Shown piece by piece: positions 1 through 64,000 of a DNA stretch of 64,000 nucleotides. The notes below the pieces were generated by a model. It worked only from the letters and a program-made list of their open reading frames with translations, made no database searches and had not been told where the DNA came from. The stretch's first letter is position 1. Each line of letters starts with the position of its first letter. Source of the DNA: Prochlorococcus sp. AG-418-I20 (lineage in GTDB: Bacteria > Cyanobacteriota > Cyanobacteriia > PCC-6307 > Cyanobiaceae). Position numbers and translations under genes: made by a program. The DNA is taken from the NCBI GenBank assembly GCA_003214175.1, contig QCLZ01000005.1:1-64000 (forward strand), in the 5' to 3' direction.

Positions 1-138
1 GATAGGATATATAAAGGTTTTGTTGTTGATTTTATAAAATTAAGTTTTATAAATTTTCCAGTATTTAATATTGCAGATATATTTATTAATATTGGTTTCA
101 TTTTTTTACTCTATAACATTTTTAAAAATAATAGATAA
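1..138 (+). CDS. lspA: Signal peptidase II, C-terminal fragment (cut by left edge)
   Basis: Frame 1 is open from the first base and ends with TAA at 136-138, giving 45 residues. The segment GFVVDFI followed by FPVFNIADIFI matches the conserved C-terminal blocks of lipoprotein signal peptidase, which carry the two catalytic aspartates (VVD and NIAD), and is followed by a last hydrophobic helix and a short basic tail. The enzyme is an inner-membrane aspartic protease that removes signal peptides from diacylglyceryl prolipoproteins. The next gene starts one base after this stop, so the two are probably cotranscribed. The N-terminal part lies outside the window. Confidence 0.85.
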   Translation, partial: DRIYKGFVVDFIKLSFINFPVFNIADIFINIGFIFLLYNIFKNNR

Positions 139-139
139 A

Positions 140-1639
140 ATGAATTACTTGAAACTAAAGTATATAAAGTATATTCTATTAATATTATTTATATATATTT
201 TATTTTCTATATTTATAAGGACTTTAAATATTTATAATCTTTTATTTTTAATAGTAATTATTTATATTTTTTATAGTTATGATAAAAAATTATTTAAAAC
301 AATAGTTTATAAAGTTATATATAAAAATAAAAAAAATACACTTTCATACAAGAATACATATGGCGCTGCAAAGATAAGTTTGGAAGGAGTCGAGAAAATT
401 AATAAAAAAATTAAAGATAAAGTAAAAGTTGAATTGTTAAATTATCAAAAAACTAAACTAGAGTCACAATTAAAAACAGGTGATTATAAAGTTACTCTTT
501 TTGGAGCAGGTTCCTCAGGAAAAACATCAATAGCAAGATCTTTATTGAAAAATATTGTCGGACAAACCTCAGCAACAATTGGTACAACAAAGAAAATTAA
601 TAGCTATAAAATTCGTATCCCAATTTTAAAAAGAAACATTAATATAGTTGATACTCCGGGTTTATTCGAACCATCTAAATTAGGAGAAGAAAGAGAAAAA
701 GCAACAATTATACAAGCATCAAATTCAGACTTAGTTCTTTTTGTGTTAGATCAAGACATAAATAAATACGAAAACTATTTGATTATAGAATTATTAAAAT
801 TAAGGAAAAAAATAATAATAGTTCTAAATAAATGTGATTTGAGGTCTACACATGAAAATAACCTCATCAAAGAAAATATAATTTCTATAACTTCCGCTAG
901 AAAAAATAAAATTTCAGTTGTTCAAACGATTGCAGTATCTCAACAATCTCCCTATATAAAATCAGATGCTATAAATTTAGTTCCAGATGTAGGAAGTTTA
1001 TTTAGAGAAATAATTGAAACACTTGATAATAATGGTGAAGAGTTATTGGCGGATAATATTCTTTTTCGCTCAAATAAGTTAGGTATTAAAAGTAAAAATT
1101 TCGTACAAGAACAAAGATATTTAATGTCAAATAAAGTGATTAATAAATATATGTGGATAACAGGAGGAGTAATACTAGTTAATCCACTACCAGCTGTTGA
1201 TTTTCTTACTACTACCTCCGTAAACCTTCAAATGATCATGGAATTATCAACAATATATGAAATAAAGCTTACTAAAAAAGATGCAAAAGATTTAGCGAAA
1301 TCCTTGTTAAGCGCATTGGCTAAACAAGGAATACTAAAAGGGGGGCTCGCCATTCTTTCTCCTGCTTTAGCTACAAGTTTAACTAAAATAATATTATCTA
1401 AATCTATACAGTCAGTTACAGCAGGCTGGTTAATAAGAATAGTAGGACTAAGTTTGATTGAATATTTTAAAAATGGGCAAGATTGGGGAGATGGTGGAAT
1501 TCAAGAAGTAGTAGATAAGATCTATAGAATAAGTAAGAGAGAAGACATTTTAAATAATTTCGTAAAAGAAGCTATTTCAAAAATTCAAATGAAAAAGAAT
1601 TTTACATCAAATAAAAGTTTGCCTCCATTTAATATGTAA
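140..1639 (+). CDS. Membrane-anchored GTPase with DUF697-like C-terminal domain
   Basis: This 499-residue protein has two hydrophobic segments at the N terminus (about residues 8-25 and 32-48), then a G domain: P-loop GAGSSGKTS at about 122-130, DTPG at 171-174 and NKCD at 230-233. The C-terminal third (VNPLPAVDF onward, with hydrophobic and glycine-rich stretches) resembles DUF697 of the YcjF/Era-like group. I chose the ATG at 140 because it follows the lspA stop by one base; the open frame extends upstream to a TTG at 71, which would overlap lspA by 68 bases. Function is not known; a role in membrane or envelope homeostasis is only inference from architecture. Confidence 0.8.
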   Translation: MNYLKLKYIKYILLILFIYILFSIFIRTLNIYNLLFLIVIIYIFYSYDKKLFKTIVYKVIYKNKKNTLSYKNTYGAAKISLEGVEKINKKIKDKVKVELLNYQKTKLESQLKTGDYKVTLFGAGSSGKTSIARSLLKNIVGQTSATIGTTKKINSYKIRIPILKRNINIVDTPGLFEPSKLGEEREKATIIQASNSDLVLFVLDQDINKYENYLIIELLKLRKKIIIVLNKCDLRSTHENNLIKENIISITSARKNKISVVQTIAVSQQSPYIKSDAINLVPDVGSLFREIIETLDNNGEELLADNILFRSNKLGIKSKNFVQEQRYLMSNKVINKYMWITGGVILVNPLPAVDFLTTTSVNLQMIMELSTIYEIKLTKKDAKDLAKSLLSALAKQGILKGGLAILSPALATSLTKIILSKSIQSVTAGWLIRIVGLSLIEYFKNGQDWGDGGIQEVVDKIYRISKREDILNNFVKEAISKIQMKKNFTSNKSLPPFNM

Positions 1640-1769
1640 AATTTGATAATTGATCATTTATATAAGTTCTGAAATCAAAGATAGTTATTAAGAGTAAATA
1701 AGCAATACAAATAACTATAGATATAAATCCTGTTACTATTGCAATAATTTTTGGTCTACCCATATTCAT
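1629..1769 (-). CDS. Small membrane protein, 46 aa
   Basis: Hand translation gives MNMGRPKIIAIVTGF and continues as one hydrophobic helix (about residues 8-30) with a short polar tail. It starts three bases after the stop of the upstream decarboxylase gene on the same strand, so it is probably its cotranscribed distal partner. It overlaps the end of the convergent GTPase gene by 11 bases. ATG at 1769 is the first start; the second ATG (MGRP, 1763) is equally possible. No function recognised. Confidence 0.6.
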   Translation of the reverse strand: MNMGRPKIIAIVTGFISIVICIAYLLLITIFDFRTYINDQLSNFTY

Positions 1770-1772
1770 TGG

Positions 1773-3155
1773 TTAAGTATCTAAAAGTCTCAGAAGTTCT
1801 TTAATATGAGATTCTTTTGTATTGTAATTTCCCATGACAACCCGTAAAAAATATTTACCTTTAAATTTTGGTCTAGAAAGCATAAAATTATTGTTAATTA
1901 GTTCATTTACTTTAGTTTGAGTCCATGCATCAGAGTCTTTTGGTTCAAGCTTCTTTGGTAAGAATGAGACAATGTGAAGAGGGCCTGAATATATATCAAA
2001 TTTATTTTTACTAATATTTTTTATAAAATAATCTTTTCTTTTAATTGATGATTTTAATATATTTTCTATTCCATTCAGACCTAAAAAACGTAACCCAAGC
2101 CATAGTTTGATAACCTCTGCAGGTCGAGAACCTTGTATGCCTATTTCTCCTCTATTTATAATATCTTCTTTAGATGATATATACGGTAGTCCAGTATTAA
2201 AAGTATTTTCTAAAGTACTCATATTTGAAACCAATAACAAAGATGAAGTTTTGGTAATGCCTATGATTTTTTGAGGATTTATCGTTATCGAATTAGCCAT
2301 TTTAATATTGTTCAAACCTTCTATTGGAATAGATGTTAAAGCAAAAATTCCTCCAATAGAACCATCAATATGTAACCATATGTTTCTTTGTTTACAGATT
2401 TCACTTATTTCTTTAATAGGATCAATAGATCCTCTTACTGTTGTCCCAAGGGTGGCAACAATAGCAAATATTTTTTTATTTTCTATTGAACATTTATTTA
2501 AAGACTTTCTGAGATCGTTTATATCCATACGACCTTGACTATCAGTTTTTATCCTAACGAGATTCTTAATATCGAGACCCATTACTCTTATACATTTAAC
2601 GAAGGAAGAATGAGCATCCTCACTAACAAGTAATACAGAATTAGGATTTTTACCTAATCCAGCATTATTTCTAGCTGCTATAAGTGCATTAAGATTACTT
2701 AATGTACCTCCGCTAGCAACTATACCTCCTGAGAATTCATTAAACCCTATTGTCTTGGCAAACCATTTGCACAATGATTCCTCAAGCAAAGTTACACTTG
2801 GTGATAACTCGTAAGCTAGAAGATTATTATTTAAGCCAGCAGCAATTAAATCTCCCAAAATAGAAAAAATTAAAGGTGGGGGATCAAGGTGAGCTAGTGA
2901 GCCAGGATGAACGGGATTAAATGAATTATTCAAAAGAGATTCAATCTCGGAAAACAAATCTTCTTCTGAGTTGCCATCTTCAGTAGGCATAATGCACTTG
3001 AAACTCCCATCAAAAGGTAAAGGACCATTTTCCTCAGCTTTAGATAACCACTCACAAAGAGTTTGACTTGCTCTATTCAGAAGAGTAATCAATTTGTCAT
3101 TAGTCCCTAAATATGAGGGAAAATATATATCTTTATTATTTAAATCTTCAGCCAT
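1773..3155 (-). CDS. PLP-dependent group II decarboxylase family protein
   Basis: At 460 residues this has the length and fold markers of group II amino-acid decarboxylases (aromatic amino acid, glutamate or diaminobutyrate type). The cofactor-stacking His is in EDAHSS (about H182), the pyridine-binding Asp in HIDGSIGG (D264), and the Schiff-base Lys in INPQKIIGI (K296). The lysine motif differs from the usual D-P-H-K and the HVDAA block reads HIDGS, so substrate cannot be assigned. It diverges from tadA with a 43-base gap and is followed by a tiny membrane ORF. The substrate could be an aromatic or an acidic amino acid. Confidence 0.75.
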   Translation of the reverse strand: MAEDLNNKDIYFPSYLGTNDKLITLLNRASQTLCEWLSKAEENGPLPFDGSFKCIMPTEDGNSEEDLFSEIESLLNNSFNPVHPGSLAHLDPPPLIFSILGDLIAAGLNNNLLAYELSPSVTLLEESLCKWFAKTIGFNEFSGGIVASGGTLSNLNALIAARNNAGLGKNPNSVLLVSEDAHSSFVKCIRVMGLDIKNLVRIKTDSQGRMDINDLRKSLNKCSIENKKIFAIVATLGTTVRGSIDPIKEISEICKQRNIWLHIDGSIGGIFALTSIPIEGLNNIKMANSITINPQKIIGITKTSSLLLVSNMSTLENTFNTGLPYISSKEDIINRGEIGIQGSRPAEVIKLWLGLRFLGLNGIENILKSSIKRKDYFIKNISKNKFDIYSGPLHIVSFLPKKLEPKDSDAWTQTKVNELINNNFMLSRPKFKGKYFLRVVMGNYNTKESHIKELLRLLDT

Positions 3156-3198
3156 CAGATAAGATATCTATTAATAATTCTATTCTCAATATTGGTAA

Positions 3199-3714
3199 AT
3201 GAGATATATTTTTGAAAATGGAAATAGTAAGGAAGATCAAGAAAAAAAAACAAATAATTCAAAATACACTTTGTGGATGAATTCAATATTAAGAAGATCC
3301 AAAGAAATTGGAAAAGTTGAGCTACCAATCTGTGCAATAATTTTAGATGAGAGAGGAAGATGTATCGGGAGAGGGGTCAATAGTAGGAATATAAATAAAG
3401 ACCCATTAGGTCATGCTGAAATAATGGCACTTAGGCAGGCATCTTTAATAAAAAATGATTGGAGATTTAATGGATGTACTATGATAACAAATTTAGAACC
3501 TTGTACTATGTGTTCCTCTGCTCTTATTCAAGCGCGGATGGGTAAAGTAATCTTCGGGGCTTACGATAAGAAAAGAGGTGGATTAGGTGGCTCAATTGAC
3601 CTATCAAAACATGAAAGTGCTCATCACAAAATGGAAATAATTGGAGGCATCCTAGAACATGAATGTAGTCAAATTTTACAGATTTGGTTCAAAAAGTTGA
3701 GGACTCAAAAATAG
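3199..3714 (+). CDS. tadA: tRNA-specific adenosine deaminase
   Basis: This 171-residue cytidine/deoxycytidylate-deaminase-fold enzyme has the zinc ligands and catalytic Glu in GHAEIMAL (H72, E74) and PCTMC (C102, C105). The HAEIMAL block is typical of TadA, which converts A34 to inosine in the tRNA-Arg wobble position. About 20 polar residues precede the conserved YTLWMNSILRR block, so translation could also begin at an internal Met. It converges on and overlaps the end of the aminotransferase gene by 26 bases. Confidence 0.9.
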   Translation: MRYIFENGNSKEDQEKKTNNSKYTLWMNSILRRSKEIGKVELPICAIILDERGRCIGRGVNSRNINKDPLGHAEIMALRQASLIKNDWRFNGCTMITNLEPCTMCSSALIQARMGKVIFGAYDKKRGGLGGSIDLSKHESAHHKMEIIGGILEHECSQILQIWFKKLRTQK

Positions 3715-4873
3715 AAAATTTCTTTAGCTCAGTATCAAATAGGTTTAATAATCTGTCCACATTCTCCTCACATGAATTAAAACCCATTAGACCAACGCGC
3801 CAAACCTTACCAGATAATTCTCCAAGTCCATTTCCTATTTCAATTCCAAAGTTTCTCAAGAGATGATTTCTAAAACCATCCCCATCAACTGCTGGAGGTA
3901 TTTTAACTGTGGTTAAAGTTGGCAATCTATAATCCTCTGATACATGTAATTCCATTCCTAGACTTTCTAAACCATTCCAAAGTTTCTTTGCATTAGTATT
4001 ATGCCTATTCCAAACATTTTCTAAACCCTCATTAGCAATTAATCGTAAACCTTCACGAATAGCAAAATTCATATTTACCGGCGCAGTATGATGGTAAACA
4101 CGATCAGAACCCCAATATTTATTTAATAGAGATAAATCTAAATACCAGTTAGGTACTTTTGTTTTTCTTGAACTTAGTTTTTCTTCAGCTCTTTTATTCA
4201 TTGTAAAAGGACTTAATCCTGGCGGACAACTTAATCCCTTTTGACTACAACTGTATGCTAGATCAATTTTCCATTCGTCTATTAATAATTCTAAAGCACC
4301 AAGTGAAGTAACTGCATCTACTAAAAACAAGCAGTTATTTTTTCTACATATTTCGCCAATACCCTCAAGAGGTTGTAAAACACCACTAGATGTTTCAGCA
4401 TGGACAATAGCAAAAATGGCTGGTTTTTTAGTTTCTATTTCATACTTAATTTCATCATATGTAAAAGCTTCACCCCATGGTTTATCCATAACGGAAACTT
4501 GAGCTTTATATCTAGTCGCCATATCAACTAATCTGTCCCCGAAATATCCTTTTTTAGCAATCAAAATTTTTTCTCCTTCTTCAATAAAATTAGCTATTGA
4601 AGCTTCCATCGCAGCACTACCAGTACCGCTCATTGGAAGTGTAAGTCGATTATTGCACTGCCATGTATACCTTAAAAGTTGTTGGACATCAGACATCAAT
4701 GAGATATATGCTTCATCTAAATGTCCAATAGGATTTAAAGACAGAGCGCTTAAGACTTCTGGATGAGCATTTGAAGGACCAGGACCTAATAAAAGTCTAG
4801 AGGGAACATAAGTCTTTGAGAAATGAGATAAATTCTCTTTATTTAAAACAGGAATAAGTTTTGCTTCTGTCAA
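3689..4873 (-). CDS. spt: Serine-pyruvate / alanine-glyoxylate aminotransferase (class V)
   Basis: The protein is 394 residues, normal for class V PLP aminotransferases. LLLGPGPSNAHP near the N terminus is the family hallmark, VDAVTSLG contains the cofactor-binding Asp (about D186), and SQKGLSCPPG contains the Schiff-base Lys (K212). In cyanobacteria this enzyme is expected to turn photorespiratory glyoxylate into glycine using serine or alanine. It diverges from glnA across a 213-base regulatory gap and overlaps tadA tail to tail. Which amino donor is preferred cannot be read from sequence. Confidence 0.88.
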   Translation of the reverse strand: MTEAKLIPVLNKENLSHFSKTYVPSRLLLGPGPSNAHPEVLSALSLNPIGHLDEAYISLMSDVQQLLRYTWQCNNRLTLPMSGTGSAAMEASIANFIEEGEKILIAKKGYFGDRLVDMATRYKAQVSVMDKPWGEAFTYDEIKYEIETKKPAIFAIVHAETSSGVLQPLEGIGEICRKNNCLFLVDAVTSLGALELLIDEWKIDLAYSCSQKGLSCPPGLSPFTMNKRAEEKLSSRKTKVPNWYLDLSLLNKYWGSDRVYHHTAPVNMNFAIREGLRLIANEGLENVWNRHNTNAKKLWNGLESLGMELHVSEDYRLPTLTTVKIPPAVDGDGFRNHLLRNFGIEIGNGLGELSGKVWRVGLMGFNSCEENVDRLLNLFDTELKKFSIFESSTF

Positions 4874-5013
4874 AGCATTACATTCAATTACTTATAAATT
4901 AGACTAATTTCATCTCTTAAGCGATATTTCTTTAAAGAAATTAATTCAATTTAAATAATTAAGTAAATAATTATTGAAGTTATAACTTGAAACGCTGAAA
5001 GAAGACATCAAGT

Positions 5014-5064
5014 GTTAAAAAGGTTACGGTTGATACATAATAAGAATCATCAAGTAATTAATTT
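5014..5064 (+). promoter_or_regulatory. glnA promoter: two overlapping NtcA-like sites and a -10 box
   Basis: Two copies of GTT-N8-TAC overlap, at 5014-5027 and 5023-5036; the NtcA consensus is GTA-N8-TAC, so each has one mismatch. The second site is followed after 22 bases by TAATTT at 5059-5064, which fits the canonical NtcA-activated promoter spacing to a TANNNT -10 element. glnA starts 22 bases further on. Nitrogen-dependent control by NtcA is known for glnA in cyanobacteria; use of these exact sites is inferred. Confidence 0.75.
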
Positions 5065-5086
5065 CATAGAAGGTATATAAAAAGTT

Positions 5087-6508
5087 ATGTCTAAGTCTCC
5101 ACAAGATGTTTTAAGTCAAATTAAAGACGAAGGAATTGAACTCATCGATTTAAAATTTACTGACATCCATGGTAAATGGCAACATTTAACTCTTACATCA
5201 GACATGATAGAAGAGGATTCATTTACAGAAGGTCTTGCTTTTGATGGTTCATCAATAAGAGGTTGGAAAGCAATTAATGCCTCCGATATGGCAATGGTTC
5301 CTGATGCAAGTACAGCATGGATAGATCCTTTTTATAAACATAAAACTTTAAGTATGATTTGCTCTATCCAAGAGCCTAGAAGTGGTGAGCCCTATGATAG
5401 ATGTCCAAGATCATTAGCTCAAAAAGCTTTAAAATACTTAGGATCTACTGGGATTGCTGATACAGCATTTTTTGGACCGGAACCAGAATTTTTCTTATTT
5501 GATGACGTGAGATACGATTCAAAAGAAGGTTCCTGCTTTTACAGTGTAGATACAATTGAAGCTCCATGGAACACGGGAAGAATTGAAGAAGGTGGAAATT
5601 TAGGGTACAAGATCCAATACAAAGAAGGTTATTTTCCAGTATCTCCAAATGATACTGCGCAAGACATCAGATCTGAAATGCTACTTTTAATGGGTGAATT
5701 AGGCATACCCACAGAAAAGCATCACCATGAAGTAGCTGGTGCCGGTCAACACGAACTTGGAATGAAATTCGATTCGTTAATAAATTCTGCTGATAACGTA
5801 ATGACTTATAAATACGTTGTCAGGAATGTTGCTAAAAAATATGGAAAAACTGCTACGTTTATGCCCAAGCCTGTATTTAATGATAATGGAACTGGAATGC
5901 ATGTTCACCAAAGCTTATGGAAGAGTGGCCAGCCACTATTTTTTGGTGAAGGAGCATATGCAAATTTATCTCAAACAGCAAGATGGTACATCGGAGGCAT
6001 ACTTAAACATGCTCCATCATTCCTAGCATTTACTAACCCAACTACAAATAGTTATAAACGATTGGTTCCAGGATTCGAAGCACCTGTAAATCTAGTTTAT
6101 TCTGAGGGTAATAGATCGGCTGCAGTAAGAATACCTTTAACAGGTCCAAGCCCTAAAGCTAAAAGATTAGAATTCAGATCAGGTGACGCACTTGCAAATC
6201 CTTACTTAGCATTTTCTGTAATGATGCTTGCTGGAATTGATGGAATTAAAAATCAAATTGATCCTGGTGATGGAGTAGATGTAGATTTATTTGAACTTCC
6301 AGCTGAAGAACTTGCAAAAATTGATACAGTACCTTCATCTCTAAATGACTCACTTAATGCGCTAAAAGCAGATAAAGATTATCTATTAGCTGGTGGAGTA
6401 TTTACTGAAGATTTTATCGATAACTTTATAGATATAAAATACGAGGAAGTACAACAATTAAGACAAAGGCCTCATCCACATGAATTCTTCATGTATTACG
6501 ATGCCTAA
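5087..6508 (+). CDS. glnA: Glutamine synthetase, type I
   Basis: The 473-residue protein matches GSI length. Recognisable blocks are DGSSIRGW, the metal-binding FFGPEPEF, the catalytic GAGQHE, the ATP-binding region [16 protein letters not shown], and NRSAAVRIP. It makes glutamine from glutamate, ammonium and ATP in the cytoplasm and is the main entry of ammonium into carbon skeletons. It stands alone, with NtcA-like sites upstream and a strong hairpin terminator downstream, so it is a monocistronic nitrogen-regulated unit. Confidence 0.98.
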
Positions 6509-6533
6509 TTAAAAGAACACATTATTTTAAATT

Positions 6534-6582
6534 AATCAATTTGAGAAATATCACAAAATATTCTCAAATTGATTTTTTTTTT
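6534..6582 (+). terminator. Rho-independent terminator of glnA
   Basis: A perfect 14-bp inverted repeat has arms at 6534-6547 and 6561-6574, separated by a 13-base loop. The right arm runs directly into a T-rich tract ending at 6582. It lies 26 bases after the glnA stop. It is the clearest intrinsic terminator noticed in the window. Confidence 0.92.
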
Positions 6583-6610
6583 GTTGGAATATATATATAT
6601 AAATTGAACA

Positions 6611-7666
6611 ATGGCTAGGGATTCTATTTCAAAATTTGCATATAAAACGCTACAACAAAGTAAAAGCATTGCTGGTTTCGCTCACAAGCAAATCAGTACA
6701 AGATTAATGAATTTTATTCTTCCAGATTCGAAGCTAGAAAATTTTGATATAGATAAGAATCTTCTAATACAAATCCAAAATTCAATGGATTTTTTAAGAG
6801 AAGAAGATTGGAATGATGCTGAAAGAAATATATATCCAAAAAAATTATTGTTTGACGAGCCATGGATTAGATATTTAACTCAATACCCTAAAATTTGGCT
6901 CGATATGCCTAATACATGGGATAGACGTAGAAAACAAAACTTTGATGATCTTCCGAAATCAATCGATAAAGATAGTTATCCTCAATATTACTTGAGAAAT
7001 TTTCATCATCAAACAGATGGTTACTTATCAGAATTTTCAGCTAGCATTTATGATCTACAAGTAGAGATCCTTTTCAATGGAAGTGCTGACTCAATGAGAA
7101 GAAGAATAATTAAGCCAATAAAAGAAGGACTTGAAATTTTTAGCGATAGAAAAAAAAGTTCTATAAGAATACTTGATGTAGCTACAGGATCAGGAAGAAC
7201 ATTAAAACAATTAAGAGCCGCATTCCCTAAAGAGAAAATTACAGGAATTGATTTATCTGATTCATACTTAAAAGAGGCTAGTAGATATATTTCAGATTTA
7301 GATGGAGATTTAATTCAGTTAATAAAAGGTAATGCAGAAGAATTACCTTTTGAAAATGATAGTTTTCAATGCATTTCTTGTGTTTACTTATTTCATGAAT
7401 TACCTAGAACAATTAGAGCTAAAGTATTAAATGAATTTTTTAGAGTTCTTGAACCTGGGGGGATATTAGTAATAGCTGATTCAATTCAAATAAGTGATTC
7501 ACCTGACTTTACATCTATAATGGAAAACTTCTATAAATCTTTTCATGAGCCGTTTTATTGTGATTACATAAAAGAAGATATAGATTCTAAAATAGAGGAA
7601 GTAGGGTTTAAAGATGTAAAATCAAATTCCTTTTTTATGACAAAAGTATGGTCTGCAGTAAAGTAA
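6611..7666 (+). CDS. Class I SAM-dependent methyltransferase
   Basis: The 351-residue protein carries SAM motif I ILDVATGSGRTLKQL at about 187-201, an acidic motif II (ITGIDLS), and a post-II block VYLFHELP, as in UbiE/Methyltransf_11 proteins. The N-terminal 180 residues (rich in Trp and Arg) are not part of the SAM fold and are probably substrate-specific. Substrate is unknown. It is followed after 12 bases by a small helical gene on the same strand, which suggests a two-gene unit. Confidence 0.8.
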   Translation: MARDSISKFAYKTLQQSKSIAGFAHKQISTRLMNFILPDSKLENFDIDKNLLIQIQNSMDFLREEDWNDAERNIYPKKLLFDEPWIRYLTQYPKIWLDMPNTWDRRRKQNFDDLPKSIDKDSYPQYYLRNFHHQTDGYLSEFSASIYDLQVEILFNGSADSMRRRIIKPIKEGLEIFSDRKKSSIRILDVATGSGRTLKQLRAAFPKEKITGIDLSDSYLKEASRYISDLDGDLIQLIKGNAEELPFENDSFQCISCVYLFHELPRTIRAKVLNEFFRVLEPGGILVIADSIQISDSPDFTSIMENFYKSFHEPFYCDYIKEDIDSKIEEVGFKDVKSNSFFMTKVWSAVK

Positions 7667-7678
7667 ATAAAAAATTCT

Positions 7679-7942
7679 ATGACCTATTGGGATAAAGATA
7701 CTATTCAGCTTGTTCAAAGCCTTAATGACAAATTAAAGATTGATCATTCTAAATGGCATAAAGATAAAGGAAATAAATATAAACGATCTGCAGAACTAAT
7801 TTCTGCGGGATTATGCCATTTAATTATTTCTTGCAATGAGAATGAAGCTATAGAGTATATAGAAGAAAGTATTAAATGGTTAAAAGAAATTAACGTAGAC
7901 CAACCTTGCCCTAGTAAAAATCACCTTTTCAATGCCAACTGA
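7679..7942 (+). CDS. Conserved small hypothetical protein, 87 aa
   Basis: A short helical, acidic protein with a C-terminal block VDQPCPSKNHLF. I think it belongs to a cyanobacteria-specific DUF family (possibly DUF6439), but this is from memory and uncertain. There is no signal peptide or membrane segment. It follows the methyltransferase gene closely and its last 22 bases overlap the convergent kinase-like gene. Confidence 0.65.
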   Translation: MTYWDKDTIQLVQSLNDKLKIDHSKWHKDKGNKYKRSAELISAGLCHLIISCNENEAIEYIEESIKWLKEINVDQPCPSKNHLFNAN

Positions 7943-8355
7943 AGCCTATTTCCTTTACTACTCCATCTAATATCATCAAAACATTCATTAATAATGTATA
8001 GGCCACGACCATTTACACTACTTATTTTTTTTGGTAAGTTATAATCTCTTCTTTTTATATCTAAACCATTCCCTTGATCTTGAATTTGCCAAACACACCA
8101 ATTAGGAGTAATTATTCTTCTTACTCTAATATGTTTTTTAGGATCTAATTTATTTCCATGTTTTACTGCGTTAACAAGAGCTTCATGTAAACCAAGTTTT
8201 ATAAGATAGCTTGATTGAGAATTCTTAATAGGTACTAATAATTGATCGACAAATTCATTTAACTGTAATGATGATTCGAATTCGTAGTTTGACCAGTTAA
8301 TCTTTGGTCTTTTGAATAATTTTTTTAAAATATTTTTGCCCCGAAATAAGGACAT
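7921..8355 (-). CDS. RsbW-like anti-sigma factor / serine kinase-type ATP-binding protein
   Basis: This 144-residue protein consists of one GHKL (HATPase_c_2) domain. The N box is HEALVNAVKHGN (N62), the G1 box is DQGNGLD (D93), and the G2 box is GRGLYII (116-122). No histidine-kinase dimerisation domain is present, which is the layout of RsbW/SpoIIAB anti-sigma kinases. Such proteins bind a sigma factor or a STAS antagonist in a partner switch. A STAS-domain gene lies at 32335-32700 in the same window and is a possible partner, though this is inference. Confidence 0.82.
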   Translation of the reverse strand: MSLFRGKNILKKLFKRPKINWSNYEFESSLQLNEFVDQLLVPIKNSQSSYLIKLGLHEALVNAVKHGNKLDPKKHIRVRRIITPNWCVWQIQDQGNGLDIKRRDYNLPKKISSVNGRGLYIINECFDDIRWSSKGNRLQLALKR

Positions 8356-8403
8356 AATAATATTTTGATACTTTCTTAATTTTAACTTATTAAATACCTC
8401 AAA

Positions 8404-9123
8404 TTAAAGAATATTATTATGTCTCTCTGCAATAGCAGGATGCCGAAGGATGGAGTCCATAAGTCTTACTCCTCTTAGTTGATTTATTAAGGGCATATGT
8501 CCATCAGGAGCATCCAATGACCAGCAAAAAGATCCAGGATATCTAGTCCATAAACCCTCTTTTTTCCAACCTATTTTTGGCCACATTAGTTCATATTTTT
8601 TCCCTACTGATTTTAATATCTTTGCCTGAATTGAGAATCCAAATCTACCAGTGGAATAAATAGTCCATAATCTATCTATTGTTTCTAGATCTTTACATGA
8701 CATATTCCTAACTTCACTATAGAAAACATATCCACGCTTTTCAGCTAATTTTCCAGCTAATTTTCGTAAATAGGAACTTGTTAATCTATCTGCCTCTTCA
8801 AATTTTTGTTCTACCAACATCAATTGCAAATCTTCATAATTAATATCAATATCTGAATATGTATTAAACCAATTATTGAATTTAGAGTTTTCAAAGAATT
8901 CTGGTTTTAATTTTTTTAAAACCTGCAATATCCAACCAGCAGCCCAGTCGTCGCTATCACTATCAAAGATATCAAACAGTGAGGGGCCAAGATTAAAAAT
9001 ATTTTCGACTTCGGTTTCTATTTTAGTTAAGGAATTTATTCTTTTTCGTTGATTTGAATCTACAAATTTTCTTATCAGATCCAATGTGGCATTATTATAG
9101 TTATCTTGTTCTTTGTTATTCAT
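8404..9123 (-). CDS. gun4: GUN4-domain protein, Mg-chelatase activator
   Basis: The 239-residue protein has the GUN4 core in its C-terminal half: LVEQKFEEADRLT, then LETIDRLWTIYSTGRFGFS, and SLDAPDGHMP. The N-terminal 80 residues are helical, as in cyanobacterial Gun4. GUN4 binds protoporphyrin IX and Mg-protoporphyrin and stimulates the ChlH subunit of magnesium chelatase, controlling flux into chlorophyll. It diverges from mnmH across 35 bases. The kinase-like gene downstream on the same strand is 48 bases away. Confidence 0.92.
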   Translation of the reverse strand: MNNKEQDNYNNATLDLIRKFVDSNQRKRINSLTKIETEVENIFNLGPSLFDIFDSDSDDWAAGWILQVLKKLKPEFFENSKFNNWFNTYSDIDINYEDLQLMLVEQKFEEADRLTSSYLRKLAGKLAEKRGYVFYSEVRNMSCKDLETIDRLWTIYSTGRFGFSIQAKILKSVGKKYELMWPKIGWKKEGLWTRYPGSFCWSLDAPDGHMPLINQLRGVRLMDSILRHPAIAERHNNIL

Positions 9124-9158
9124 TTTAAAAAATCAATCTAAAAAAATAAAAACTATTC

Positions 9159-10199
9159 ATGTATTTCAAAAGAAAAGAACTAGAGAAATTTAGAAGTTTT
9201 AAAGGACCACTTATAGATGTTAGAAGCCCGAGTGAATATTATAAAGGACACCTGCCTAATTCTATTAACATTCCACTATTTGATAATTATGAGAGATCTA
9301 TAATTGGCACGATTTATAAAAAAGAAGGAAGAAAAAAAGCAGTTATAGAGGGATTAATATTTTTTGAAAAAAAAATGGAATTACTTCTTGATAATTTATT
9401 CATGAGTATTGAGTCTTATAAAACTATTCCTAATAACAATAATGAATTTCATATCAGACTATATTGTTCTAGAGGAGGAATGCGTTCACAAAGCATTTCT
9501 TGGCTATTACAAAAATATAAATTAAATCCAATAACACTTAAGGGAGGATACAAAATATATAGAAGATGGGTATTAGATAGTTTCTCAAAAAAATTAAATA
9601 TAGTTGTTATTGGTGGAAAAACAGGCACAGGGAAGACCAGATTATTATCATTACTAGAGAAATATAAGTATCAAACAATTGATCTTGAAGGATTTGCTTG
9701 TCATAGAGGCAGTACATTTGGAGGTTTAGGAATGAAAGAACAACCTTCAAATGAGCAATTTGAAAATATAATTGCAGAAAAATTAAATTCTTTTAAATGT
9801 TTCAAGAATATTTTTGTAGAAGCTGAAAGTGCAAATATAGGTAAATGTAAAATTCCACATCAATTCTTCAATCAGATGAAACACTCTAGGAGAATTGAAA
9901 TTATAAGAAGCGAATCTAACAGGTTAGATGAATTGATAAATACTTATAGTATATTTAAAAAAGAAGAGCTTAAAGACTCTGTACAAAGGATTAAAAAAAG
10001 ATTAGGTCCTCAAAGAACAAAAATAGCCCTTGAATCAATTGATAATGAGAAATGGGATTTAGTATGTAAATCAGTTTTAGATTATTACGATAGGTGTTAT
10101 GAATATGAAAAAGTTGGCAAGGAAAATATAACTTTATTAGATTTAACCGATAAAAAATATGATGAAAGGATTCTAGAGTTACTAAATAATGTTTTATAA
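9159..10199 (+). CDS. mnmH: tRNA 2-selenouridine synthase
   Basis: At 346 residues it has an N-terminal rhodanese domain with LIDVRSPSEY and the catalytic-loop cysteine in YCSRGGMRS (C103), followed by a P-loop domain with GGKTGTGKT at 152-160. This fusion is specific to SelU/MnmH, which replaces sulfur by selenium in 2-thiouridine at the tRNA wobble base, through a geranylated intermediate. Activity would require selenophosphate synthase (selD), which is not in this window. psb28 follows after 60 bases. Confidence 0.9.
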   Translation: MYFKRKELEKFRSFKGPLIDVRSPSEYYKGHLPNSINIPLFDNYERSIIGTIYKKEGRKKAVIEGLIFFEKKMELLLDNLFMSIESYKTIPNNNNEFHIRLYCSRGGMRSQSISWLLQKYKLNPITLKGGYKIYRRWVLDSFSKKLNIVVIGGKTGTGKTRLLSLLEKYKYQTIDLEGFACHRGSTFGGLGMKEQPSNEQFENIIAEKLNSFKCFKNIFVEAESANIGKCKIPHQFFNQMKHSRRIEIIRSESNRLDELINTYSIFKKEELKDSVQRIKKRLGPQRTKIALESIDNEKWDLVCKSVLDYYDRCYEYEKVGKENITLLDLTDKKYDERILELLNNVL

Positions 10200-10259
10200 A
10201 ATAATTACAAACGAATGTGAAAAATATTTCCTAAAATAAGAAATTATTAAAGGAATATT

Positions 10260-10613
10260 ATGACAGCAAATAAAACTGCAAAAATACAATTTTATGAAGG
10301 GACTGATGAACCAGTAGTGCCCGAAATAAGACTGACTAGGAGTAAAGATGGTACCACTGGCCAAGCTTTATTTTCATTCGAAAAACCTCAGGCATTATCT
10401 TCAATTACAGACGGTGAAATCACAGGAATGCGTATGATTGATTCCGAAGGTGAAATACTTACTAGGGAAGTCAAAGTAAAGTTTGTTGATGGAGAACCCA
10501 TATTTTTAGAAGCAGTTTATATTTGGAAGAACACATCAGACTTTGATAGATTTATGAGATTTGCAAATAGTTATGCCAAATCAAATGGATTAGGATATTC
10601 TGAAAAGAAGTAG
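10260..10613 (+). CDS. psb28: Photosystem II assembly protein Psb28
   Basis: The 117-residue protein begins [13 protein letters not shown] and contains [15 protein letters not shown], both characteristic of Psb28 (formerly PsbW-like/Psb13). It is a soluble cytoplasmic-side factor that binds PSII assembly intermediates near CP47 and cytochrome b559 and is not part of the mature complex. An AGGA sequence lies a few bases before the ATG. The AI-2E-family gene follows closely on the same strand. Confidence 0.96.
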
Positions 10614-10626
10614 AATATTATGAAAA

Positions 10627-11670
10627 TTGAGTAGCTCATCATATTTCAAATTAGCAGTAATACTTATAACTTCTTTAATAATATGGATTTTAAGAGATTT
10701 CATACTGTTAATAATTTGCTCTTTGGTAATTTCAAATATTGTATGTAACTTATGCAATCAAATTCAAAAGTGGTTGAAAATCCCCAGATCTTTATCATTG
10801 TTTATTGTATTAACAGTTATCTCATTGATAGTTTTCACTATCTTCATTCTTGTCTTGCCACCGTTTGTTAAGGAATTCAACGAAATATTAGATGACATAC
10901 CAAATGGCTTATCTAGAATAAATCTTTTACTTAATACAAATTTGAACAAATTGAATAATTTATTTTATGGTGAAGAATCTGGAAATGTTATAGACATATT
11001 TAATCTCATAGATAATGTAGTTACAATTCCTGATACTGCAACTATTGCTAAAGCTATTCAAGAAAGTTTTAAAAACCTAATTAATTTTGCGGGTAATCTT
11101 GGTTCTGGTCTTTTAAAATTAATTTTTGTATTAGTAGTAAGTTTGATGATATCCATTGAACCAAAACAATATAAAGAAAATATTCTTCTATTAATTCCAA
11201 AAAATTATCGAAATAAATTTAGAAATATTCTAGACAAATGCAATATAGCATTAGCAAATTGGACTTTTTCTATGGTCATAAGCTCAATATCTGTAGGTCT
11301 ATTATCATTAATAGTTTTATCAATATTAGATGTAAAGTATGTAGTCTCTAATGCTCTAATCGCAATGGTTTTAAATATAATCCCGAATATAGGTCCAGTT
11401 ATTAGTGGTATATTTCCAATCTCAATCGCACTATTAGATAATTTTTGGAAACCGCTGGCAGTATTAGGAGCCTATATAATCATTCAAAATATTGAAAGCT
11501 ATATAATAATGCCATCAATAATGAAGAAAAAAACAAATTTACTTCCTGGTCTAACATTAATATCACAATTTGGCTTTACTTTCATTTTTGGTCCATTAGG
11601 TTTACTCTTATCTCTTCCTTTAGCAGTAGTAACTCAAGTTCTAATTAAAGAATCAATTAAAGATATTTAA
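10627..11670 (+). CDS. AI-2E family transporter (PerM/UPF0118)
   Basis: The 347-residue protein has about seven to eight membrane helices in the pattern of the PerM family: a helix pair at the N terminus, a soluble helical stretch (about 80-150), then a hydrophobic C-terminal half with NIIPNIGPVISGIFP and LPGLTLISQFGF. The family exports autoinducer-2 in some bacteria and acts as Na+/H+ antiporters in others, so the substrate is open. The start is a TTG; the ATG just upstream (10620) runs into a stop after four codons. Confidence 0.82.
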   Translation: MSSSSYFKLAVILITSLIIWILRDFILLIICSLVISNIVCNLCNQIQKWLKIPRSLSLFIVLTVISLIVFTIFILVLPPFVKEFNEILDDIPNGLSRINLLLNTNLNKLNNLFYGEESGNVIDIFNLIDNVVTIPDTATIAKAIQESFKNLINFAGNLGSGLLKLIFVLVVSLMISIEPKQYKENILLLIPKNYRNKFRNILDKCNIALANWTFSMVISSISVGLLSLIVLSILDVKYVVSNALIAMVLNIIPNIGPVISGIFPISIALLDNFWKPLAVLGAYIIIQNIESYIIMPSIMKKKTNLLPGLTLISQFGFTFIFGPLGLLLSLPLAVVTQVLIKESIKDI

Positions 11671-11674
11671 GATA

Positions 11675-11857
11675 TTATTTCTTTAAATTATTATATAAAT
11701 ATGGATAGGAAAGAAGGATAAAGAAAGCTAAGGGATGTTTTGAGATAGCAAAGTATAATGAAGTAAAGCTAAAATGATCAATTAATATTCGTAATTCAGT
11801 AGAAAGATCTATAAAAACTAAAGATATTAAAATTATCAAATAGAAAGTCAATTTCAT
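11675..11857 (-). CDS. Small membrane protein, 60 aa
   Basis: Two hydrophobic stretches (about residues 4-20 and 30-50) separated by a short polar loop (TELRILIDHF) and a basic C terminus. It lies 17 bases after the secF stop on the same strand and abuts the convergent AI-2E-family gene, so it is probably the last gene of the secD-secF unit. I cannot assign a function. Confidence 0.6.
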   Translation of the reverse strand: MKLTFYLIILISLVFIDLSTELRILIDHFSFTSLYFAISKHPLAFFILLSYPYLYNNLKK

Positions 11858-11874
11858 AATTTTAAAATATTATC

Positions 11875-12798
11875 TTAATCTTTAAGCAAAAAAGATGGAG
11901 CCAATAAAATACTTGAATAACTTCCAACTATAATTCCTAATGATAACGACAAAGAAAACCAGAATAGAGAAGAGGAACCATACAAGATTAGTGCTAATAG
12001 GGGTATTAGAGTTGTAATACTAGTAAAGGTTGTTCTCCTAAATGATTCATTAACTGATTTTTGAATAGTTTCGTTATAGTCTTCTTTCTGCGATTTTAAA
12101 TTTTCGCGTATTCTATCAAAAATAACAACAGTATCATTTACAGAGTAACCCGCAATAGTTAACAAGGACACTGCAAATAAAGTATTTACCTCAATAGATA
12201 AAATAATGCCTAGCCAAGAAAAAATACCGAAAACTATAAATAAATCATGGAAAAGAGCTAATAAAGCAAAAAAAGCGTATTTCTTGTCAAAACGAATATT
12301 AATATACAAAGATATTGCTAATAAGGAAACAAATAATGAGATTGAAGCATCCTTAAGTAGTTTGGGACCAAGTTTAGGACCAATTTCTCTAGAAACTAAA
12401 TTATCGTAATTTAAAGGACCAATAATCTCTTCGATATCATTAATTAATTTTTCTGATTCTTTAGGATTCAAAAAAGATTTTGTTCTTATTAATAAATCAT
12501 TTTTATTTAGAAATTTTAATTGAACATTATTTATAATATTTTGTTGTGATGAAGATTTTATTAATTCCTCTAAAATCTTATCCGGAGAAATATCAGTACA
12601 TTTGATATCGCAAATCCTTTCAATTCTTAATTCGTATCCACCATCAAAATCAATTCCTAGATTAATAGGTCTTTTATAGGAAGTATAAAAAGTTGAATAT
12701 ATTATTCCAATCAGACTTAATAAAATAAAAAAGGATGAAAAAACAAATGTCTTTTTTTTGTTTTTAACTAGATCATAATTAAATGATTTCATAAGCAT
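11875..12798 (-). CDS. secF: Protein translocase subunit SecF
   Basis: The 307-residue protein has one N-terminal helix, the periplasmic/lumenal segment beginning GIDFDGGYELRI, and five C-terminal helices with the conserved SVNDTVVIFDRIREN block. It pairs with SecD to use the proton gradient to pull preproteins through SecYEG; in cyanobacteria the complex serves plasma and thylakoid membranes. The third codon is also ATG (MKSFNYD), so the start may be 12792. It lies 16 bases after secD. Confidence 0.95.
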   Translation of the reverse strand: MLMKSFNYDLVKNKKKTFVFSSFFILLSLIGIIYSTFYTSYKRPINLGIDFDGGYELRIERICDIKCTDISPDKILEELIKSSSQQNIINNVQLKFLNKNDLLIRTKSFLNPKESEKLINDIEEIIGPLNYDNLVSREIGPKLGPKLLKDASISLFVSLLAISLYINIRFDKKYAFFALLALFHDLFIVFGIFSWLGIILSIEVNTLFAVSLLTIAGYSVNDTVVIFDRIRENLKSQKEDYNETIQKSVNESFRRTTFTSITTLIPLLALILYGSSSLFWFSLSLSLGIIVGSYSSILLAPSFLLKD

Positions 12799-12814
12799 AT
12801 TAGAAATAAAAAAC

Positions 12815-14281
12815 TTAGTTAGAAAAGTTTCTCCTTGGAAGGTAAAGATCTTTTTGCCTTAAGGATTGATAAGTTGTAAAAAATCTCAAAATAGTTTTAG
12901 AACAATTTAACGAAGTAAATAAACTTATTCCAACACCGAGGCCAAGAGTTACAGCAAATCCTTTAACAAAATTAGTACCTAATAAAAACAACACAAAACA
13001 ACTTAAAAAGGTTGTAATATGTCCATCAATAATAGATGAATTTGCTCTTTGGAAACCACTATCAATTGATCTTATTAATGTATTACCATTTCTTAATTCT
13101 TCTCTTATTCTCTCAAATATCAAAATATTTGCATCTACTGCCATACCAATACTCAATATTAAACCAGATATACCAGGTAAAGTTAAAGTGACAGGAATTA
13201 ATGAATAAAAAGCTAAGTTAAAGAATCCATATAGAATTAAAGAGACAACAGAGACTAAGCCTAATATTCGATAATTGAAAATCATAAAGATACCAACTAT
13301 TAGCAAACCACTTATTGCAGCATAAACACTTTTAATAATATTTTTTTGACCTAGCAGAGGGCTAATTTCATTTCTCTCAATTATTTTAATTGGCAAAGGC
13401 AACGAACCTCCTTTTAGTTGTACCTCTAAATCTCTAGCTTCCTGAGCATTAAAATTGCCACTTATTGTGGCCAACCCACCGGTTATTCCATTAGCAGAAA
13501 ATTGAATACCTACACTAGCCTCGCTTATTGATTCACCATCAAGAATTATGGATAAAGTTTGATTAGTACCGGCTATCGACTTTGTAATAAGAGCAAATTT
13601 TCTAGCTCCTTCATCGTTAAAAGTTAAGGTAACTTCCCAGTTATTATTTGTTTGTTCTTGACGTCGCCCAGCATCAATAAGGTCTTTACCCGTCAAATCT
13701 GTTTTCGTAAATAATTCACCAATTTGATTATTAATGTATTGTTTCGTTTCTATTAATTTTTTGTATAAATCTTCACTTTTAGGAGAAAAATTTAAATCAT
13801 TTTGAATATTCAAAAGAATATTATTTATATCCGTGTAATCGTTTTTTTCATCTCGGTTTTTAATAAATAGAAATTGATCAATAAGATTATTTATATCTGA
13901 TCTTTGAGATTGTAAATTATTTAAATCATCGGTTGTCCCAACCTTTTGTATCCTAAACTCTAATAAAGCAGTCTTTCCTAAGATACGCTCGGCCTCTTCA
14001 ATTTTATTCACTCCAGGCAATTCCAAGATTAATTTATCACGACCTAAGGTTTGCAAATTTGATTCTGATACGCCTAAATTATTAACCCTCTTATCAAGAA
14101 CAAATTGAACCGCTTCAAGTTCATCATTGGTAACATTACCGCCTTCTTTAACTAATTCAAGTGTTAGAGAAGAGCCTCCTTCAAAATCAAGACCAAACTT
14201 TAATGGATAATTAATTAATAAATAAATTGATAATGTGAGAAGGAATATTATAAAAAAAAGCCATCCTTGCCTTTTTTTCAT
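12815..14281 (-). CDS. secD: Protein translocase subunit SecD
   Basis: The 488-residue protein has a first helix, then FGLDFEGGSSLTLEL, an extended lumenal P1 domain (about 30-290), and five C-terminal helices with GMAVDANILIFERIREEL. It is shorter than E. coli SecD, as usual for cyanobacteria. It works with SecF in protein export. It lies four bases downstream of pdhB on the same strand, so it probably shares that transcript. Confidence 0.95.
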   Translation of the reverse strand: MKKRQGWLFFIIFLLTLSIYLLINYPLKFGLDFEGGSSLTLELVKEGGNVTNDELEAVQFVLDKRVNNLGVSESNLQTLGRDKLILELPGVNKIEEAERILGKTALLEFRIQKVGTTDDLNNLQSQRSDINNLIDQFLFIKNRDEKNDYTDINNILLNIQNDLNFSPKSEDLYKKLIETKQYINNQIGELFTKTDLTGKDLIDAGRRQEQTNNNWEVTLTFNDEGARKFALITKSIAGTNQTLSIILDGESISEASVGIQFSANGITGGLATISGNFNAQEARDLEVQLKGGSLPLPIKIIERNEISPLLGQKNIIKSVYAAISGLLIVGIFMIFNYRILGLVSVVSLILYGFFNLAFYSLIPVTLTLPGISGLILSIGMAVDANILIFERIREELRNGNTLIRSIDSGFQRANSSIIDGHITTFLSCFVLFLLGTNFVKGFAVTLGLGVGISLFTSLNCSKTILRFFTTYQSLRQKDLYLPRRNFSN

Positions 14282-14284
14282 TGA

Positions 14285-15268
14285 CTAAATACTCCCACTT
14301 ATTAAATTTTCTACTTTTTCTACTATTTGGTGTGGCTGGATTATTGTCAAATTCTCAAGATTTCCATTATACGGAGTTGGTATATCTTGACTGGATAACC
14401 TAATTGGTCTGGCATCTAGATCATCGAAGCACTCTTCTGTTATCAACGCAATTAATTCTGCACCAATACCTCCAGTTTTCATACATTCCTCAACAATAAT
14501 TACTTTATTTGTTTTTTTTATTGATTTCCCAATGGTATTCATATCAAATGGTTTTAAACTTATTAAATCAATCAATTCAACATCTATTCCTTTTTTATCT
14601 AATTCTTCAACAGCTTTAAGGCAGTGATGTCTCATTCTAGAATAAGTTAATAAAGTAATATCTTTACCCTCTTTTACAACGTCAGCCTGATCCAAAGAGC
14701 AGGTATAGTCTCCCTCTGGTAATTCTTCAGACAAGTTATATAAAAGAACATGTTCGAAAAATAAAACTGGATTTTCATCTCTAATTGCTGCCTTCATTAA
14801 ACCTTTAGCATTTGTAGGAGTACTACATGCCACAATTTTTATACCAGGAACAGCATGAAAATATGCTTCAAGTCTTTGACTGTGTTCAGCACCTAGTTGG
14901 CGTCCGACTCCTCCAGGACCGCGAACTACTGCTGGTATCTTATAGTTTCCGCCACTTGTATATCTAAGCATCCCCATGTTATTTGATATCTGATTAAAAG
15001 CTAAAAGCAAAAAACCCATATTCATTCCTTCTACTATTGGTCTTAAGCCAGTCATTGCTGCACCCACAGCCATACCCGTAAAACTATTCTCTGCAATTGG
15101 AGTATCTAAGACTCTTAACTCTCCATATTTTTCATATAAATCCTTAGTTACCTTATAAGATCCTCCATATTGACCAACATCTTCACCCATAACACAAACA
15201 TTTACATCATTTGCCATTTCTTCATCAATTGCCTCTTTCAAAGCATTAAATAATAATGTTCCAGCCAC
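14285..15268 (-). CDS. pdhB: Pyruvate dehydrogenase E1 component, beta subunit
   Basis: The 327-residue protein has the E1-beta blocks [39 protein letters not shown] and [11 protein letters not shown]. With PdhA it decarboxylates pyruvate by thiamine diphosphate to feed acetyl-CoA to fatty-acid synthesis. The start is a GTG (GTG GCT GGA). Cyanobacterial pdhA and pdhB are often unlinked, and pdhA is not in this window. secD follows after four bases. Confidence 0.95.
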
Positions 15269-15321
15269 AATTAATTACCTAATTCATCACATATATAATC
15301 CTACCACTTTGATTAATTAAT

Positions 15322-15417
15322 TTATCCTCCTTCTGCAAAGGTTATAAGTAATAATATTGACAAAATCATTCCCGGTGAGAGCAAAAGAATTAATAGGCCC
15401 AGGTCATGTAAGGACAT
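15322..15417 (-). CDS. Possible 31-aa single-helix membrane peptide
   Basis: Hand translation from the ATG at 15417 gives MSLHDLGLLILLL, a helix through LSILLLITF, and the end AEGG before TAA. The size and single helix resemble small photosystem or cytochrome subunits, but it does not match PsbM, PsbT, PsbX, PetN, PsaI or PsaM as I remember them. It sits on the same strand between the DUF3082 gene and pdhB. No clear Shine-Dalgarno sequence precedes it, which is common in this kind of genome. Confidence 0.5.
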   Translation of the reverse strand: MSLHDLGLLILLLSPGMILSILLLITFAEGG

Positions 15418-15451
15418 TCAAAGAAAGTGTTTTCTTAATAATATTGGCAAT

Positions 15452-15754
15452 TCAATTTTTCTTCAGAAAAAAACTGCGAATAAATACAATAAAAAGTCCT
15501 ATCCCTATAAAAGCAAATGAGAAGGTTAGCAAAAAAGATAATCCAATTATTAAGGTATTAATACTAGAAGAAATATTTTGGACTATTTCAGAAGTATTAG
15601 ATGGTTTATGTACTGAAAAATAAATCGCAATTTTATTACTTAAAAAATAAAAAAATATAAATAATAAAAAACTTGTTAATGATCCTACAATAAAACTCAA
15701 TGGTCCTTTTTCGGGAGTGTTTTTTTCAATATTCTCATTACTATTATCAGCCAC
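15452..15754 (-). CDS. DUF3082-like small membrane protein
   Basis: The 100-residue protein has a polar N terminus (about 18 residues) and two membrane helices (about 22-43 and 65-93). The layout and GPLSFIVGSLTSF block suggest the cyanobacterial DUF3082 family. Function is unknown. The start is a GTG (GTG GCT GAT). It lies 23 bases downstream of ispE on the same strand. Confidence 0.72.
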   Translation of the reverse strand: MADNSNENIEKNTPEKGPLSFIVGSLTSFLLFIFFYFLSNKIAIYFSVHKPSNTSEIVQNISSSINTLIIGLSFLLTFSFAFIGIGLFIVFIRSFFLKKN

Positions 15755-15777
15755 AATAAAATTTTGTATAAAAAAAT

Positions 15778-16713
15778 TTAAATGAATGTTATTCCCTTTT
15801 CAAGGAAAGTGCAAACCCATGAATGATAACCTTTACTTCTAAACAATTTATAATTTGCTGTTAATTCTTTTTTAGCAGTCTCGATATCTTTAAATAGTGC
15901 AAAGCATGTAGGGCCTGATCCACTCATTGAAAATGTGAGACAATTTTCTAATTTAGAAAGTAAATATAATGCTTGCTTAACAGAATCATTTTCATTTTCA
16001 ACAACTAACTGTAAATCATTTTTAATAGATAAATGTTGATTATCAAAATTTAAGTTATTTATACCATTATCTTTTAAATTTTTTCTTATGTTCTCAATCA
16101 TTTCTCGATCAGTAAGATATTGATCACAAAATCTATTACTATATTTCTTATAAGTTTCAGCTGTAGATACTGATACATTTGGATTTTTTAAAAGAATTAC
16201 TCCATATTCAAAGTTTGACTCTAATTTCTCCAAAATTTCTCCTCTTCCAAAACATAATTGAATACCACCATTAATAAAAAAAGGAATATCAGATCCTAAA
16301 GTTGATGCTAATGAACATAATGTTTCTTGATCTAAGTTCAAATCCCATAACTTATTAAGACCAATTAATGTTGCTGCTGCATTACTTGATCCACCAGCTA
16401 ATCCTGCGCCAATTGGAATATTTTTTCTTAAAAATATATTCGCACCGTAATCTATATTTGATTTTTTTCTTAATAGATTTGCCGATTTAACAATTAAGTT
16501 ATCATCAGATAAGCTTAAATCATTACAATCAGACTCAAGTTTAATTAAACCTTCATTATTAATTTCAAATTCCAAATAATCAGAAAGATCGATATTTTGC
16601 ATAATCATGGCTAACTCATGAAATCCATCCTCCCTTTTTCCAATAACTTCAAGGTGCAAATTTATTTTGGCAGGAGATTTTATATTAATTTTCGTTTTAG
16701 CTAAATCTTGCAT
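15778..16713 (-). CDS. ispE: 4-diphosphocytidyl-2-C-methyl-D-erythritol kinase
   Basis: The 311-residue GHMP kinase has SPAKINLHLEV at the N terminus, the ATP-binding GAGLAGGSSNAAATL, and the C-terminal FSMSGSGPTCFAL. It phosphorylates CDP-methylerythritol in the MEP pathway, which supplies isoprenoids for carotenoids, phytol and quinones. It begins 12 bases after the rsmA stop, the same gene order seen in many bacteria. Confidence 0.96.
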   Translation of the reverse strand: MQDLAKTKINIKSPAKINLHLEVIGKREDGFHELAMIMQNIDLSDYLEFEINNEGLIKLESDCNDLSLSDDNLIVKSANLLRKKSNIDYGANIFLRKNIPIGAGLAGGSSNAAATLIGLNKLWDLNLDQETLCSLASTLGSDIPFFINGGIQLCFGRGEILEKLESNFEYGVILLKNPNVSVSTAETYKKYSNRFCDQYLTDREMIENIRKNLKDNGINNLNFDNQHLSIKNDLQLVVENENDSVKQALYLLSKLENCLTFSMSGSGPTCFALFKDIETAKKELTANYKLFRSKGYHSWVCTFLEKGITFI

Positions 16714-16725
16714 ATACCTAAATTT

Positions 16726-17550
16726 TTATTTTTTAATTTTAATACAATTTTCAGCAAGCTTAATCCATTGGTCAATTGAAATATCTTGTGGCCTTAAATT
16801 AAAACAAACTTTTGAAGATTCAGATAATTGATTTATCTCTTCATTTGAAAGTATTGAATTAAGAGTATTTCTAAGCATTTTTCTTCTTGAATTAAATGAA
16901 ATTCGAAGAAGTTTATCTATATATTTTTCTAGACTAATTTCTAATCTTAAATCATTTTTAATTGGTTCGAAAACTACTAAAGAAGAAAAAACTTTTGGAG
17001 GCGGACTAAATGATGAAGGCGGCACATCACATATTCTTTTTATTTTTGATAGAAGTTGCATTCTTATACTAAGCGCACCAGCATTGGGACTACCTTCTTT
17101 TGATAAAATCCTATCTACAACGTCTTTCTGCATTAAAAATATTATTTTTTCGTAATTATAGTTTCTTATAATGCCCAATCGACCTATGAAAATATCCAAT
17201 ATTGGGCCAGTTATATTGTAAGGAATATTTGCAATCACTTTTGTAATCTTCTTGTTAATCGAATCTAAATTTACAGAAAGAATATCTCCCTGCTGCAGTG
17301 AAAACTTATCATTATTATTGAATTTATCATTTAATAAATTTATTAAATCTTTATCTAATTCAATTGCATGTAATTTTTTAATTTCTGAATCTAACAACTT
17401 AGATGTTAAAGCTCCTTTACCAGGACCAATTTCTAAAATAAAGTCATTTTCATTAAGAACAGCGATTTCTTTAATTTTTTCTAATATTTTTTTATTTACC
17501 AACCAGTGCTGTCCAAATCTTTTTTTTTGATGATAGTTTTTAGAATTCAT
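16726..17550 (-). CDS. rsmA: 16S rRNA dimethyladenosine transferase
   Basis: The 274-residue protein has [10 protein letters not shown] at the N terminus, the SAM-binding [16 protein letters not shown], and the catalytic [11 protein letters not shown]. RsmA (KsgA) dimethylates two adjacent adenosines in the 3' hairpin of 16S rRNA late in 30S assembly. It is the first gene of the minus-strand run that continues through ispE, and it diverges from the gene at 17607. Confidence 0.96.
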
Positions 17551-17606
17551 CTAAAAGATAAATAATATGTTTAAATTAATTATGAATTTATTTAATACTT
17601 TATATC

Positions 17607-17939
17607 ATGAGCTTATCAAAAAAAAATTTAGATAAACTCAATAAATTTAAAAAAAAGAAAAATTTAAATAATGAAAGTAAAAATATAAATAATTACACAA
17701 ATATAACTAATAATGATAATTTAATCACCAATCCACTTAATTCAGAAGATCCCAATAAAATTTTTTATTCGTTAATTGATAATTCAGAATCTCTAGGCGA
17801 AACTTCTAAAGTTAATCATTCTTTAAGAAATAGTGAGCTTAATCAAATTAATATGAATTCTAAAAAAGATAATTTTTCCAAGAAATTAACAACCGAAGAG
17901 GAACTCTATGATGAATTTAATTATCTTCTTGATGAATAA
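17607..17939 (+). CDS. Low-complexity Asn/Lys/Ser-rich hypothetical protein, 110 aa
   Basis: Almost all of the sequence is polar and low-complexity: a Lys-rich N terminus (LSKKNLDKLNKFKKKK), an Asn-rich middle, and an acidic C terminus TTEEELYDEFNYLLDE. No domain, membrane segment or cysteine is seen. It is likely disordered except for the C-terminal helix. It precedes rlmH by 19 bases on the same strand. Function unknown. Confidence 0.6.
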   Translation: MSLSKKNLDKLNKFKKKKNLNNESKNINNYTNITNNDNLITNPLNSEDPNKIFYSLIDNSESLGETSKVNHSLRNSELNQINMNSKKDNFSKKLTTEEELYDEFNYLLDE

Positions 17940-17958
17940 TTAGTTTTAATATTTACTT

Positions 17959-18375
17959 ATGCTTCAGAGTAATAGATTAGCAATTTATGCTATCGGCAAA
18001 ATAAAGAAACTTTGGATTAGAGATGGAATTAATCAATACAGAAAAAGAATGCCTGAACTTATCATTAATGAGTTAAAGACTTTTAATTTAAATAATCTTA
18101 GATCCAATGACAATATTATTATCTGCCTTAGTGAAGAGGGGAAACAGTTTAATTCAGTTGAACTATGTTCCTTACTCTTGAATTTTAAAAATAAAAAAAT
18201 TAATTTCTTAATCGGTGATACTGATGGAGTTAGTTCAGATATAAAAGAAAAATCAGATCTTTTACTAAGCCTGTCTCCTTTAACTTTTCCTCATGAATTG
18301 GCTAGATTAATCCTAATCGAACAAATCTATAGAGCTATTTCTATATCTAACAACTCCCCTTACCATCGTTCTTAA
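17959..18375 (+). CDS. rlmH: 23S rRNA (pseudouridine1915-N3)-methyltransferase
   Basis: The 138-residue SPOUT protein has the RlmH pattern: [20 protein letters not shown] at the N terminus, [44 protein letters not shown] and the terminal NNSPYHRS. RlmH methylates the modified uridine in helix 69 of 23S rRNA. The SAM loop reads IGDTDG instead of the common IGGxxG, and the protein is somewhat shorter than the E. coli one, but the C-terminal knot is complete. Confidence 0.88.
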
Positions 18376-18445
18376 AAGATTAGATTCAATCTAAAATTAA
18401 TCTATAAAAGTTTAATAACTAACTATTTTTTGTTTTTTGCTATAT

Positions 18446-18459
18446 AGTACATATATACT
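18446..18459 (+). promoter_or_regulatory. LexA-like operator before umuDC
   Basis: The 14 bases AGTACATATATACT match the cyanobacterial LexA consensus RGTAC-N3-DGTWCB at all but one position and form a near-palindrome. The site ends 12 bases before the umuD TTG start. A damage-inducible umuDC operon is expected from this. Binding is inferred. Confidence 0.7.
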
Positions 18460-18471
18460 ATTAATTTAGCC

Positions 18472-18888
18472 TTGGGTTCTTTTAATTCAACTACTAAATT
18501 TTTTAAAATCCCCTTATTAACTGATTCGGTATCAGCAGGGTTTCCTTCTCCTGCAGATGACTATACAGAAGAAAATATTGATTTAAACGAACATTTAATA
18601 TCTAATCCGTTTAGCACTTTTTTTCTTAGAGTTAAAGGTGACTCAATGATAAATGCAGGAATTAAAGATAAAGATTTAATAATAGTAGACAAGAGCCTAA
18701 CAGCCAGGCCAGGGAATATCATCATTGCAATGATAGACGGAGAATTTACAATAAAAAGATTATCTATAAAAAATAATGAATTATATTTAAAAGCAGAAAA
18801 TCATAATTATCCTGATTTTAGATTTAAAAACCATATTGATGTACAGATATGGGGAGTTGTTATTTATTCAATACATAGCTATTTATGA
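18472..18888 (+). CDS. umuD: UmuD-like autocleaving SOS protein (S24/LexA family)
   Basis: At 138 residues it has every UmuD landmark: cleavage site in SVSAGFPSP (A22-G23), catalytic serine in VKGDSM (S58) and catalytic lysine in FTIKRL (K95). E. coli UmuD has 24-25, 60 and 97, a constant offset of two. There is no DNA-binding domain, so it is not LexA. RecA-stimulated self-cleavage would yield UmuD' for error-prone polymerase V. The start is a TTG behind a LexA-like box, and the stop overlaps umuC by four bases. Confidence 0.93.
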   Translation: MGSFNSTTKFFKIPLLTDSVSAGFPSPADDYTEENIDLNEHLISNPFSTFFLRVKGDSMINAGIKDKDLIIVDKSLTARPGNIIIAMIDGEFTIKRLSIKNNELYLKAENHNYPDFRFKNHIDVQIWGVVIYSIHSYL

Positions 18889-20171
18889 GAATTTCAAATA
18901 TTGATGCAATAGCTCTCATAGATGCTAATAATTTTTACGCGTCATGTGAACAAAATATTAACCCTTATTTGAGAAATAAACCAGTAGTAATTTTATCTAA
19001 TAATGACGGATGTATCATTGCAAGAAGCCCTGAAGCGCGAGTTTTAAAAATTAAAATGGGAACTCCGTATTTTAAGGTCAAAGAAAGACTAAATAAATTA
19101 GATGTAGCAGTCTTAAGCTCAAACTACTCGCTTTATGGGGATATGAGCAGAAGACTAATGAATTTACTGAAAAACTACTGTGAACAGATAGAAATTTATT
19201 CTATTGACGAAGCATTCGTCTCGATTTCTAGACCTAATGATGAAAATCTATATCCTTGGGCAAGAAGCATAAGATCATTAATATATCAGAATCTAGGGAT
19301 TACCATAACAGTAGGAATAGGAGAAAATAAAGTAAGAGCAAAAATTGCTAATAAACTAGCTAAAAATATTGATTATTCAGCTGGAATATTTGATTTAGCT
19401 AGAACCGAAAATGAGAATAATTATTTAAAAAGAATTAGTATAGATAAGATATGGGGAGTCGGGAAACAAACCTCTAATTGGTTGCGAAGTAAAGGTATTA
19501 AAAATGCGAGAGAACTAAGAGATATGGAAGAAAATGAAATCATTAAGAAATTAGGCATCGTAGGGAAAAGACTGCAATTAGAACTGAAAGGCCATAGATG
19601 CCTGCCCATAGAAAAAAACAAGAAACCAAAAAAAGTAATTCAGGTGAGCAGGAGTTTCGGTACGCCTATCACAAAATTAGAAGACTTAACTCAAGCACTG
19701 GCAACTCACGCAATACAAGCCTCTGAAAAAATGAGAAGTCAGAATTTGCAATCATCCGATATTAGAGTATTTGCCAGAACCAGTAAATATTCAAGTCAAA
19801 ATTATCAAAGAAGTGCTCATAGAAAACTTACAAATGCAACAGATGACACAAATAAAATTTTAAAAATAGTAGTTGAATTATCTAAAGAAGTTTATAATCC
19901 CGAATATAAATTCTCAAAAGCTGGTGTTTTAATGCAGGATTTAACAAATAATGGATACTTACAGCAATCAGTTATCAATTACAAATCTCAGGAAGACCTT
20001 AAAAAAACAAAAACCCTTATGAGAACAATTGATTCATTAAACAAACGATTTAACAACAATGCAATTACGTGGGCAATTACAAAAAAGCGACAAAGTTGGT
20101 CGATGAATAAGAATTTTCTAAGTCGCTCATCTACAACTGATATTAACCATCTTCCAACTATAGTAAAGTAA
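18885..20171 (+). CDS. umuC: DNA polymerase V catalytic subunit (Y family)
   Basis: The 428-residue protein has Y-family blocks LIDANNFYASCEQ (metal ligand Asp), SNNDGCIIARSPEAR, and YSIDEAFVSI (catalytic Asp-Glu), then helix-hairpin-helix (KIWGVGKQTSNWL) and little-finger regions. It performs translesion synthesis with UmuD'. The ATG overlaps the umuD stop (ATGA), so the pair is translationally coupled. The next gene follows nine bases after its stop. Confidence 0.96.
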   Translation: MRISNIDAIALIDANNFYASCEQNINPYLRNKPVVILSNNDGCIIARSPEARVLKIKMGTPYFKVKERLNKLDVAVLSSNYSLYGDMSRRLMNLLKNYCEQIEIYSIDEAFVSISRPNDENLYPWARSIRSLIYQNLGITITVGIGENKVRAKIANKLAKNIDYSAGIFDLARTENENNYLKRISIDKIWGVGKQTSNWLRSKGIKNARELRDMEENEIIKKLGIVGKRLQLELKGHRCLPIEKNKKPKKVIQVSRSFGTPITKLEDLTQALATHAIQASEKMRSQNLQSSDIRVFARTSKYSSQNYQRSAHRKLTNATDDTNKILKIVVELSKEVYNPEYKFSKAGVLMQDLTNNGYLQQSVINYKSQEDLKKTKTLMRTIDSLNKRFNNNAITWAITKKRQSWSMNKNFLSRSSTTDINHLPTIVK

Positions 20172-20180
20172 AAAAATAAA

Positions 20181-20648
20181 ATGGAATTTATTATATTTTT
20201 AAGTAAAACAGATAAAGAAATTCTTGACTTATTAATAAAAGCAAACTATGTAGTTGAAGAAAATAAAATTGAATGTCTCATAAATAAAGAAATAATCGGA
20301 CTACATAGTTCTATAGAAAATAAAATAATAATATGTACTGAGAATGCAAAAAGGAAAACAAATTATAAAAATAAAAAGAAGCAATCAACAAAAGATAACT
20401 TCAAAACAGAATTGGCAATCAGTAGAGCATTAAGACATGAAGCTACTCATGCTATACAAAGATGCAATAACAACGAAACGGTAGGGGATATAAAAGATTT
20501 AGAAGATAAATTACATCCAAGTAAGAGGAAATCATTAGAGTTCTCTACTTCCAATTTTTCTGGAACTTATGCAAAAGAAGTAGAAGCTTATATTCTTGAA
20601 TTCAAGCCCAAAAAGGTAAAAAATATGATAAAAAAATACTGCCTATAA
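20181..20648 (+). CDS. HEATH-motif putative zinc metalloprotein, 155 aa
   Basis: RHEATHAIQRC at residues 85-95 is an HExxH zinc-protease motif on a predicted helix. A possible third ligand is a Glu in AKEVEAYILE (E133 or E135). It has no signal peptide and ends KKYCL. The spacing vaguely recalls ATP23-like peptidases, but I do not recognise the family. It lies nine bases after umuC on the same strand, so it is probably read from the LexA-controlled promoter; a role in the damage response is inference. It converges on dnaG. Confidence 0.72.
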   Translation: MEFIIFLSKTDKEILDLLIKANYVVEENKIECLINKEIIGLHSSIENKIIICTENAKRKTNYKNKKKQSTKDNFKTELAISRALRHEATHAIQRCNNNETVGDIKDLEDKLHPSKRKSLEFSTSNFSGTYAKEVEAYILEFKPKKVKNMIKKYCL

Positions 20649-20664
20649 ATTTAAAACAACTAAA

Positions 20665-22698
20665 TTAACTAGCAATGAAATTAGCGCAGCGTTGTTTGTC
20701 CAAAAGATTTATGTGTTGTCTTTCTAAATAATATAGTTCTTGAAATTTAATGGCATCTGAATTGAGATCCTTAAAAAGATCATCAATCTCTTTATTGGTA
20801 TTTGATGGATCTGAAGAGGAATTATCAATTAAAATTGAAATACAATTTTCTAAAGTTTTTAATCTTTGAGATCCCCAAGATTCAATCAAGTGTCTACATC
20901 TTTTTAGAGAATTATATCTCTCAAGAAGTGATAAAGTTCCAAGTAAATTGTCTTTAGGATTAGTTAGCATAGTTAAAAATAACTCATTCGGATTAACAAA
21001 TTCATTAACTTTATTTGATAATTCATCATTATTAAGAGCCAAGTAATCTGGAAGAAGTGAAATTAAGTTAATAGCAGTAAACTCTTTATGAATAATTTGA
21101 CTATTTGATTGTTTTAAATCATTTAAATAATTTAAACCCAAATTATTTTGTTCAATTTTTGAAATAGAGTCCCATAAATTTTGAATGTATTTAGTATTAA
21201 AGTTATTAATTTCTCTTTTGAGGAATTCATCACGAATAAATAACCTAAGATCAGGACAATGCAGATAATAAAAAATTATTTCAGATTCATTCTTCTCACG
21301 CCGAGAAATTTCATTTGGTTGTTCAAATTTTCTAGATCTACCATGCCACCGAAATCCCTTAACTTGATTTCTTAAATCTTGTTCAAACTGTATTGCTAAC
21401 CTAGCTTGTCCCTTACTTAATAGTTCGGCAACTTTTTGTAAATAATGAGTTCTAGTTGATGATTGAGGTAATTTACTCAACAATTTTACTAACGATGAAA
21501 TAACACTCTGGAAAATATCAGACTTAGTTAAATCTTTATCTTTAAAGATCTGATCAATTTCCCAATCAATCCAAAATATTGAATTATCAATCAAATTAAA
21601 ATAGTCTTCTGGAGTATGACTATTCAAATATTCATCAGGATCTTTAAAATTACTTAGTTGAAGTATCTTAAGATTAATTTGATCATGAAGAGAAAGACTC
21701 TCCACCTCTTTAATTACTCTTTTTGTAGCTAATACCCCTGCATTATCAGAATCAAAATTCAAAATTATATTTTTATTATCTGTACATCTACATAGTTGAG
21801 AAATCTGATATTTATTTAATGCGGTGCCAAGAGATGCCACAGAATTAGTAATACCTTTTGAATGAAGAGAAATCACATCAAAATAACCTTCAACGATAAT
21901 AGCTTTATCTCTTTTTCTGATATTGCTAGAAGCTTTTTCGAATGCAAACAACATTTTTCCCTTTTCAAATATCTCTGATTCAGGAGAATTAAGATATTTA
22001 GGTTCCTGACCATCAAGAGATCTGCCTCCAAAGGCAACTACTCTGCCTTGCATATCATATATAGGAACAATTAATCTATTTCTAAAACGATCATAAATCT
22101 TATCAGAATTATCTTTAGAAATTGCAAGGCCTGAAGCTAATATTAGATTAATAGGAAATTTCTCTACCTTGGATAGATAGTTAAATAAATCATTCCATGA
22201 ATTTGGAGCAAACCCTAATTCAAAGTTATCGATAATTTTGTTATCTAAGTTTCTTATTGATGTTAAATATTTCAATGCTTCAACACCAGATGAATTATTT
22301 AATTGTGACTTGAACCAATTTTTAGTTACTCTTAGAATTTTATAAAGTTCTTCTTTTCTTGATAATTGCTTTTTATATGCTTCTACTTGAGGACCCTCAA
22401 GATTTTCAACGTTAATATTATTTTTCTTTGCAAGAGAAAGTACAACATCAGAAAAATTAGCACGAGTGAATTCCATTAAAAATTTAATCGAATTACCACC
22501 AGCACCACAGGAAAAACAGTAATAAAATTGTTTAGTTGGTGATACTGTCATAGATGGCTTAGTATCATCATGAAAAGGACAAATTCCAACAAATTCTTTC
22601 CCTTTCTTCTTAAGAACAATATGTTCAGATATAACATCAACAATATCTGCCTTTTCCTTAACCTCTTGGATAGTTCTTGGATGTATGGAATGAACCAT
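20665..22698 (-). CDS. dnaG: DNA primase
   Basis: The protein has the CHC2 zinc finger CPFHDD...YYCFSCGAGG, the RNA-polymerase-like core and the Toprim motif AIIVEGYFDVISLH. I chose the ATG at 22698 (677 residues) over a TTG at 22713 because an AGGA lies just upstream and because the zinc ligands then fall at C40, H43, C61 and C64, the E. coli numbers. The C-terminal helicase-binding region is present but divergent. It makes RNA primers at the fork and faces the metalloprotein gene tail to tail. Confidence 0.95.
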   Translation of the reverse strand: MVHSIHPRTIQEVKEKADIVDVISEHIVLKKKGKEFVGICPFHDDTKPSMTVSPTKQFYYCFSCGAGGNSIKFLMEFTRANFSDVVLSLAKKNNINVENLEGPQVEAYKKQLSRKEELYKILRVTKNWFKSQLNNSSGVEALKYLTSIRNLDNKIIDNFELGFAPNSWNDLFNYLSKVEKFPINLILASGLAISKDNSDKIYDRFRNRLIVPIYDMQGRVVAFGGRSLDGQEPKYLNSPESEIFEKGKMLFAFEKASSNIRKRDKAIIVEGYFDVISLHSKGITNSVASLGTALNKYQISQLCRCTDNKNIILNFDSDNAGVLATKRVIKEVESLSLHDQINLKILQLSNFKDPDEYLNSHTPEDYFNLIDNSIFWIDWEIDQIFKDKDLTKSDIFQSVISSLVKLLSKLPQSSTRTHYLQKVAELLSKGQARLAIQFEQDLRNQVKGFRWHGRSRKFEQPNEISRREKNESEIIFYYLHCPDLRLFIRDEFLKREINNFNTKYIQNLWDSISKIEQNNLGLNYLNDLKQSNSQIIHKEFTAINLISLLPDYLALNNDELSNKVNEFVNPNELFLTMLTNPKDNLLGTLSLLERYNSLKRCRHLIESWGSQRLKTLENCISILIDNSSSDPSNTNKEIDDLFKDLNSDAIKFQELYYLERQHINLLDKQRCANFIAS

Positions 22699-22793
22699 TG
22701 AGATTCCTATCAAAAAATAAATAATGATTTATTTGTTATAGTTCAATATCAAATAAGAATCTACATAATTTCACAATAAAACTATTTTATTAA

Positions 22794-23684
22794 ATGAGAA
22801 ATATCGCAGAAATAGAAAAGAAATTTAATTCATTGAATAAATATAATTTGGTATTTGCTTCGTTCTTCTTTAGTTTAATGACCTTGTGTGTAAAAAATAT
22901 TGATAAAAGGATACCTATTTATGAACTAGTTTTCTTCAGATCCCTGCTAAGTTTAATAATTACTATATTTATAATCAAACTGAAAAAAATAAACCCTTTA
23001 GGAAAAAATAGACCACTACTTATATTAAGAGGTGTTTTAGGAACTCTAGCTTTAATTTGTATTTTTTATGCAATTAGAAATATGCCTCTCAGTATATCTA
23101 CTGTCATTCAGTACACATATCCTATTTTAATATCTATATTTGCTGGATTATTTATAAACGAAAAAATAACTAGAAATTTATTATTTGCTCTAGTTATTGG
23201 CTGGATTGGAATATTAGTAATATTAAATCCAACTCAACTGTCAAATATAAAAGTAAATATTGAAAGTCATTCAATTTTCATAGCATTTATTGGATCCATA
23301 TGCACTGCATTGGCTTACGTTACGGTTAAGAAACTTTCATATACTGAAGATGTTTATGTAATTATTGAATATTTTCCACTTGTTTCTTTTATAACATTAA
23401 TGCCATTTGTAGTAATCAACTGGGTTACTCCTAATGGGAATGAATTATTATGGATTATTGGAATTGGCTTATTTACTCAATTAGGTCAGACTTTTTTAAC
23501 TATAGGATTAAAAAATTTGCCTGCTTCTGAGGCTGCAACCATTAATTATTTACAGGTGGTATTCGGTTCAATTTGGGGGATATTGTTTTTTAGAGAAATA
23601 ATAAACGTAAATTTTTTATTAGGCGCTTCACTAGTTTTATTAGGAACTATTATTTCTACTACCAAAATAATCAAAAGTACTTAG
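22794..23684 (+). CDS. DMT/EamA-family permease
   Basis: The 296-residue protein has ten predicted membrane helices in two EamA repeats (about 12-145 and 160-292), with FFRSLLSLIITIF and NYLQVVFGSIWGILFF matching the first and second repeat signatures. Family members export metabolites such as amino acids or nucleobases, but the substrate cannot be told from sequence. It diverges from dnaG. Confidence 0.85.
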   Translation: MRNIAEIEKKFNSLNKYNLVFASFFFSLMTLCVKNIDKRIPIYELVFFRSLLSLIITIFIIKLKKINPLGKNRPLLILRGVLGTLALICIFYAIRNMPLSISTVIQYTYPILISIFAGLFINEKITRNLLFALVIGWIGILVILNPTQLSNIKVNIESHSIFIAFIGSICTALAYVTVKKLSYTEDVYVIIEYFPLVSFITLMPFVVINWVTPNGNELLWIIGIGLFTQLGQTFLTIGLKNLPASEAATINYLQVVFGSIWGILFFREIINVNFLLGASLVLLGTIISTTKIIKST

Positions 23685-23708
23685 ACTGTTAAAAGAATAA
23701 AAAGTACA

Positions 23709-24056
23709 TTGAAATTTTTTCATTTAACTTTCTTACTTTGTTTCTTTCCTGTTTATCAAGTTAATGCAACAACGCCAAAGTCAGTAACCTGTACCAGAAC
23801 TGAATATAGAGAAGAATATATTCCTGGAACTAAGACAAGTCCAGGTTACGTAAAAAGTTATGAAGTTGACGTGGTAATTCCCTGCAAAGGAGAAAGCAAA
23901 GTAGATGATAATGACTGTAGCGATGGTTCTTTTATTGGAGGTCTTCTTGGTGCGGGTATAGCACTTTCTTCATCTAAAGGAAAAGATAGATTTTGGGCGG
24001 TGCCAGCTGGCGGCACAGCAGGAGCACTAATAGGATGCCAGCTGGATGGTGGTTAA
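23709..24056 (+). CDS. Secreted glycine-zipper protein, 115 aa
   Basis: A signal peptide (about residues 1-20, ending near VNAT) precedes a polar region with four spaced cysteines and a C-terminal glycine zipper (FIGGLLGAGIALSS and AGGTAGALIGC). This resembles short envelope proteins with the Gly-zipper/Rick_17kDa pattern. The start is a TTG. ruvA begins directly after its stop (TAATTG). Confidence 0.68.
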   Translation: MKFFHLTFLLCFFPVYQVNATTPKSVTCTRTEYREEYIPGTKTSPGYVKSYEVDVVIPCKGESKVDDNDCSDGSFIGGLLGAGIALSSSKGKDRFWAVPAGGTAGALIGCQLDGG

Positions 24057-24734
24057 TTGATTAGTTGGATAAGTGGAGAACTGCTGGAATTATGGCAAGC
24101 AAATCACAAATTTTTTATCTTAATAAATTGTCAAGGATTAGGATATGAAATTCAAATAATAGAGTCTCTCTTTGTCAAATTAAAAACAATTCAATCCTCT
24201 AATAAAAATATAATTCTCTGGATAAAGCATATAAAGAAGGAAGAATCAGATTTATTATTTGGTTTTGAATCGAAAGATCAAAAAAAATTCTTTATTGAAG
24301 TTATAAGTATTAGAGGTATTGGATCACAAATTGGTATTAGTATTTTAAATAAACTATCAATTCCTCAGATTATTAACGCTATTAAAACACAAAACAAAAA
24401 AGAAATTAGTTCTATTCCTGGAATTGGACAAAAAATGACTGAGAGATTAATTTTAGAATTAAATAATAAATTTAAAAAAGAAATAGAAATTAAAGACAAA
24501 AAAAACAAAGATGATTTTGAGATTATCAATCCGGAAATTAGTCAAATGTTGGATGACCTTCAATTAACTTTACAATCTTTAAACTATACTAAGAATGAAA
24601 TCAAAAGAATCCTACCAGTAATTATTAAGGAAACATACAGCGATACTAAAAAAAATAGAAATACTTCATTTGAAGATTTATTGAAGTTAGCAATGAATTA
24701 TTTAGAAAATGATAGTAGTAATTTAGTCATATAA
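24057..24734 (+). CDS. ruvA: Holliday junction branch-migration protein RuvA
   Basis: The 225-residue protein starts MISWISGE like other RuvA proteins (TTG codon). Two helix-hairpin-helix elements are visible, SIRGIGSQIGIS and SIPGIGQKMTERLI, and a C-terminal domain III (LQSLNYTKNEIKRILP) that contacts RuvB. RuvA binds four-way junctions as a tetramer. ruvB is not in the window, but ruvX is at 63218. rpsO follows after 33 bases. Confidence 0.94.
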   Translation: MISWISGELLELWQANHKFFILINCQGLGYEIQIIESLFVKLKTIQSSNKNIILWIKHIKKEESDLLFGFESKDQKKFFIEVISIRGIGSQIGISILNKLSIPQIINAIKTQNKKEISSIPGIGQKMTERLILELNNKFKKEIEIKDKKNKDDFEIINPEISQMLDDLQLTLQSLNYTKNEIKRILPVIIKETYSDTKKNRNTSFEDLLKLAMNYLENDSSNLVI

Positions 24735-24767
24735 CGTAGTAATATAAAATTAAGAAAAATAAATTTT

Positions 24768-25037
24768 ATGTCATTAGATACAGCCGAAAAACAGAAGCTT
24801 ATTGAAACCCATCAAGTACATACAACTGACACAGGCTCAGCTGAAGTTCAAGTCGCAATGCTCTCTAAAAGAATTTCGAAATTAAGTGACCATCTACAAG
24901 GTAATATCCATGATTTTGCCTCTAGGCAAGGATTATTAAAAATGATTGGTAAAAGAAAAAGATTATTATCTTATTTAAAAGATAAAAACGTTCAAAAATA
25001 TCAAGATTTAGTGAAGAAAATTGGAATCAGAGGATGA
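24768..25037 (+). CDS. rpsO: 30S ribosomal protein S15
   Basis: The 89-residue protein is full-length for S15. [24 protein letters not shown] and the C-terminal [18 protein letters not shown] are the conserved 16S-rRNA-binding elements. It binds the central domain of 16S rRNA early in 30S assembly. The PAM68-like gene follows after nine bases. Confidence 0.98.
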
Positions 25038-25046
25038 TTTCCCTTA

Positions 25047-25496
25047 ATGAAAAAAAAACAATCAAAAAAGAAGATAATTAATAGAAAGAAAAAAAATTCC
25101 TCTGAGAAAACCGCTTTTAGCAATCTGGAAAAAACTTCTAACACAGTAGTAACTAAAAAGAAATCATCAAGTGGGATCCCAAAATATGTAGCCGATAGAA
25201 TGGCGAGAAGAATATTTTTTACTGCAGGAATACCGACGATAATGGGAATGTCTGTTTTCGTCGTAAGCTATATTATCGTTACAAGAAATATTGCAGAAAT
25301 ACCTCCTTCTTCAACAATTGCAATTTCAGCTTTGTTTTTTCTATTAGGACTGGCAGGATTAAGTTTTGGAATATTGTCAGCTAGTTGGGACAAAGAGCCT
25401 GGATCTTTTTTCGGTATTGAAAATATTCCAATGAACATACAACGAGCAAAAGCAGCCTTCAAACCTGCAACTCAAAATTTTGACGAGAATAATTAA
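25047..25496 (+). CDS. PAM68-family photosystem assembly protein
   Basis: The 149-residue protein has a Lys-rich N terminus (about 45 residues), then IPKYVADRMARRI, two membrane helices (about 55-75 and 88-112), and a soluble tail with SWDKEPGSFFGIENI. This is the PAM68/DUF3464 layout. In plants and cyanobacteria PAM68 helps assemble PSII and CP47. It follows rpsO closely and meets dnaE tail to tail with one base between. Confidence 0.88.
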   Translation: MKKKQSKKKIINRKKKNSSEKTAFSNLEKTSNTVVTKKKSSSGIPKYVADRMARRIFFTAGIPTIMGMSVFVVSYIIVTRNIAEIPPSSTIAISALFFLLGLAGLSFGILSASWDKEPGSFFGIENIPMNIQRAKAAFKPATQNFDENN

Positions 25497-25497
25497 T

Positions 25498-28400
25498 TTA
25501 GGAAACTAGCGATTTCAAATTAACCTGGAATGATTTATCTTCTAATAATTTAGATGCACCATGTATATCACCAATACAGAATTGTTCACCAAATTTAACA
25601 TAAGTAACACTATTTTTATTTCTAACTGCAGCTATAACAGGAATCTTGATTCCTAGTTTGCTTTTATCAGGTTTAAATTTAATTAAACAGTCTCTTAACG
25701 TATTTTGTACTCTTACATCTGATGCTTGAGAACTTTCAAGATTAATAATGAGCAATTTTAGGTTATCAATCTCTCTGCAATCATCTATTATTAGTTGAGT
25801 TTTATCACTTTTTTTATCTATTGTTCCCCACACCAACAATCTAGTGTCTGTCAAAAGAAACTCTGATAATCTAACATAGGTTTTGGGGAAAACTATCGCT
25901 TCACAAGATCCGGAAAGATCTTCAAGTTGAACTATAGCCATCCTATCTCCTTTTTTTGTAGTAATTTGCTTCAATTCAGGTATCATCCCAACCAAAGAGA
26001 CTTTAGTTCTATCTTTTGTTTCCTCTAATTGAGAAATACTAATTGGAGATATAAGTTTTGCTGGTTTAGTTAAATGTTTTAGCGGATGATCAGATAAGTA
26101 AAAGCCTAAAAGCTGCTTTTCTAACTTTAACTTCTCAATAAGTGCATAATCGTCGACCTTCGCTAACTGTGCATCTGAAAACGCAACGTTTGAAAATTCA
26201 TCTTTAGAGTTAAATAGATTTCCTTGTCCAGATAATCTATCACGATTACGGGAGGAGGCCCATTCAATTACATGTTCAAGATCTGATAATAATTGAGCTC
26301 TATTATTATTATTCGAAAACTCATCAAGTGCTCCACAATGAATTAGAGATTCAAGGCTTCTTTTGTTAAGAACATTTGAAGGTAAGCGATCGCACAAATC
26401 TGCTAATGACTTAAATATTCCAAAATTATTACGATTTTCAATTATATTTCTAATAGCAGAATCTCCTAAATTTTTAATAGCAGAAAGACCAAATAAAATC
26501 TGATTATTGTTAATGGTAAAGTCGATTCCAGAGAAATTAATGCTGGGTGAAATAACTTCTATACCCATTGAATAACAATTAGAAATATATCTCTGCATCT
26601 TGTCACTGGAGCTAGAATTAACACTTAAGAGTGCTGCCATATATGCAACAGGAAAATGGGCTTTTAAAAATGCTGTTTGATAAGTTACTGCGCCATATGC
26701 GGTTGAATGGCTTTTGTTAAAGCAATATTCTGCAAATAAAACCATTTGATCAAAAAGATCATTAGCTAATTTTTCATTTACACCCTTCTTCATAGAACCC
26801 TGTACAAAAATATTCCTATGTTTTACCATCTCAGATACTTTCTTCTTCCCCATAGCTCTTCTAAGTAAATCAGCATCGCCAAGAGAATAACCCGCTAAGT
26901 CTTGAGCAATTTTCATAATTTGTTCTTGATAAACCATGATTCCATAGGTTTCAGTTAAAATTGACTCAATAAATGGATGAGGAAAATCAATATTTTCATT
27001 CCCATTTTTTCGATTTATGAATTTAGGTATAAGACCAGCATCAAGAGGACCAGGTCTATATAGAGCTAAGATAGACGAAATATCCTCTAGCGAGTTAGGT
27101 TTAAAATCTTTTACAACCTGTTTCATCCCTGAAGATTCAAGTTGGAATATACCTTCGAGATCACCTCTCCCAATAAGCTCAAATGTTTTGCCATCATTTT
27201 GAGGTAAACTATCGATGTTAATTGTCTTTCCAGTAGATTGATTGATTAGAGAAACTGTCTTTTCAATCATAGTAAGATTCTTTAGACCCAGAAAATCCAT
27301 TTTCAATAATCCAAGTGATTCAATATCGTCCATAGAATATTGGGTTATTATTTGACCTTCATTATTCCTTTGAAGAGGTACAAGTTCATCTAGAGGATCT
27401 GATGCGATAACAACTCCCGCAGCATGAACACCATATGTTTTATTAGTGCCTTCAATTCTTAAAGCCAAATCAACCCATTTTTGTACCCTCTTGTCATTAA
27501 TATATTTATCTCTAAACTCTTGGCTAGGAGAATTCTTATCAATCATTTCTTTCAGTTTATAAGGTTTCCCTCTCACAACAGGTATTAACTTAGCCAATTT
27601 ATCAGCCTCCCCATAAGAGATATCTAGAACTCTTGCAACATCTTTTAAAACGGCTTTAGAAGTCATTTTGTTAAAAGTAATAATTTGTGCAACTTTATCC
27701 TCTCCATATCGATTAGTAACATAATCAATAACTTCATTTCTCCTATCAATACAAAAGTCTGTGTCTATATCTGGCATAGACTTTCTTGCAGGATTTAAAA
27801 ATCTCTCAAACAATAATCCATGCTTAACAGGATCTATATTTGTAATTTGAAGGACATAGGCTACTAGTGAGCCTGCAGCTGATCCTCTACCTGGTCCTAC
27901 TGGTATAGAGTTATCTCTTGCAAACTTTATATAGTCCCAAACAACCAAAAAATAATCTGGGAAACCCATATCTTTTATAATTTTCAATTCGGTAGAAAGT
28001 CTTTTTTTATAAATCTCCTCTACTTCATTAAGATCGTTTTTTTTAAGTCTTTTTAAGAGACCTTCATTAGATAATTGTGTTAAAAAAGAAAAAGAATCAT
28101 TATATTTATCGAGAGGAAATTTTGGCATTCTATATTTACCAAACAAATCAAATTCCTGAATTTTTTGGGAAATTTCTTCTGTATTATTTACTGCCTCTTT
28201 AATTGATTCATCATTTATGTGATCTTTAAAAAGTTCAAGCATTTCTTTTTCACTTTTTATATATTCTGTACCCGTATATCTCAATCTTTTCTCATCACTT
28301 ATAAGTTTTCCCGTTAGTACACAAAGTAAAGCATCATGTGCTTCAACATCCATATTTGAAATGTAATGAGCATCGTTAGTTGCAATTACTTTTATTTGAT

Positions 28401-28995
28401 TTTTCTTCCCAATTTTTACCATTTCGACATTAACAATTCTATCTTCGATAGAGCCGTGATCCTGTATTTCCAGATAAAAATCATCTGCGAATAAATTCTT
28501 GTACCAAAGAGCTATATCTTCTGCAATATCTAATCTTCCTTTCAAGATGGCTTGAGGAATTTCGCCACCAAGACAAGCTGTAGAAACTATTAGGCCTTCC
28601 TTATATTTATTTAATAGAAATTTATCAATACAAGGTCTAGAAAAAATACCTCGACCTCTCATACCCTTTAAATGACTAATTGTAGTTAACTTTACGAGAT
28701 TCTTATAACCAGTATAATTTTTTGCTAATACAACTAAGTGATATCTTTTTTCTTTTTTTGGCTGAGGGTCATCGATAGAACCATTAATAACGTACATTTC
28801 ATTCCCTATAATTGGTTTTATACCTTTCTCTTTACACTTCTTGACTAAATCTAGAACTCCATACATCACTCCATGATCAGTCAAAGCAATAGAATCCATT
28901 CCAAGATCGGATGCTCTATCAACCATTTTTGATATTTGACTCGCCCCGTCAAGTAGACTGTAGTCACTATGATTATGAAGTGGAACGAAACCCAT
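25498..28995 (-). CDS. dnaE: DNA polymerase III alpha subunit
   Basis: The 1165-residue protein has an N-terminal PHP domain (PLHNHSDYSLLDGA; SIALTDHGVMYG), the polymerase core with GPGRGSAAGSLVAYVL and KSMPDIDTDFCIDRR, the thumb/fingers region (RAMGKKK; FNKSHSTAYGAV), and a C-terminal OB fold (KVSLVGMIPELKQ). It is the replicative polymerase catalytic subunit. There is no split intein, unlike some other cyanobacterial dnaE genes. Confidence 0.97.
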   Translation of the reverse strand: MGFVPLHNHSDYSLLDGASQISKMVDRASDLGMDSIALTDHGVMYGVLDLVKKCKEKGIKPIIGNEMYVINGSIDDPQPKKEKRYHLVVLAKNYTGYKNLVKLTTISHLKGMRGRGIFSRPCIDKFLLNKYKEGLIVSTACLGGEIPQAILKGRLDIAEDIALWYKNLFADDFYLEIQDHGSIEDRIVNVEMVKIGKKNQIKVIATNDAHYISNMDVEAHDALLCVLTGKLISDEKRLRYTGTEYIKSEKEMLELFKDHINDESIKEAVNNTEEISQKIQEFDLFGKYRMPKFPLDKYNDSFSFLTQLSNEGLLKRLKKNDLNEVEEIYKKRLSTELKIIKDMGFPDYFLVVWDYIKFARDNSIPVGPGRGSAAGSLVAYVLQITNIDPVKHGLLFERFLNPARKSMPDIDTDFCIDRRNEVIDYVTNRYGEDKVAQIITFNKMTSKAVLKDVARVLDISYGEADKLAKLIPVVRGKPYKLKEMIDKNSPSQEFRDKYINDKRVQKWVDLALRIEGTNKTYGVHAAGVVIASDPLDELVPLQRNNEGQIITQYSMDDIESLGLLKMDFLGLKNLTMIEKTVSLINQSTGKTINIDSLPQNDGKTFELIGRGDLEGIFQLESSGMKQVVKDFKPNSLEDISSILALYRPGPLDAGLIPKFINRKNGNENIDFPHPFIESILTETYGIMVYQEQIMKIAQDLAGYSLGDADLLRRAMGKKKVSEMVKHRNIFVQGSMKKGVNEKLANDLFDQMVLFAEYCFNKSHSTAYGAVTYQTAFLKAHFPVAYMAALLSVNSSSSDKMQRYISNCYSMGIEVISPSINFSGIDFTINNNQILFGLSAIKNLGDSAIRNIIENRNNFGIFKSLADLCDRLPSNVLNKRSLESLIHCGALDEFSNNNNRAQLLSDLEHVIEWASSRNRDRLSGQGNLFNSKDEFSNVAFSDAQLAKVDDYALIEKLKLEKQLLGFYLSDHPLKHLTKPAKLISPISISQLEETKDRTKVSLVGMIPELKQITTKKGDRMAIVQLEDLSGSCEAIVFPKTYVRLSEFLLTDTRLLVWGTIDKKSDKTQLIIDDCREIDNLKLLIINLESSQASDVRVQNTLRDCLIKFKPDKSKLGIKIPVIAAVRNKNSVTYVKFGEQFCIGDIHGASKLLEDKSFQVNLKSLVS

Positions 28996-29079
28996 AATTA
29001 ATTAATTTATATATATAAGATAGAGAGAAATTCTAAAAGGTCTATACTTTATGATTACAAATTAATTATTTATATGATT

Positions 29080-30528
29080 TTATTTTAAGGTTCTATTCTT
29101 TATTACCTGAGCATCAAGTTCAAAAATATTTGCAGCATTTAATATTTTATTTTCCTCTAGGACATTACCAATTAGTTGAAGTCCTATAGGTAATCCTTTA
29201 GTATCAAATCCACAAGGAATACTAATAGCAGGGAGACCGGCTAAATTTGCTGGAACAGTTAGGAGGTCAGACAAATACATAGAAAGTGGATCATTGACAA
29301 AATCACCCTTCAAAAAAGCTGTAGTTGGACAAGTTGGAGTTAATAAAATATCTACTTTCTTAAAAGCATCATCAAAATCTTTTCTTATTAGTGTTCTAAC
29401 TTTTTGTGCTTTCTTGTAATAAGCATCAGCATATCCTGCTGACAAAGCATAAGTTCCAATCAAAATTCTTCTTTGAACTTCGTCTCCAAAGCCTTCAGCT
29501 CTGCTTTTTGAAGTCATATCAATAAGATTTGACCCTTCTTTTGATCTGTACCCATATTTAACTCCATCATATCTTGCTAAATTTGCAGATGCCTCAGATG
29601 GCGCTATTACATAGTAAGTTGCAATTCCATCATTAAACCTGGGACATTCAACTTCAAGGATTTCAGCCCCTAAATTTATAAATCTTTTTACTCCAGCCAA
29701 AACAGATTCTCTTACTTCTGGATTAAGACCTGGATGTTCAAAACATTCTTTAATAATTCCAATTTTTAAATGCTTTATGGATTTATTTAAATCAGTCAAA
29801 TAATTAGGCACTGGTTTATCAAGACATGTCGAATCAAACCGGTCTTTGCCAGATATTATGTTTAGGATTTCAGCTGCATCTGAAACAGTATTTGTAATAG
29901 GTCCTATTTGATCAAGAGAGCTTGCAAAAGCTATTAATCCCCATCTACTTACTCGTCCATAAGTAGGCTTAAGCCCTACAACACCACAAAAAGAGGCTGG
30001 TTGTCTTATTGATCCTCCGGTATCAGAACCTATAGCAGCAGAACAAAGCCCAGCAGCGACTGAGGCGGCACTTCCTCCTGAACTCCCTCCTGGTACTCTG
30101 TTAATATCCCAAGGATTCGAAGTTACACCAAATACAGAAGTCTCTGTTGAACTCCCCATTGCGAATTCATCTAAATTAGTTTTACCTAAACAAATAGCGC
30201 CTGAAGACCATAATTTACTTGAAACTGTAGATTCATACGGGGCAACAAAACTTTTAAGCATTTTACTTGCGCAAGTTGTTTCAACTCCCTTTGTGCAAAT
30301 ATTATCCTTAATTGCTATTGGTATTCCTGCCAGAGGAGGGAGTACTTCTTTTCTTTGAATAATTTTATCTATATTTTCTGCTTGCAATAATGCATTTTCT
30401 TTTGTAGTCCTAATATATGAATTAATTTGAGGATCTTTAGAATCAATTTTTAAAAAAATATCATTTACTAATTCCTTAACAGAAAAATTTCTACTATTAA
30501 TTTCATTTCTAAAAAGTTTAAAATTCAT
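29080..30528 (-). CDS. gatA: Glutamyl-tRNA(Gln) amidotransferase subunit A
   Basis: The 482-residue amidase has the catalytic lysine in [10 protein letters not shown], the Gly/Ser loop [15 protein letters not shown], and the nucleophile region [11 protein letters not shown]. As part of GatCAB it makes glutamine's amide group available as ammonia to amidate Glu-tRNA(Gln). gatB and gatC are elsewhere. It is followed by dnaE on the same strand after 84 bases. Confidence 0.97.
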
Positions 30529-30559
30529 ATAACTAAAAGTTCTACAAAATTAAATATTA

Positions 30560-30775
30560 TCAGACAGTTAATGGTTCTTCTTTTTTGCAACGAACTAATG
30601 TATGTTTTATATTTTTAGAACCTTCATCTGAAAGATCTTTAATAAAGGAAGAAATATTTTGATTTAAACTACTTTTTGTAATAAATGGGCCAAACCAGTA
30701 TGTTGCATCTGGTTCATTCGTCTCAATTTTAGCCCACCAAGCTAATCCAAGTTTGTTTCCAAAATTTCTAATCAA
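30560..30775 (-). CDS. DUF1816-like small protein, 71 aa
   Basis: The sequence LAWWAKIETNEPDATYWFGPF followed by a short helix and an acidic stretch is the pattern of the cyanobacterial DUF1816 family, linked by sequence to phycobilisome linker CpcD-like folds. This organism probably lacks phycobilisomes, so the role is unknown. It sits 31 bases upstream of gatA on the same strand. Confidence 0.75.
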   Translation of the reverse strand: MIRNFGNKLGLAWWAKIETNEPDATYWFGPFITKSSLNQNISSFIKDLSDEGSKNIKHTLVRCKKEEPLTV

Positions 30776-30921
30776 TTTAATTACCCTTTAGTAGGAAATC
30801 AATTCTTGTTAAATTCTATACAATATTTGTAGTAAATATTCAATATATATTTATTTATTATATAAATGTATTGAAACAACAATATTTAAATAAAGTAAAA
30901 TTTAGATTATGGAATAAATAA

Positions 30922-31935
30922 TTATTTGCTTGTCAAGTAAAATAGCGAGATAGCAGCAGCGACAGAGGCATTTAAACTTGATGTTTTACCTTTTAGAGGA
31001 ATCCTTAAAATAAAATCACACTTTTTTTGGGTAAGCAATGAGATGCCTTTATCTTCTGAACCTACAACTACTACCAAGGGAGTTTTTTCATTAAACTTTG
31101 AGATCGGTAATTGACCATCCCCAGATAATCCAATAACAATAAAACCATTTGCTTTTAGTTCTTCTAATGATCTATTTAAATTAACGACTCTACTTACTGG
31201 CAAGTGTTCCAGAGCTCCAGCAGCAACTTTCGCGACTGTACCTGTTAAACCAGCTGATCTTCTTTGAGGAATGATTATACCCTTACAGCCAAATGCTTCT
31301 GCTGATCTAACAATCGCGCCAACATTATGAGGGTCAGTTATTCCGTCTAAGGCCAGAATAATAGGATTCGTAGAGTTAATTTTAGAAATACTTATTAATT
31401 CTTCTAAAGATATTGTTTTAGAACATGCTAACTGCAATGCTACACCTTGATGTGAAGAGCCATATGTCAATTGAGAAATCCTGTTCCATGAAACTTCTTC
31501 GATGAGGACTCCTTTTGATTTAAGGTCCTTAAGTAGAATATAAAACTTCTCAGAAGAAAATATTTCTGTTGTACACCATATTCGATTAATAGGTCTTTGG
31601 CTAATAAGAGCTTCATAAACTGAATGTTTACCCCATACCCAATCATCAAGATTTTTTTTATTTGAATGATCTTGATAAATATCGAAAGTTTTTTTAGATA
31701 AATCTAAATTGGTTTTATTTGTTGGCTTACTTCTTTTTGAATATGAAAAGTTACCTTTCTTTTTATCAATTTCGTTTATTTTGTTAACATTTTTATTTTT
31801 AAAAGAATTACTCGAAAATCTATCATTCTTTTTAGAAGAATTTAAATTCTCAGAATAATAGTTTTTTTCATCAGAATTTTTTTTAAATTTTCTTGTATTT
31901 TTACCAGAAAAATTTTTATTTGAGTAGTTTTTCAT
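30922..31935 (-). CDS. rlmB: 23S rRNA 2'-O-ribose methyltransferase, TrmH/RlmB family
   Basis: The 337-residue protein has a disordered Lys/Asn/Ser-rich N terminus (about 85 residues), then WGKHSVYEAL, a substrate-binding domain, and a SPOUT knot with DGITDPHNVGAIVRSAEAFG, VVVGSEDKGIS and KTSSLNASVAAAISLFYL. RlmB methylates G2251 in the peptidyl-transferase loop. The long basic extension is unusual compared with E. coli but common in cyanobacteria. It starts four bases after mrnC. Confidence 0.92.
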   Translation of the reverse strand: MKNYSNKNFSGKNTRKFKKNSDEKNYYSENLNSSKKNDRFSSNSFKNKNVNKINEIDKKKGNFSYSKRSKPTNKTNLDLSKKTFDIYQDHSNKKNLDDWVWGKHSVYEALISQRPINRIWCTTEIFSSEKFYILLKDLKSKGVLIEEVSWNRISQLTYGSSHQGVALQLACSKTISLEELISISKINSTNPIILALDGITDPHNVGAIVRSAEAFGCKGIIIPQRRSAGLTGTVAKVAAGALEHLPVSRVVNLNRSLEELKANGFIVIGLSGDGQLPISKFNEKTPLVVVVGSEDKGISLLTQKKCDFILRIPLKGKTSSLNASVAAAISLFYLTSK

Positions 31936-31939
31936 TGAT

Positions 31940-32338
31940 TCATTTCATATTAATTTCAAGATATTCAAAAAGCATTGATAATCTTTGAGGATCTTTTAGG
32001 AATAGCCAGCCAATTAAGGTTTCAAAACCAGTTGCTCTTGAGTATATGGTTGGATTTGAAGACTTTGGGGCTCTCTTACTTTTATTTCTAGCACGTCTAA
32101 TTAAATTAATTTCATTTGCATTTAGCAAATGTTCAATTTGACTTAATGATTTTGATTGAGAATTAGCTTTTACTTCGTTAACAACAGATAAATGAAGTTC
32201 TTTAGATTTTAAAGGAAAATGAACGTGTTTTAATCTTTGATGAAGTTCCCACACAGAGTCACCAAGCCAAGCAAGTTGAATAACACCTATATCTTCAGGG
32301 GTTCCATATGGAACCAAATTTTGAATCCAATAATTCAA
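31940..32338 (-). CDS. mrnC: Mini-ribonuclease 3
   Basis: The 132-residue protein is a lone RNase III catalytic domain with IQLAWLGDSVWELHQR, whose Asp and Glu are part of the metal site, and GFETLIGWLFL. There is no double-stranded RNA-binding domain, so it is MrnC and not Rnc. In Bacillus MrnC matures 23S rRNA. It starts with TTG, overlapping the stop of the STAS gene by four bases (TTGA), and rlmB follows after four bases. Confidence 0.88.
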   Translation of the reverse strand: MNYWIQNLVPYGTPEDIGVIQLAWLGDSVWELHQRLKHVHFPLKSKELHLSVVNEVKANSQSKSLSQIEHLLNANEINLIRRARNKSKRAPKSSNPTIYSRATGFETLIGWLFLKDPQRLSMLFEYLEINMK

Positions 32339-32700
32339 CTTTTTAAATACGTTAAAGCTTCCTCAAGACTTGAATTTAAATTAAGAAAATCGCCTAGACG
32401 TACAAGTTTAATTGTTTGAGCAACTCTAGAATTTCCAACTACTGAAAAATCAAGTTTCAACTTTTTACACTCTTTTGCAGTCTGAACAAGAGCACCTAAG
32501 CCAGAAGAATCTAGAAAATCAATTTTAGTAAGATCTAAAACGAATGGAAGCTCTTTGTTTAAGTTATTAGTTACAAAAGTCTTAAATTGTTTTTCTGAAA
32601 AGGCATCAAGTTGCCCTTTAAAAGTAAAAACAAGTATATCTGCCTTTAGATCGATGTTTCCTCTTAGAGAAACAGTAAGCTTTTGGAAATCTTCTATGAT
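32335..32700 (-). CDS. STAS-domain anti-sigma factor antagonist, non-canonical start
   Basis: The frame read on the minus strand encodes a complete STAS domain of about 120 residues: EDFQKLTVSLRGNIDL, FTFKGQLDAF, and the key DFLDSSGLGALVQTA with the DSS serine pair that is the phospho-site in SpoIIAA-type antagonists. The frame has no ATG, GTG or TTG before the domain. A TAG stop at 32703-32701 is followed directly by ATC then ATA, with a perfect GGAGGT six to nine bases upstream, so translation probably starts at AUC (32700) or AUA (32697). It is coupled to mrnC by a four-base overlap. Confidence 0.85.
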   Translation of the reverse strand: MIEDFQKLTVSLRGNIDLKADILVFTFKGQLDAFSEKQFKTFVTNNLNKELPFVLDLTKIDFLDSSGLGALVQTAKECKKLKLDFSVVGNSRVAQTIKLVRLGDFLNLNSSLEEALTYLKS

Positions 32701-32705
32701 CTATA

Positions 32706-32711
32706 ACCTCC
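32706..32711 (-). promoter_or_regulatory. Shine-Dalgarno GGAGGT of the STAS gene
   Basis: Read on the minus strand, GGAGGT is a full anti-16S match, stronger than at nearly any other gene here. It lies five bases before the ATC and eight before the ATA that are the only plausible start codons. It supports translation from a non-AUG codon at 32700 or 32697. Confidence 0.75.
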
Positions 32712-32760
32712 GAAAATTAATTTATCAAATGTAATTATCAAATCAAAAGAAAACGACATG

Positions 32761-33903
32761 TCAACATCTTTCTAACATTAGAGAAACAAATTTTTTAAAT
32801 AAATAATCCGAATCATGTGGACCTGGTCCTGCTTCTGGATGAAATTGAACACTAAATATCGGCTTATCATTAACTTCTAATCCAGCAACAGTATTATCGT
32901 TAAGGTTATGGTGAGTTATTTTAACTAAGTCTTTTGAAAGAGAATCAGGGTCAATAGCAAAACCATGGTTCTGACTAGTTATCTCAATTTGATGATCCTT
33001 TCCACAAGGATGATTTAAACCACGATGTCCAAAAGGTAGTTTATAAGTAGAACCTCCTAAAGCCAATCCAAATATTTGATGGCCAAGACAAATTCCAAAC
33101 ATAGGTATTTCACCATACTCAATAAGTGATCTTGCTAAATCTATGCCTTTATATACAGAAGAGGGATCACCAGGTCCATTTGAGAAAAATATACCATCAG
33201 GATTATTATCAAGAACATCATTTATTGAAGAGCTAGAAGGTAAAACTAGAACTTCACAACCATAGGAAACTAACCTATTTAAAATTGATTTTTTGATTCC
33301 AAAATCTATTGCCACTATTTTTAACTTATGAGAAGTCTCAGTGTCTCTTTTTCTGACGTCAAAAACAGTTTCAGAAAAATTTCTCCACAAATATGGCTTC
33401 TTTGTAGAAACTATTTGTGATAAATTCAAGCCCTCCATTTTAGGAGTTTGATGGATTAACTTTAGACAACCTTCTACAGATTTATCTTCAGAAGTAAGAA
33501 CTCCATTCATCGAACCATTGGATCTTAATATTTTAACAAGTGCCCTAGTATCAATACCATAAAGACCTATGATTTTTTTTTCAACTAGCCATTCATCAAA
33601 ATTCATTGTTGATCTCCAATTACTATTATTTGATGAATAATTTCTAACAATTATTCCTTTAATGCATTTGTTAGATTCTGAATCTTCAAGATTAATACCA
33701 GTATTTCCAATTTCTGGATAAGTAAATGTTAATATTTGTCCATAATAACTAGGATCAGTAATGACTTCCTGATATCCAGTCATTCCCGTATTAAATACTA
33801 CTTCGCCAACAGAAGTTCCAGCAGCACCAAAAGAAAACCCATGAAATGTGATTCCATTACTTAAAACTAGTTTTGCATTTTTTCTAAAGGGATTAATCAT
33901 CAA
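32761..33903 (-). CDS. carA: Carbamoyl-phosphate synthase small subunit
   Basis: The 380-residue protein has the N-terminal CPSase domain ([17 protein letters not shown]) and a class I glutamine amidotransferase domain with the nucleophile in [16 protein letters not shown] (C272) and the His/Glu pair in [10 protein letters not shown]. It delivers ammonia to CarB for carbamoyl phosphate, used for arginine and pyrimidines. Its ATG overlaps the end of trpD by four bases. Confidence 0.97.
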
Positions 33904-34949
33904 TTTAAAGTTGATTCATCTGATGCTAAATAAGTCTTCAATTGTAAGAATTTTTTCCAAGGATCTCCTTGATTAATTGAAGATAACGCTTTATTAAATC
34001 CTTCTAATAAATTATCTTCAATTCCTGCTGCCCAGAGGACTAATGCAGTATTGAGTGCTACCACATCTTTATGAGCTTTTTGTCCAGAACCATTTAAAAC
34101 AGACTTTAATATTTCCTCGTTAGAATCATTTTTGGAAACAACAAGTTTATTGTTTGAAATATTGTCATGATTAAAATCTTTAATGTTTATGGTTGAAAAA
34201 CGTAATTTACCTTTTTCAACAAATACTAATTTGTTATCTCCTTGAAGTGAAGCCTCATCAAGCCCGCCAGAGCCATGAACAACTATTACTCTGTTCATAC
34301 CTAATTTTAAAAGGGCTGTTCCCATAGACTCTAAAAGATCTTCAGAGGCGACACCTAATACTTGAGCATTCGGTCTTAAAGGATTCACCAATGGACCTAG
34401 TTGATTAAATACAGTTCTTATTCCAAGTGTCTTTCTTAATGGAGCAAGATTTATTAATGATTTATGCCAAACTGGTGCAAATAAAAAAGTAATCCCAATA
34501 TCATTTACTGCAGAGATAACTTTTTCTAAAGAGCAATTTAAATTTAAACCAAGATTAAACAAAACATCTGCAGAGCCAACTTTTCCACTTGCACTTTTAT
34601 TTCCATGTTTAGCAATTTTTACACCACATGATGCCGCCACAAATGCTACTGCTGTAGATATATTGAATGTATTAGCCCCATCACCTCCAGTTCCGCAAGT
34701 ATCTACAAGATACAAACTTGGTCTTTCAATTGGCAATTCGCAAACATTTAATAGTTCTTCCGCCATGGAAAACAATTCAAGTCCTGTACATCCTTTTGCT
34801 CTTAAAGCACTCAAGAAAGCTCCCGTTTGTACATCAGGTATTTCATTATTTAGCCATCTTTGCATTAATGATCTCGAAGTTAAATCATCAAGATCATCTC
34901 CTTCTAAAAGGATATTTAGGATTTCAGTGTTTGATAGTTTAGGAGACAT
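33900..34949 (-). CDS. trpD: Anthranilate phosphoribosyltransferase
   Basis: The 349-residue protein has the PRPP-binding [17 protein letters not shown], the basic [17 protein letters not shown] block and the [12 protein letters not shown] region, all typical of TrpD. It joins anthranilate to PRPP in tryptophan synthesis. It is upstream of carA with a four-base overlap, so the two are translationally coupled even though their pathways differ. Confidence 0.97.
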
Positions 34950-34980
34950 TTATTTATGGAAAAAATTATGCTGACAAAAT

Positions 34981-35277
34981 TTAATTTGATGTGTCAAAAC
35001 CTGATCCAATTAATTCTTTATTTGTATTTGAAGGCCTGAAACTTTTATCCCAAATATTTCTTGTTTTTGAAAAAAGTTCATTTTTAGAGATTTTCCAGAA
35101 TTTTAAAGTTTTTTCAATATCATTTTTAATTTCTATTTCACCCGGAAAATTTGTATAACGATTTATTAATCTAGCTAAATTAATAAAATCAATATCATCT
35201 GGTTTATCTTTAGTAATTAAAGAATCTATAATATTTTTGTCTTTTATATGTAATGGATGAGTTTGTTCGTTACTCAT
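34981..35277 (-). CDS. DUF3288-like protein, 98 aa
   Basis: The pattern HPLHIKDKNIIDSL, LARLINRYTNFPGEIEIKND and KFWKISKNELFSKTRNIW matches the cyanobacterial DUF3288 family as I know it. It is soluble and helical, without cysteines. Function unknown. It is 31 bases upstream of trpD on the same strand and diverges from the ABC exporter. Confidence 0.75.
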   Translation of the reverse strand: MSNEQTHPLHIKDKNIIDSLITKDKPDDIDFINLARLINRYTNFPGEIEIKNDIEKTLKFWKISKNELFSKTRNIWDKSFRPSNTNKELIGSGFDTSN

Positions 35278-35358
35278 GAAAAAAATGCTGAATCATTTAT
35301 AAAATTAGCTCACATATTTAAAAATGAAACATTATCTTAATCATATCGGCAAAATTAC

Positions 35359-37104
35359 ATGAAAAATTTAAATTTAAAAGTTATATTCAAATACCTTAGA
35401 CCGTATAAAAAAGAGTTTTTATATGGTGCTTTAGCACTTCTGATTGTTAATATATTAAGTGTTGTAATACCCTTAGAAGTAAAAAATATAATTGACCAGT
35501 TACAAAATGGATTCTCTTCAGATTTTGTAATTTCTAAATCATTATGGTTAATTTTATTAGCTAGTTGTATGGGTTTAATAAGATTATTTTCGAGACAGAT
35601 TGTATTCGGCATAGGAAGAAAAGTTGAAGTAAATCTTCGTCAAAAACTTTTCGATCATTTACTTATTCAAGATCCCGAATGGATACAAAAAAAAGGAAGT
35701 GGAGACATTATTAGTAGAGCTACTAGTGATGTTGAAAACATTAGAAGACTTTTAGGTTTTACAGTTTTAAGTCTATGCAACATCGTATTAGCTTATTCTT
35801 TTACAATTCCATCAATGTTTACGATTAATAAAACATTAACGATCTCTGCTTTAATGATTTTTCCCTTAATCCTTGCAATTGTAAGCATGTTTGGAGGCCA
35901 AATGGTTACCCAAAGAAAAGCTCAGCAAGAATCATTATCAAAACTCAGTGACCTAATACAAGAAGATCTCTCTGGTATTAGTGCCATCAAAATTTACGGA
36001 CAAGAAAATGCTGAGAAGAAAGAATTTAATCAATATAATAATGCCTACAGGAATTCAGCAATAAAACTTGCAAGAACAGCAAGCACCTTATTTCCTTTAC
36101 TGCAGGGAATTTCTTCTATTTCATTATTGATTTTAATAGGATTAGGAACCTATCAATTAGATAGTGGTTTTATTTCAATAGGTGGTTTGGTAGCTTTAAT
36201 TCTTTATGTTGAGAGACTTGTTTTTCCCACGGCACTTCTAGGTTTCACGTTGAATACTTTTCAACTTGGACAAGTAAGTTTGGATCGAGTTGAAGAAATC
36301 TTTAAAAACAAACCAAAAATTTTAGATAGACCAAACTCAAAATTTCTAAATGGAAAGGTGAAAGGTTTATTAGAAGCGAAAAATTTAACAATAAAATATC
36401 CAGGTTCAAAATTTAATTCATTAAATGGTATTAATTTTAAAATTTATCCTGGAGAACTTATTGCCATTGTTGGTCCTGTAGGTTGTGGCAAAACAACCTT
36501 AGCTAAATCTCTTGGTAGAACTATTGAGATACCTGAGAATCAATTGTTTTTAGATGAAATCGATGTAAAGTCTATAAAGTTAGAAGATTTAAGAAAAAAT
36601 ATTGCTATTGTTCCACAAGAAGCATTCTTATTTACTTCTACAATCTCTGAAAACTTACGTTTTGGTGTACCATATGCTTCTAAAGGATTAATAAAAGAAA
36701 GTGCTATAAAGGCAGGATTAATTGATGATATAAATAATTTTCCTCAAAAATTCAAAACAATTGTTGGAGAAAGAGGCATAACACTTAGTGGAGGCCAGAG
36801 ACAAAGGACAGCACTTGGAAGAGCATTACTTGTGAATTCATCAATCGTCGTACTAGATGATGCGTTAGCTAGTGTAGACAATAAAACAGCCGCAAAAATA
36901 ATAGAACAGATGCGAGAAAGAAATAATAAAACAATTTTAATGATTAGTCACCAACTTTCAGTTGCTGCAACTTGCGATAGAGTATTAGTAATGGACAAAG
37001 GAGAAATAGTACAAGAAGGTATTCATAAGGATTTAGTAAAGGAAAATGGAATATATAAAAAGCTTTGGGAAAGAGAGCTAGCAACTAACATTGTTAAAAG
37101 CTAA
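35359..37104 (+). CDS. ABC exporter, fused membrane and ATPase domains
   Basis: The 581-residue half-transporter has six membrane helices in the first 300 residues, then Walker A GPVGCGKTTLAKS, the Q loop PQEAFLFT, signature LSGGQRQRTALGR and Walker B VVLDDALASVD. The Walker B ends in Asp where a catalytic Glu is usual, as in MdlA/YheI-type subunits of heterodimeric exporters, so it may need a partner. The likely cargo is a lipid, peptide or drug and cannot be specified. It is followed by msrA after 37 bases. Confidence 0.9.
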   Translation: MKNLNLKVIFKYLRPYKKEFLYGALALLIVNILSVVIPLEVKNIIDQLQNGFSSDFVISKSLWLILLASCMGLIRLFSRQIVFGIGRKVEVNLRQKLFDHLLIQDPEWIQKKGSGDIISRATSDVENIRRLLGFTVLSLCNIVLAYSFTIPSMFTINKTLTISALMIFPLILAIVSMFGGQMVTQRKAQQESLSKLSDLIQEDLSGISAIKIYGQENAEKKEFNQYNNAYRNSAIKLARTASTLFPLLQGISSISLLILIGLGTYQLDSGFISIGGLVALILYVERLVFPTALLGFTLNTFQLGQVSLDRVEEIFKNKPKILDRPNSKFLNGKVKGLLEAKNLTIKYPGSKFNSLNGINFKIYPGELIAIVGPVGCGKTTLAKSLGRTIEIPENQLFLDEIDVKSIKLEDLRKNIAIVPQEAFLFTSTISENLRFGVPYASKGLIKESAIKAGLIDDINNFPQKFKTIVGERGITLSGGQRQRTALGRALLVNSSIVVLDDALASVDNKTAAKIIEQMRERNNKTILMISHQLSVAATCDRVLVMDKGEIVQEGIHKDLVKENGIYKKLWERELATNIVKS

Positions 37105-37141
37105 AAATCAATTTTTTATTTATGATATAAAGTTTTAAGTT

Positions 37142-37870
37142 ATGTTTGAATTTTTAAAAAAAATTATGGAAAGTAAAGATCTAATTTCAAATAAAGATGA
37201 TTATTCAATTCATAGGATATTAAGAACAGATATAAAAAAAGATCCTACACCCCAAGAAGACGAAATAATATTTGGATGCGGTTGTTTTTGGGGTGCCGAA
37301 AAATGTTTTTGGAAACTACCTGGAGTTGTTACAACTTCGGTAGGTTATGCTGGTGGCGGGAAAAGCTTCCCAACATATTATGAAGTTTGTTCAGGTATAA
37401 CTGGTCATTGTGAGGTCGTAAGAGTGGTTTGGGATAAAAACGAAATAGATATAAGTGATTTATTAAAAATGTTTTGGGAATGTCATGATCCTACACAAAA
37501 AAATAGACAAGGTAATGATATTGGAACACAATATAGGTCAGCGATTTATTTCAAAAATGAAAACAATAAAGATATTATATTAGCTAGTAAAGTTCAATAT
37601 CAAAAAGAACTTAATAGGAATAATTTTGGTTTAATTGAAACAGAAATAAAACTAATTGATAATTATTTTTATGCAGAAGATTACCATCAACAATACCTTG
37701 CATCAGAAGGGAGCAGGCAATATTGTTCAGCCTCTCCAACAAAAGTTAAGTTAGATTTTTATAATGGATGTAATTACAAATTAAAAGAATCTATATGGGA
37801 AAACTTTAACTGGAATATTGATAAATGTGTATTGAGATCTGATAACAAACCAATAAAAAATAACAATTAA
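37142..37870 (+). CDS. msrA: Peptide methionine sulfoxide reductase A
   Basis: The 242-residue protein has the MsrA active site in GCGCFWGAEKCFW (catalytic Cys at about 48), TSVGYAGG, the GHCEVVRVVWD block, and YHQQYLAS; a resolving cysteine is in QYCSASP. It repairs oxidised methionine S-sulfoxide. About 40 N-terminal residues precede the domain and about 50 follow it. tRNA-Pro comes next after 27 bases. Confidence 0.94.
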   Translation: MFEFLKKIMESKDLISNKDDYSIHRILRTDIKKDPTPQEDEIIFGCGCFWGAEKCFWKLPGVVTTSVGYAGGGKSFPTYYEVCSGITGHCEVVRVVWDKNEIDISDLLKMFWECHDPTQKNRQGNDIGTQYRSAIYFKNENNKDIILASKVQYQKELNRNNFGLIETEIKLIDNYFYAEDYHQQYLASEGSRQYCSASPTKVKLDFYNGCNYKLKESIWENFNWNIDKCVLRSDNKPIKNNN

Positions 37871-37897
37871 ATACATCATATATTTATAGTAATAATA

Positions 37898-37971
37898 CGG
37901 GGCGTAGCGCAGTTTGGTAGCGCACCACTTTGGGGTAGTGGGGGTCGTGGGTTCAAATCCCGCCGTTCCGA
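37898..37971 (+). tRNA. tRNA-Pro (UGG)
   Basis: A 74-base cloverleaf. The acceptor arms CGGGGCG and CGTTCCG pair with two G-U pairs, and the discriminator is A. The anticodon loop TTTGGGG carries TGG, flanked by the stem CCACT/AGTGG. The T arm is GTGGGTTCAAATCCCGC. No CCA is encoded. Confidence 0.95.
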
Positions 37972-38124
37972 TTAATTATCTTCTTCATTTATGAGAGATT
38001 TGTATAGTTTATATGAGCTAATCCCCACAGCTATAAATGTAAAAGATGAAAAGAAAGCTAAAACTATTATAGTAAGATTTGACACTTCAACTTCACCAAG
38101 CTGAAATGATATTAAAATATTCAT
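37972..38124 (-). CDS. Small membrane protein, 50 aa
   Basis: Hand translation from the ATG at 38124 gives a short amphipathic N terminus (FQLGEVEVSN), one hydrophobic helix (about 18-38), and an acidic tail KSLINEEDN. Its stop codon directly abuts the 3' end of the tRNA-Pro gene on the other strand. Upstream on its strand is uppP. Not recognised. Confidence 0.6.
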   Translation of the reverse strand: MNILISFQLGEVEVSNLTIIVLAFFSSFTFIAVGISSYKLYKSLINEEDN

Positions 38125-38179
38125 TAGAAAAGAATTTTCTAAACCTTAACACAATTGATAAAAAAAATTTTTAAACCAA

Positions 38180-38980
38180 TTATAAATTAAAAAGAATTAC
38201 AACACCAAAAATAATCCTATAGATAATAAATAATTTCAAACCATTTGAAGAAAAAAACTTTAATAAGAAATCTATAGCGAATAAAGAAGATAAAAATGCC
38301 GTAATAAGACCAACAATTAAGGGAAAGACATTAAATGTAGAAAATCCTTTAAATGATGAAATAATTTCGACAATAGCCGCCAGAGATATTGCAGGCATAC
38401 CTAATAAAAAAGAGAATTTCGCAGCATCTGCTCTTTCCCAACCTGAGATTAAAGCGGTAGAAATAGTAACTCCGGATCTTGAAACACCCGGAAAAATAGC
38501 AAATGCTTGAGAAATACCTATCAAAATACTATTTGATAGAGAATGATTTTTCAAATTAATTGAGCCTTTTTTCGATTTATCTGCTAAGTACATAAACATT
38601 CCCATAAAAATAGAGACTAATGCTATTGACAAATTAGAACGAAGTACATTATCAAAAAAATTAGGAATAAAAAGTTTTACACTCCCACCAAGCAAAACTA
38701 TCGGTGTAGTGCCAATCAAAATAGACCTTATTAAACTTTGATTCAATAAATAATTAAGAAAATTACTTAATGATTGCCTTCTTTTTTTAAAAATATCTTT
38801 CCTAAAATAACAAATCAGAGCGAATACACTTCCTAGTTGAATAATTGCTGATAAAGAAGGACCAGGATCATCAATTCCAAGAAAAAAAGATATGACTTTT
38901 AAATGTGCAGTACTACTTACAGGAATAAATTCTGTTAATCCTTGAATTAAACCATATAATATAAACTTTAAATATTCCAA
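38180..38980 (-). CDS. uppP: Undecaprenyl-diphosphatase
   Basis: The 266-residue membrane protein has GLTEFIPVSSTAHL near the N terminus and PGVSRSGVTIS, the two catalytic regions of the BacA/UppP family, in an eight-helix frame. It recycles the undecaprenyl carrier for peptidoglycan synthesis. It diverges from a short secreted-protein gene. Confidence 0.95.
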   Translation of the reverse strand: MEYLKFILYGLIQGLTEFIPVSSTAHLKVISFFLGIDDPGPSLSAIIQLGSVFALICYFRKDIFKKRRQSLSNFLNYLLNQSLIRSILIGTTPIVLLGGSVKLFIPNFFDNVLRSNLSIALVSIFMGMFMYLADKSKKGSINLKNHSLSNSILIGISQAFAIFPGVSRSGVTISTALISGWERADAAKFSFLLGMPAISLAAIVEIISSFKGFSTFNVFPLIVGLITAFLSSLFAIDFLLKFFSSNGLKLFIIYRIIFGVVILFNL

Positions 38981-39057
38981 TATACAAAATTTACTAATCT
39001 ATTAATAGCATTAAAAAAGATCCTAATTTACATTAAATAAGTAAAAGCTAAAAAAAA

Positions 39058-39339
39058 ATGAAAAATAAATCTATTTCACTACTTTTATTCCTTTTTGCTA
39101 CTTTTTTTGTTTCTGATTTTGTAGAAGCTAAATATTGGTTAATAATAGGAACATATAGACAGGGACCAGGAAGCAGGCCAGAAGTAAGTGGAATAACAAG
39201 TCCATCACTATATTCAATACCTATGCAGGATTTAGATACTTGTAAAAAAGCTGGAGAGAAAATTACAAAAGAAATATATAAACCAGTCTGGCAATTTGAT
39301 AGTAAATGGACTTGTGTTTTTAGCGGAGATTATAAATAA
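39058..39339 (+). CDS. Small secreted protein, 93 aa
   Basis: A clear signal peptide (about residues 1-24, SDFVEA then KYWL) precedes a mature chain of about 69 residues with two cysteines (DTCKKAG and WTCVFSG), which could form one disulfide outside the cytoplasm. The WLIIGTYRQGPGS block recurs in picocyanobacteria as I remember it. Function unknown. Confidence 0.65.
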   Translation: MKNKSISLLLFLFATFFVSDFVEAKYWLIIGTYRQGPGSRPEVSGITSPSLYSIPMQDLDTCKKAGEKITKEIYKPVWQFDSKWTCVFSGDYK

Positions 39340-39341
39340 AA

Positions 39342-39476
39342 TTACCTTTTTACATCATGGGCACAGCCATCACCCTTATAATTTTCACTTTCGTAAAAAT
39401 CATTTTTTGTTCCAAAATAAATGGTCAATAAAACAAAAGGTAAACTAAAAATAAATAAAATAGTTGTTAAATCCAT
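39342..39476 (-). CDS. Small membrane protein, 44 aa
   Basis: Hand translation from the ATG at 39476 gives a helix (MDLTTILFIFSLPFVLLTI) followed by YFGTKNDFYESENYKGDG and a polar tail. The order helix then FGTKN and YxGxGxAH looks like a conserved picocyanobacterial small protein, though no name is known to me. It is tail to tail with the secreted-protein gene, two bases apart. Confidence 0.65.
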   Translation of the reverse strand: MDLTTILFIFSLPFVLLTIYFGTKNDFYESENYKGDGCAHDVKR

Positions 39477-39535
39477 AATTTAGAACTTTGAGTTAAGAAG
39501 TTTATAAAAAAAACCAATTTTAAGAAAAAAAAGTA

Positions 39536-39661
39536 TTAATAATCTGTGGGACCTTTTATACCAAGGTAAAAGAATGCTCCTAATCCAACCAAAAGTAAAG
39601 AACCAGCTATGGCTGCAGAAGGAACAAAACCTCCAATTGCGAAGGAAGATAAATAGTACAT
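39536..39661 (-). CDS. Small membrane protein, 41 aa
   Basis: From the ATG at 39661 the frame gives MYYLSSFAIGGFVPSAAIAG then a hydrophobic helix ending FFYLGIKGPTDY. The single helix with Gly/Ala spacing and a short lumen- or cytosol-facing tail resembles low-molecular-mass photosynthetic subunits, but I cannot name one. It lies 59 bases upstream of the 44-aa gene on the same strand. Confidence 0.65.
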   Translation of the reverse strand: MYYLSSFAIGGFVPSAAIAGSLLLVGLGAFFYLGIKGPTDY

Positions 39662-39750
39662 CTATAAAACTAAAACTAGTTTGATAATATCAATAAAAAA
39701 TAGGTATTTGTAGAAAATTTTGACTCGAAGACAATTAGATAATATAAGTC

Positions 39751-39978
39751 TTATGCAACTAAAGTCGAATCTTCGTTATCAGCAGAAATTCTTATTCTTT
39801 CTTCCAACTTGGGCCCATATAACTCATTTCCCCAGATTTCAACTCTTGAATCATTTGGGGCCATAAAAGTAAGAATGTCAGTTGGAAATAAAACTCTCTC
39901 TAAGAAAAAATTTGATGGACCAATGCATCTCAAGACAACCATCCTACAGCCTTCATTTTTGTAAGAAAACTCAACCAT
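39751..39978 (-). CDS. DUF1830-like protein, 75 aa
   Basis: The block CRMVVLRCIGPSNFFLERVLFP with two cysteines and an aromatic-rich centre matches the cyanobacterial DUF1830 family. It is predicted soluble and mostly beta. Function unknown. It stands alone on the minus strand, downstream of the glucosylglycerate operon. Confidence 0.72.
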   Translation of the reverse strand: MVEFSYKNEGCRMVVLRCIGPSNFFLERVLFPTDILTFMAPNDSRVEIWGNELYGPKLEERIRISADNEDSTLVA

Positions 39979-40069
39979 CGCTTAAAAGCAAAATATTATT
40001 AATTAAATACTATTTAGAGCTATAAAAAATGTATAAAAATTTACTGAAAAAAAAGAAATTTAGAAAATA

Positions 40070-41014
40070 CTACAAATTCAATCCAGCCTCAACTAAATTT
40101 CTTTCCTGATCAATTAATAAAAGTGCGTAGGATTTTATAACATCAAAACTTTTATGAGGAATTGCAACATTAAGCATTCTCAAGAAATTAGATAATTTTT
40201 CATCTTGAAGGGCATTACCTTTCTGTAGAAACATTTCTTTTTCCTGATTTGTTTTCCACATATTCATGTACTCAATCTTCAAGGGCTTTAAGTGCCAAAT
40301 ATTGTCTATTAAAGTCCAAATATCTAAATATTCGTTAAGGTTATTTTGAATTTTTAATACATACGATGATTCATGAAGACTCAAATTTTTTGTATTTATG
40401 GGTCGATCATTTATGTCAATAGAATAAGGTTTTATTCCCAAAAACCATCCCTCAATAATTAATAAATCAGGATTCTCTAATCTCCAATGAGATCTATCTC
40501 CCAAACCATTTCTCAAAGATTTATCGAAAACTGGTACATTTAATTCACCATTTATCTTCCAATTTAATAATTTTTCATGCATCAATTTTACTGAGTGGCT
40601 ACCAGGAAACCCTCTTGAAACATTCCAAGGGTTATTCTTAATTGCTAATTTCATTTCATTTGACGGAAGATAAAAGTCGTCAATTGAAATAACCGCAATT
40701 TTGAAGTTAAATTTTAACGATATAGCTTCGAGCCATTTACCTAGCGTTGTTTTACCTGTACCAGGTAAAGCTGAGATTCCAATTATTTTTCTATCAGAAA
40801 AATTATTTTGAAATTTATAAGCCTGAGATAAAAGAGGTAAAGCTAAACCCCAAATCCAATCATCATTAACTTTTTTGTTCCAATATTGATCAATTGAAAG
40901 GATTTTTCTTTGATTATCCCAAAAATTGAACCAAGCATCCAAGGATTCCCAGCCAATATCAACAATTAATTTCTCAAATTTATCAAGAGGAAAACTAATA
41001 TCTAAATCTTTCAT
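40070..41014 (-). CDS. glyK: D-glycerate kinase, GLYK/uridine-kinase-like P-loop family
   Basis: The 314-residue protein has the P loop SALPGTGKTTL (about 81-91), a Walker B/substrate block ISIDDFYLPS, and the NPDLLIIEGWFLG region of plant-type glycerate 3-kinase. It would convert glycerate to 3-phosphoglycerate, either from photorespiration or from glucosylglycerate breakdown. It is four bases downstream of the phosphatase gene, which favours the second source here as well. Confidence 0.85.
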   Translation of the reverse strand: MKDLDISFPLDKFEKLIVDIGWESLDAWFNFWDNQRKILSIDQYWNKKVNDDWIWGLALPLLSQAYKFQNNFSDRKIIGISALPGTGKTTLGKWLEAISLKFNFKIAVISIDDFYLPSNEMKLAIKNNPWNVSRGFPGSHSVKLMHEKLLNWKINGELNVPVFDKSLRNGLGDRSHWRLENPDLLIIEGWFLGIKPYSIDINDRPINTKNLSLHESSYVLKIQNNLNEYLDIWTLIDNIWHLKPLKIEYMNMWKTNQEKEMFLQKGNALQDEKLSNFLRMLNVAIPHKSFDVIKSYALLLIDQERNLVEAGLNL

Positions 41015-41018
41015 CTTT

Positions 41019-41816
41019 CTAAAATAGTTCTCGCTTATTTATCAGTTTATTGATTTCATTTTTCCAACCATATCCATTGGGTTCAGAAGCCAAAGTAAAT
41101 TCCAAATCTTTTAATTGATCAAGTAAATTGAAGTTAGGCCCATCTATGCCAGGTATAACAATTCTAATATCTGAGTTTAAAAGTAGTGGTAAATCATTTG
41201 GAGAATCGCCTAAACCTATGATTTCAATATTTTGAACATTTGAATATTCTTTAAGAGCATTTATTGCTTTACCTTTATTAGATTTTGTAGATAATAAGTG
41301 ACACATTCTATTTCCCTTGAAAATATCAACATTGAACTTTTTACAATAGATATTAATTTTTTCTTCTAAATAACTTGGCGGATTTAAAAAAGGCATACTC
41401 CAATGCCTATCACGCATTAAATTCAATGAATCGCCTTCTAAGCCTGTGAGCTGAGTGGCTTCTTGATCAGTGAGATTATTAAGAGGAGTAAGTTCATAAT
41501 CGATTTCATTAGAAATAAAATTTAAGATTTCTTCAAGAGATTCGTATTTTATTCCAAGAATAATTTCTCCATTTACTCTTTTAAGAGATTCACCATATAT
41601 TGCTGCTCCATTTTCAACAATATAAGGATCCGTCAAGTTAAGTTCCTTTCTAATAACTTTTACTTCAGAAGCAGTTTTGCTTGTACAAAGAATTACGGGA
41701 ATAGATAGTTTTTGTAGTTTTTTTATAGTTTCTTTAGCAGGTGATAAATCATATGAGTGATCCATTAAAGTACCATCTACATCACTTACTACCCAAACAG
41801 AAGAATTTTCTATCAT
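41019..41816 (-). CDS. gpgP: Glucosyl/mannosyl-3-phosphoglycerate phosphatase (HAD superfamily)
   Basis: The 265-residue HAD protein has the nucleophile motif VSDVDGTLMD (D12), a motif II threonine/serine (ILCTSKTA), a lysine (SNKGKA) and the motif IV GLGDSPNDLPLL. It fits the MPGP-type subfamily with a C2 cap. With GpgS it would release free glucosylglycerate from glucosyl-3-phosphoglycerate. It begins two bases after the GH13 gene on the same strand. Confidence 0.85.
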   Translation of the reverse strand: MIENSSVWVVSDVDGTLMDHSYDLSPAKETIKKLQKLSIPVILCTSKTASEVKVIRKELNLTDPYIVENGAAIYGESLKRVNGEIILGIKYESLEEILNFISNEIDYELTPLNNLTDQEATQLTGLEGDSLNLMRDRHWSMPFLNPPSYLEEKINIYCKKFNVDIFKGNRMCHLLSTKSNKGKAINALKEYSNVQNIEIIGLGDSPNDLPLLLNSDIRIVIPGIDGPNFNLLDQLKDLEFTLASEPNGYGWKNEINKLINKRELF

Positions 41817-41818
41817 TT

Positions 41819-43579
41819 TTATAAAGCACTAAGCCAAATTACTTGAAAAGGTTCAAGACTAATATTTTTGCAATTGTATTTAGTAGATGTTAAAAAATCA
41901 TGGGTATTGAAATCATTATCAATTATTTGTGGTAAATCATTATCATTCAATTGATAATTTATTTTGTTTTCAGTCATATTATGAATTGCAAAAACAGACT
42001 CAGGACCTTTACTTCTTTTGATTACAACAATATCACTTCTACCTTTAGACAAACATTTCATTTCCGAACAAGGATGAAATTGATTTAATTTTGATCTGAC
42101 ATCCATAGCATTACGTAGATATTTTAAATTTCTGTTTGCGTTAGATTCAGGATTATTTAAAACTGATAAAAGATTGTCCCATTTAAATTTCTCTCTATTT
42201 AGGTCTCTCCTTTGACCTGTCATAGAAAATTTTTTAATATCATTTTCGGAAGCGAGTAAGGCTGGTAAATAAAACGCAGGGACTCCCTTCAGAGCTATAA
42301 CTAATAATTGAGTCAAAATAAATCTTTCATATTGTAATCTTTTAGCATCTCTACCGGAGTCTTCCATTGCGCTCCACCAACTAATATTTAGTTCATATGG
42401 CTTATCTACCCCACTCGATAAACGTCTATGACTTACTAACCCACCTCTTTTCTCACAATTAATTAGTAGATTTTTTATTCTATGCTCATTCATAAGGCCC
42501 TCTAGAGCTCTTAACCCAATACCATCATGTGATGCCGTGAAATTAAAAAGAGTAGTGTGAGTAGGTAATTTTGGCCAGTCAAAAATCCATGAGTTTAAAA
42601 TATCAGCTCTAGAAGTAATAATTGCTTCTAAAAGAAGAGGGGGTAATGGAAAATTATATGCCATATGGGCTTCATCTTCTGGCATCAGATAAGATAAATT
42701 TTCCTTCTGGGGAACATTAGTTTCCGTTATTAGCACGCCATCTTTAAGAAGATTACTTAAGAGGATTCTTAAGATTTTTACTATCGAGTGAGCTTTAGGT
42801 AAATGTAAACAAGTTGTACCTGATTCCTTCCAAATAAATCCTACAGCATCAAGCCTTAACCATTTAATCCCATTAGATAAATAAGTGATAATTAAATTTA
42901 GAAACTCAACAGACATTTTTGGATTATGCCAGTTCAAATCAATTTGATCTGGACCAAAAGTTGTCCAAACTTGTTTAGGACCATCCTGCGTATTAATTTT
43001 AGAAAATAGGGATGAACTTCTTGGTCTAACTACATTTGACCAGTCAAGATTTTGATCAGGAGAAAAGATATTGGATATTCCTGGTTCTTTAGATTTAATA
43101 AATTGTTGAACCCATAGATGAGAGGAAGAAACATGATTAAGTACTAAATCAGCCATCAAAAAATGATTTTTCGAAATACTTTTAAGATCATCCCAATCCC
43201 CAAATTTTTCTTCCAGTGAATCATAACTTGAAACTGCAAAACCCCCATCGCTTGTAGATTTTAGAAAAGGGAGAATATGTACAACTTTGGAAAGACCGAC
43301 AAAATATTTGTTCAATAAATCACGAAGAGTAATTAATGTTGGCTCATCATTTTTATAAATACTATCTGCATAAGTAATTAAAACAGAATATGATTCATCC
43401 CACCTTTTATTATTGCTTATTTCTTCATAAGAAGATTTCTCTGAGAAATCATCTAAAATCTGTAATAATTGATTTGAAATAAAATTAATTTCTTCTGTAG
43501 TATTATTTGAATAAATTGTTTTCAACAATTTACAAAGTTTAAATCTATCCAATTTTTTCTCTGAATCAATTTTCTTCAC
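41819..43579 (-). CDS. GH13 (subfamily 18-like) phosphorylase, probably glucosylglycerate phosphorylase
   Basis: The 586-residue protein has a (beta/alpha)8 glycosidase core with DLVLNHVSSSH (144-154), the nucleophile in WLRLDAVGF (D244), acid/base in ITETNVP (E286) and a third Asp in ASHDGIG (D352). It is the type usually annotated sucrose phosphorylase. Placement with GpgP and glycerate kinase suggests phosphorolysis of glucosylglycerate to glucose-1-phosphate and glycerate. Sucrose as the substrate remains possible. Confidence 0.82.
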   Translation of the reverse strand: MKKIDSEKKLDRFKLCKLLKTIYSNNTTEEINFISNQLLQILDDFSEKSSYEEISNNKRWDESYSVLITYADSIYKNDEPTLITLRDLLNKYFVGLSKVVHILPFLKSTSDGGFAVSSYDSLEEKFGDWDDLKSISKNHFLMADLVLNHVSSSHLWVQQFIKSKEPGISNIFSPDQNLDWSNVVRPRSSSLFSKINTQDGPKQVWTTFGPDQIDLNWHNPKMSVEFLNLIITYLSNGIKWLRLDAVGFIWKESGTTCLHLPKAHSIVKILRILLSNLLKDGVLITETNVPQKENLSYLMPEDEAHMAYNFPLPPLLLEAIITSRADILNSWIFDWPKLPTHTTLFNFTASHDGIGLRALEGLMNEHRIKNLLINCEKRGGLVSHRRLSSGVDKPYELNISWWSAMEDSGRDAKRLQYERFILTQLLVIALKGVPAFYLPALLASENDIKKFSMTGQRRDLNREKFKWDNLLSVLNNPESNANRNLKYLRNAMDVRSKLNQFHPCSEMKCLSKGRSDIVVIKRSKGPESVFAIHNMTENKINYQLNDNDLPQIIDNDFNTHDFLTSTKYNCKNISLEPFQVIWLSAL

Positions 43580-43629
43580 TTTGAAAAAATCACCGAAGTA
43601 TTAACACTATTCTGCACATCAATTAGAAA

Positions 43630-44847
43630 ATGGACTTTCAACAAGGGTTAATCACAACAATACATGAGTACGGTGTAACGAGTGATCTACTTAAGGAATT
43701 AAATAAAAATCTGAAAAAAAGAGCAACAAGTATTTTAATTCCTTGCCTATATGAGGAATTTGAGCGAGCAGCTCTTAAAGATATAAGAGAAGTTTTAAGA
43801 AACCTTACAGGATTAAATGAATTAGTAATTGCCCTTTCAGCAAAAACTTTAGAGCAAGTTAAAGCTGCTAAATCATTTTTCGACTCTATGCCATTCCCGG
43901 TTCATGTTCAATGGACTAATTCTCCCTCTGTAATAGAGCTTTTAAAAAACCAAGAATCAAATGGCTTAGAACTTTTGGGAACTCCTGGAAAAGGATGGGC
44001 TGTCTGGCAAGGCATAGGTGTTGCTACAAGAAAATCAGAGGTTGTTGCTCTTTTTGATGCCGATATAAGAACTTTTAGTCCTTTATATCCCTCTAGAATG
44101 ATACTTCCGCTTCTGGATGAATCATACGGAATATCTTATGTAAAAGCTTTTTATAGTAGATTATCACTAGAAACAAACCAACTACAGGGTAGAGCTACAA
44201 GATTATTTGTTGGTCCCCTTTTAGCAAGTTTAGAGCAGTTAGTAGGGAAAGGTCCTTTTTTACAATATCTTCAATCATTTAGATATCCATTAGCAGGTGA
44301 GTTTGCTTTTACCAAAGACCTTGCTATGAATTTAAGAATACCTTGCGACTGGGGGTTAGAAATAGGTTTATTATCAGAAGTTTATAGAAACGTAAGAACC
44401 TCTAAAATAGCCCAAGTTGATCTAGGTTTGTTTGATCATAAGCATAAGAACATTGGTGATTCATCAAAAGAAGGATTACAAAAAATGTGTACTGAAATCC
44501 TTTCAAGTGTTTTGAGGGGTCTCATGGAGCATCAAGCCGAAACTTTAACTAGTACTCAGCTTGCAACTTTAGAAGTTCTTTACAAAAGAGTAGGAGAAGA
44601 CAGGGTAAAGCAATTTGGATTAGATTCAGCAGTAAATCAGCTTCCCTATGATAGACATGAAGAAGAACTATCAGTGCAAAAATTTGCAAAACTATTGAGA
44701 CCAGCTACTCAAGATTACCTAGCTTCTCCTACGACACAGCAATTACCAAGTTGGTCTAGAGTTCTTTCATGTGAAAACAAACTGCAAGAAGACTTAGCCA
44801 TTGCGGGGTCAAAAGATATAAAGGCAGCGAAACAACTAGTAAGTTAA
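43630..44847 (+). CDS. gpgS: Glucosyl-3-phosphoglycerate synthase
   Basis: The 405-residue GT81-type glycosyltransferase has SILIPCLYEEFE at the N terminus and the metal-binding DAD in VALFDADIRTF (143-145), with LGTPGKGWAVWQGI before it. It joins ADP-glucose or GDP-glucose to 3-phosphoglycerate in the first step of glucosylglycerate synthesis, a solute used under nitrogen limitation and salt in cyanobacteria. It diverges from the GH13-gpgP-glyK operon with 50 bases between. Confidence 0.92.
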   Translation: MDFQQGLITTIHEYGVTSDLLKELNKNLKKRATSILIPCLYEEFERAALKDIREVLRNLTGLNELVIALSAKTLEQVKAAKSFFDSMPFPVHVQWTNSPSVIELLKNQESNGLELLGTPGKGWAVWQGIGVATRKSEVVALFDADIRTFSPLYPSRMILPLLDESYGISYVKAFYSRLSLETNQLQGRATRLFVGPLLASLEQLVGKGPFLQYLQSFRYPLAGEFAFTKDLAMNLRIPCDWGLEIGLLSEVYRNVRTSKIAQVDLGLFDHKHKNIGDSSKEGLQKMCTEILSSVLRGLMEHQAETLTSTQLATLEVLYKRVGEDRVKQFGLDSAVNQLPYDRHEEELSVQKFAKLLRPATQDYLASPTTQQLPSWSRVLSCENKLQEDLAIAGSKDIKAAKQLVS

Positions 44848-44909
44848 GCCAGGTAGTTATTGATAAATTATTATGAGTTTAAAAAAAATATTGAAGTAAG
44901 ATCAAAAAA

Positions 44910-45089
44910 TTAATATTCACATCTTATAAGGTCTATACTGTTTGGATGATCATTAATGTACTTATTAAACTCCATAGCAAGAGCTTTGGCTTCGAAAGCG
45001 TCATAAGCATAAAAACAATTTACTAATCTTATATTTCTAAAGTCACGATAATAAACTGTATATGGTTTTAAATTATAATTATTTATCAT
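44910..45089 (-). CDS. Small hypothetical protein, 59 aa
   Basis: From the ATG at 45089 the frame is open for 59 codons: MINNYNLKPYTVYYRDF, then AYDAFEAKALAMEFNKYI and a polar end. The helix with alternating Ala/Glu and the aromatic N terminus look like a real folded protein. Not recognised. It is convergent with gpgS. Confidence 0.55.
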   Translation of the reverse strand: MINNYNLKPYTVYYRDFRNIRLVNCFYAYDAFEAKALAMEFNKYINDHPNSIDLIRCEY

Positions 45090-45190
45090 GATATTTTGCT
45101 ATGAGTAATTTATCTATATTTCTAAAATGCATACAAACAATTATAAAGAGTATATCTTTTGTGGTTATCAAAATAATTTATTCCAATAAT

Positions 45191-45319
45191 TTATAAAAAC
45201 TTATTAGAGTCTGTTTTTTCTTTTTTTTTATTTTGCTTCTTACCTTCTATCAAAAATACAAATTTAGATAAAATGTTGCCAAAAAAAGGTACCCAAAACT
45301 TTTCATACAAAAAATTCAT
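45191..45319 (-). CDS. Small basic ORF, 42 aa
   Basis: The frame from the ATG at 45319 reads MNFLYEKFWVPFFGNILSKF then a strongly basic tail GKKQNKKKEK. An amphipathic or membrane-attached N terminus is likely. It lies directly after the 57-aa ORF on the same strand (six bases). It may be real or chance; homologues would settle it. Confidence 0.4.
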   Translation of the reverse strand: MNFLYEKFWVPFFGNILSKFVFLIEGKKQNKKKEKTDSNKFL

Positions 45320-45325
45320 TATCTA

Positions 45326-45499
45326 TCAGGCAGCTATTGAATCATTATCTTGAAATTTAGTTGTTTTAATATTCTTCAAATCAATTGAATTAAAAATATG
45401 TTGAATAAGTAAAAAATCAAGCTCACCTTTCAATAGATCTACATCAGAGTCCAATAGATCATCTACAAAATAATCAAAAGTATCAGAAAGAAAATTCAC
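45326..45499 (-). CDS. Small acidic ORF, 57 aa, GTG start
   Basis: From GTG at 45499: NFLSDTFDYFVDDLLDSDVD then a mixed helix and the tail DNDSIAA. It is strongly acidic in the first half. It overlaps the end of a 40-aa membrane ORF on the same strand by 17 bases. Not recognised. Confidence 0.45.
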   Translation of the reverse strand: MNFLSDTFDYFVDDLLDSDVDLLKGELDFLLIQHIFNSIDLKNIKTTKFQDNDSIAA

Positions 45500-45605
45500 A
45501 ATAAAAATATTTATTTAAAATATTATTATTGCCTTGAAAATAAAAGTCAACTAAATATACAAAAAATATTATTAATAAAATTATCGAAGAAAAGATTTTA
45601 TCCAT
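45483..45605 (-). CDS. Possible 40-aa membrane peptide
   Basis: From the ATG at 45605: a hydrophobic helix (MDKIFSSIILLIIFFVYLV) and a polar tail NNNILNKYFYCEFSF. The overlap with the next ORF and the AT-rich sequence make chance translation possible. The stretch 45606-45763 upstream contains nothing I can support. Confidence 0.35.
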   Translation of the reverse strand: MDKIFSSIILLIIFFVYLVDFYFQGNNNILNKYFYCEFSF

Positions 45606-45763
45606 AGCAAAAGAAAATTTAAATTAGTCAGAGTTTAAAGAAATTTGCTTATAATAAATAAATTGTTTGTAGATAATTATTTATGTGCAGATAACAAAAA
45701 ATAAGGCTTACTACACTTATTTAAATCTTTATATAAGGTAAACCAATATAAACTCAATTTATC

Positions 45764-46090
45764 CTAAAAATTATTTGTATTTTTTATGAGTTCGAAGTAT
45801 CCATTTTTATTCAATAAGTATTTATCAAACCAAAGGCTTAAGAGATTATCTAATCCGATTCCATTCATTTTATTAACTTGAGAAGATTTATAATCAGATA
45901 GTGCAAGTAATAAATAAGGGAAAATCATATCAGAAACTCCTTTTGGCAGTTTATCTATAGGCAACCCGTGCGCTCTATCCCATAAAATTTGCATATCCTG
46001 GGAAAATATGGAGCTCCAATAATTAAAATTACAATATAATTTCTCAGGGGGTAGCAGATTCAGTGATAGATGGGAAGATGAAGACTTCAT
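45764..46090 (-). CDS. Hypothetical protein, 108 aa
   Basis: A soluble, aromatic-rich protein: NYWSSIFSQDMQILWDRAHG, LPKGVSDMIFPYLLLALSDY and a C-terminal helix. No known motif, one cysteine. Base composition is like its neighbours. Function not recognised. Confidence 0.6.
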   Translation of the reverse strand: MKSSSSHLSLNLLPPEKLYCNFNYWSSIFSQDMQILWDRAHGLPIDKLPKGVSDMIFPYLLLALSDYKSSQVNKMNGIGLDNLLSLWFDKYLLNKNGYFELIKNTNNF

Positions 46091-46221
46091 GATTCATTAA
46101 TATTTTATGGGTTAATTGATTTAAGGATTTTCAAATAGTAATTAATAATTCCAGACAATTAAAGAACCCTAAAATTAATACAAACATATAGTAACGCATA
46201 GTTCAGCACTTATCAACACTT

Positions 46222-46620
46222 TTAATCATTAAATTCATCCAACATTTCTTTAAACTTCAAGAAAGAAATAAATTTCTTATAAGTTTGTAAATCAAAATCA
46301 TTTTGATTTATTTGTTTTGCAAGATTTATTTTATTTGGATTATTTTGATTAAGTATTTGTGTATTCATCTTAAATTTACTATTTTTAGTTAAATCTGTAG
46401 AATTATCAGATAAATCATTTAAATCATTTTTAAACTTTTGATATGATTGATTTAAGGTTCCAGTTTTATAGCTAAAAATACCTCTTATACTCAGTGCTTC
46501 CTCTACCAAAATACTAATTATTTTTGAATTACTTAAATTATTTTCTATGCTCAATTTATCAATTATTTTCATAACATCTTCTCTGGGAATAAAACCAACT
46601 CTTTTTTTCTTTGTAGGCAT
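46222..46620 (-). CDS. Ribbon-helix-helix-like DNA-binding protein, 132 aa
   Basis: The first 55 residues look like a CopG/Arc-type ribbon-helix-helix: a basic start TKKKRVGFIPREDVMKIID followed by two helices with NNLSNSKIISILVEEAL. The rest is Asn/Lys/Leu-rich and probably disordered with a C-terminal helix. A 12-bp hairpin lies in its 5' leader and a nine-base word from it recurs just beyond the stop, which suggests self-regulation. Target genes unknown. Confidence 0.6.
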   Translation of the reverse strand: MPTKKKRVGFIPREDVMKIIDKLSIENNLSNSKIISILVEEALSIRGIFSYKTGTLNQSYQKFKNDLNDLSDNSTDLTKNSKFKMNTQILNQNNPNKINLAKQINQNDFDLQTYKKFISFLKFKEMLDEFND

Positions 46621-46636
46621 TTATAAATAAATTAAA

Positions 46637-46667
46637 GTACAGCACTTAACTTTAATAAGTGTTGCAC
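46637..46667 (-). repeat. 12-bp inverted repeat in the leader of the RHH-like gene
   Basis: Arms at 46637-46648 and 46656-46667, loop seven bases. Ten of twelve pairs are Watson-Crick; in the minus-strand transcript the other two become G-U pairs, so the RNA could form a full stem 17 bases before the start codon. The nine bases CAGCACTTA of one arm (46640-46648) also occur at 46204-46212, just past the stop. It could be an operator or an RNA hairpin. No T tract follows. Confidence 0.55.
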
Positions 46668-46918
46668 TATATTCATAATAAGTCAATAACTTATGAATGA
46701 TCATACGAACAAGCTAATTTTTACTAACCCATGAATAGTTTTCTATACTAAAAAGAATATCTATATAATGAAAGAAATGATCCCTATGTAGAAAACAAAA
46801 TAAGGTATGTTTTATAAAAATTTAAATTTAGTATTTAAATAATTAAGAACTTTGTTTCTTGACTAATGATATACAAAACCTTAACCATAATTAAAATAAA
46901 TATAAAATCAAAAAATCT
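46668..46918. other. Gene-free intergenic stretch
   Basis: About 250 bases of AT-rich sequence between the RHH-like gene and the next plus-strand gene. I see no ORF with support, no tRNA and no clear terminator. It should contain the promoters of both genes. Confidence 0.5.
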
Positions 46919-47215
46919 ATGACTGTCCATCAAGATTACGAAATAAAAATCAATCTAAATGAATTGATTGAGAAAAGAATTCCATGCTGTGATTTACTTC
47001 ACCCAGACCATTGTCTGACAGAAAAACAAGTATCTGAAATTGCACATGACATTCGAATGGATTTAAATTTGCATGATGTTTATAAACAAGTTGATCAGCA
47101 CATCATGAATTATGTTAATGCAGCTGGCATAGATAACAAAGAGCATTGGGTAGAACCTAAGCTTCCAGATTTGGATAGAGATCTAAAGGAAGAAGTTGGT
47201 ATAGAATTTGATTAA
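46919..47215 (+). CDS. Hypothetical protein, 98 aa
   Basis: A soluble, acidic protein with an HPDHCLTEKQVSEIAHDIRM block carrying Cys and His (also PCCDLLHP), then a helix and an acidic tail EEVGIEFD. The CC/H cluster (C23, C24, H28, H31, C32) could bind a metal, but this is only a pattern. Not recognised. Confidence 0.6.
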   Translation: MTVHQDYEIKINLNELIEKRIPCCDLLHPDHCLTEKQVSEIAHDIRMDLNLHDVYKQVDQHIMNYVNAAGIDNKEHWVEPKLPDLDRDLKEEVGIEFD

Positions 47216-47233
47216 TTTTTTTTTAGAAAACAA

Positions 47234-47383
47234 TTAATATATATACTTTTTTTCTAAATCATCAATTAATTTATAAATACTTTGCGCTGATCTCTTTCTT
47301 TTTTTTAAAATTGAAAAAATAATAAATCCTATAAAAACAACAAGAATAGGTGTAAAGATTATAATTTCATTATTCATAACCAT
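47234..47383 (-). CDS. Small membrane protein, 49 aa
   Basis: From the ATG at 47383 (or 47377): one hydrophobic helix (IIIFTPILVVFIGFIIFSI) followed by a basic KKRKRSA and an amphipathic end LIDDLEKKY. This is a type found often beside photosynthesis genes, but no name is known to me. Confidence 0.6.
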   Translation of the reverse strand: MVMNNEIIIFTPILVVFIGFIIFSILKKRKRSAQSIYKLIDDLEKKYIY

Positions 47384-47543
47384 CAAATAAAGATATATTA
47401 AATAAATTATTAAAAAATTAACCTAAATAAAATAGGTACTTTATACAAATATTTTCACTATAAACAATTAAGATTTTTTATAAAAAAATGAAACAACAAA
47501 AAATTTTTTATAAATTGATTAAGAATCAAACATTTTTTTCATA

Positions 47544-47732
47544 ATGATAATTATTAATTATTTTGCATTAACAATAAGTGAAATGGGTATAGGAAAAATA
47601 GAATTAGCAGTTATAGGAGCAGTAATTTTAATATTTCCAGTTTTGTTTGTTTATGCTTCTAAAAATCTCGATGCAAAAGGGGTTTTCGAGTGGATGATGG
47701 AGAAACCCAATGATTGGATAGGGAAAAAATAA
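47544..47732 (+). CDS. Small membrane protein, 62 aa
   Basis: A hydrophobic N terminus, one clear helix (LAVIGAVILIFPVLFVYAS), then an amphipathic tail KNLDAKGVFEWMMEKPNDW. Translation may begin at the internal Met (MGIGKIE). Not recognised. It stands alone, convergent with the 119-aa secreted-protein gene. Confidence 0.58.
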   Translation: MIIINYFALTISEMGIGKIELAVIGAVILIFPVLFVYASKNLDAKGVFEWMMEKPNDWIGKK

Positions 47733-47754
47733 AACTTAAACAAATTCTTATTTT

Positions 47755-48114
47755 CTAATTAAATTTTAAATTTTCTAAATCATTAATATCAAAATCGAAC
47801 GCTTGGCAATTATTTTCTAAATCATTAACTATTGAATTTTTTAGTAAAGAATAATCTATTAACTTATTTTTTTTATTATTTTTGAATTCTTTATTAGTCT
47901 CTCCAATAGCAAATGCTAAAGCTCCTTCATAGGAAATACCGAATTTAGTAGTGTTGCAATATGTTCGTGTAAATTTATTAGAGATCTTTTTTGTATATTT
48001 TTCAAGAGTTTGGGAGGAAGTATCTAATGAGTAAACTTGGCTACTAAACAGAAGATGCATAGTTATAGTAAAAATAGTAATAATTCTTTTGATCATAATC
48101 TTAATGTAAAGCAA
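47755..48114 (-). CDS. Secreted hypothetical protein, 119 aa
   Basis: An N-terminal signal peptide is likely (basic start MIKR, hydrophobic stretch, ending SSQVYSLD). The mature part contains two cysteines (RTYCNTTKFG; NNCQAF) and the block GISYEGALAFAIGETNKEF. Translation may start at the internal Met seven residues in. Function unknown. Confidence 0.6.
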   Translation of the reverse strand: MLYIKIMIKRIITIFTITMHLLFSSQVYSLDTSSQTLEKYTKKISNKFTRTYCNTTKFGISYEGALAFAIGETNKEFKNNKKNKLIDYSLLKNSIVNDLENNCQAFDFDINDLENLKFN

Positions 48115-48250
48115 ATATAATATAATTTATGATTTAAATATACTGACTATGTTTTATCAAAAGTTATATAAATCAAAAGTTTTTTAAAAGCTAAATGATT
48201 TTGTTTTAGTGAATAAAACATATAGTTATATAAAAGATTCCAAATAATTA

Positions 48251-48277
48251 TTGGATAATCAATAAATCATTATCCAA
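48251..48277. repeat. Perfect 9-bp inverted repeat in a gene-poor stretch
   Basis: TTGGATAAT and ATTATCCAA are separated by nine bases. There is no T tract, so it is not a normal terminator. The inner GATAAT/ATTATC arms recall a Fur box but are spaced two bases too wide. The surrounding 48115-48372 shows no supported gene. Confidence 0.35.
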
Positions 48278-48372
48278 AAATAAGTAAATTAATTATTAAA
48301 TAAATCAATTTTGGTATGGAAATGTAATTGAACTTGAATTATGTTTAATTAGGAATTAAATATAAAAGTAAT

Positions 48373-48567
48373 ATGGCACTTCCAGAACTTATATACGCCC
48401 CTATTGATGGTGGAACAATACATAAATATGAAATTAGTGGAGGCAAGAGAAAATTCTTAAGATTTATTGGCTGTTATCTCGGTCAGTGCAATTTTCACAA
48501 AAATATTGACGATGCTATTGATTACATAAAAAATTTGAAAGAATTACAAAAGGTACAGAAAATATGA
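48373..48567 (+). CDS. Small hypothetical protein, 64 aa
   Basis: LIYAPIDGGTIHKYEISGG then FLRFIGCYLGQCNFHKNIDDAIDYI; predicted beta strands followed by a helix. Two cysteines (C34, C39) and a His. The fold looks like a small compact domain. Not recognised. Confidence 0.55.
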   Translation: MALPELIYAPIDGGTIHKYEISGGKRKFLRFIGCYLGQCNFHKNIDDAIDYIKNLKELQKVQKI

Positions 48568-48718
48568 AGTAACAATACAAAAAATTGCTCAGTATTTTTT
48601 AAGAACGACATAATTATTGCTACAAATAATAGAGAATTTTCTTTTTATAAGAAATTGATTATTTACTTGGGTTATAGTTCCGAAAGATAAACAGTCAATT
48701 AAAAAAAGAAATTAATTT

Positions 48719-50041
48719 ATGGAAAACAGACAAATTAATTTTTTTAAATCAAAAGACTTTAATACCGTCCTTAAACCATTTAAAGAAGGAACGGTAGTTA
48801 AAATTGACTCATTAGATAGTAAAGAAAATCAAAAAGAATTAAAAGTAGGTTTATTTGGTTGGTATGCAATTTGTCCCTCAAAAGAATTAAAAAAAAATAA
48901 ACTACATTATTTTTCCCTTTATGATGAACCTCTAATTCTCTATAGAGATGAGAGTGAAAATGTTAGATGTATTAAAAATATATGTCCGCATAGGGGGGCC
49001 TCCTTTTTTGGAGGAACATTGTCAGATGGAGTAATAACTTGTCCATATCATGGTGCTAAATTCTCATCTGAGGGAAGTTGCCAAAATATTGATAGAATTA
49101 CATGTAGTCATATTGTTGATAATAACTACGATAACTACGCCAAAAGAATTCATTTATCTCAATACAAAGCATTAGAAAAGAATGGATATGTTTTTGTACA
49201 TTTTTCAAAAAATTCAGAGACTGATTTAAACAATACGAGTGAAAATGCACCTATAAGTAACCACGAATTATCTGATAGTGGTTTTTCCCAAGAGGATTAT
49301 GTATATGAAGAAGTAATAGTTGACTTTAAATGTGATTGGTCGAGGATAATTGAGAATCACTTAGATATACTTCATATTTTCTGGGTTCATGGTGATACAA
49401 TCCCTGATAAAGAAGTTAATAAAAACGTACTTGTTAGTTTTAACCAGAAAATTAATGTAACTCCTAAATATTTTGAGAGTACTTATTACTATAAGAATGA
49501 ACCCTCAAAAGAATTTATTCGGATAAAATTTATTCCACCTGGAAGAATATTAATTTATAAAGGTGATCCCTCAATATCACGATATTTACAAGTTCTGGAT
49601 CATATTCCATTAGGAAACAACAAAGCAAGAGTAATAGTGAGACACTATAGGAAATTTTTAAAAAATAAAATACTTAATAACCTAATATTATTTAAAGAGA
49701 CTCAAAGAAAAATTTTTTATAAGATATTTGATGAGGATTATATGATTTTAAAAACTCAAACATATAATCACAAAATGGGATTTATAAATAAAGATGAAAT
49801 AAAATTATTGGGAGAGGATAGGATAATTAATTACTTTTGGAAATGGTACAAGAAATCTGAAGATAAAGATGAACCTTGGGAAAATATCAATAATGATAAA
49901 AACCTTTCTGTATACGATAAAATTATTATGAAATATCCTCCAGAGATAAAAAAATTAGAAATAATTAATAATATAGAGATTATAAGAAAAACATTTGTAA
50001 GATTTGCTGCTCCACTAATATTTTTATTGTTAATAATTTAA
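48719..50041 (+). CDS. Rieske [2Fe-2S] oxygenase, PaO/Tic55-like
   Basis: The 440-residue protein has the Rieske ligands in CPHRGASFFGG and CPYHGAKF (C89, H91, C108, H111), and a mononuclear-iron block ENHLDILHIFWVH near residue 217. A C-terminal hydrophobic helix (APLIFLLLII) suggests a membrane anchor. This fits pheophorbide-a-oxygenase-like non-haem oxygenases, but the substrate is unknown. A micropeptide and an ABC ATPase follow directly. Confidence 0.85.
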   Translation: MENRQINFFKSKDFNTVLKPFKEGTVVKIDSLDSKENQKELKVGLFGWYAICPSKELKKNKLHYFSLYDEPLILYRDESENVRCIKNICPHRGASFFGGTLSDGVITCPYHGAKFSSEGSCQNIDRITCSHIVDNNYDNYAKRIHLSQYKALEKNGYVFVHFSKNSETDLNNTSENAPISNHELSDSGFSQEDYVYEEVIVDFKCDWSRIIENHLDILHIFWVHGDTIPDKEVNKNVLVSFNQKINVTPKYFESTYYYKNEPSKEFIRIKFIPPGRILIYKGDPSISRYLQVLDHIPLGNNKARVIVRHYRKFLKNKILNNLILFKETQRKIFYKIFDEDYMILKTQTYNHKMGFINKDEIKLLGEDRIINYFWKWYKKSEDKDEPWENINNDKNLSVYDKIIMKYPPEIKKLEIINNIEIIRKTFVRFAAPLIFLLLII

Positions 50042-50044
50042 TTA

Positions 50045-50146
50045 ATGAAGAAAATAAATAGGCCTTCATGGTTGAATTGGCTTTATCTTTTTATATTTAT
50101 TTTAAGTTCAATTCAATTGTTCATATTTTGGAGCAATAAGTTTTAG
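50045..50146 (+). CDS. 33-aa membrane micropeptide between Rieske and ABC genes
   Basis: From the ATG at 50045: KKINRPSWLNWLYLF then a hydrophobic helix and SNKF. Its stop (TAG, 50144-50146) shares the G with the GTG start of the ABC gene (TAGTG), and it starts three bases after the Rieske stop. This tight packing argues that it is a real translated gene in the operon. Confidence 0.6.
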   Translation: MKKINRPSWLNWLYLFIFILSSIQLFIFWSNKF

Positions 50147-50940
50147 TGGTTAATAAGTTTTGGTTTGAAACGAAAAATATAAATTGTTTTAAAGGTGGTT
50201 TTAGAGTAATTAAAAATTTAAATTTAAATTTAGCTTATTCAGAGAATGTAATATTGATAGGACCTAATGGTTCAGGTAAATCATCTTTAATAGAATTAAT
50301 TAATAGAAACATATACCCAGTAATAACTAACAAATCAAAACTAAAGATATTTGATAAAGAACTTATTAATTTATGGGAACTAAGAAAGAGAGTAAGTACC
50401 GTAAATACTGACATTAAAAATAGAATTAATCCTGATCTACAAGTTTTAGATTTAATTTTAAGTGGACTATATGGAGGATTTTGTTACATACCAAATAAAT
50501 CTGAAAGAGATCTTTATAAAGTGGAAAAAATAATGAAAAATACGGATATATCAAATTTATCTAATAAAAAATTTTCACATTTATCGGATGGAGAAAAACA
50601 AATATCTCTAATTGTCAGAGCTTTAATCAACAAACCAGATATATTAATCTTAGATGAACCAATTACAAATTTAGATTATAAATCAAAGTTTTTTGTACTT
50701 GATAAGATTGATGAATTGTCTAAATTAGAAACCAAAATATTATGTGTAACACATAATATTTCAATGATCACCAGAATCTATGATCGGGTAATAATGCTAA
50801 AAAATGGAGAAATAATCGCTGATGGACATCAGAATAATGTTATGAATAGTGAAAATCTTAAAAAGTTATATGGGATTAAACTAGAAGTAAATAAAAACAA
50901 CGGAATCTGGACTATAAAAAGATTATCTAATAACAATTAG
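50146..50940 (+). CDS. ABC transporter ATP-binding protein
   Basis: The 264-residue protein is a stand-alone ATPase: Walker A GPNGSGKSSLIE, signature HLSDGEKQ (instead of LSGGQ), Walker B ILILDEP and a switch His. The LSDGEKQ motif and length recall ModF- or YbbA-like ATPases not coupled to an obvious membrane protein. The start is GTG. No permease gene is adjacent unless the micropeptide serves as an anchor. It overlaps the convergent zinc-ribbon gene by 18 bases. Confidence 0.85.
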   Translation: MVNKFWFETKNINCFKGGFRVIKNLNLNLAYSENVILIGPNGSGKSSLIELINRNIYPVITNKSKLKIFDKELINLWELRKRVSTVNTDIKNRINPDLQVLDLILSGLYGGFCYIPNKSERDLYKVEKIMKNTDISNLSNKKFSHLSDGEKQISLIVRALINKPDILILDEPITNLDYKSKFFVLDKIDELSKLETKILCVTHNISMITRIYDRVIMLKNGEIIADGHQNNVMNSENLKKLYGIKLEVNKNNGIWTIKRLSNNN

Positions 50941-51114
50941 AAAAATAATTATCACAACAAAAATAAAAAGAAAATTCTTCCTTCTTAAAAATGAAGATGA
51001 TTTATTTTTAATAGAAGAACTACCGCATCTAGAACATACTATCTTGCCACCTAAAGATCGATCTGAGACGAATGAAGAACATCCACAATTAAAACAGACT
51101 CTATTTACACTCAT
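50923..51114 (-). CDS. Zinc-ribbon small membrane protein, 63 aa
   Basis: An N-terminal zinc ribbon (CFNC at 7-10 and CSRC at 27-30, plus C12) followed by a basic linker and one hydrophobic helix (about 48-62). The layout is typical of zinc-ribbon membrane adaptor proteins. Function unknown. Confidence 0.65.
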   Translation of the reverse strand: MSVNRVCFNCGCSSFVSDRSLGGKIVCSRCGSSSIKNKSSSFLRRKNFLFIFVVIIIFLIVIR

Positions 51115-51193
51115 CTAAAATTAAAAAATTTAGTAATTATATTTGCATTATATTCGTTATGACAATGTAAAGAAAAACATCAAAATAATCGGT

Positions 51194-51212
51194 GATAATG
51201 AGAATCTATTGC
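51194..51212. promoter_or_regulatory. Fur-like box, distal
   Basis: GATAATGAGAATCTATTGC agrees with the 19-bp Fur consensus at about 14 positions. It lies 57 bases before the Crp/Fnr-family gene. The better proximal box is 26 bases downstream, so the two may act together. Confidence 0.5.
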
Positions 51213-51238
51213 AATAATAATTTCTATAGTGCATAATT

Positions 51239-51257
51239 GATAATAATTCTCATTATC
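51239..51257. promoter_or_regulatory. Fur-like box, proximal
   Basis: GATAATAATTCTCATTATC matches the Fur consensus GATAATGATAATCATTATC at 16 of 19 positions and is a near-perfect dyad. It ends 12 bases before the Crp/Fnr-family start codon, so it would cover the transcription start. Iron-dependent repression of that gene is inferred. Confidence 0.72.
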
Positions 51258-51269
51258 ATATTAAATTAG

Positions 51270-51857
51270 ATGGATTTCAATATTTATGGAGATTTACATT
51301 CAAAAACAATAAGGTTAATAACTGGCCAATCCGTTTTAATTGACCCTACTTCGAGACCAAAAGGAACTTGTTTAGAAGTAGAAACTGGAATAGCTAGGGT
51401 TTATTGCCCTTGTGAAGAAACTGAAGGTATGACTCTTGCATTTTTACAGTCAGGTGATCAATTAAGAACGGACCTTTTGTGTAGTGAAGGTGTCTGTGTT
51501 GAGGCACTTACAGATTTATCTTTTCATAGCAATGTGAATATTGATGAGAAAATTGGTTTTGATGCAGTAAATGAGTGGACTTTGCAACTCCTCAGAATTA
51601 GACACTTAGGAAATGCGGAACAAAGATTACAAGCTTTATTTTCAATACTAGTAAATCGTTTAGGAAGAAGATGTGGTCAATGGTGTGAACTCCCTTTTAG
51701 GTTAACTCATGAAAGGATAGGAGAATTAATCGGATCAACACGCGTAACATCAACAAGATTAATTTCAAAATTAAGAGCATCTAAGTTATTACTAGCTCCA
51801 ATTGGTACACAAACAGTAAGTGTTGCTCCCACTTTTATTGAAACATCACCAATATAG
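51270..51857 (+). CDS. Cysteine-rich Crp/Fnr-family regulator
   Basis: The 195-residue protein has a degenerate N-terminal cupin/cNMP domain and a clear C-terminal helix-turn-helix (RLTHERIGELIGSTRVTSTR). It contains seven cysteines (34, 46, 48, 71, 76, 135, 139) in CPC, CSEGVC and CGQWC pairs, unusual for a Crp protein and suggestive of metal or redox sensing. Two Fur-like boxes precede it and a helical gene follows four bases after. The cAMP-binding residues are not evident. Confidence 0.82.
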   Translation: MDFNIYGDLHSKTIRLITGQSVLIDPTSRPKGTCLEVETGIARVYCPCEETEGMTLAFLQSGDQLRTDLLCSEGVCVEALTDLSFHSNVNIDEKIGFDAVNEWTLQLLRIRHLGNAEQRLQALFSILVNRLGRRCGQWCELPFRLTHERIGELIGSTRVTSTRLISKLRASKLLLAPIGTQTVSVAPTFIETSPI

Positions 51858-51861
51858 AAAT

Positions 51862-52152
51862 ATGGAAGAATCACATTCACTTACTAACAACTTACTGATA
51901 GAAGTTGATTTATTATCGAATAGACTCAGAAATATAAAGCAATCATTCAAAATTACTCATAATGAAGTATTGAAAGCAAGGTTAATTTCTGAAAACAAAA
52001 ATATTTTTATAAGGGTAAATGAGATTTCTAAAATAGCTGACCTCTTAAATACAAAAAACTATGAGAAAATAAACTTTACAAATTTACTTGTTGAATTAAC
52101 AAAAAGGATATTGAATGAAAATAAATTTGAAAGTAATTTATTTTTTCTTTAA
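51862..52152 (+). CDS. Small helical hypothetical protein, 96 aa
   Basis: Translation from the ATG at 51862 gives MEESHSLTNNLLIEVDLLSNRL and then almost continuous helix (KQSFKITHNEVLKARLI; INFTNLLVELTKRIL). I chose this start because a longer frame begins inside the Crp/Fnr-family gene. It is four bases after that gene, so it should share its iron response. It overlaps ferritin tail to tail by 15 bases. Function unknown. Confidence 0.6.
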   Translation: MEESHSLTNNLLIEVDLLSNRLRNIKQSFKITHNEVLKARLISENKNIFIRVNEISKIADLLNTKNYEKINFTNLLVELTKRILNENKFESNLFFL

Positions 52153-52692
52153 ATCACTGTCTATCAACAAGATTGCAGAAGGTTGATTAGATGCAAACTT
52201 AACTTTGCCAAGTATATTTGCAAATTCATCTTCAGATTTTGTTTGCGCATCTACAATTGGATCCAAGAATACATTGGTTCTAGTATCTGAAATCCTTTCT
52301 GAAATGGAATAAAGTTGTTGTAGAGATGATGTTAAATCAGCTTCCATATTGAAAGAATAAGAAATCAATTCCTCAATTGAATCCCATGCTTGAACTGGTG
52401 CAGGAAGTTCATCTAATTTGACGCTTTGTCCTCTTGCTATTAAATAATCTGCAAATTTTTGCGCATGTTCCATTTCACCTTGTGATTCACTTAGAAAATG
52501 TGAGGCAAAACCATTCAAATCCCGCTCTTGAAACCAAAGGTATATAGAAAAATATTGAACATTAGCAAATCTTTCCATTGTTAGATGTTCAAAAATATTA
52601 TCCAATAAACTATTATCCATTGGTTGAGCAACAGCTCTTCCAGATGGACCAAAATTAACTGATTTCTTTGTTTTTAAATTATTTGCATTCAT
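52138..52692 (-). CDS. ftn: Ferritin
   Basis: The 184-residue protein has the four-helix ferroxidase residues: ERFANVQYFSIY (E40), the ExxH in GEMEHAQKF (E73, H76), and a later EFANILGK. It stores iron in the cytoplasm. Its N terminus has about 25 extra residues before the first helix. A Fur-like box and a TATAAT -10 (52769-52774, minus strand) lie upstream, so iron should regulate it. Confidence 0.95.
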   Translation of the reverse strand: MNANNLKTKKSVNFGPSGRAVAQPMDNSLLDNIFEHLTMERFANVQYFSIYLWFQERDLNGFASHFLSESQGEMEHAQKFADYLIARGQSVKLDELPAPVQAWDSIEELISYSFNMEADLTSSLQQLYSISERISDTRTNVFLDPIVDAQTKSEDEFANILGKVKFASNQPSAILLIDSDLKKK

Positions 52693-52775
52693 TACTAATA
52701 AGAAACTATATAAATACTACAACATTTTGTATAAATTAGTAATTAATAAATCCTAGAAATTAAATTAAATTATAT

Positions 52776-52794
52776 GATAATGAAAATCAATCGC
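52776..52794. promoter_or_regulatory. Fur-like box between ferritin and the Cys-rich ORF
   Basis: GATAATGAAAATCAATCGC matches the Fur consensus at about 15 of 19 positions. On the minus strand it sits directly before the TATAAT -10 at 52774-52769, so it overlaps the ferritin promoter. It ends 10 bases before the divergent Cys-rich ORF, so one site could control both. Confidence 0.6.
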
Positions 52795-52804
52795 AATATT
52801 ATAA

Positions 52805-52927
52805 ATGAATTTGAAATATAGTTTTTCTGAACTGCTAATAACTAATAAAATATATTCAAATAAAAAAAAGAAATGTAAAAAGAAAAAATGCTCTAATTGG
52901 AAGGGAGGAAAGTGTAATTGCCTATAA
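52805..52927 (+). CDS. Cys/Lys-rich small protein, 40 aa, divergent from ferritin
   Basis: From the ATG at 52805: MNLKYSFSELLITNKIYSNK, then a Lys-rich stretch with four cysteines at 24, 29, 37 and 39 (CX4CX7CXC) and a Trp-Lys-Gly-Gly between them. The spaced cysteines suggest a metal-binding microprotein. It shares its upstream gap and a Fur-like box with ferritin. Its stop is seven bases from the convergent fbpC-like gene. It is too short for normal ORF thresholds and the family is unknown to me. Confidence 0.6.
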   Translation: MNLKYSFSELLITNKIYSNKKKKCKKKKCSNWKGGKCNCL

Positions 52928-52934
52928 TTAAAGT

Positions 52935-53993
52935 TTATATAGATACCTTATGTGCACCAGGATATAAAAAATAATAACTATTTTTATCTATAGAAAGAGA
53001 ACATTTATCACCAGTATTTAAGAGATTATTAATATTAGTTCTAACTCTCAAAATGTTATCGTTAATAGATACTTTATATATGAGAAATTCTCCAAAAAAC
53101 TCTTTAGATATTACAATTGCATTGCCTGATTCTGATTTTTTAATTGAAATAAATTTAGGCGAAATTGACATAATTTTTATTTGTGTATTGTTTATTAACC
53201 CTGAAGGACTTATTTCACCTAAGCAAGTCATAAATGAATTACCAGTTTTTTTAAGTTTAATAATATTATTTCCCAAAATAAAACTACTAACAAATATAGT
53301 CTTGGGATTATTTAAAAGGTTAATTGGTGTATCTATTTGATGAATTTTACCTTCATTCATAACGGCCACTTTATCGCAAATTGACATTGCTTCTTCAGGG
53401 TCATGAGTAACCATCAATCCGCTTGCATTACAGCCTCTTAGAATATTAGGAAGTTCACTTCGCAATTTAAGCTTGACATGTGAATCAAGACTACAAAATG
53501 GTTCATCTAATAAAATAAAATCTGTTCCAGGAGCAAGAGCCCTTGCAATTGCGAGTCTTTGTTTTTGACCTCCAGACAATTCATGTGGGTATCTACCAAC
53601 ATAACTATCTAGTCCAACAATATTCAATAAATAGTCAATTCTAGATCTATCTTTTTTATGTTTTAAGCCAAACATAACATTTTCCATAACGGTTAAGTGA
53701 GGGAAAAGTGCATAATCTTGAAATACCATTCCAATATTTCTTTTCTCAGGACTAACAATTTTATTCCTACTTGAAATCTCCTTATAATTTAAAGAAATCA
53801 TCCCTTTTGAAGGATATTCAAACCCTGCAATTAATCTCAAAAGTGTTGTTTTTCCACAACCAGATGGGCCAAGCAAACCTAATAATTCACCATTTTTAAT
53901 TTTTAAATTAACTTCATTTAATATCCAATTTGAATAATCACCCTTATCATATTTATGATGCAGATCATCAATTATTAACGCATCATTTTTCAC
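52935..53993 (-). CDS. fbpC: ABC transporter ATPase, iron(III) type (FbpC/FutC-like)
   Basis: The 352-residue protein has Walker A GPSGCGKTTLLRL, the FQDYALFPHLTV block, signature LSGGQKQRLAIARAL and Walker B FILLDEPF, plus a C-terminal regulatory domain of about 120 residues with TOBE-like repeats. This is the CysA/PotA/FbpC subfamily. The neighbouring ferritin and Fur-like boxes favour iron, but polyamine or sulfate is possible. No permease or binding protein gene is in the window. Confidence 0.85.
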   Translation of the reverse strand: MKNDALIIDDLHHKYDKGDYSNWILNEVNLKIKNGELLGLLGPSGCGKTTLLRLIAGFEYPSKGMISLNYKEISSRNKIVSPEKRNIGMVFQDYALFPHLTVMENVMFGLKHKKDRSRIDYLLNIVGLDSYVGRYPHELSGGQKQRLAIARALAPGTDFILLDEPFCSLDSHVKLKLRSELPNILRGCNASGLMVTHDPEEAMSICDKVAVMNEGKIHQIDTPINLLNNPKTIFVSSFILGNNIIKLKKTGNSFMTCLGEISPSGLINNTQIKIMSISPKFISIKKSESGNAIVISKEFFGEFLIYKVSINDNILRVRTNINNLLNTGDKCSLSIDKNSYYFLYPGAHKVSI

Positions 53994-54089
53994 AAAATTC
54001 TTCTACTTTAAATATATTAAATTAGCAGAAAATATTAACCCAAAACATCTCTTGTATAATTTTATACATCATATAATTTATTAAATTTA

Positions 54090-54743
54090 ATGAGAAAGGC
54101 TGAAAGAGCAGAAATTATAAGAAAGGAACTCAAAAAGCTATATCCAACGCCTCCAATCCCACTAGATCATACAAATGCATATACACTTCTTGTTGCCGTA
54201 GTTTTAAGTGCACAATCAACAGATAAGAAAGTGAATGAATTAACAAAAGGTCTATTTAAGGTTGCTAATAATCCAGAAAAAATGTTGGAGTTGGGGATTA
54301 ATGGCATTTATCAACACATAAAATTTTTAGGTCTATCTAATCAAAAATCAAAGAACGTATATAACCTATCTAAACTATTAATTGAGAAGCATAAAAGTAT
54401 AGTCCCAAATTCTTTTGAGAAGCTTGAATCCCTTCCAGGTGTAGGTCATAAAACAGCGTCAGTTGTGATGTCACAAGTATTCAAAATTCCCTCATTCCCA
54501 GTTGATACACATATACACAGGTTGTCACAAAGATGGGGGCTATCAAATGGAGAAAGCGTAGTTCAAACTGAAAAAGACCTAAAAAAAGTATTTCCTATTA
54601 ATGAATGGAATAACTTACATTTGCAAATAATTTTTTATGGTAGAGAATACTGCACTGCAAGAGGTTGTGATGGAACAAAATGTTATTTATGTAAAACTCT
54701 TTATCCCAAAAGAAAAAAGAAATTTATATGTAAAAAGCCATAA
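54090..54743 (+). CDS. nth: Endonuclease III
   Basis: The 217-residue protein has the helix-hairpin-helix LPGVGHKTASVV with the catalytic Lys (K121), and the catalytic Asp in PVDTHIHRL (D139). It excises oxidised pyrimidines. The Fe-S region reads CTARGCDGTKCYLC: cysteines at 188, 193, 198, 201 (and 214) instead of the usual C-X6-C-X2-C-X5-C. The cluster may be coordinated differently or lost. It diverges from the fbpC-like gene. Confidence 0.92.
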   Translation: MRKAERAEIIRKELKKLYPTPPIPLDHTNAYTLLVAVVLSAQSTDKKVNELTKGLFKVANNPEKMLELGINGIYQHIKFLGLSNQKSKNVYNLSKLLIEKHKSIVPNSFEKLESLPGVGHKTASVVMSQVFKIPSFPVDTHIHRLSQRWGLSNGESVVQTEKDLKKVFPINEWNNLHLQIIFYGREYCTARGCDGTKCYLCKTLYPKRKKKFICKKP

Positions 54744-54778
54744 ATAATTTATATAATGATTAAATTAGTTTTTTAATC

Positions 54779-55438
54779 ATGAGAATTGCAATTACTGGTG
54801 CCTCGGGGAAAACAGGTTACAGAATTTCTGAAGAGGCAGTTAAGAAAGGATATAAAGTAAGGCAAATTATTAGGAAGAATTCTAAAGTTTCAGAAGGTCT
54901 AGAGAGTTTAGAAACAATTAGAGTTTCATTAGATAATAAAAAAGAACTAGATAAAGCCTTAAAAGATATTGATGCTTTGGTAATTGCTACTGGTGCTAGA
55001 GCATCATTAGATTTAACCGGTCCTGCAAAAGTTGATGCATTAGGGGTATACAGACAGTTGGAGAGTTGCAAAAGAGTTGGGATTAAGAGAGTTATTTTAG
55101 TAAGTTCTCTTTGTACTGGAAAGATATTTCATCCATTAAACTTGTTTGGTTTGATTCTTATTTGGAAGAAAATAGGTGAAAACTTTCTACGAAATTCAAA
55201 TTTCGAATGGACTATTATTAGACCAGGAGGACTGAAGGAAAACGAAGATATTAAATCAGAAAACGTAAATTATTCAAAGGAGGATACTCAAATTAATGGA
55301 TCAATCGCAAGAAGATTAGTAGCACAATGTTGTATAGATTCTTTAAAAAACAAAGAATCCATAAATAAATTAATAGAAGTAACAAGTTCGATTGAGAATA
55401 AAAAGATATCTTTTAAAAAAGCTATGCAAATGATTTAA
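54779..55438 (+). CDS. NAD(P)-binding atypical SDR, Ycf39/HCF244-related
   Basis: The 219-residue protein begins with the Rossmann motif ITGASGKTG (4-12), has LVIATGARASL, VILVSSLCTG and WTIIRPGG. This is the atypical NmrA/Ycf39-like group, some of which help assemble PSII or bind chlorophyll-synthase complexes. The catalytic YxxxK is absent, so it may act as a binding protein. Confidence 0.8.
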   Translation: MRIAITGASGKTGYRISEEAVKKGYKVRQIIRKNSKVSEGLESLETIRVSLDNKKELDKALKDIDALVIATGARASLDLTGPAKVDALGVYRQLESCKRVGIKRVILVSSLCTGKIFHPLNLFGLILIWKKIGENFLRNSNFEWTIIRPGGLKENEDIKSENVNYSKEDTQINGSIARRLVAQCCIDSLKNKESINKLIEVTSSIENKKISFKKAMQMI

Positions 55439-55464
55439 AAGATGTAAGTATATAAAATAAAACT

Positions 55465-55653
55465 ATGAAAATAAACTCCAAAATAGATGCATTACAATTA
55501 ATGCTTACTGATTTAAGAACTAGAAATGAGCCAATAAGACACAAAGCTGCATTTAAAGGATGTCAACCAGAATTTCAAAATCTTGTATCAAGGTTAATAA
55601 AGCAGTTAGAGGACGAATTGGTTTCTGAAAAGCTTTCTAATCGTGATAGTTAA
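55465..55653 (+). CDS. Small conserved helical protein, 62 aa
   Basis: A soluble protein: IDALQLMLTDLRTRNEPIRH, KAAFKGCQPEFQNLVSRLIK and an acidic tail. One cysteine. It follows the SDR gene on the same strand by 26 bases. The well-spaced hydrophobic residues indicate two helices. Function unknown. Confidence 0.6.
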   Translation: MKINSKIDALQLMLTDLRTRNEPIRHKAAFKGCQPEFQNLVSRLIKQLEDELVSEKLSNRDS

Positions 55654-55662
55654 AAATTTAGA

Positions 55663-56274
55663 TTATCTAAATGAACTTAAGTTATCCAATTTTGCTTTTT
55701 CTGAAAGTTCATCATATCCTCCAAAAAATATATTATCCAAAAATATTTGAGGAAAAGTATTATGGCTACTTTGAGCCATTATTTTTTTAAAGATCTCATC
55801 ATTATCTATTAAAATAACTTCATGAGGGATAGATAAAGAATTAAGCAACCTAATTGCTCTTTTAGACCAAGGGCAATCCTTTAAAATATATGCTTTTACA
55901 CGTGATTCATTTTTAAAAAAATCACTATTTGATATATTAATAATTTTTTGTTCAAAAGAAATTAATAATATATCAGTACCTTTTTTTACAATACATCCCT
56001 CTTCAAGATGACCTCCAAAGACATTACATCCCTCATCTGCGAAACTTAAGTGTAAGTGAACATCTCCTTTATTAAAGTGTCCATTTAAAGATACTATCTC
56101 TAGATTTCCCTCGAATTTATTTATCTGTAGATTCCCTGGGCATTGAATACAAACTTTTCTAAGATTACCAACCACTCCAGAAACATACCCATTTAAATTA
56201 TTCGACAAAGAATATTCTTTAATTGAATTTATCAAATCAGATTCTGGAGATAGCTTTAGGCTATGAGGCTGCAT
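55663..56274 (-). CDS. PPC (DUF296) domain fused to glutaredoxin
   Basis: The ATG at 56274 gives 203 residues. The N-terminal domain (LSPESDLINSIKEY, GYVSGVVGNLRKV, NKGDVHLHLSFAD, FGGHLEEG) is a PPC/DUF296 fold. The C-terminal part (about 128-203) is a glutaredoxin: active site in LKDCPWSKRAIRLL (CPWS, monothiol type) and the cis-Pro NTFPQIFL followed by GGYDEL. The fusion suggests redox control or metal/glutathione use in a DUF296 protein. Starting at 56319 would add 15 residues. Confidence 0.82.
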   Translation of the reverse strand: MQPHSLKLSPESDLINSIKEYSLSNNLNGYVSGVVGNLRKVCIQCPGNLQINKFEGNLEIVSLNGHFNKGDVHLHLSFADEGCNVFGGHLEEGCIVKKGTDILLISFEQKIINISNSDFFKNESRVKAYILKDCPWSKRAIRLLNSLSIPHEVILIDNDEIFKKIMAQSSHNTFPQIFLDNIFFGGYDELSEKAKLDNLSSFR

Positions 56275-56458
56275 TATATAGAAAGTAATAATTTTGTAAT
56301 ATAAAACATCATCAATCATAAAGAGGAGATGAGTTTATAAACTTTAGGATTCTGATTTAAATTAAATTTTAGAATCTATCATTAAAAACTTTAAAAATTT
56401 CTATTAAGAATTTAAGCTTGTTGAGAGTGTAATATATTTTTTATACACAAAAACTAAT

Positions 56459-57010
56459 TTGATTTTTAGAAAAAGTTTTAACAATTTGGCATTGAATATT
56501 CCCAACTTATTATCGATATCCCGCCTTTTCCTTGTATTTCCATTAATACTCTTTATAGAAATTAACAGACCTTTTTATGTTTTTATATTGATTATTATTG
56601 GAGGTTTAACTGATTTTTTTGACGGGTTAATCGCGAGGAAGTTTAATCTTAAAACCAGATTAGGAGCTATCCTTGATCCCTTAAGCGATAAAGTATTCTA
56701 CCTAATTCCTTTGATCTACCTTTATAAGAATAATTTAATACCTTTCTGGTCTTTGACATTAATTTTATTTAGAGAATTAATTATCTCTAGCCTAAGGAAC
56801 GCTAAAAAAGACGGTTTACCAGCATCTCAGTTAGGTAAATTTAAAACATTCTTCTTTTTTATTTCTGTTATGACCTTTTTCATGACCTTTTTTATACCTT
56901 TAAAAATAAACTTATTGAATAATTTAGCTTTAATTTTTTATTGGATAGGTTTCTTCCTAACTTTTATTACTTTATTGGGCTATTTAAGAATTAAAAAGAA
57001 TCTTATCTGA
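56459..57010 (+). CDS. pgsA: CDP-diacylglycerol-glycerol-3-phosphate phosphatidyltransferase
   Basis: The 183-residue membrane protein has the CDP-alcohol phosphotransferase motif FFDGLIARKFNLKTRLGAIL followed by DPLSDK. It makes phosphatidylglycerol phosphate, precursor of the only phospholipid of thylakoids. The start is a TTG (MIFRKS). Its end overlaps the convergent CSP41-like gene by 27 bases. Confidence 0.94.
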   Translation: MIFRKSFNNLALNIPNLLSISRLFLVFPLILFIEINRPFYVFILIIIGGLTDFFDGLIARKFNLKTRLGAILDPLSDKVFYLIPLIYLYKNNLIPFWSLTLILFRELIISSLRNAKKDGLPASQLGKFKTFFFFISVMTFFMTFFIPLKINLLNNLALIFYWIGFFLTFITLLGYLRIKKNLI

Positions 57011-57910
57011 ATTCTCGTCAAACCCCTCACTCTTTTTAAAATTAAAATCATTCATAAAACTATGCTTTAAACCATTAAATAAATCAAAAGTTGGAGCCCA
57101 TTCTAAATCACGTTTAATCTTAGAGATGTCAGTCTGATAATGATTTAATCTAATTGGAAATCCCTTTCGAGATTTAGGATCTAATTTTTGATAATCAAAT
57201 GTTCTTAAAGAAATCTCATTTTGGTTTAATCCAAGAACTTCTGCACATAAATGAATTAACCCTTTAATCGTAACTCCTTTTTCACCTGAACAGTTGTAAA
57301 TATTATTTTTAGAATTTTCAAAATTTATGCATCTAATCATTACATCAGTCAGATCAGAAACATGGCCTAGCTGAGTAATTAAAGATCCGTCACCAGGTAT
57401 AGGAATGGATTTATTGGTAAATAATCTCTCAAAAAACCAATTTTCAACATTATTATAATTTCCTGGTCCATAAATATAAGTAGGTCTAAAACTTGTAAAA
57501 GGAATCTTCTGTTTTATCAACCAATTTTCTGTCTGAAATTTTCCTTTGTGCCGACTATTTGGATCAATGGAATCGTTTTCAAATAAAGGTAGTTCGCAAT
57601 TATCTTTATAAACCCCTGCAGAGCTGACATATATATATCTCTGAAAAGTGTTATCTAGATTTTCTATGAGAAGTTTCGTTTGTTCTAACTCTCTTCCAGA
57701 AATATCATAGACTACATCATACTTTTCATCTCTCAGTTTAACTAAACTTTCTAATTTATTCCTATCACCCTTAATTAAATTTGTTTTTTCATGATTAGTT
57801 TTATTACCTCTTGTAAAAATATCAATATCATGATTTTTACTTAATAATTTTCCAACCAAAGACTTGCCAACAAATCTAGTGCCGCCCATTACAAGAATTT
57901 TCATATTCAA
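56984..57910 (-). CDS. NAD-dependent epimerase-like protein, CSP41-related
   Basis: The 308-residue extended SDR starts ILVMGGTRFVGKSLVGKLL and has RYIYVSSAGVY and FRPTYIYGPGNYNNVE. The GGTRFVG loop and size match CSP41/RAP38-like RNA-binding proteins of plastids and cyanobacteria, which stabilise transcripts. A sugar-epimerase role cannot be excluded. Met3 may be the true start. Confidence 0.8.
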   Translation of the reverse strand: MNMKILVMGGTRFVGKSLVGKLLSKNHDIDIFTRGNKTNHEKTNLIKGDRNKLESLVKLRDEKYDVVYDISGRELEQTKLLIENLDNTFQRYIYVSSAGVYKDNCELPLFENDSIDPNSRHKGKFQTENWLIKQKIPFTSFRPTYIYGPGNYNNVENWFFERLFTNKSIPIPGDGSLITQLGHVSDLTDVMIRCINFENSKNNIYNCSGEKGVTIKGLIHLCAEVLGLNQNEISLRTFDYQKLDPKSRKGFPIRLNHYQTDISKIKRDLEWAPTFDLFNGLKHSFMNDFNFKKSEGFDENSDKILFNS

Positions 57911-57996
57911 AAAATATTTAACTGAAGTAGTAATCTTAAATAGAATTACATATTGAATAGTACTACTAAGAAGTAATTAATGAAAAGGATGATTCT

Positions 57997-58764
57997 ATGG
58001 AACTAATACCAGCAATTGATTTAATGAATGGTAAGTGTGTAAGGCTTTTTAAGGGCGACTTTAACAAAAGAAAAGACTTCACAAAAGAACCTCATGAGCA
58101 GGCTAAATTTTGGGAAAGCGAAGGGGCAAAGTATATACATATAGTTGATTTGGACGCCGCAAAAACTGGATTCCCAACAAACGATGAATCAATAAAAAAG
58201 ATTGCAAAAACAGTTAACATACCTATACAAATAGGTGGGGGTATAAGATCTCAAGAAAGGATAGAACAATTATTTTCTTATGGTATTGAGAAAGTTATCA
58301 TGGGGACCTCTGCAATAGAAAATAAAAAATTAGTTAAAGACTTATCGAATAAATTTCCTGGAAGGATAATTGTTGGGATAGATGCAAAAGATGGGAAAGT
58401 TAGTACAAGGGGTTGGCTCGAACAATCAAATATTTTAGCCACAGATCTAGTAAGGGATTTTTCTTCATTCAAAATCGCTAGTTTTATTGTTACAGATATA
58501 AATACAGATGGTACCTTAGAAGGAACAAATGAAGAATTCATAAAAAGCATACTGGAAATTACAGATATTCCAGTAATTGCCTCAGGAGGTGTTGGTTCAA
58601 TTTCGGATTTATTATCCTTAGTTAAATTTGAAAATTCTGGACTTTTTGGCGTGATTGTGGGTAAAGCTCTTTATGAAAACAAATTTAAAATAAGCGAAGC
58701 GAATAATGTATTGTCGTCAGAGAGATTGAATGACTTTGATTTAAATAGAAAATACTTCGCTTAA
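57997..58764 (+). CDS. hisA: ProFAR isomerase (histidine biosynthesis)
   Basis: The 255-residue TIM barrel has the catalytic Asp in LIPAIDLMNGKCVRL and the second in VTDINTDGTLEGTN, with IGGGIRSQE and ASGGVGSISDL binding phosphate. It isomerises the fourth intermediate of histidine synthesis. Confidence 0.97.
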   Translation: MELIPAIDLMNGKCVRLFKGDFNKRKDFTKEPHEQAKFWESEGAKYIHIVDLDAAKTGFPTNDESIKKIAKTVNIPIQIGGGIRSQERIEQLFSYGIEKVIMGTSAIENKKLVKDLSNKFPGRIIVGIDAKDGKVSTRGWLEQSNILATDLVRDFSSFKIASFIVTDINTDGTLEGTNEEFIKSILEITDIPVIASGGVGSISDLLSLVKFENSGLFGVIVGKALYENKFKISEANNVLSSERLNDFDLNRKYFA

Positions 58765-58843
58765 AAGAGTATAAAAATTGATTTAAGGCTGGTATTTGCA
58801 GTAATTGTTAGTTAATTTTGTATAAGAGATAAGAAATCTAGTA

Positions 58844-60457
58844 TTGGAATTAATTTCAAAAAAAACGATATTGATTATTGCTCCAAGCTTAATAGCAGAA
58901 TCTTTATCGCTTAAGCTAACATCACTAGACCAAAATTTAGATATTAATTTTAGTGATGGAATAAGTGATAAAACTCCGGATTTAGTTATATGGAATGTTC
59001 TTAATTTTCAATCAGAAGATCTTATAAGGTTAGAATTATTAAATTTAAGAAAAAAATATGATTCAAAGTTTCTTATAATACTATCTGGCGAAATTTTTTA
59101 TGAAGCAAAAACCTCTCCATCATTAAATGCTGAAGGTTTTCTTTTAAATCCCAGTGCCGAAAAAGTACTTGAATCTATTGATACCATATTAAATGGAGGA
59201 AGAGTATTTGATATTGAAAATAAATTCCGGGTTCAATTAAACAAAAATAAGCATCTTTCTTTTAGTCAAAAAATTCTTACTTCAGGTCTGAAACAAATCG
59301 ACACTGAGATTAACTATATATTTAAATATGCAAACTCTGACTCAACTCCAGAATTTTATAAATTCATTTTAAAGGGAAGATTAAGAGAACTAATTACTGT
59401 TAAATCATTCCTTATTTTCTTATGGGGTAATTCATTAGAACTTTATACAGAGGCAGTTTATACAGAAAACAAAATAAATCTTGAAAATAAGAACACTGTA
59501 TTCATTAAAGATAAAAATACTATAGAAATATGGAATTTAATTTTTGAAAGACTAAAAGAAAGATATAGCTTAAATAACTTAGAGGTTGAATTTAATAATT
59601 CATCAATAATTCTCTCTGGGATAAAGAAAGAGTTTATCTCACGTCTAATATGCAAAATGTTAGATGAGTTAGATAATCTGGTAAAAAATATTAAGGAAAA
59701 CTATAAAGAGAAAGATTTTAAAGATGATTTAAATTCTCTTATAAATGAACTTAAAATTAATACTATTTCAAATATCACAGATAGTTATTTTAGATTAAAA
59801 AGAGGAAGCGAATCAATTTCAATAAATGATTTTCTTTATAATGAAGTTAGTTGTAAAGAGATAGATAAAGAATCTCATGAATCAATAATGTTTATCGAAC
59901 CAATTATTAAAAATGAAGCTCTTGACTATGATGGAAAATTACTACCTTTATATGAAACAGAATCGTTTTTAATCCTTGAAAATATAATTTCAAATTGGAC
60001 AATTAGGAACTGTAATTTATTAGCTTCTGAAATCTTTAATATTTGTTCATCTTGGCCTGAATTAAGAACTGTACTTATAAATCCCGAATTACAATCAACA
60101 AGAAATTTTGAAAGATTTAGAAATAATATTAATAACTACAATCGTTGGCATGACTATATTTATCTGCCTATCTACTTATATGAGAGTAAACGAGAATATA
60201 TTGATATTATCGATAAGAAATTTACCCGTTTCTTTAAAAATGAGAATAGGGAGAAAGAATTAGATAATCTAGAATGGCTTCAAAAACAAGTTACATTATT
60301 AGTTGAGATAAGAGATGCCGTAGCACCTCAGCTAGAAGTTGCGGTAAAGTATATCGGTAATCTTTTCGTAACTTTCCTTACAAAGGTCGTTGGCAAAGCT
60401 ATCGGTTTAGTAGGAAAAGGAATCCTACAAGGATTAGGAAGATCAAGTTCAAAGTAA
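58844..60457 (+). CDS. DUF3685/Ycf55-like protein, 537 aa
   Basis: The N-terminal 120 residues (ILIIAPSLIAESLSLKLT; FLIILSGEIFY; EKVLESIDTILNGGRVF) resemble a response-regulator receiver without clear phospho-acceptor residues. The middle is helical and the C terminus has a hydrophobic stretch (KYIGNLFVTFLTKVVG). This matches DUF3685/Ycf55, found in cyanobacteria and red plastids. The start is TTG. Function unknown. Four further genes follow in the same direction, the first three closely spaced. Confidence 0.78.
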   Translation: MELISKKTILIIAPSLIAESLSLKLTSLDQNLDINFSDGISDKTPDLVIWNVLNFQSEDLIRLELLNLRKKYDSKFLIILSGEIFYEAKTSPSLNAEGFLLNPSAEKVLESIDTILNGGRVFDIENKFRVQLNKNKHLSFSQKILTSGLKQIDTEINYIFKYANSDSTPEFYKFILKGRLRELITVKSFLIFLWGNSLELYTEAVYTENKINLENKNTVFIKDKNTIEIWNLIFERLKERYSLNNLEVEFNNSSIILSGIKKEFISRLICKMLDELDNLVKNIKENYKEKDFKDDLNSLINELKINTISNITDSYFRLKRGSESISINDFLYNEVSCKEIDKESHESIMFIEPIIKNEALDYDGKLLPLYETESFLILENIISNWTIRNCNLLASEIFNICSSWPELRTVLINPELQSTRNFERFRNNINNYNRWHDYIYLPIYLYESKREYIDIIDKKFTRFFKNENREKELDNLEWLQKQVTLLVEIRDAVAPQLEVAVKYIGNLFVTFLTKVVGKAIGLVGKGILQGLGRSSSK

Positions 60458-60471
60458 GTTTTAAAACTTTA

Positions 60472-61023
60472 ATGAAAATACTTCAATGGATCCTAATAGC
60501 ATTAATTTTCTTAAGTCCATATAAAGCAAATGCCTCAAGAGATACTAATAGTTACGATGGCAACATTTTTCCTATATATGCAGGTAATGGCGCAATAGTT
60601 CCTCCCCAGACAACTCTTCAGGAATCATTAAAAAATAAAAGAGTCGCAGTTTTATTTTTTTATCTTGATGACAGCTCTGATAGCAAAGCTATGGCTCCGA
60701 TAATATCTGGTTTAGATTTGATATGGAGAAATAATATAGATATTATTGCTCTAACCACTGATGAATTACAGAATAAAGAAAAGTCTGATCTTCCAAATGA
60801 ACCTAATTATTATTGGAATGGATTAATTCCACAAACCATCATAATTAACAGTGATGGAGAAGTTAAATATAATGAAAATGGAATGATTAATATCGATGAA
60901 TTAAATAATGTTATAGGAGAAATAAAAGGAATTGATTTAAAAAATACTCAATTTTCTGTAGAAAGTTTTAATGAATACAACAGTATAATTTCCGAAAAAG
61001 AAGATAAAACAAACATTAATTAA
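60472..61023 (+). CDS. Thioredoxin-fold lumenal protein, Slr1796-like
   Basis: A signal peptide (about 1-22, ending ANAS) precedes a thioredoxin-like chain: VAVLFFYLDDSSDSKAMAP, then IIALTTDELQ and LIPQTIIINSDGE. The CXXC is replaced by DSSD, so it is redox-inactive. It resembles the thylakoid protein described as a photosystem I accumulation factor; this match is from memory. It follows the DUF3685 gene by 14 bases. Confidence 0.68.
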   Translation: MKILQWILIALIFLSPYKANASRDTNSYDGNIFPIYAGNGAIVPPQTTLQESLKNKRVAVLFFYLDDSSDSKAMAPIISGLDLIWRNNIDIIALTTDELQNKEKSDLPNEPNYYWNGLIPQTIIINSDGEVKYNENGMINIDELNNVIGEIKGIDLKNTQFSVESFNEYNSIISEKEDKTNIN

Positions 61024-61028
61024 ACAAA

Positions 61029-62195
61029 ATGATATTAATAAATATCTTCTTAATTATTTTAATTTTTTTAATTCTGTCAGATTTATATATTAAAAACTCA
61101 CCCAAAACAAAATTAAATCTGGTACCTCTAAATTACAAAATTAAAAAAAAGGATGGTTTAACCGAATTAATTACTGATTTAAAAATAACTAATACAAGTA
61201 AAAACAAAGAGACGATGGTATCTAATATAAATTTTGAATTAGATTTTTTCAAAGGTAAAGGTAACGAATATTGTCAAAATTTAAACTATCAAGAAGATAT
61301 TTTCATTCATGATAATAATAAAATTAAGAATTTAAATAATTATTGGCCAACAACAATTATCAAATCAAATTCAGAATTATTTGTAAGAATCATATATAAA
61401 TTTAGAAATAATAACTTTAGAGAAAAAATAAAATATCTATGGTTAAAAGTATTTTGGGAGAACTATGGACATTTTGGTATTTCAAAAAATAAGGATTGTT
61501 TCTTGATTAATTTAGATGTTCAGAAACAAAGGCCGATAGAAGTCTTTGAAATTCCAATAAATAATAAATATAAGGCTTTTGCAATTAAAACTGATTTACT
61601 TGGTTGTTTTGATGACCCTGTAAATACTGTGATTGATTACTGTAAAGGAATTGTAGAAGAAAATGATATTTTAACAATTGGTGAGAGTCCACTTGCGATT
61701 ATGCAAAATAGATATATAGCCCCACAAAATTTAGAATATAGTTTATTTTCGAAAGTATTCTGTTATTTTTTTCACCCCACAAGCAGTCTCGCAACAGCTT
61801 GTGGAATGCAACTATTAATAAATAGGATTGGAATCACAAGAATAACATTTGCATTAATTTTTGGATTTCTCTTTAAACTATTTGGTATTAAGGGAATGTT
61901 TTATAGATTAACTAGTTCAGAATCATCTCTAATTGATGATATAAGTGGTACAGTCACACCTTACGACAAAAGTATAGTTATGGGTCCTATTAATGCAGAT
62001 TTATTTTGCAACGAGGTCTCGAAATATTTAAATATAGAAGTTGCTGTAGTGGATGTTAATGATCTTGGAGGTGTAAAAGTTTTAGCTAGTTCAAATAAGA
62101 CAGTAAATAAAATACTCAAAAGAAACCTAGTATCTAATCCAGCTGGCAATGGAGATGAAAAAACTCCTATAGTGATAATAAGAGAAAAAAAGTAA
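61029..62195 (+). CDS. CofE-like (F420-0:gamma-glutamyl ligase family) protein, 388 aa
   Basis: An N-terminal membrane helix, a beta-rich domain (about 30-165), then a domain with ENDILTIGESPLAIMQNRYI and DDISGTVTPYDKSIVMGP that resembles CofE-like proteins. Cyanobacteria are not known to make F420 through this protein, so substrate and cofactor are unclear. It starts five bases after the previous gene and the next gene starts directly after its stop. Confidence 0.72.
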   Translation: MILINIFLIILIFLILSDLYIKNSPKTKLNLVPLNYKIKKKDGLTELITDLKITNTSKNKETMVSNINFELDFFKGKGNEYCQNLNYQEDIFIHDNNKIKNLNNYWPTTIIKSNSELFVRIIYKFRNNNFREKIKYLWLKVFWENYGHFGISKNKDCFLINLDVQKQRPIEVFEIPINNKYKAFAIKTDLLGCFDDPVNTVIDYCKGIVEENDILTIGESPLAIMQNRYIAPQNLEYSLFSKVFCYFFHPTSSLATACGMQLLINRIGITRITFALIFGFLFKLFGIKGMFYRLTSSESSLIDDISGTVTPYDKSIVMGPINADLFCNEVSKYLNIEVAVVDVNDLGGVKVLASSNKTVNKILKRNLVSNPAGNGDEKTPIVIIREKK

Positions 62196-63221
62196 ATGAA
62201 AAAAGGCATGAAAGTAACTTTTGAAGAACTCCATATAAGGCACATTAACCTTTTAATAGATATTAAAAATAAGGAATTAAATAATTGGTTCTTTAAGATG
62301 GCAATTATAAATACATTTGATGACTTAAAAATTTTTTTAAATAATCTTAAGAAAAATAAAAATAAATGCATAATTGCTATATCTGGAAACGAAATCATTG
62401 GTTATTTGAATATTTTTCCTCTAAACAAAAAAGAGACTTGCTTAAAAATATCTAAGCCAAAGTTAATTAACAACAAGTGCTCCTTAACTGATAAACAATT
62501 AACTTTAGGATTGATAAAAAAATGCATCTCAATAAAAGACATCAAAACCTCAAGTTGGATAATTAACGCTGATATAAACAATATTGACCTTATATCAACA
62601 TCAAGAGAATTAGGATTTCAACCTTTGGGAGAGATTATACTTTGGGATGGTTTCGATCTAAATAAATCTATAAAGCAAAACACCCTAGGCTATGCCTTAA
62701 TTAATGAATTCCAAAACATTAATAAACAAAATATATTGAAAATAGTGAATTTCATCAGATCAAATCAATCTCCCTTAATAAGAAATATTTTAGATTTTGA
62801 TCAAGTTGACATTCTTAAAAGAAATAACTCTAAAAGTGGAGCCTTAATATATGAAAATTCTGTTTTATGTACAATTTTGAAAGATATAAATTATCAAAAC
62901 GAAGAAATTTATACTTTAACTATTAGTAGATATTGGGATAAAAAATTCGATTCCATTTTAAAAGAATTTATAAAAAGATTTTCTGAAAAATCTCCTAATT
63001 CATATTTAAAAACCTATAAAGAAAATTCTCAATTAAATCTTTTTCTCGAAGAATGTAATCTAAAAGAAAAAAATCAAGAACTTATTCTGATCAGGAATAC
63101 AATAGTTAAGAATGAAGCCAAACAAGTAAATAAAATAAATCAATCTTTGGAAACAATCTTTGAAAAATTAAGTCCGCAAGGTAATCCATATCCATCTCCT
63201 TTTCCATTAAAAACGAAGTGA
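62196..63221 (+). CDS. GNAT-like acetyltransferase, 341 aa
   Basis: The N-terminal half has the order of a GNAT fold: [20 protein letters not shown], then [10 protein letters not shown], with [20 protein letters not shown] and [13 protein letters not shown] as the last strand-helix elements. The second half repeats a weaker version. Substrate unknown. Its stop overlaps the ruvX GTG start by four bases (GTGA). Confidence 0.65.
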
Positions 63222-63679
63222 AATTCAGCAAACCTAAATCCAAATCAATTTTGAGTCTGGATGTAGGTACCAAAAGAATAGGATTAGCTTATTGTGATCC
63301 CCTATGCATAACATCAAATATTCTTCCAGCCATAAATAGATTTGAAAATCATCAAGAGATTAAAATCATTAGAAATCATATAGATGAATTAAATTTGACT
63401 GGTTTTATTGTGGGTATTCCACTTAATGAGGAAGGTCAAATGACTACTCAAGCTATTGATTGTAAAAAATACGGTCACTTACTTTCAAAAGAATTAAAGC
63501 TTCCATTTTCTTACGTCAACGAACATAGTTCAACTTGGGAATCTTCAAATAGATTTGGAATAAAAAAAGATAAATCTGGATTAATTGATAGTCTTTCAGC
63601 AAAAATAATACTTGAACAATGGATCGAAGAAGGTCCTGAATTAGAAGAATTAGCTGGTAAACGTCAGATAAAATATTAA
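63218..63679 (+). CDS. ruvX: Putative pre-16S rRNA nuclease / Holliday junction resolvase YqgF
   Basis: The 153-residue RNase-H-fold protein has the first catalytic Asp in [15 protein letters not shown] (D15), [12 protein letters not shown], and the later [11 protein letters not shown] and [13 protein letters not shown]. It is the ruvX/yqgF family, which matures 16S rRNA 5' ends or resolves junctions. The start is GTG, overlapping the previous stop. Confidence 0.93.
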
Positions 63680-63704
63680 TATTAAAAAGGATAGAATTTT
63701 TTAA

Positions 63705-64000
63705 ATGAAAGAAACTAACTCAAATAATACATATGATGCACAGACTCTAATATTAAATGACTCAAATGGGAACGAGCTATTTTGTTATCTTGAACAATTA
63801 GTAAGTGTTGAAGGTCAAGAATATGCTTTATTAACACCAGTTGATACCCCTGTTAGTTTATTCAAGATAAATGAAAAAGATGAACCTGAACTAATTGAGA
63901 AAATTGATAAAAATGAACAAATTCTAAAAAATGCTGAATCAGTTCTACAAGAACATGATTTAAGACTTATTAGATCAGCAGTTACATTAACAGTATCAGG
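63705..64000 (+). CDS. DUF3727-like protein, N-terminal part (cut by right edge)
   Basis: From the ATG at 63705 the frame is open to the end of the window (98 codons). The pattern TLILNDSNGNELFCYLEQLV and EYALLTPVDTPVSLFKI is the DUF1292/DUF3727 start found in cyanobacterial and plastid proteins. It follows ruvX by 25 bases. The C-terminal part is missing. Confidence 0.72.
   Translation, partial: MKETNSNNTYDAQTLILNDSNGNELFCYLEQLVSVEGQEYALLTPVDTPVSLFKINEKDEPELIEKIDKNEQILKNAESVLQEHDLRLIRSAVTLTVS

Follow-up and report, generated by a model that had tools for sequence, protein, structure and literature searches.

Primary production in large parts of the ocean is iron-limited. An iron-responsive small protein encoded beside an iron-storage gene has precedents such as Bfd, a protein of about 60 aa with four cysteines (Cys4) which, in the bacteria that have it, lies beside the iron-storage gene and is induced in iron starvation; its hallmarks include a [2Fe-2S] cluster and the reduction of ferritin. 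In Bacillus subtilis, FbpA, FbpB and FbpC are Fur-regulated, basic small proteins (29-59 aa) of the iron-sparing response that act together with an iron-responsive sRNA on iron-rich targets, and none of them is known to have a Cys4 core.

The window analysed here, a whole stretch of 64,000 nucleotides from Prochlorococcus sp. AG-418-I20, contains a 40-codon gene that diverges from a non-heme ferritin gene across a 112-base gap. The features of this region are the following:

51193-51207 and 51238-51252, strand not assigned: two Fur-like sites upstream of the CRP-family gene; the latter matches on either strand and is overlapped by a further match at 51244-51258
51270..51857, plus strand: CRP/FNR-family regulator; family-wide, the second constant neighbour of the microprotein besides ferritin
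52138..52692, minus strand: non-heme ferritin, 184 aa, pI 4.8 (PF00210, E 2.5e-27)
52714..52721, minus strand: putative ferritin extended -10, TGTAGTAT here, within the conserved block AATAATACAACATTTTGTATAAAT
52770..52775, plus strand: putative microprotein -10, TTATAT here, TATAAT or TAAAAT in many relatives; its last T is common to the box
52775..52789, plus strand: Fur-family box TGATAATGAAAATCA (15-mer), with a conserved extension to about 52798
52805..52927, plus strand: microprotein gene, 40 aa, Cys/Lys-rich; product MNLKYSFSELLITNKIYSNKKKKCKKKKCSNWKGGKCNCL
52935..53993, minus strand: ABC transporter ATPase of the FbpC/FutC/PotA type; its gene converges with that of the microprotein

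The microprotein resembles Bfd (PF04324) in being small, Cys4 and encoded by a gene linked to iron storage (in 38 of 48 genera no more than 500 bp separate it from ferritin). It differs in being much shorter and Lys-rich, in the spacing of its cysteines (CX4CX7CXC versus the CXC-X(31-35)-CXXC ligands of Bfd) and in its neighbouring storage protein and presumed partner, which is a non-heme ferritin. None of 26 microprotein members matched the Fer2_BFD profile PF04324 and this, together with the different cysteine spacing, indicates that the microprotein is not a Bfd member. With FbpA/FbpB/FbpC it shares small size, basic character and a Fur-type box at the promoter, whereas the Cys4 core and the ferritin linkage belong to the microprotein, and no homology was detected. 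Like the cyanobacterial metallothioneins SmtA/BmtA it is a small Cys peptide with a CXC under putative Fur/Zur-type control; unlike them it has four cysteines, versus about nine, and is linked to ferritin and not to zinc genes. NsiR6/NblD-type proteins and CP12 are also small cyanobacterial proteins with two pairs of conserved cysteines, but they differ in sequence and size, are triggered by nitrogen or light and occur phylum-wide, versus a single family for the microprotein (PMC5126843).

A short protein-coding gene under purifying selection

The Lys-rich frame with CX4CX7CXC proposed at 52805-52927 in the initial annotation was borne out. Its 40 residues include 12 Lys and 4 Cys, the computed charge is +10.4 and the computed pI 9.9. 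The six frames of the window hold 103 ORFs of 30-80 aa that start with ATG, and no other of these has its cysteine pattern. Conservation of the frame and of the four cysteines in relatives, chosen beforehand as the test on which the gene should stand or fall, was likewise observed. Among 110 distinct copies from the genus, a set chosen by cysteine pattern, the ATG position is identical in all 110. By the Nei-Gojobori method dN/dS is 0.22 over the whole frame, with 0.57 in codons 1-19 as against 0.017 in codons 20-40. Also, all 30 loci that were retrieved via ferritin, and not via the microprotein, have a microprotein with all four cysteines. The frame is a genuine protein-coding gene found family-wide in the Cyanobiaceae (Prochlorococcus and Synechococcus-type relatives), and its Cys4/Trp/Gly-Gly/Lys core is under strong purifying selection. 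It is so short that annotation easily misses it, despite the extreme constraint on this core.

The invariant core spans K20 to C39 (KKKKCKKKKCSNWKGGKCNC). Across genera its consensus is KKKxCKKxKC[ST]xWKGGKCxC, with residues kept while codons drift; at the two core Gly codons all four third-position bases are used and the Gly residue is constant. Total length varies across the family from 28 to 47 residues, the four cysteines being invariant. One genus copy (L077) has stops within the N-terminal half and an intact core, and may represent an assembly error. AlphaFold predicted a helix at residues 3-26 and a hairpin over the Cys end (pTM 0.43; mean pLDDT above 70 in only one of five models), and Foldseek searches with this low-confidence model recovered no match in the PDB.

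Distribution in the family and in databases

Of 200 genomes searched in the genus, 162 gave a microprotein match when the threshold was lax; 66 of the 200 are near-complete, and 62 of these carry the gene. In a sample of 201 genomes of the family, E values up to 1 were obtained for 150 genomes, which belong to 52 of 59 genera; the ten matches with E of at least 0.05 were excluded from later counts. Relatives named Prochlorococcus that were found by the family profile have the same gene. When 194 genomes of the class were searched with a profile, no credible copy turned up outside the family; the weak class-level match that was inspected (f4, in G395) has no cysteines and was attributed to chance. 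A phage-borne origin was also considered and rejected, with no match found in phages or viral contigs.

No match to the microprotein was obtained in Pfam, NCBIfam or PDB sequences, nor in Rfam above the gathering threshold, and searches of the open-access literature with core strings and keywords found no description of the gene, which may already be annotated as a hypothetical protein. As a sequence family, it appears to be new.

A stand-alone core form of 28 aa (MGDKKKKKKCKKKKCSAWKGGKCICHGQ or similar) occurs near position 4000 in loci L223, L247, L248, L251 and L255, away from ferritin. This form belongs to genera g27, g39 and g56, and genome G275 carries both forms.

Linkage to ferritin and to a CRP-family regulator

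Surroundings of the gene were inspected in 48 genera. Besides the 38 in which ferritin lies within 500 bp, six further genera (g2, g5, g6, g30, g41 and g55) have the microprotein adjoining the CRP-family regulator, with ferritin some 4.2-4.4 kb away in g5, and four (g27, g48, g56 and g59, the last on a short contig) have neither gene beside it. Genera in which the microprotein does not adjoin ferritin include g6, g30, g48 and g56. The layout itself differs between genera: the divergent arrangement is the usual one, but the genes are convergent in g10, g35, g45 and g54, where the ferritins are 30-45% identical to that of the window, and divergent in g9, where the ferritin is 39% identical and the CRP-family gene lies on the other side of the microprotein; these differences indicate that the linkage was re-formed. 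The CRP-family regulator is the other member of the ancestral microprotein cluster.

Presence of the two genes was also compared in 191 genomes of other genera. Both occur in 128 and neither in 53, with the microprotein alone in 2 and ferritin alone in 8 (Fisher p 6e-36, a value inflated by shared ancestry, by adjacency, as one deletion removes both, and by incomplete assemblies). Three single-contig genomes (G222, G232 and G243) lack both genes, though their genus-mates have both. The microprotein is thus persistently linked to ferritin or, failing that, to the CRP-family regulator, and it co-occurs with ferritin. The tie that had been proposed from the shared gap alone is in this way supported by neighbourhood and by co-occurrence, the gain, loss and position of the gene following ferritin.

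Two loci with no adjacent ferritin have neighbours that were judged by eye from sequence: a catalase-peroxidase-like frame at 4464-6347 (minus strand) in L208, and an iron-type ABC permease-like frame at 2436-3992 (plus strand) in L224.

A Fur-family box at the microprotein promoter

The initial annotation had placed a Fur-like box in the gap (GATAATGAAAATCAATCGC, 52776-52794), and this box proved to be conserved in relatives, where it appears as TGAKAATSAATMTCA about 87-109 nt upstream of the Lys/Cys core. Its own 1.5-Mb genome has no exact match to TGATAATNAWWATCA other than the copy TGATAATGAAAATCA; allowing one mismatch there are 31 genomic sites, versus 12 for the reversed control. With at most one mismatch, the box is found in a fixed 46-nt window at 39 of 85 loci, versus 0.53% of windows drawn at random from these loci, the pattern having been refined on the same 85 loci on which it was tested. 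It is weak or missing in the GC-rich genera and in g35, and some of the boxless microprotein loci may be read through from the CRP-family gene.

Two conserved non-coding blocks are present in the gap. In one of them the box abuts the putative -10 of the microprotein, a TANNAT-like hexamer with T in 29, A in 31, A in 27 and T in 36 of 36 sequences at positions 1, 2, 5 and 6. The other holds the putative extended -10 of ferritin, which reads TGTATTAT or TGTATCAT in relatives (TGTATTAT being kept in the genus and TGTATCATT in other genera), has the minus-strand consensus TGTATYATT and lies about 60 bp from the box; ferritin transcription is inferred to start near 52707. Since the box abuts the -10 of the microprotein and ferritin has an extended -10 of its own, the box is best viewed as a putative operator of the microprotein promoter, some 75 bp upstream of the predicted ferritin start. 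A conserved Fur-type box abutting its own promoter makes the microprotein a candidate member of the Fur regulon.

This arrangement alters the earlier picture, in which the box, with a TATAAT beside it, had been assigned to the ferritin promoter. The TATAAT is present at 52774-52769 on the minus strand, but it is not conserved as such in relatives, and the box adjoins the -10 of the microprotein. The proposal that the microprotein is switched together with iron storage is likewise unsupported in that form, the box lying on the microprotein promoter and ferritin being under its own. From this position of the box the simplest prediction is that the microprotein would be expressed under iron scarcity, ferritin being driven by a separate promoter, and the two are probably not co-induced.

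A similar box precedes a porin gene in a relative (L326), and the motif also matches the znuA/znuC gap of the window's genome (G000), as well as two genes in G268, one a znuC-like ABC gene and the other of CobW type, so that, to judge from these sites, Fur and Zur boxes look alike in this lineage. The region upstream of flavodoxin in G000, taken as a reference Fur site, showed no clear 7-1-7 box. In the same lineage, a Zur box overlaps the -10 elements of znuA and znuC, which has been read as repression and offers a precedent for repressing a gene by overlap with its -10; the metallothionein gene bmtA of marine Synechococcus is under Zur (PMC9337993). Two Fur-family proteins are encoded in 6 of 6 complete relatives, whereas in the window's assembly (95.6% complete) a single Fur-family gene was found, beside znu, and fur is absent; given the two genes of the complete relatives, fur of this genome probably sits in an assembly gap.

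Proposed function and alternative explanations

In the mechanism that we favour, to which we give about an even chance, a Fur or Fur-like repressor would keep the microprotein gene from being transcribed while iron suffices, and starvation for iron would lift this block. The microprotein, with a charge of about +10, would dock on the shell of ferritin, which is acidic (computed charge of -9.2 per subunit), its CX4CX7CXC set would bind iron, zinc or an Fe-S cluster, and it would assist iron exchange or release from ferritin, the job that Bfd does for bacterioferritin elsewhere. A ferritin-docking metal or Fe-S peptide is favoured because of these opposite charges and because stand-alone Bfd was not found in any of the 201 family genomes, where the few PF04324 matches lie in frames of at least 290 aa. 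A more specific proposal makes the microprotein a ferritin partner that is peculiar to this lineage and had not been described before: cationic, Cys4 and repressed by Fur, it would dock on non-heme ferritin, gate iron release and stand in for Bfd in Prochlorococcus and the Synechococcus-type relatives. This proposal is put forward tentatively and as somewhat doubtful. The microprotein is a good candidate for a missing ferritin partner in marine picocyanobacteria and, if it acts on ferritin, iron mobilisation in these dominant marine phototrophs would be directly testable with a synthetic peptide of roughly 40 residues.

The strong basicity of the peptide (pI about 10), the Lys blocks around its cysteines and the Fur-type promoter would also suit an iron-starvation RNA/DNA chaperone acting in the manner of FbpA/FbpB/FbpC, in which the Lys residues, with a small Cys4 metal site, would bind nucleic acid and down-regulate iron-rich proteins, ferritin being a regulon neighbour only. 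Persistence of the CRP-family linkage even without ferritin is consistent with such a role, but the repeated linkage to different ferritins and the co-occurrence with ferritin would be left unexplained, and the microprotein matched no nucleic-acid-binding family; we consider the chaperone unlikely. It is also improbable that the peptide is a metal buffer or chaperone of the metallothionein kind, which would bind Fe2+, Zn2+ or Cu+ as ferritin stores empty, or zinc under Zur, without touching ferritin. Four invariant cysteines with a CXC, the likeness of Fur and Zur boxes in the lineage and the Zur control of bmtA in marine Synechococcus (PMC9337993) agree with such a buffer; the core, however, has only four Cys and no His, no metallothionein profile of Pfam or NCBIfam matched it, and the gene lies among those for ferritin, a CRP-family protein and an ABC ATPase and not beside znu.

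Paired cysteines, and the catalase-peroxidase-like neighbour seen by eye in one genome, could point to a thiol-redox switch peptide (CP12 or NsiR6-like) whose disulfides would signal oxidative stress to a target such as ferritin or the CRP-family regulator. This seems a remote prospect, since the promoter is Fur-type and not peroxide-type and the Trp and Gly-Gly, kept without exception, point to a metal or binding fold. That the conservation derives from RNA, a leader peptide or DNA sites, and not from a protein, is hardly credible: two conserved non-coding blocks do lie in the same gap, but the dN/dS of 0.017, the freedom of third positions and the lack of an Rfam match above the gathering threshold argue against it. 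A non-coding RNA is ruled out by the codon pattern and the Rfam result, and a leader peptide or attenuator for the next gene is excluded here, the ABC ATPase gene being convergent and the core under protein-level selection.

Other genes of the cluster

No gene accompanies the microprotein more constantly than the CRP-family regulator, whose best NCBIfam match, PtrA, is far below the cut-off. At the 3' side of the regulator a frame of 110 aa (51820-52152, plus strand), with no Pfam match, overlaps the 3' end of ferritin tail-to-tail. Its synteny is conserved and it diverges fast: among L062-L081, most of the loci that are more distant within the genus show about 42-56% identity. On the other side, a 63-aa protein (50923-51114, minus strand) with a zinc-ribbon-like head (CFNCGC...CSRCGS) and a hydrophobic C-terminal tail diverges from the CRP-family gene across the two Fur-like boxes (51193-51258), and is present in nearly all genus loci that reach this far.
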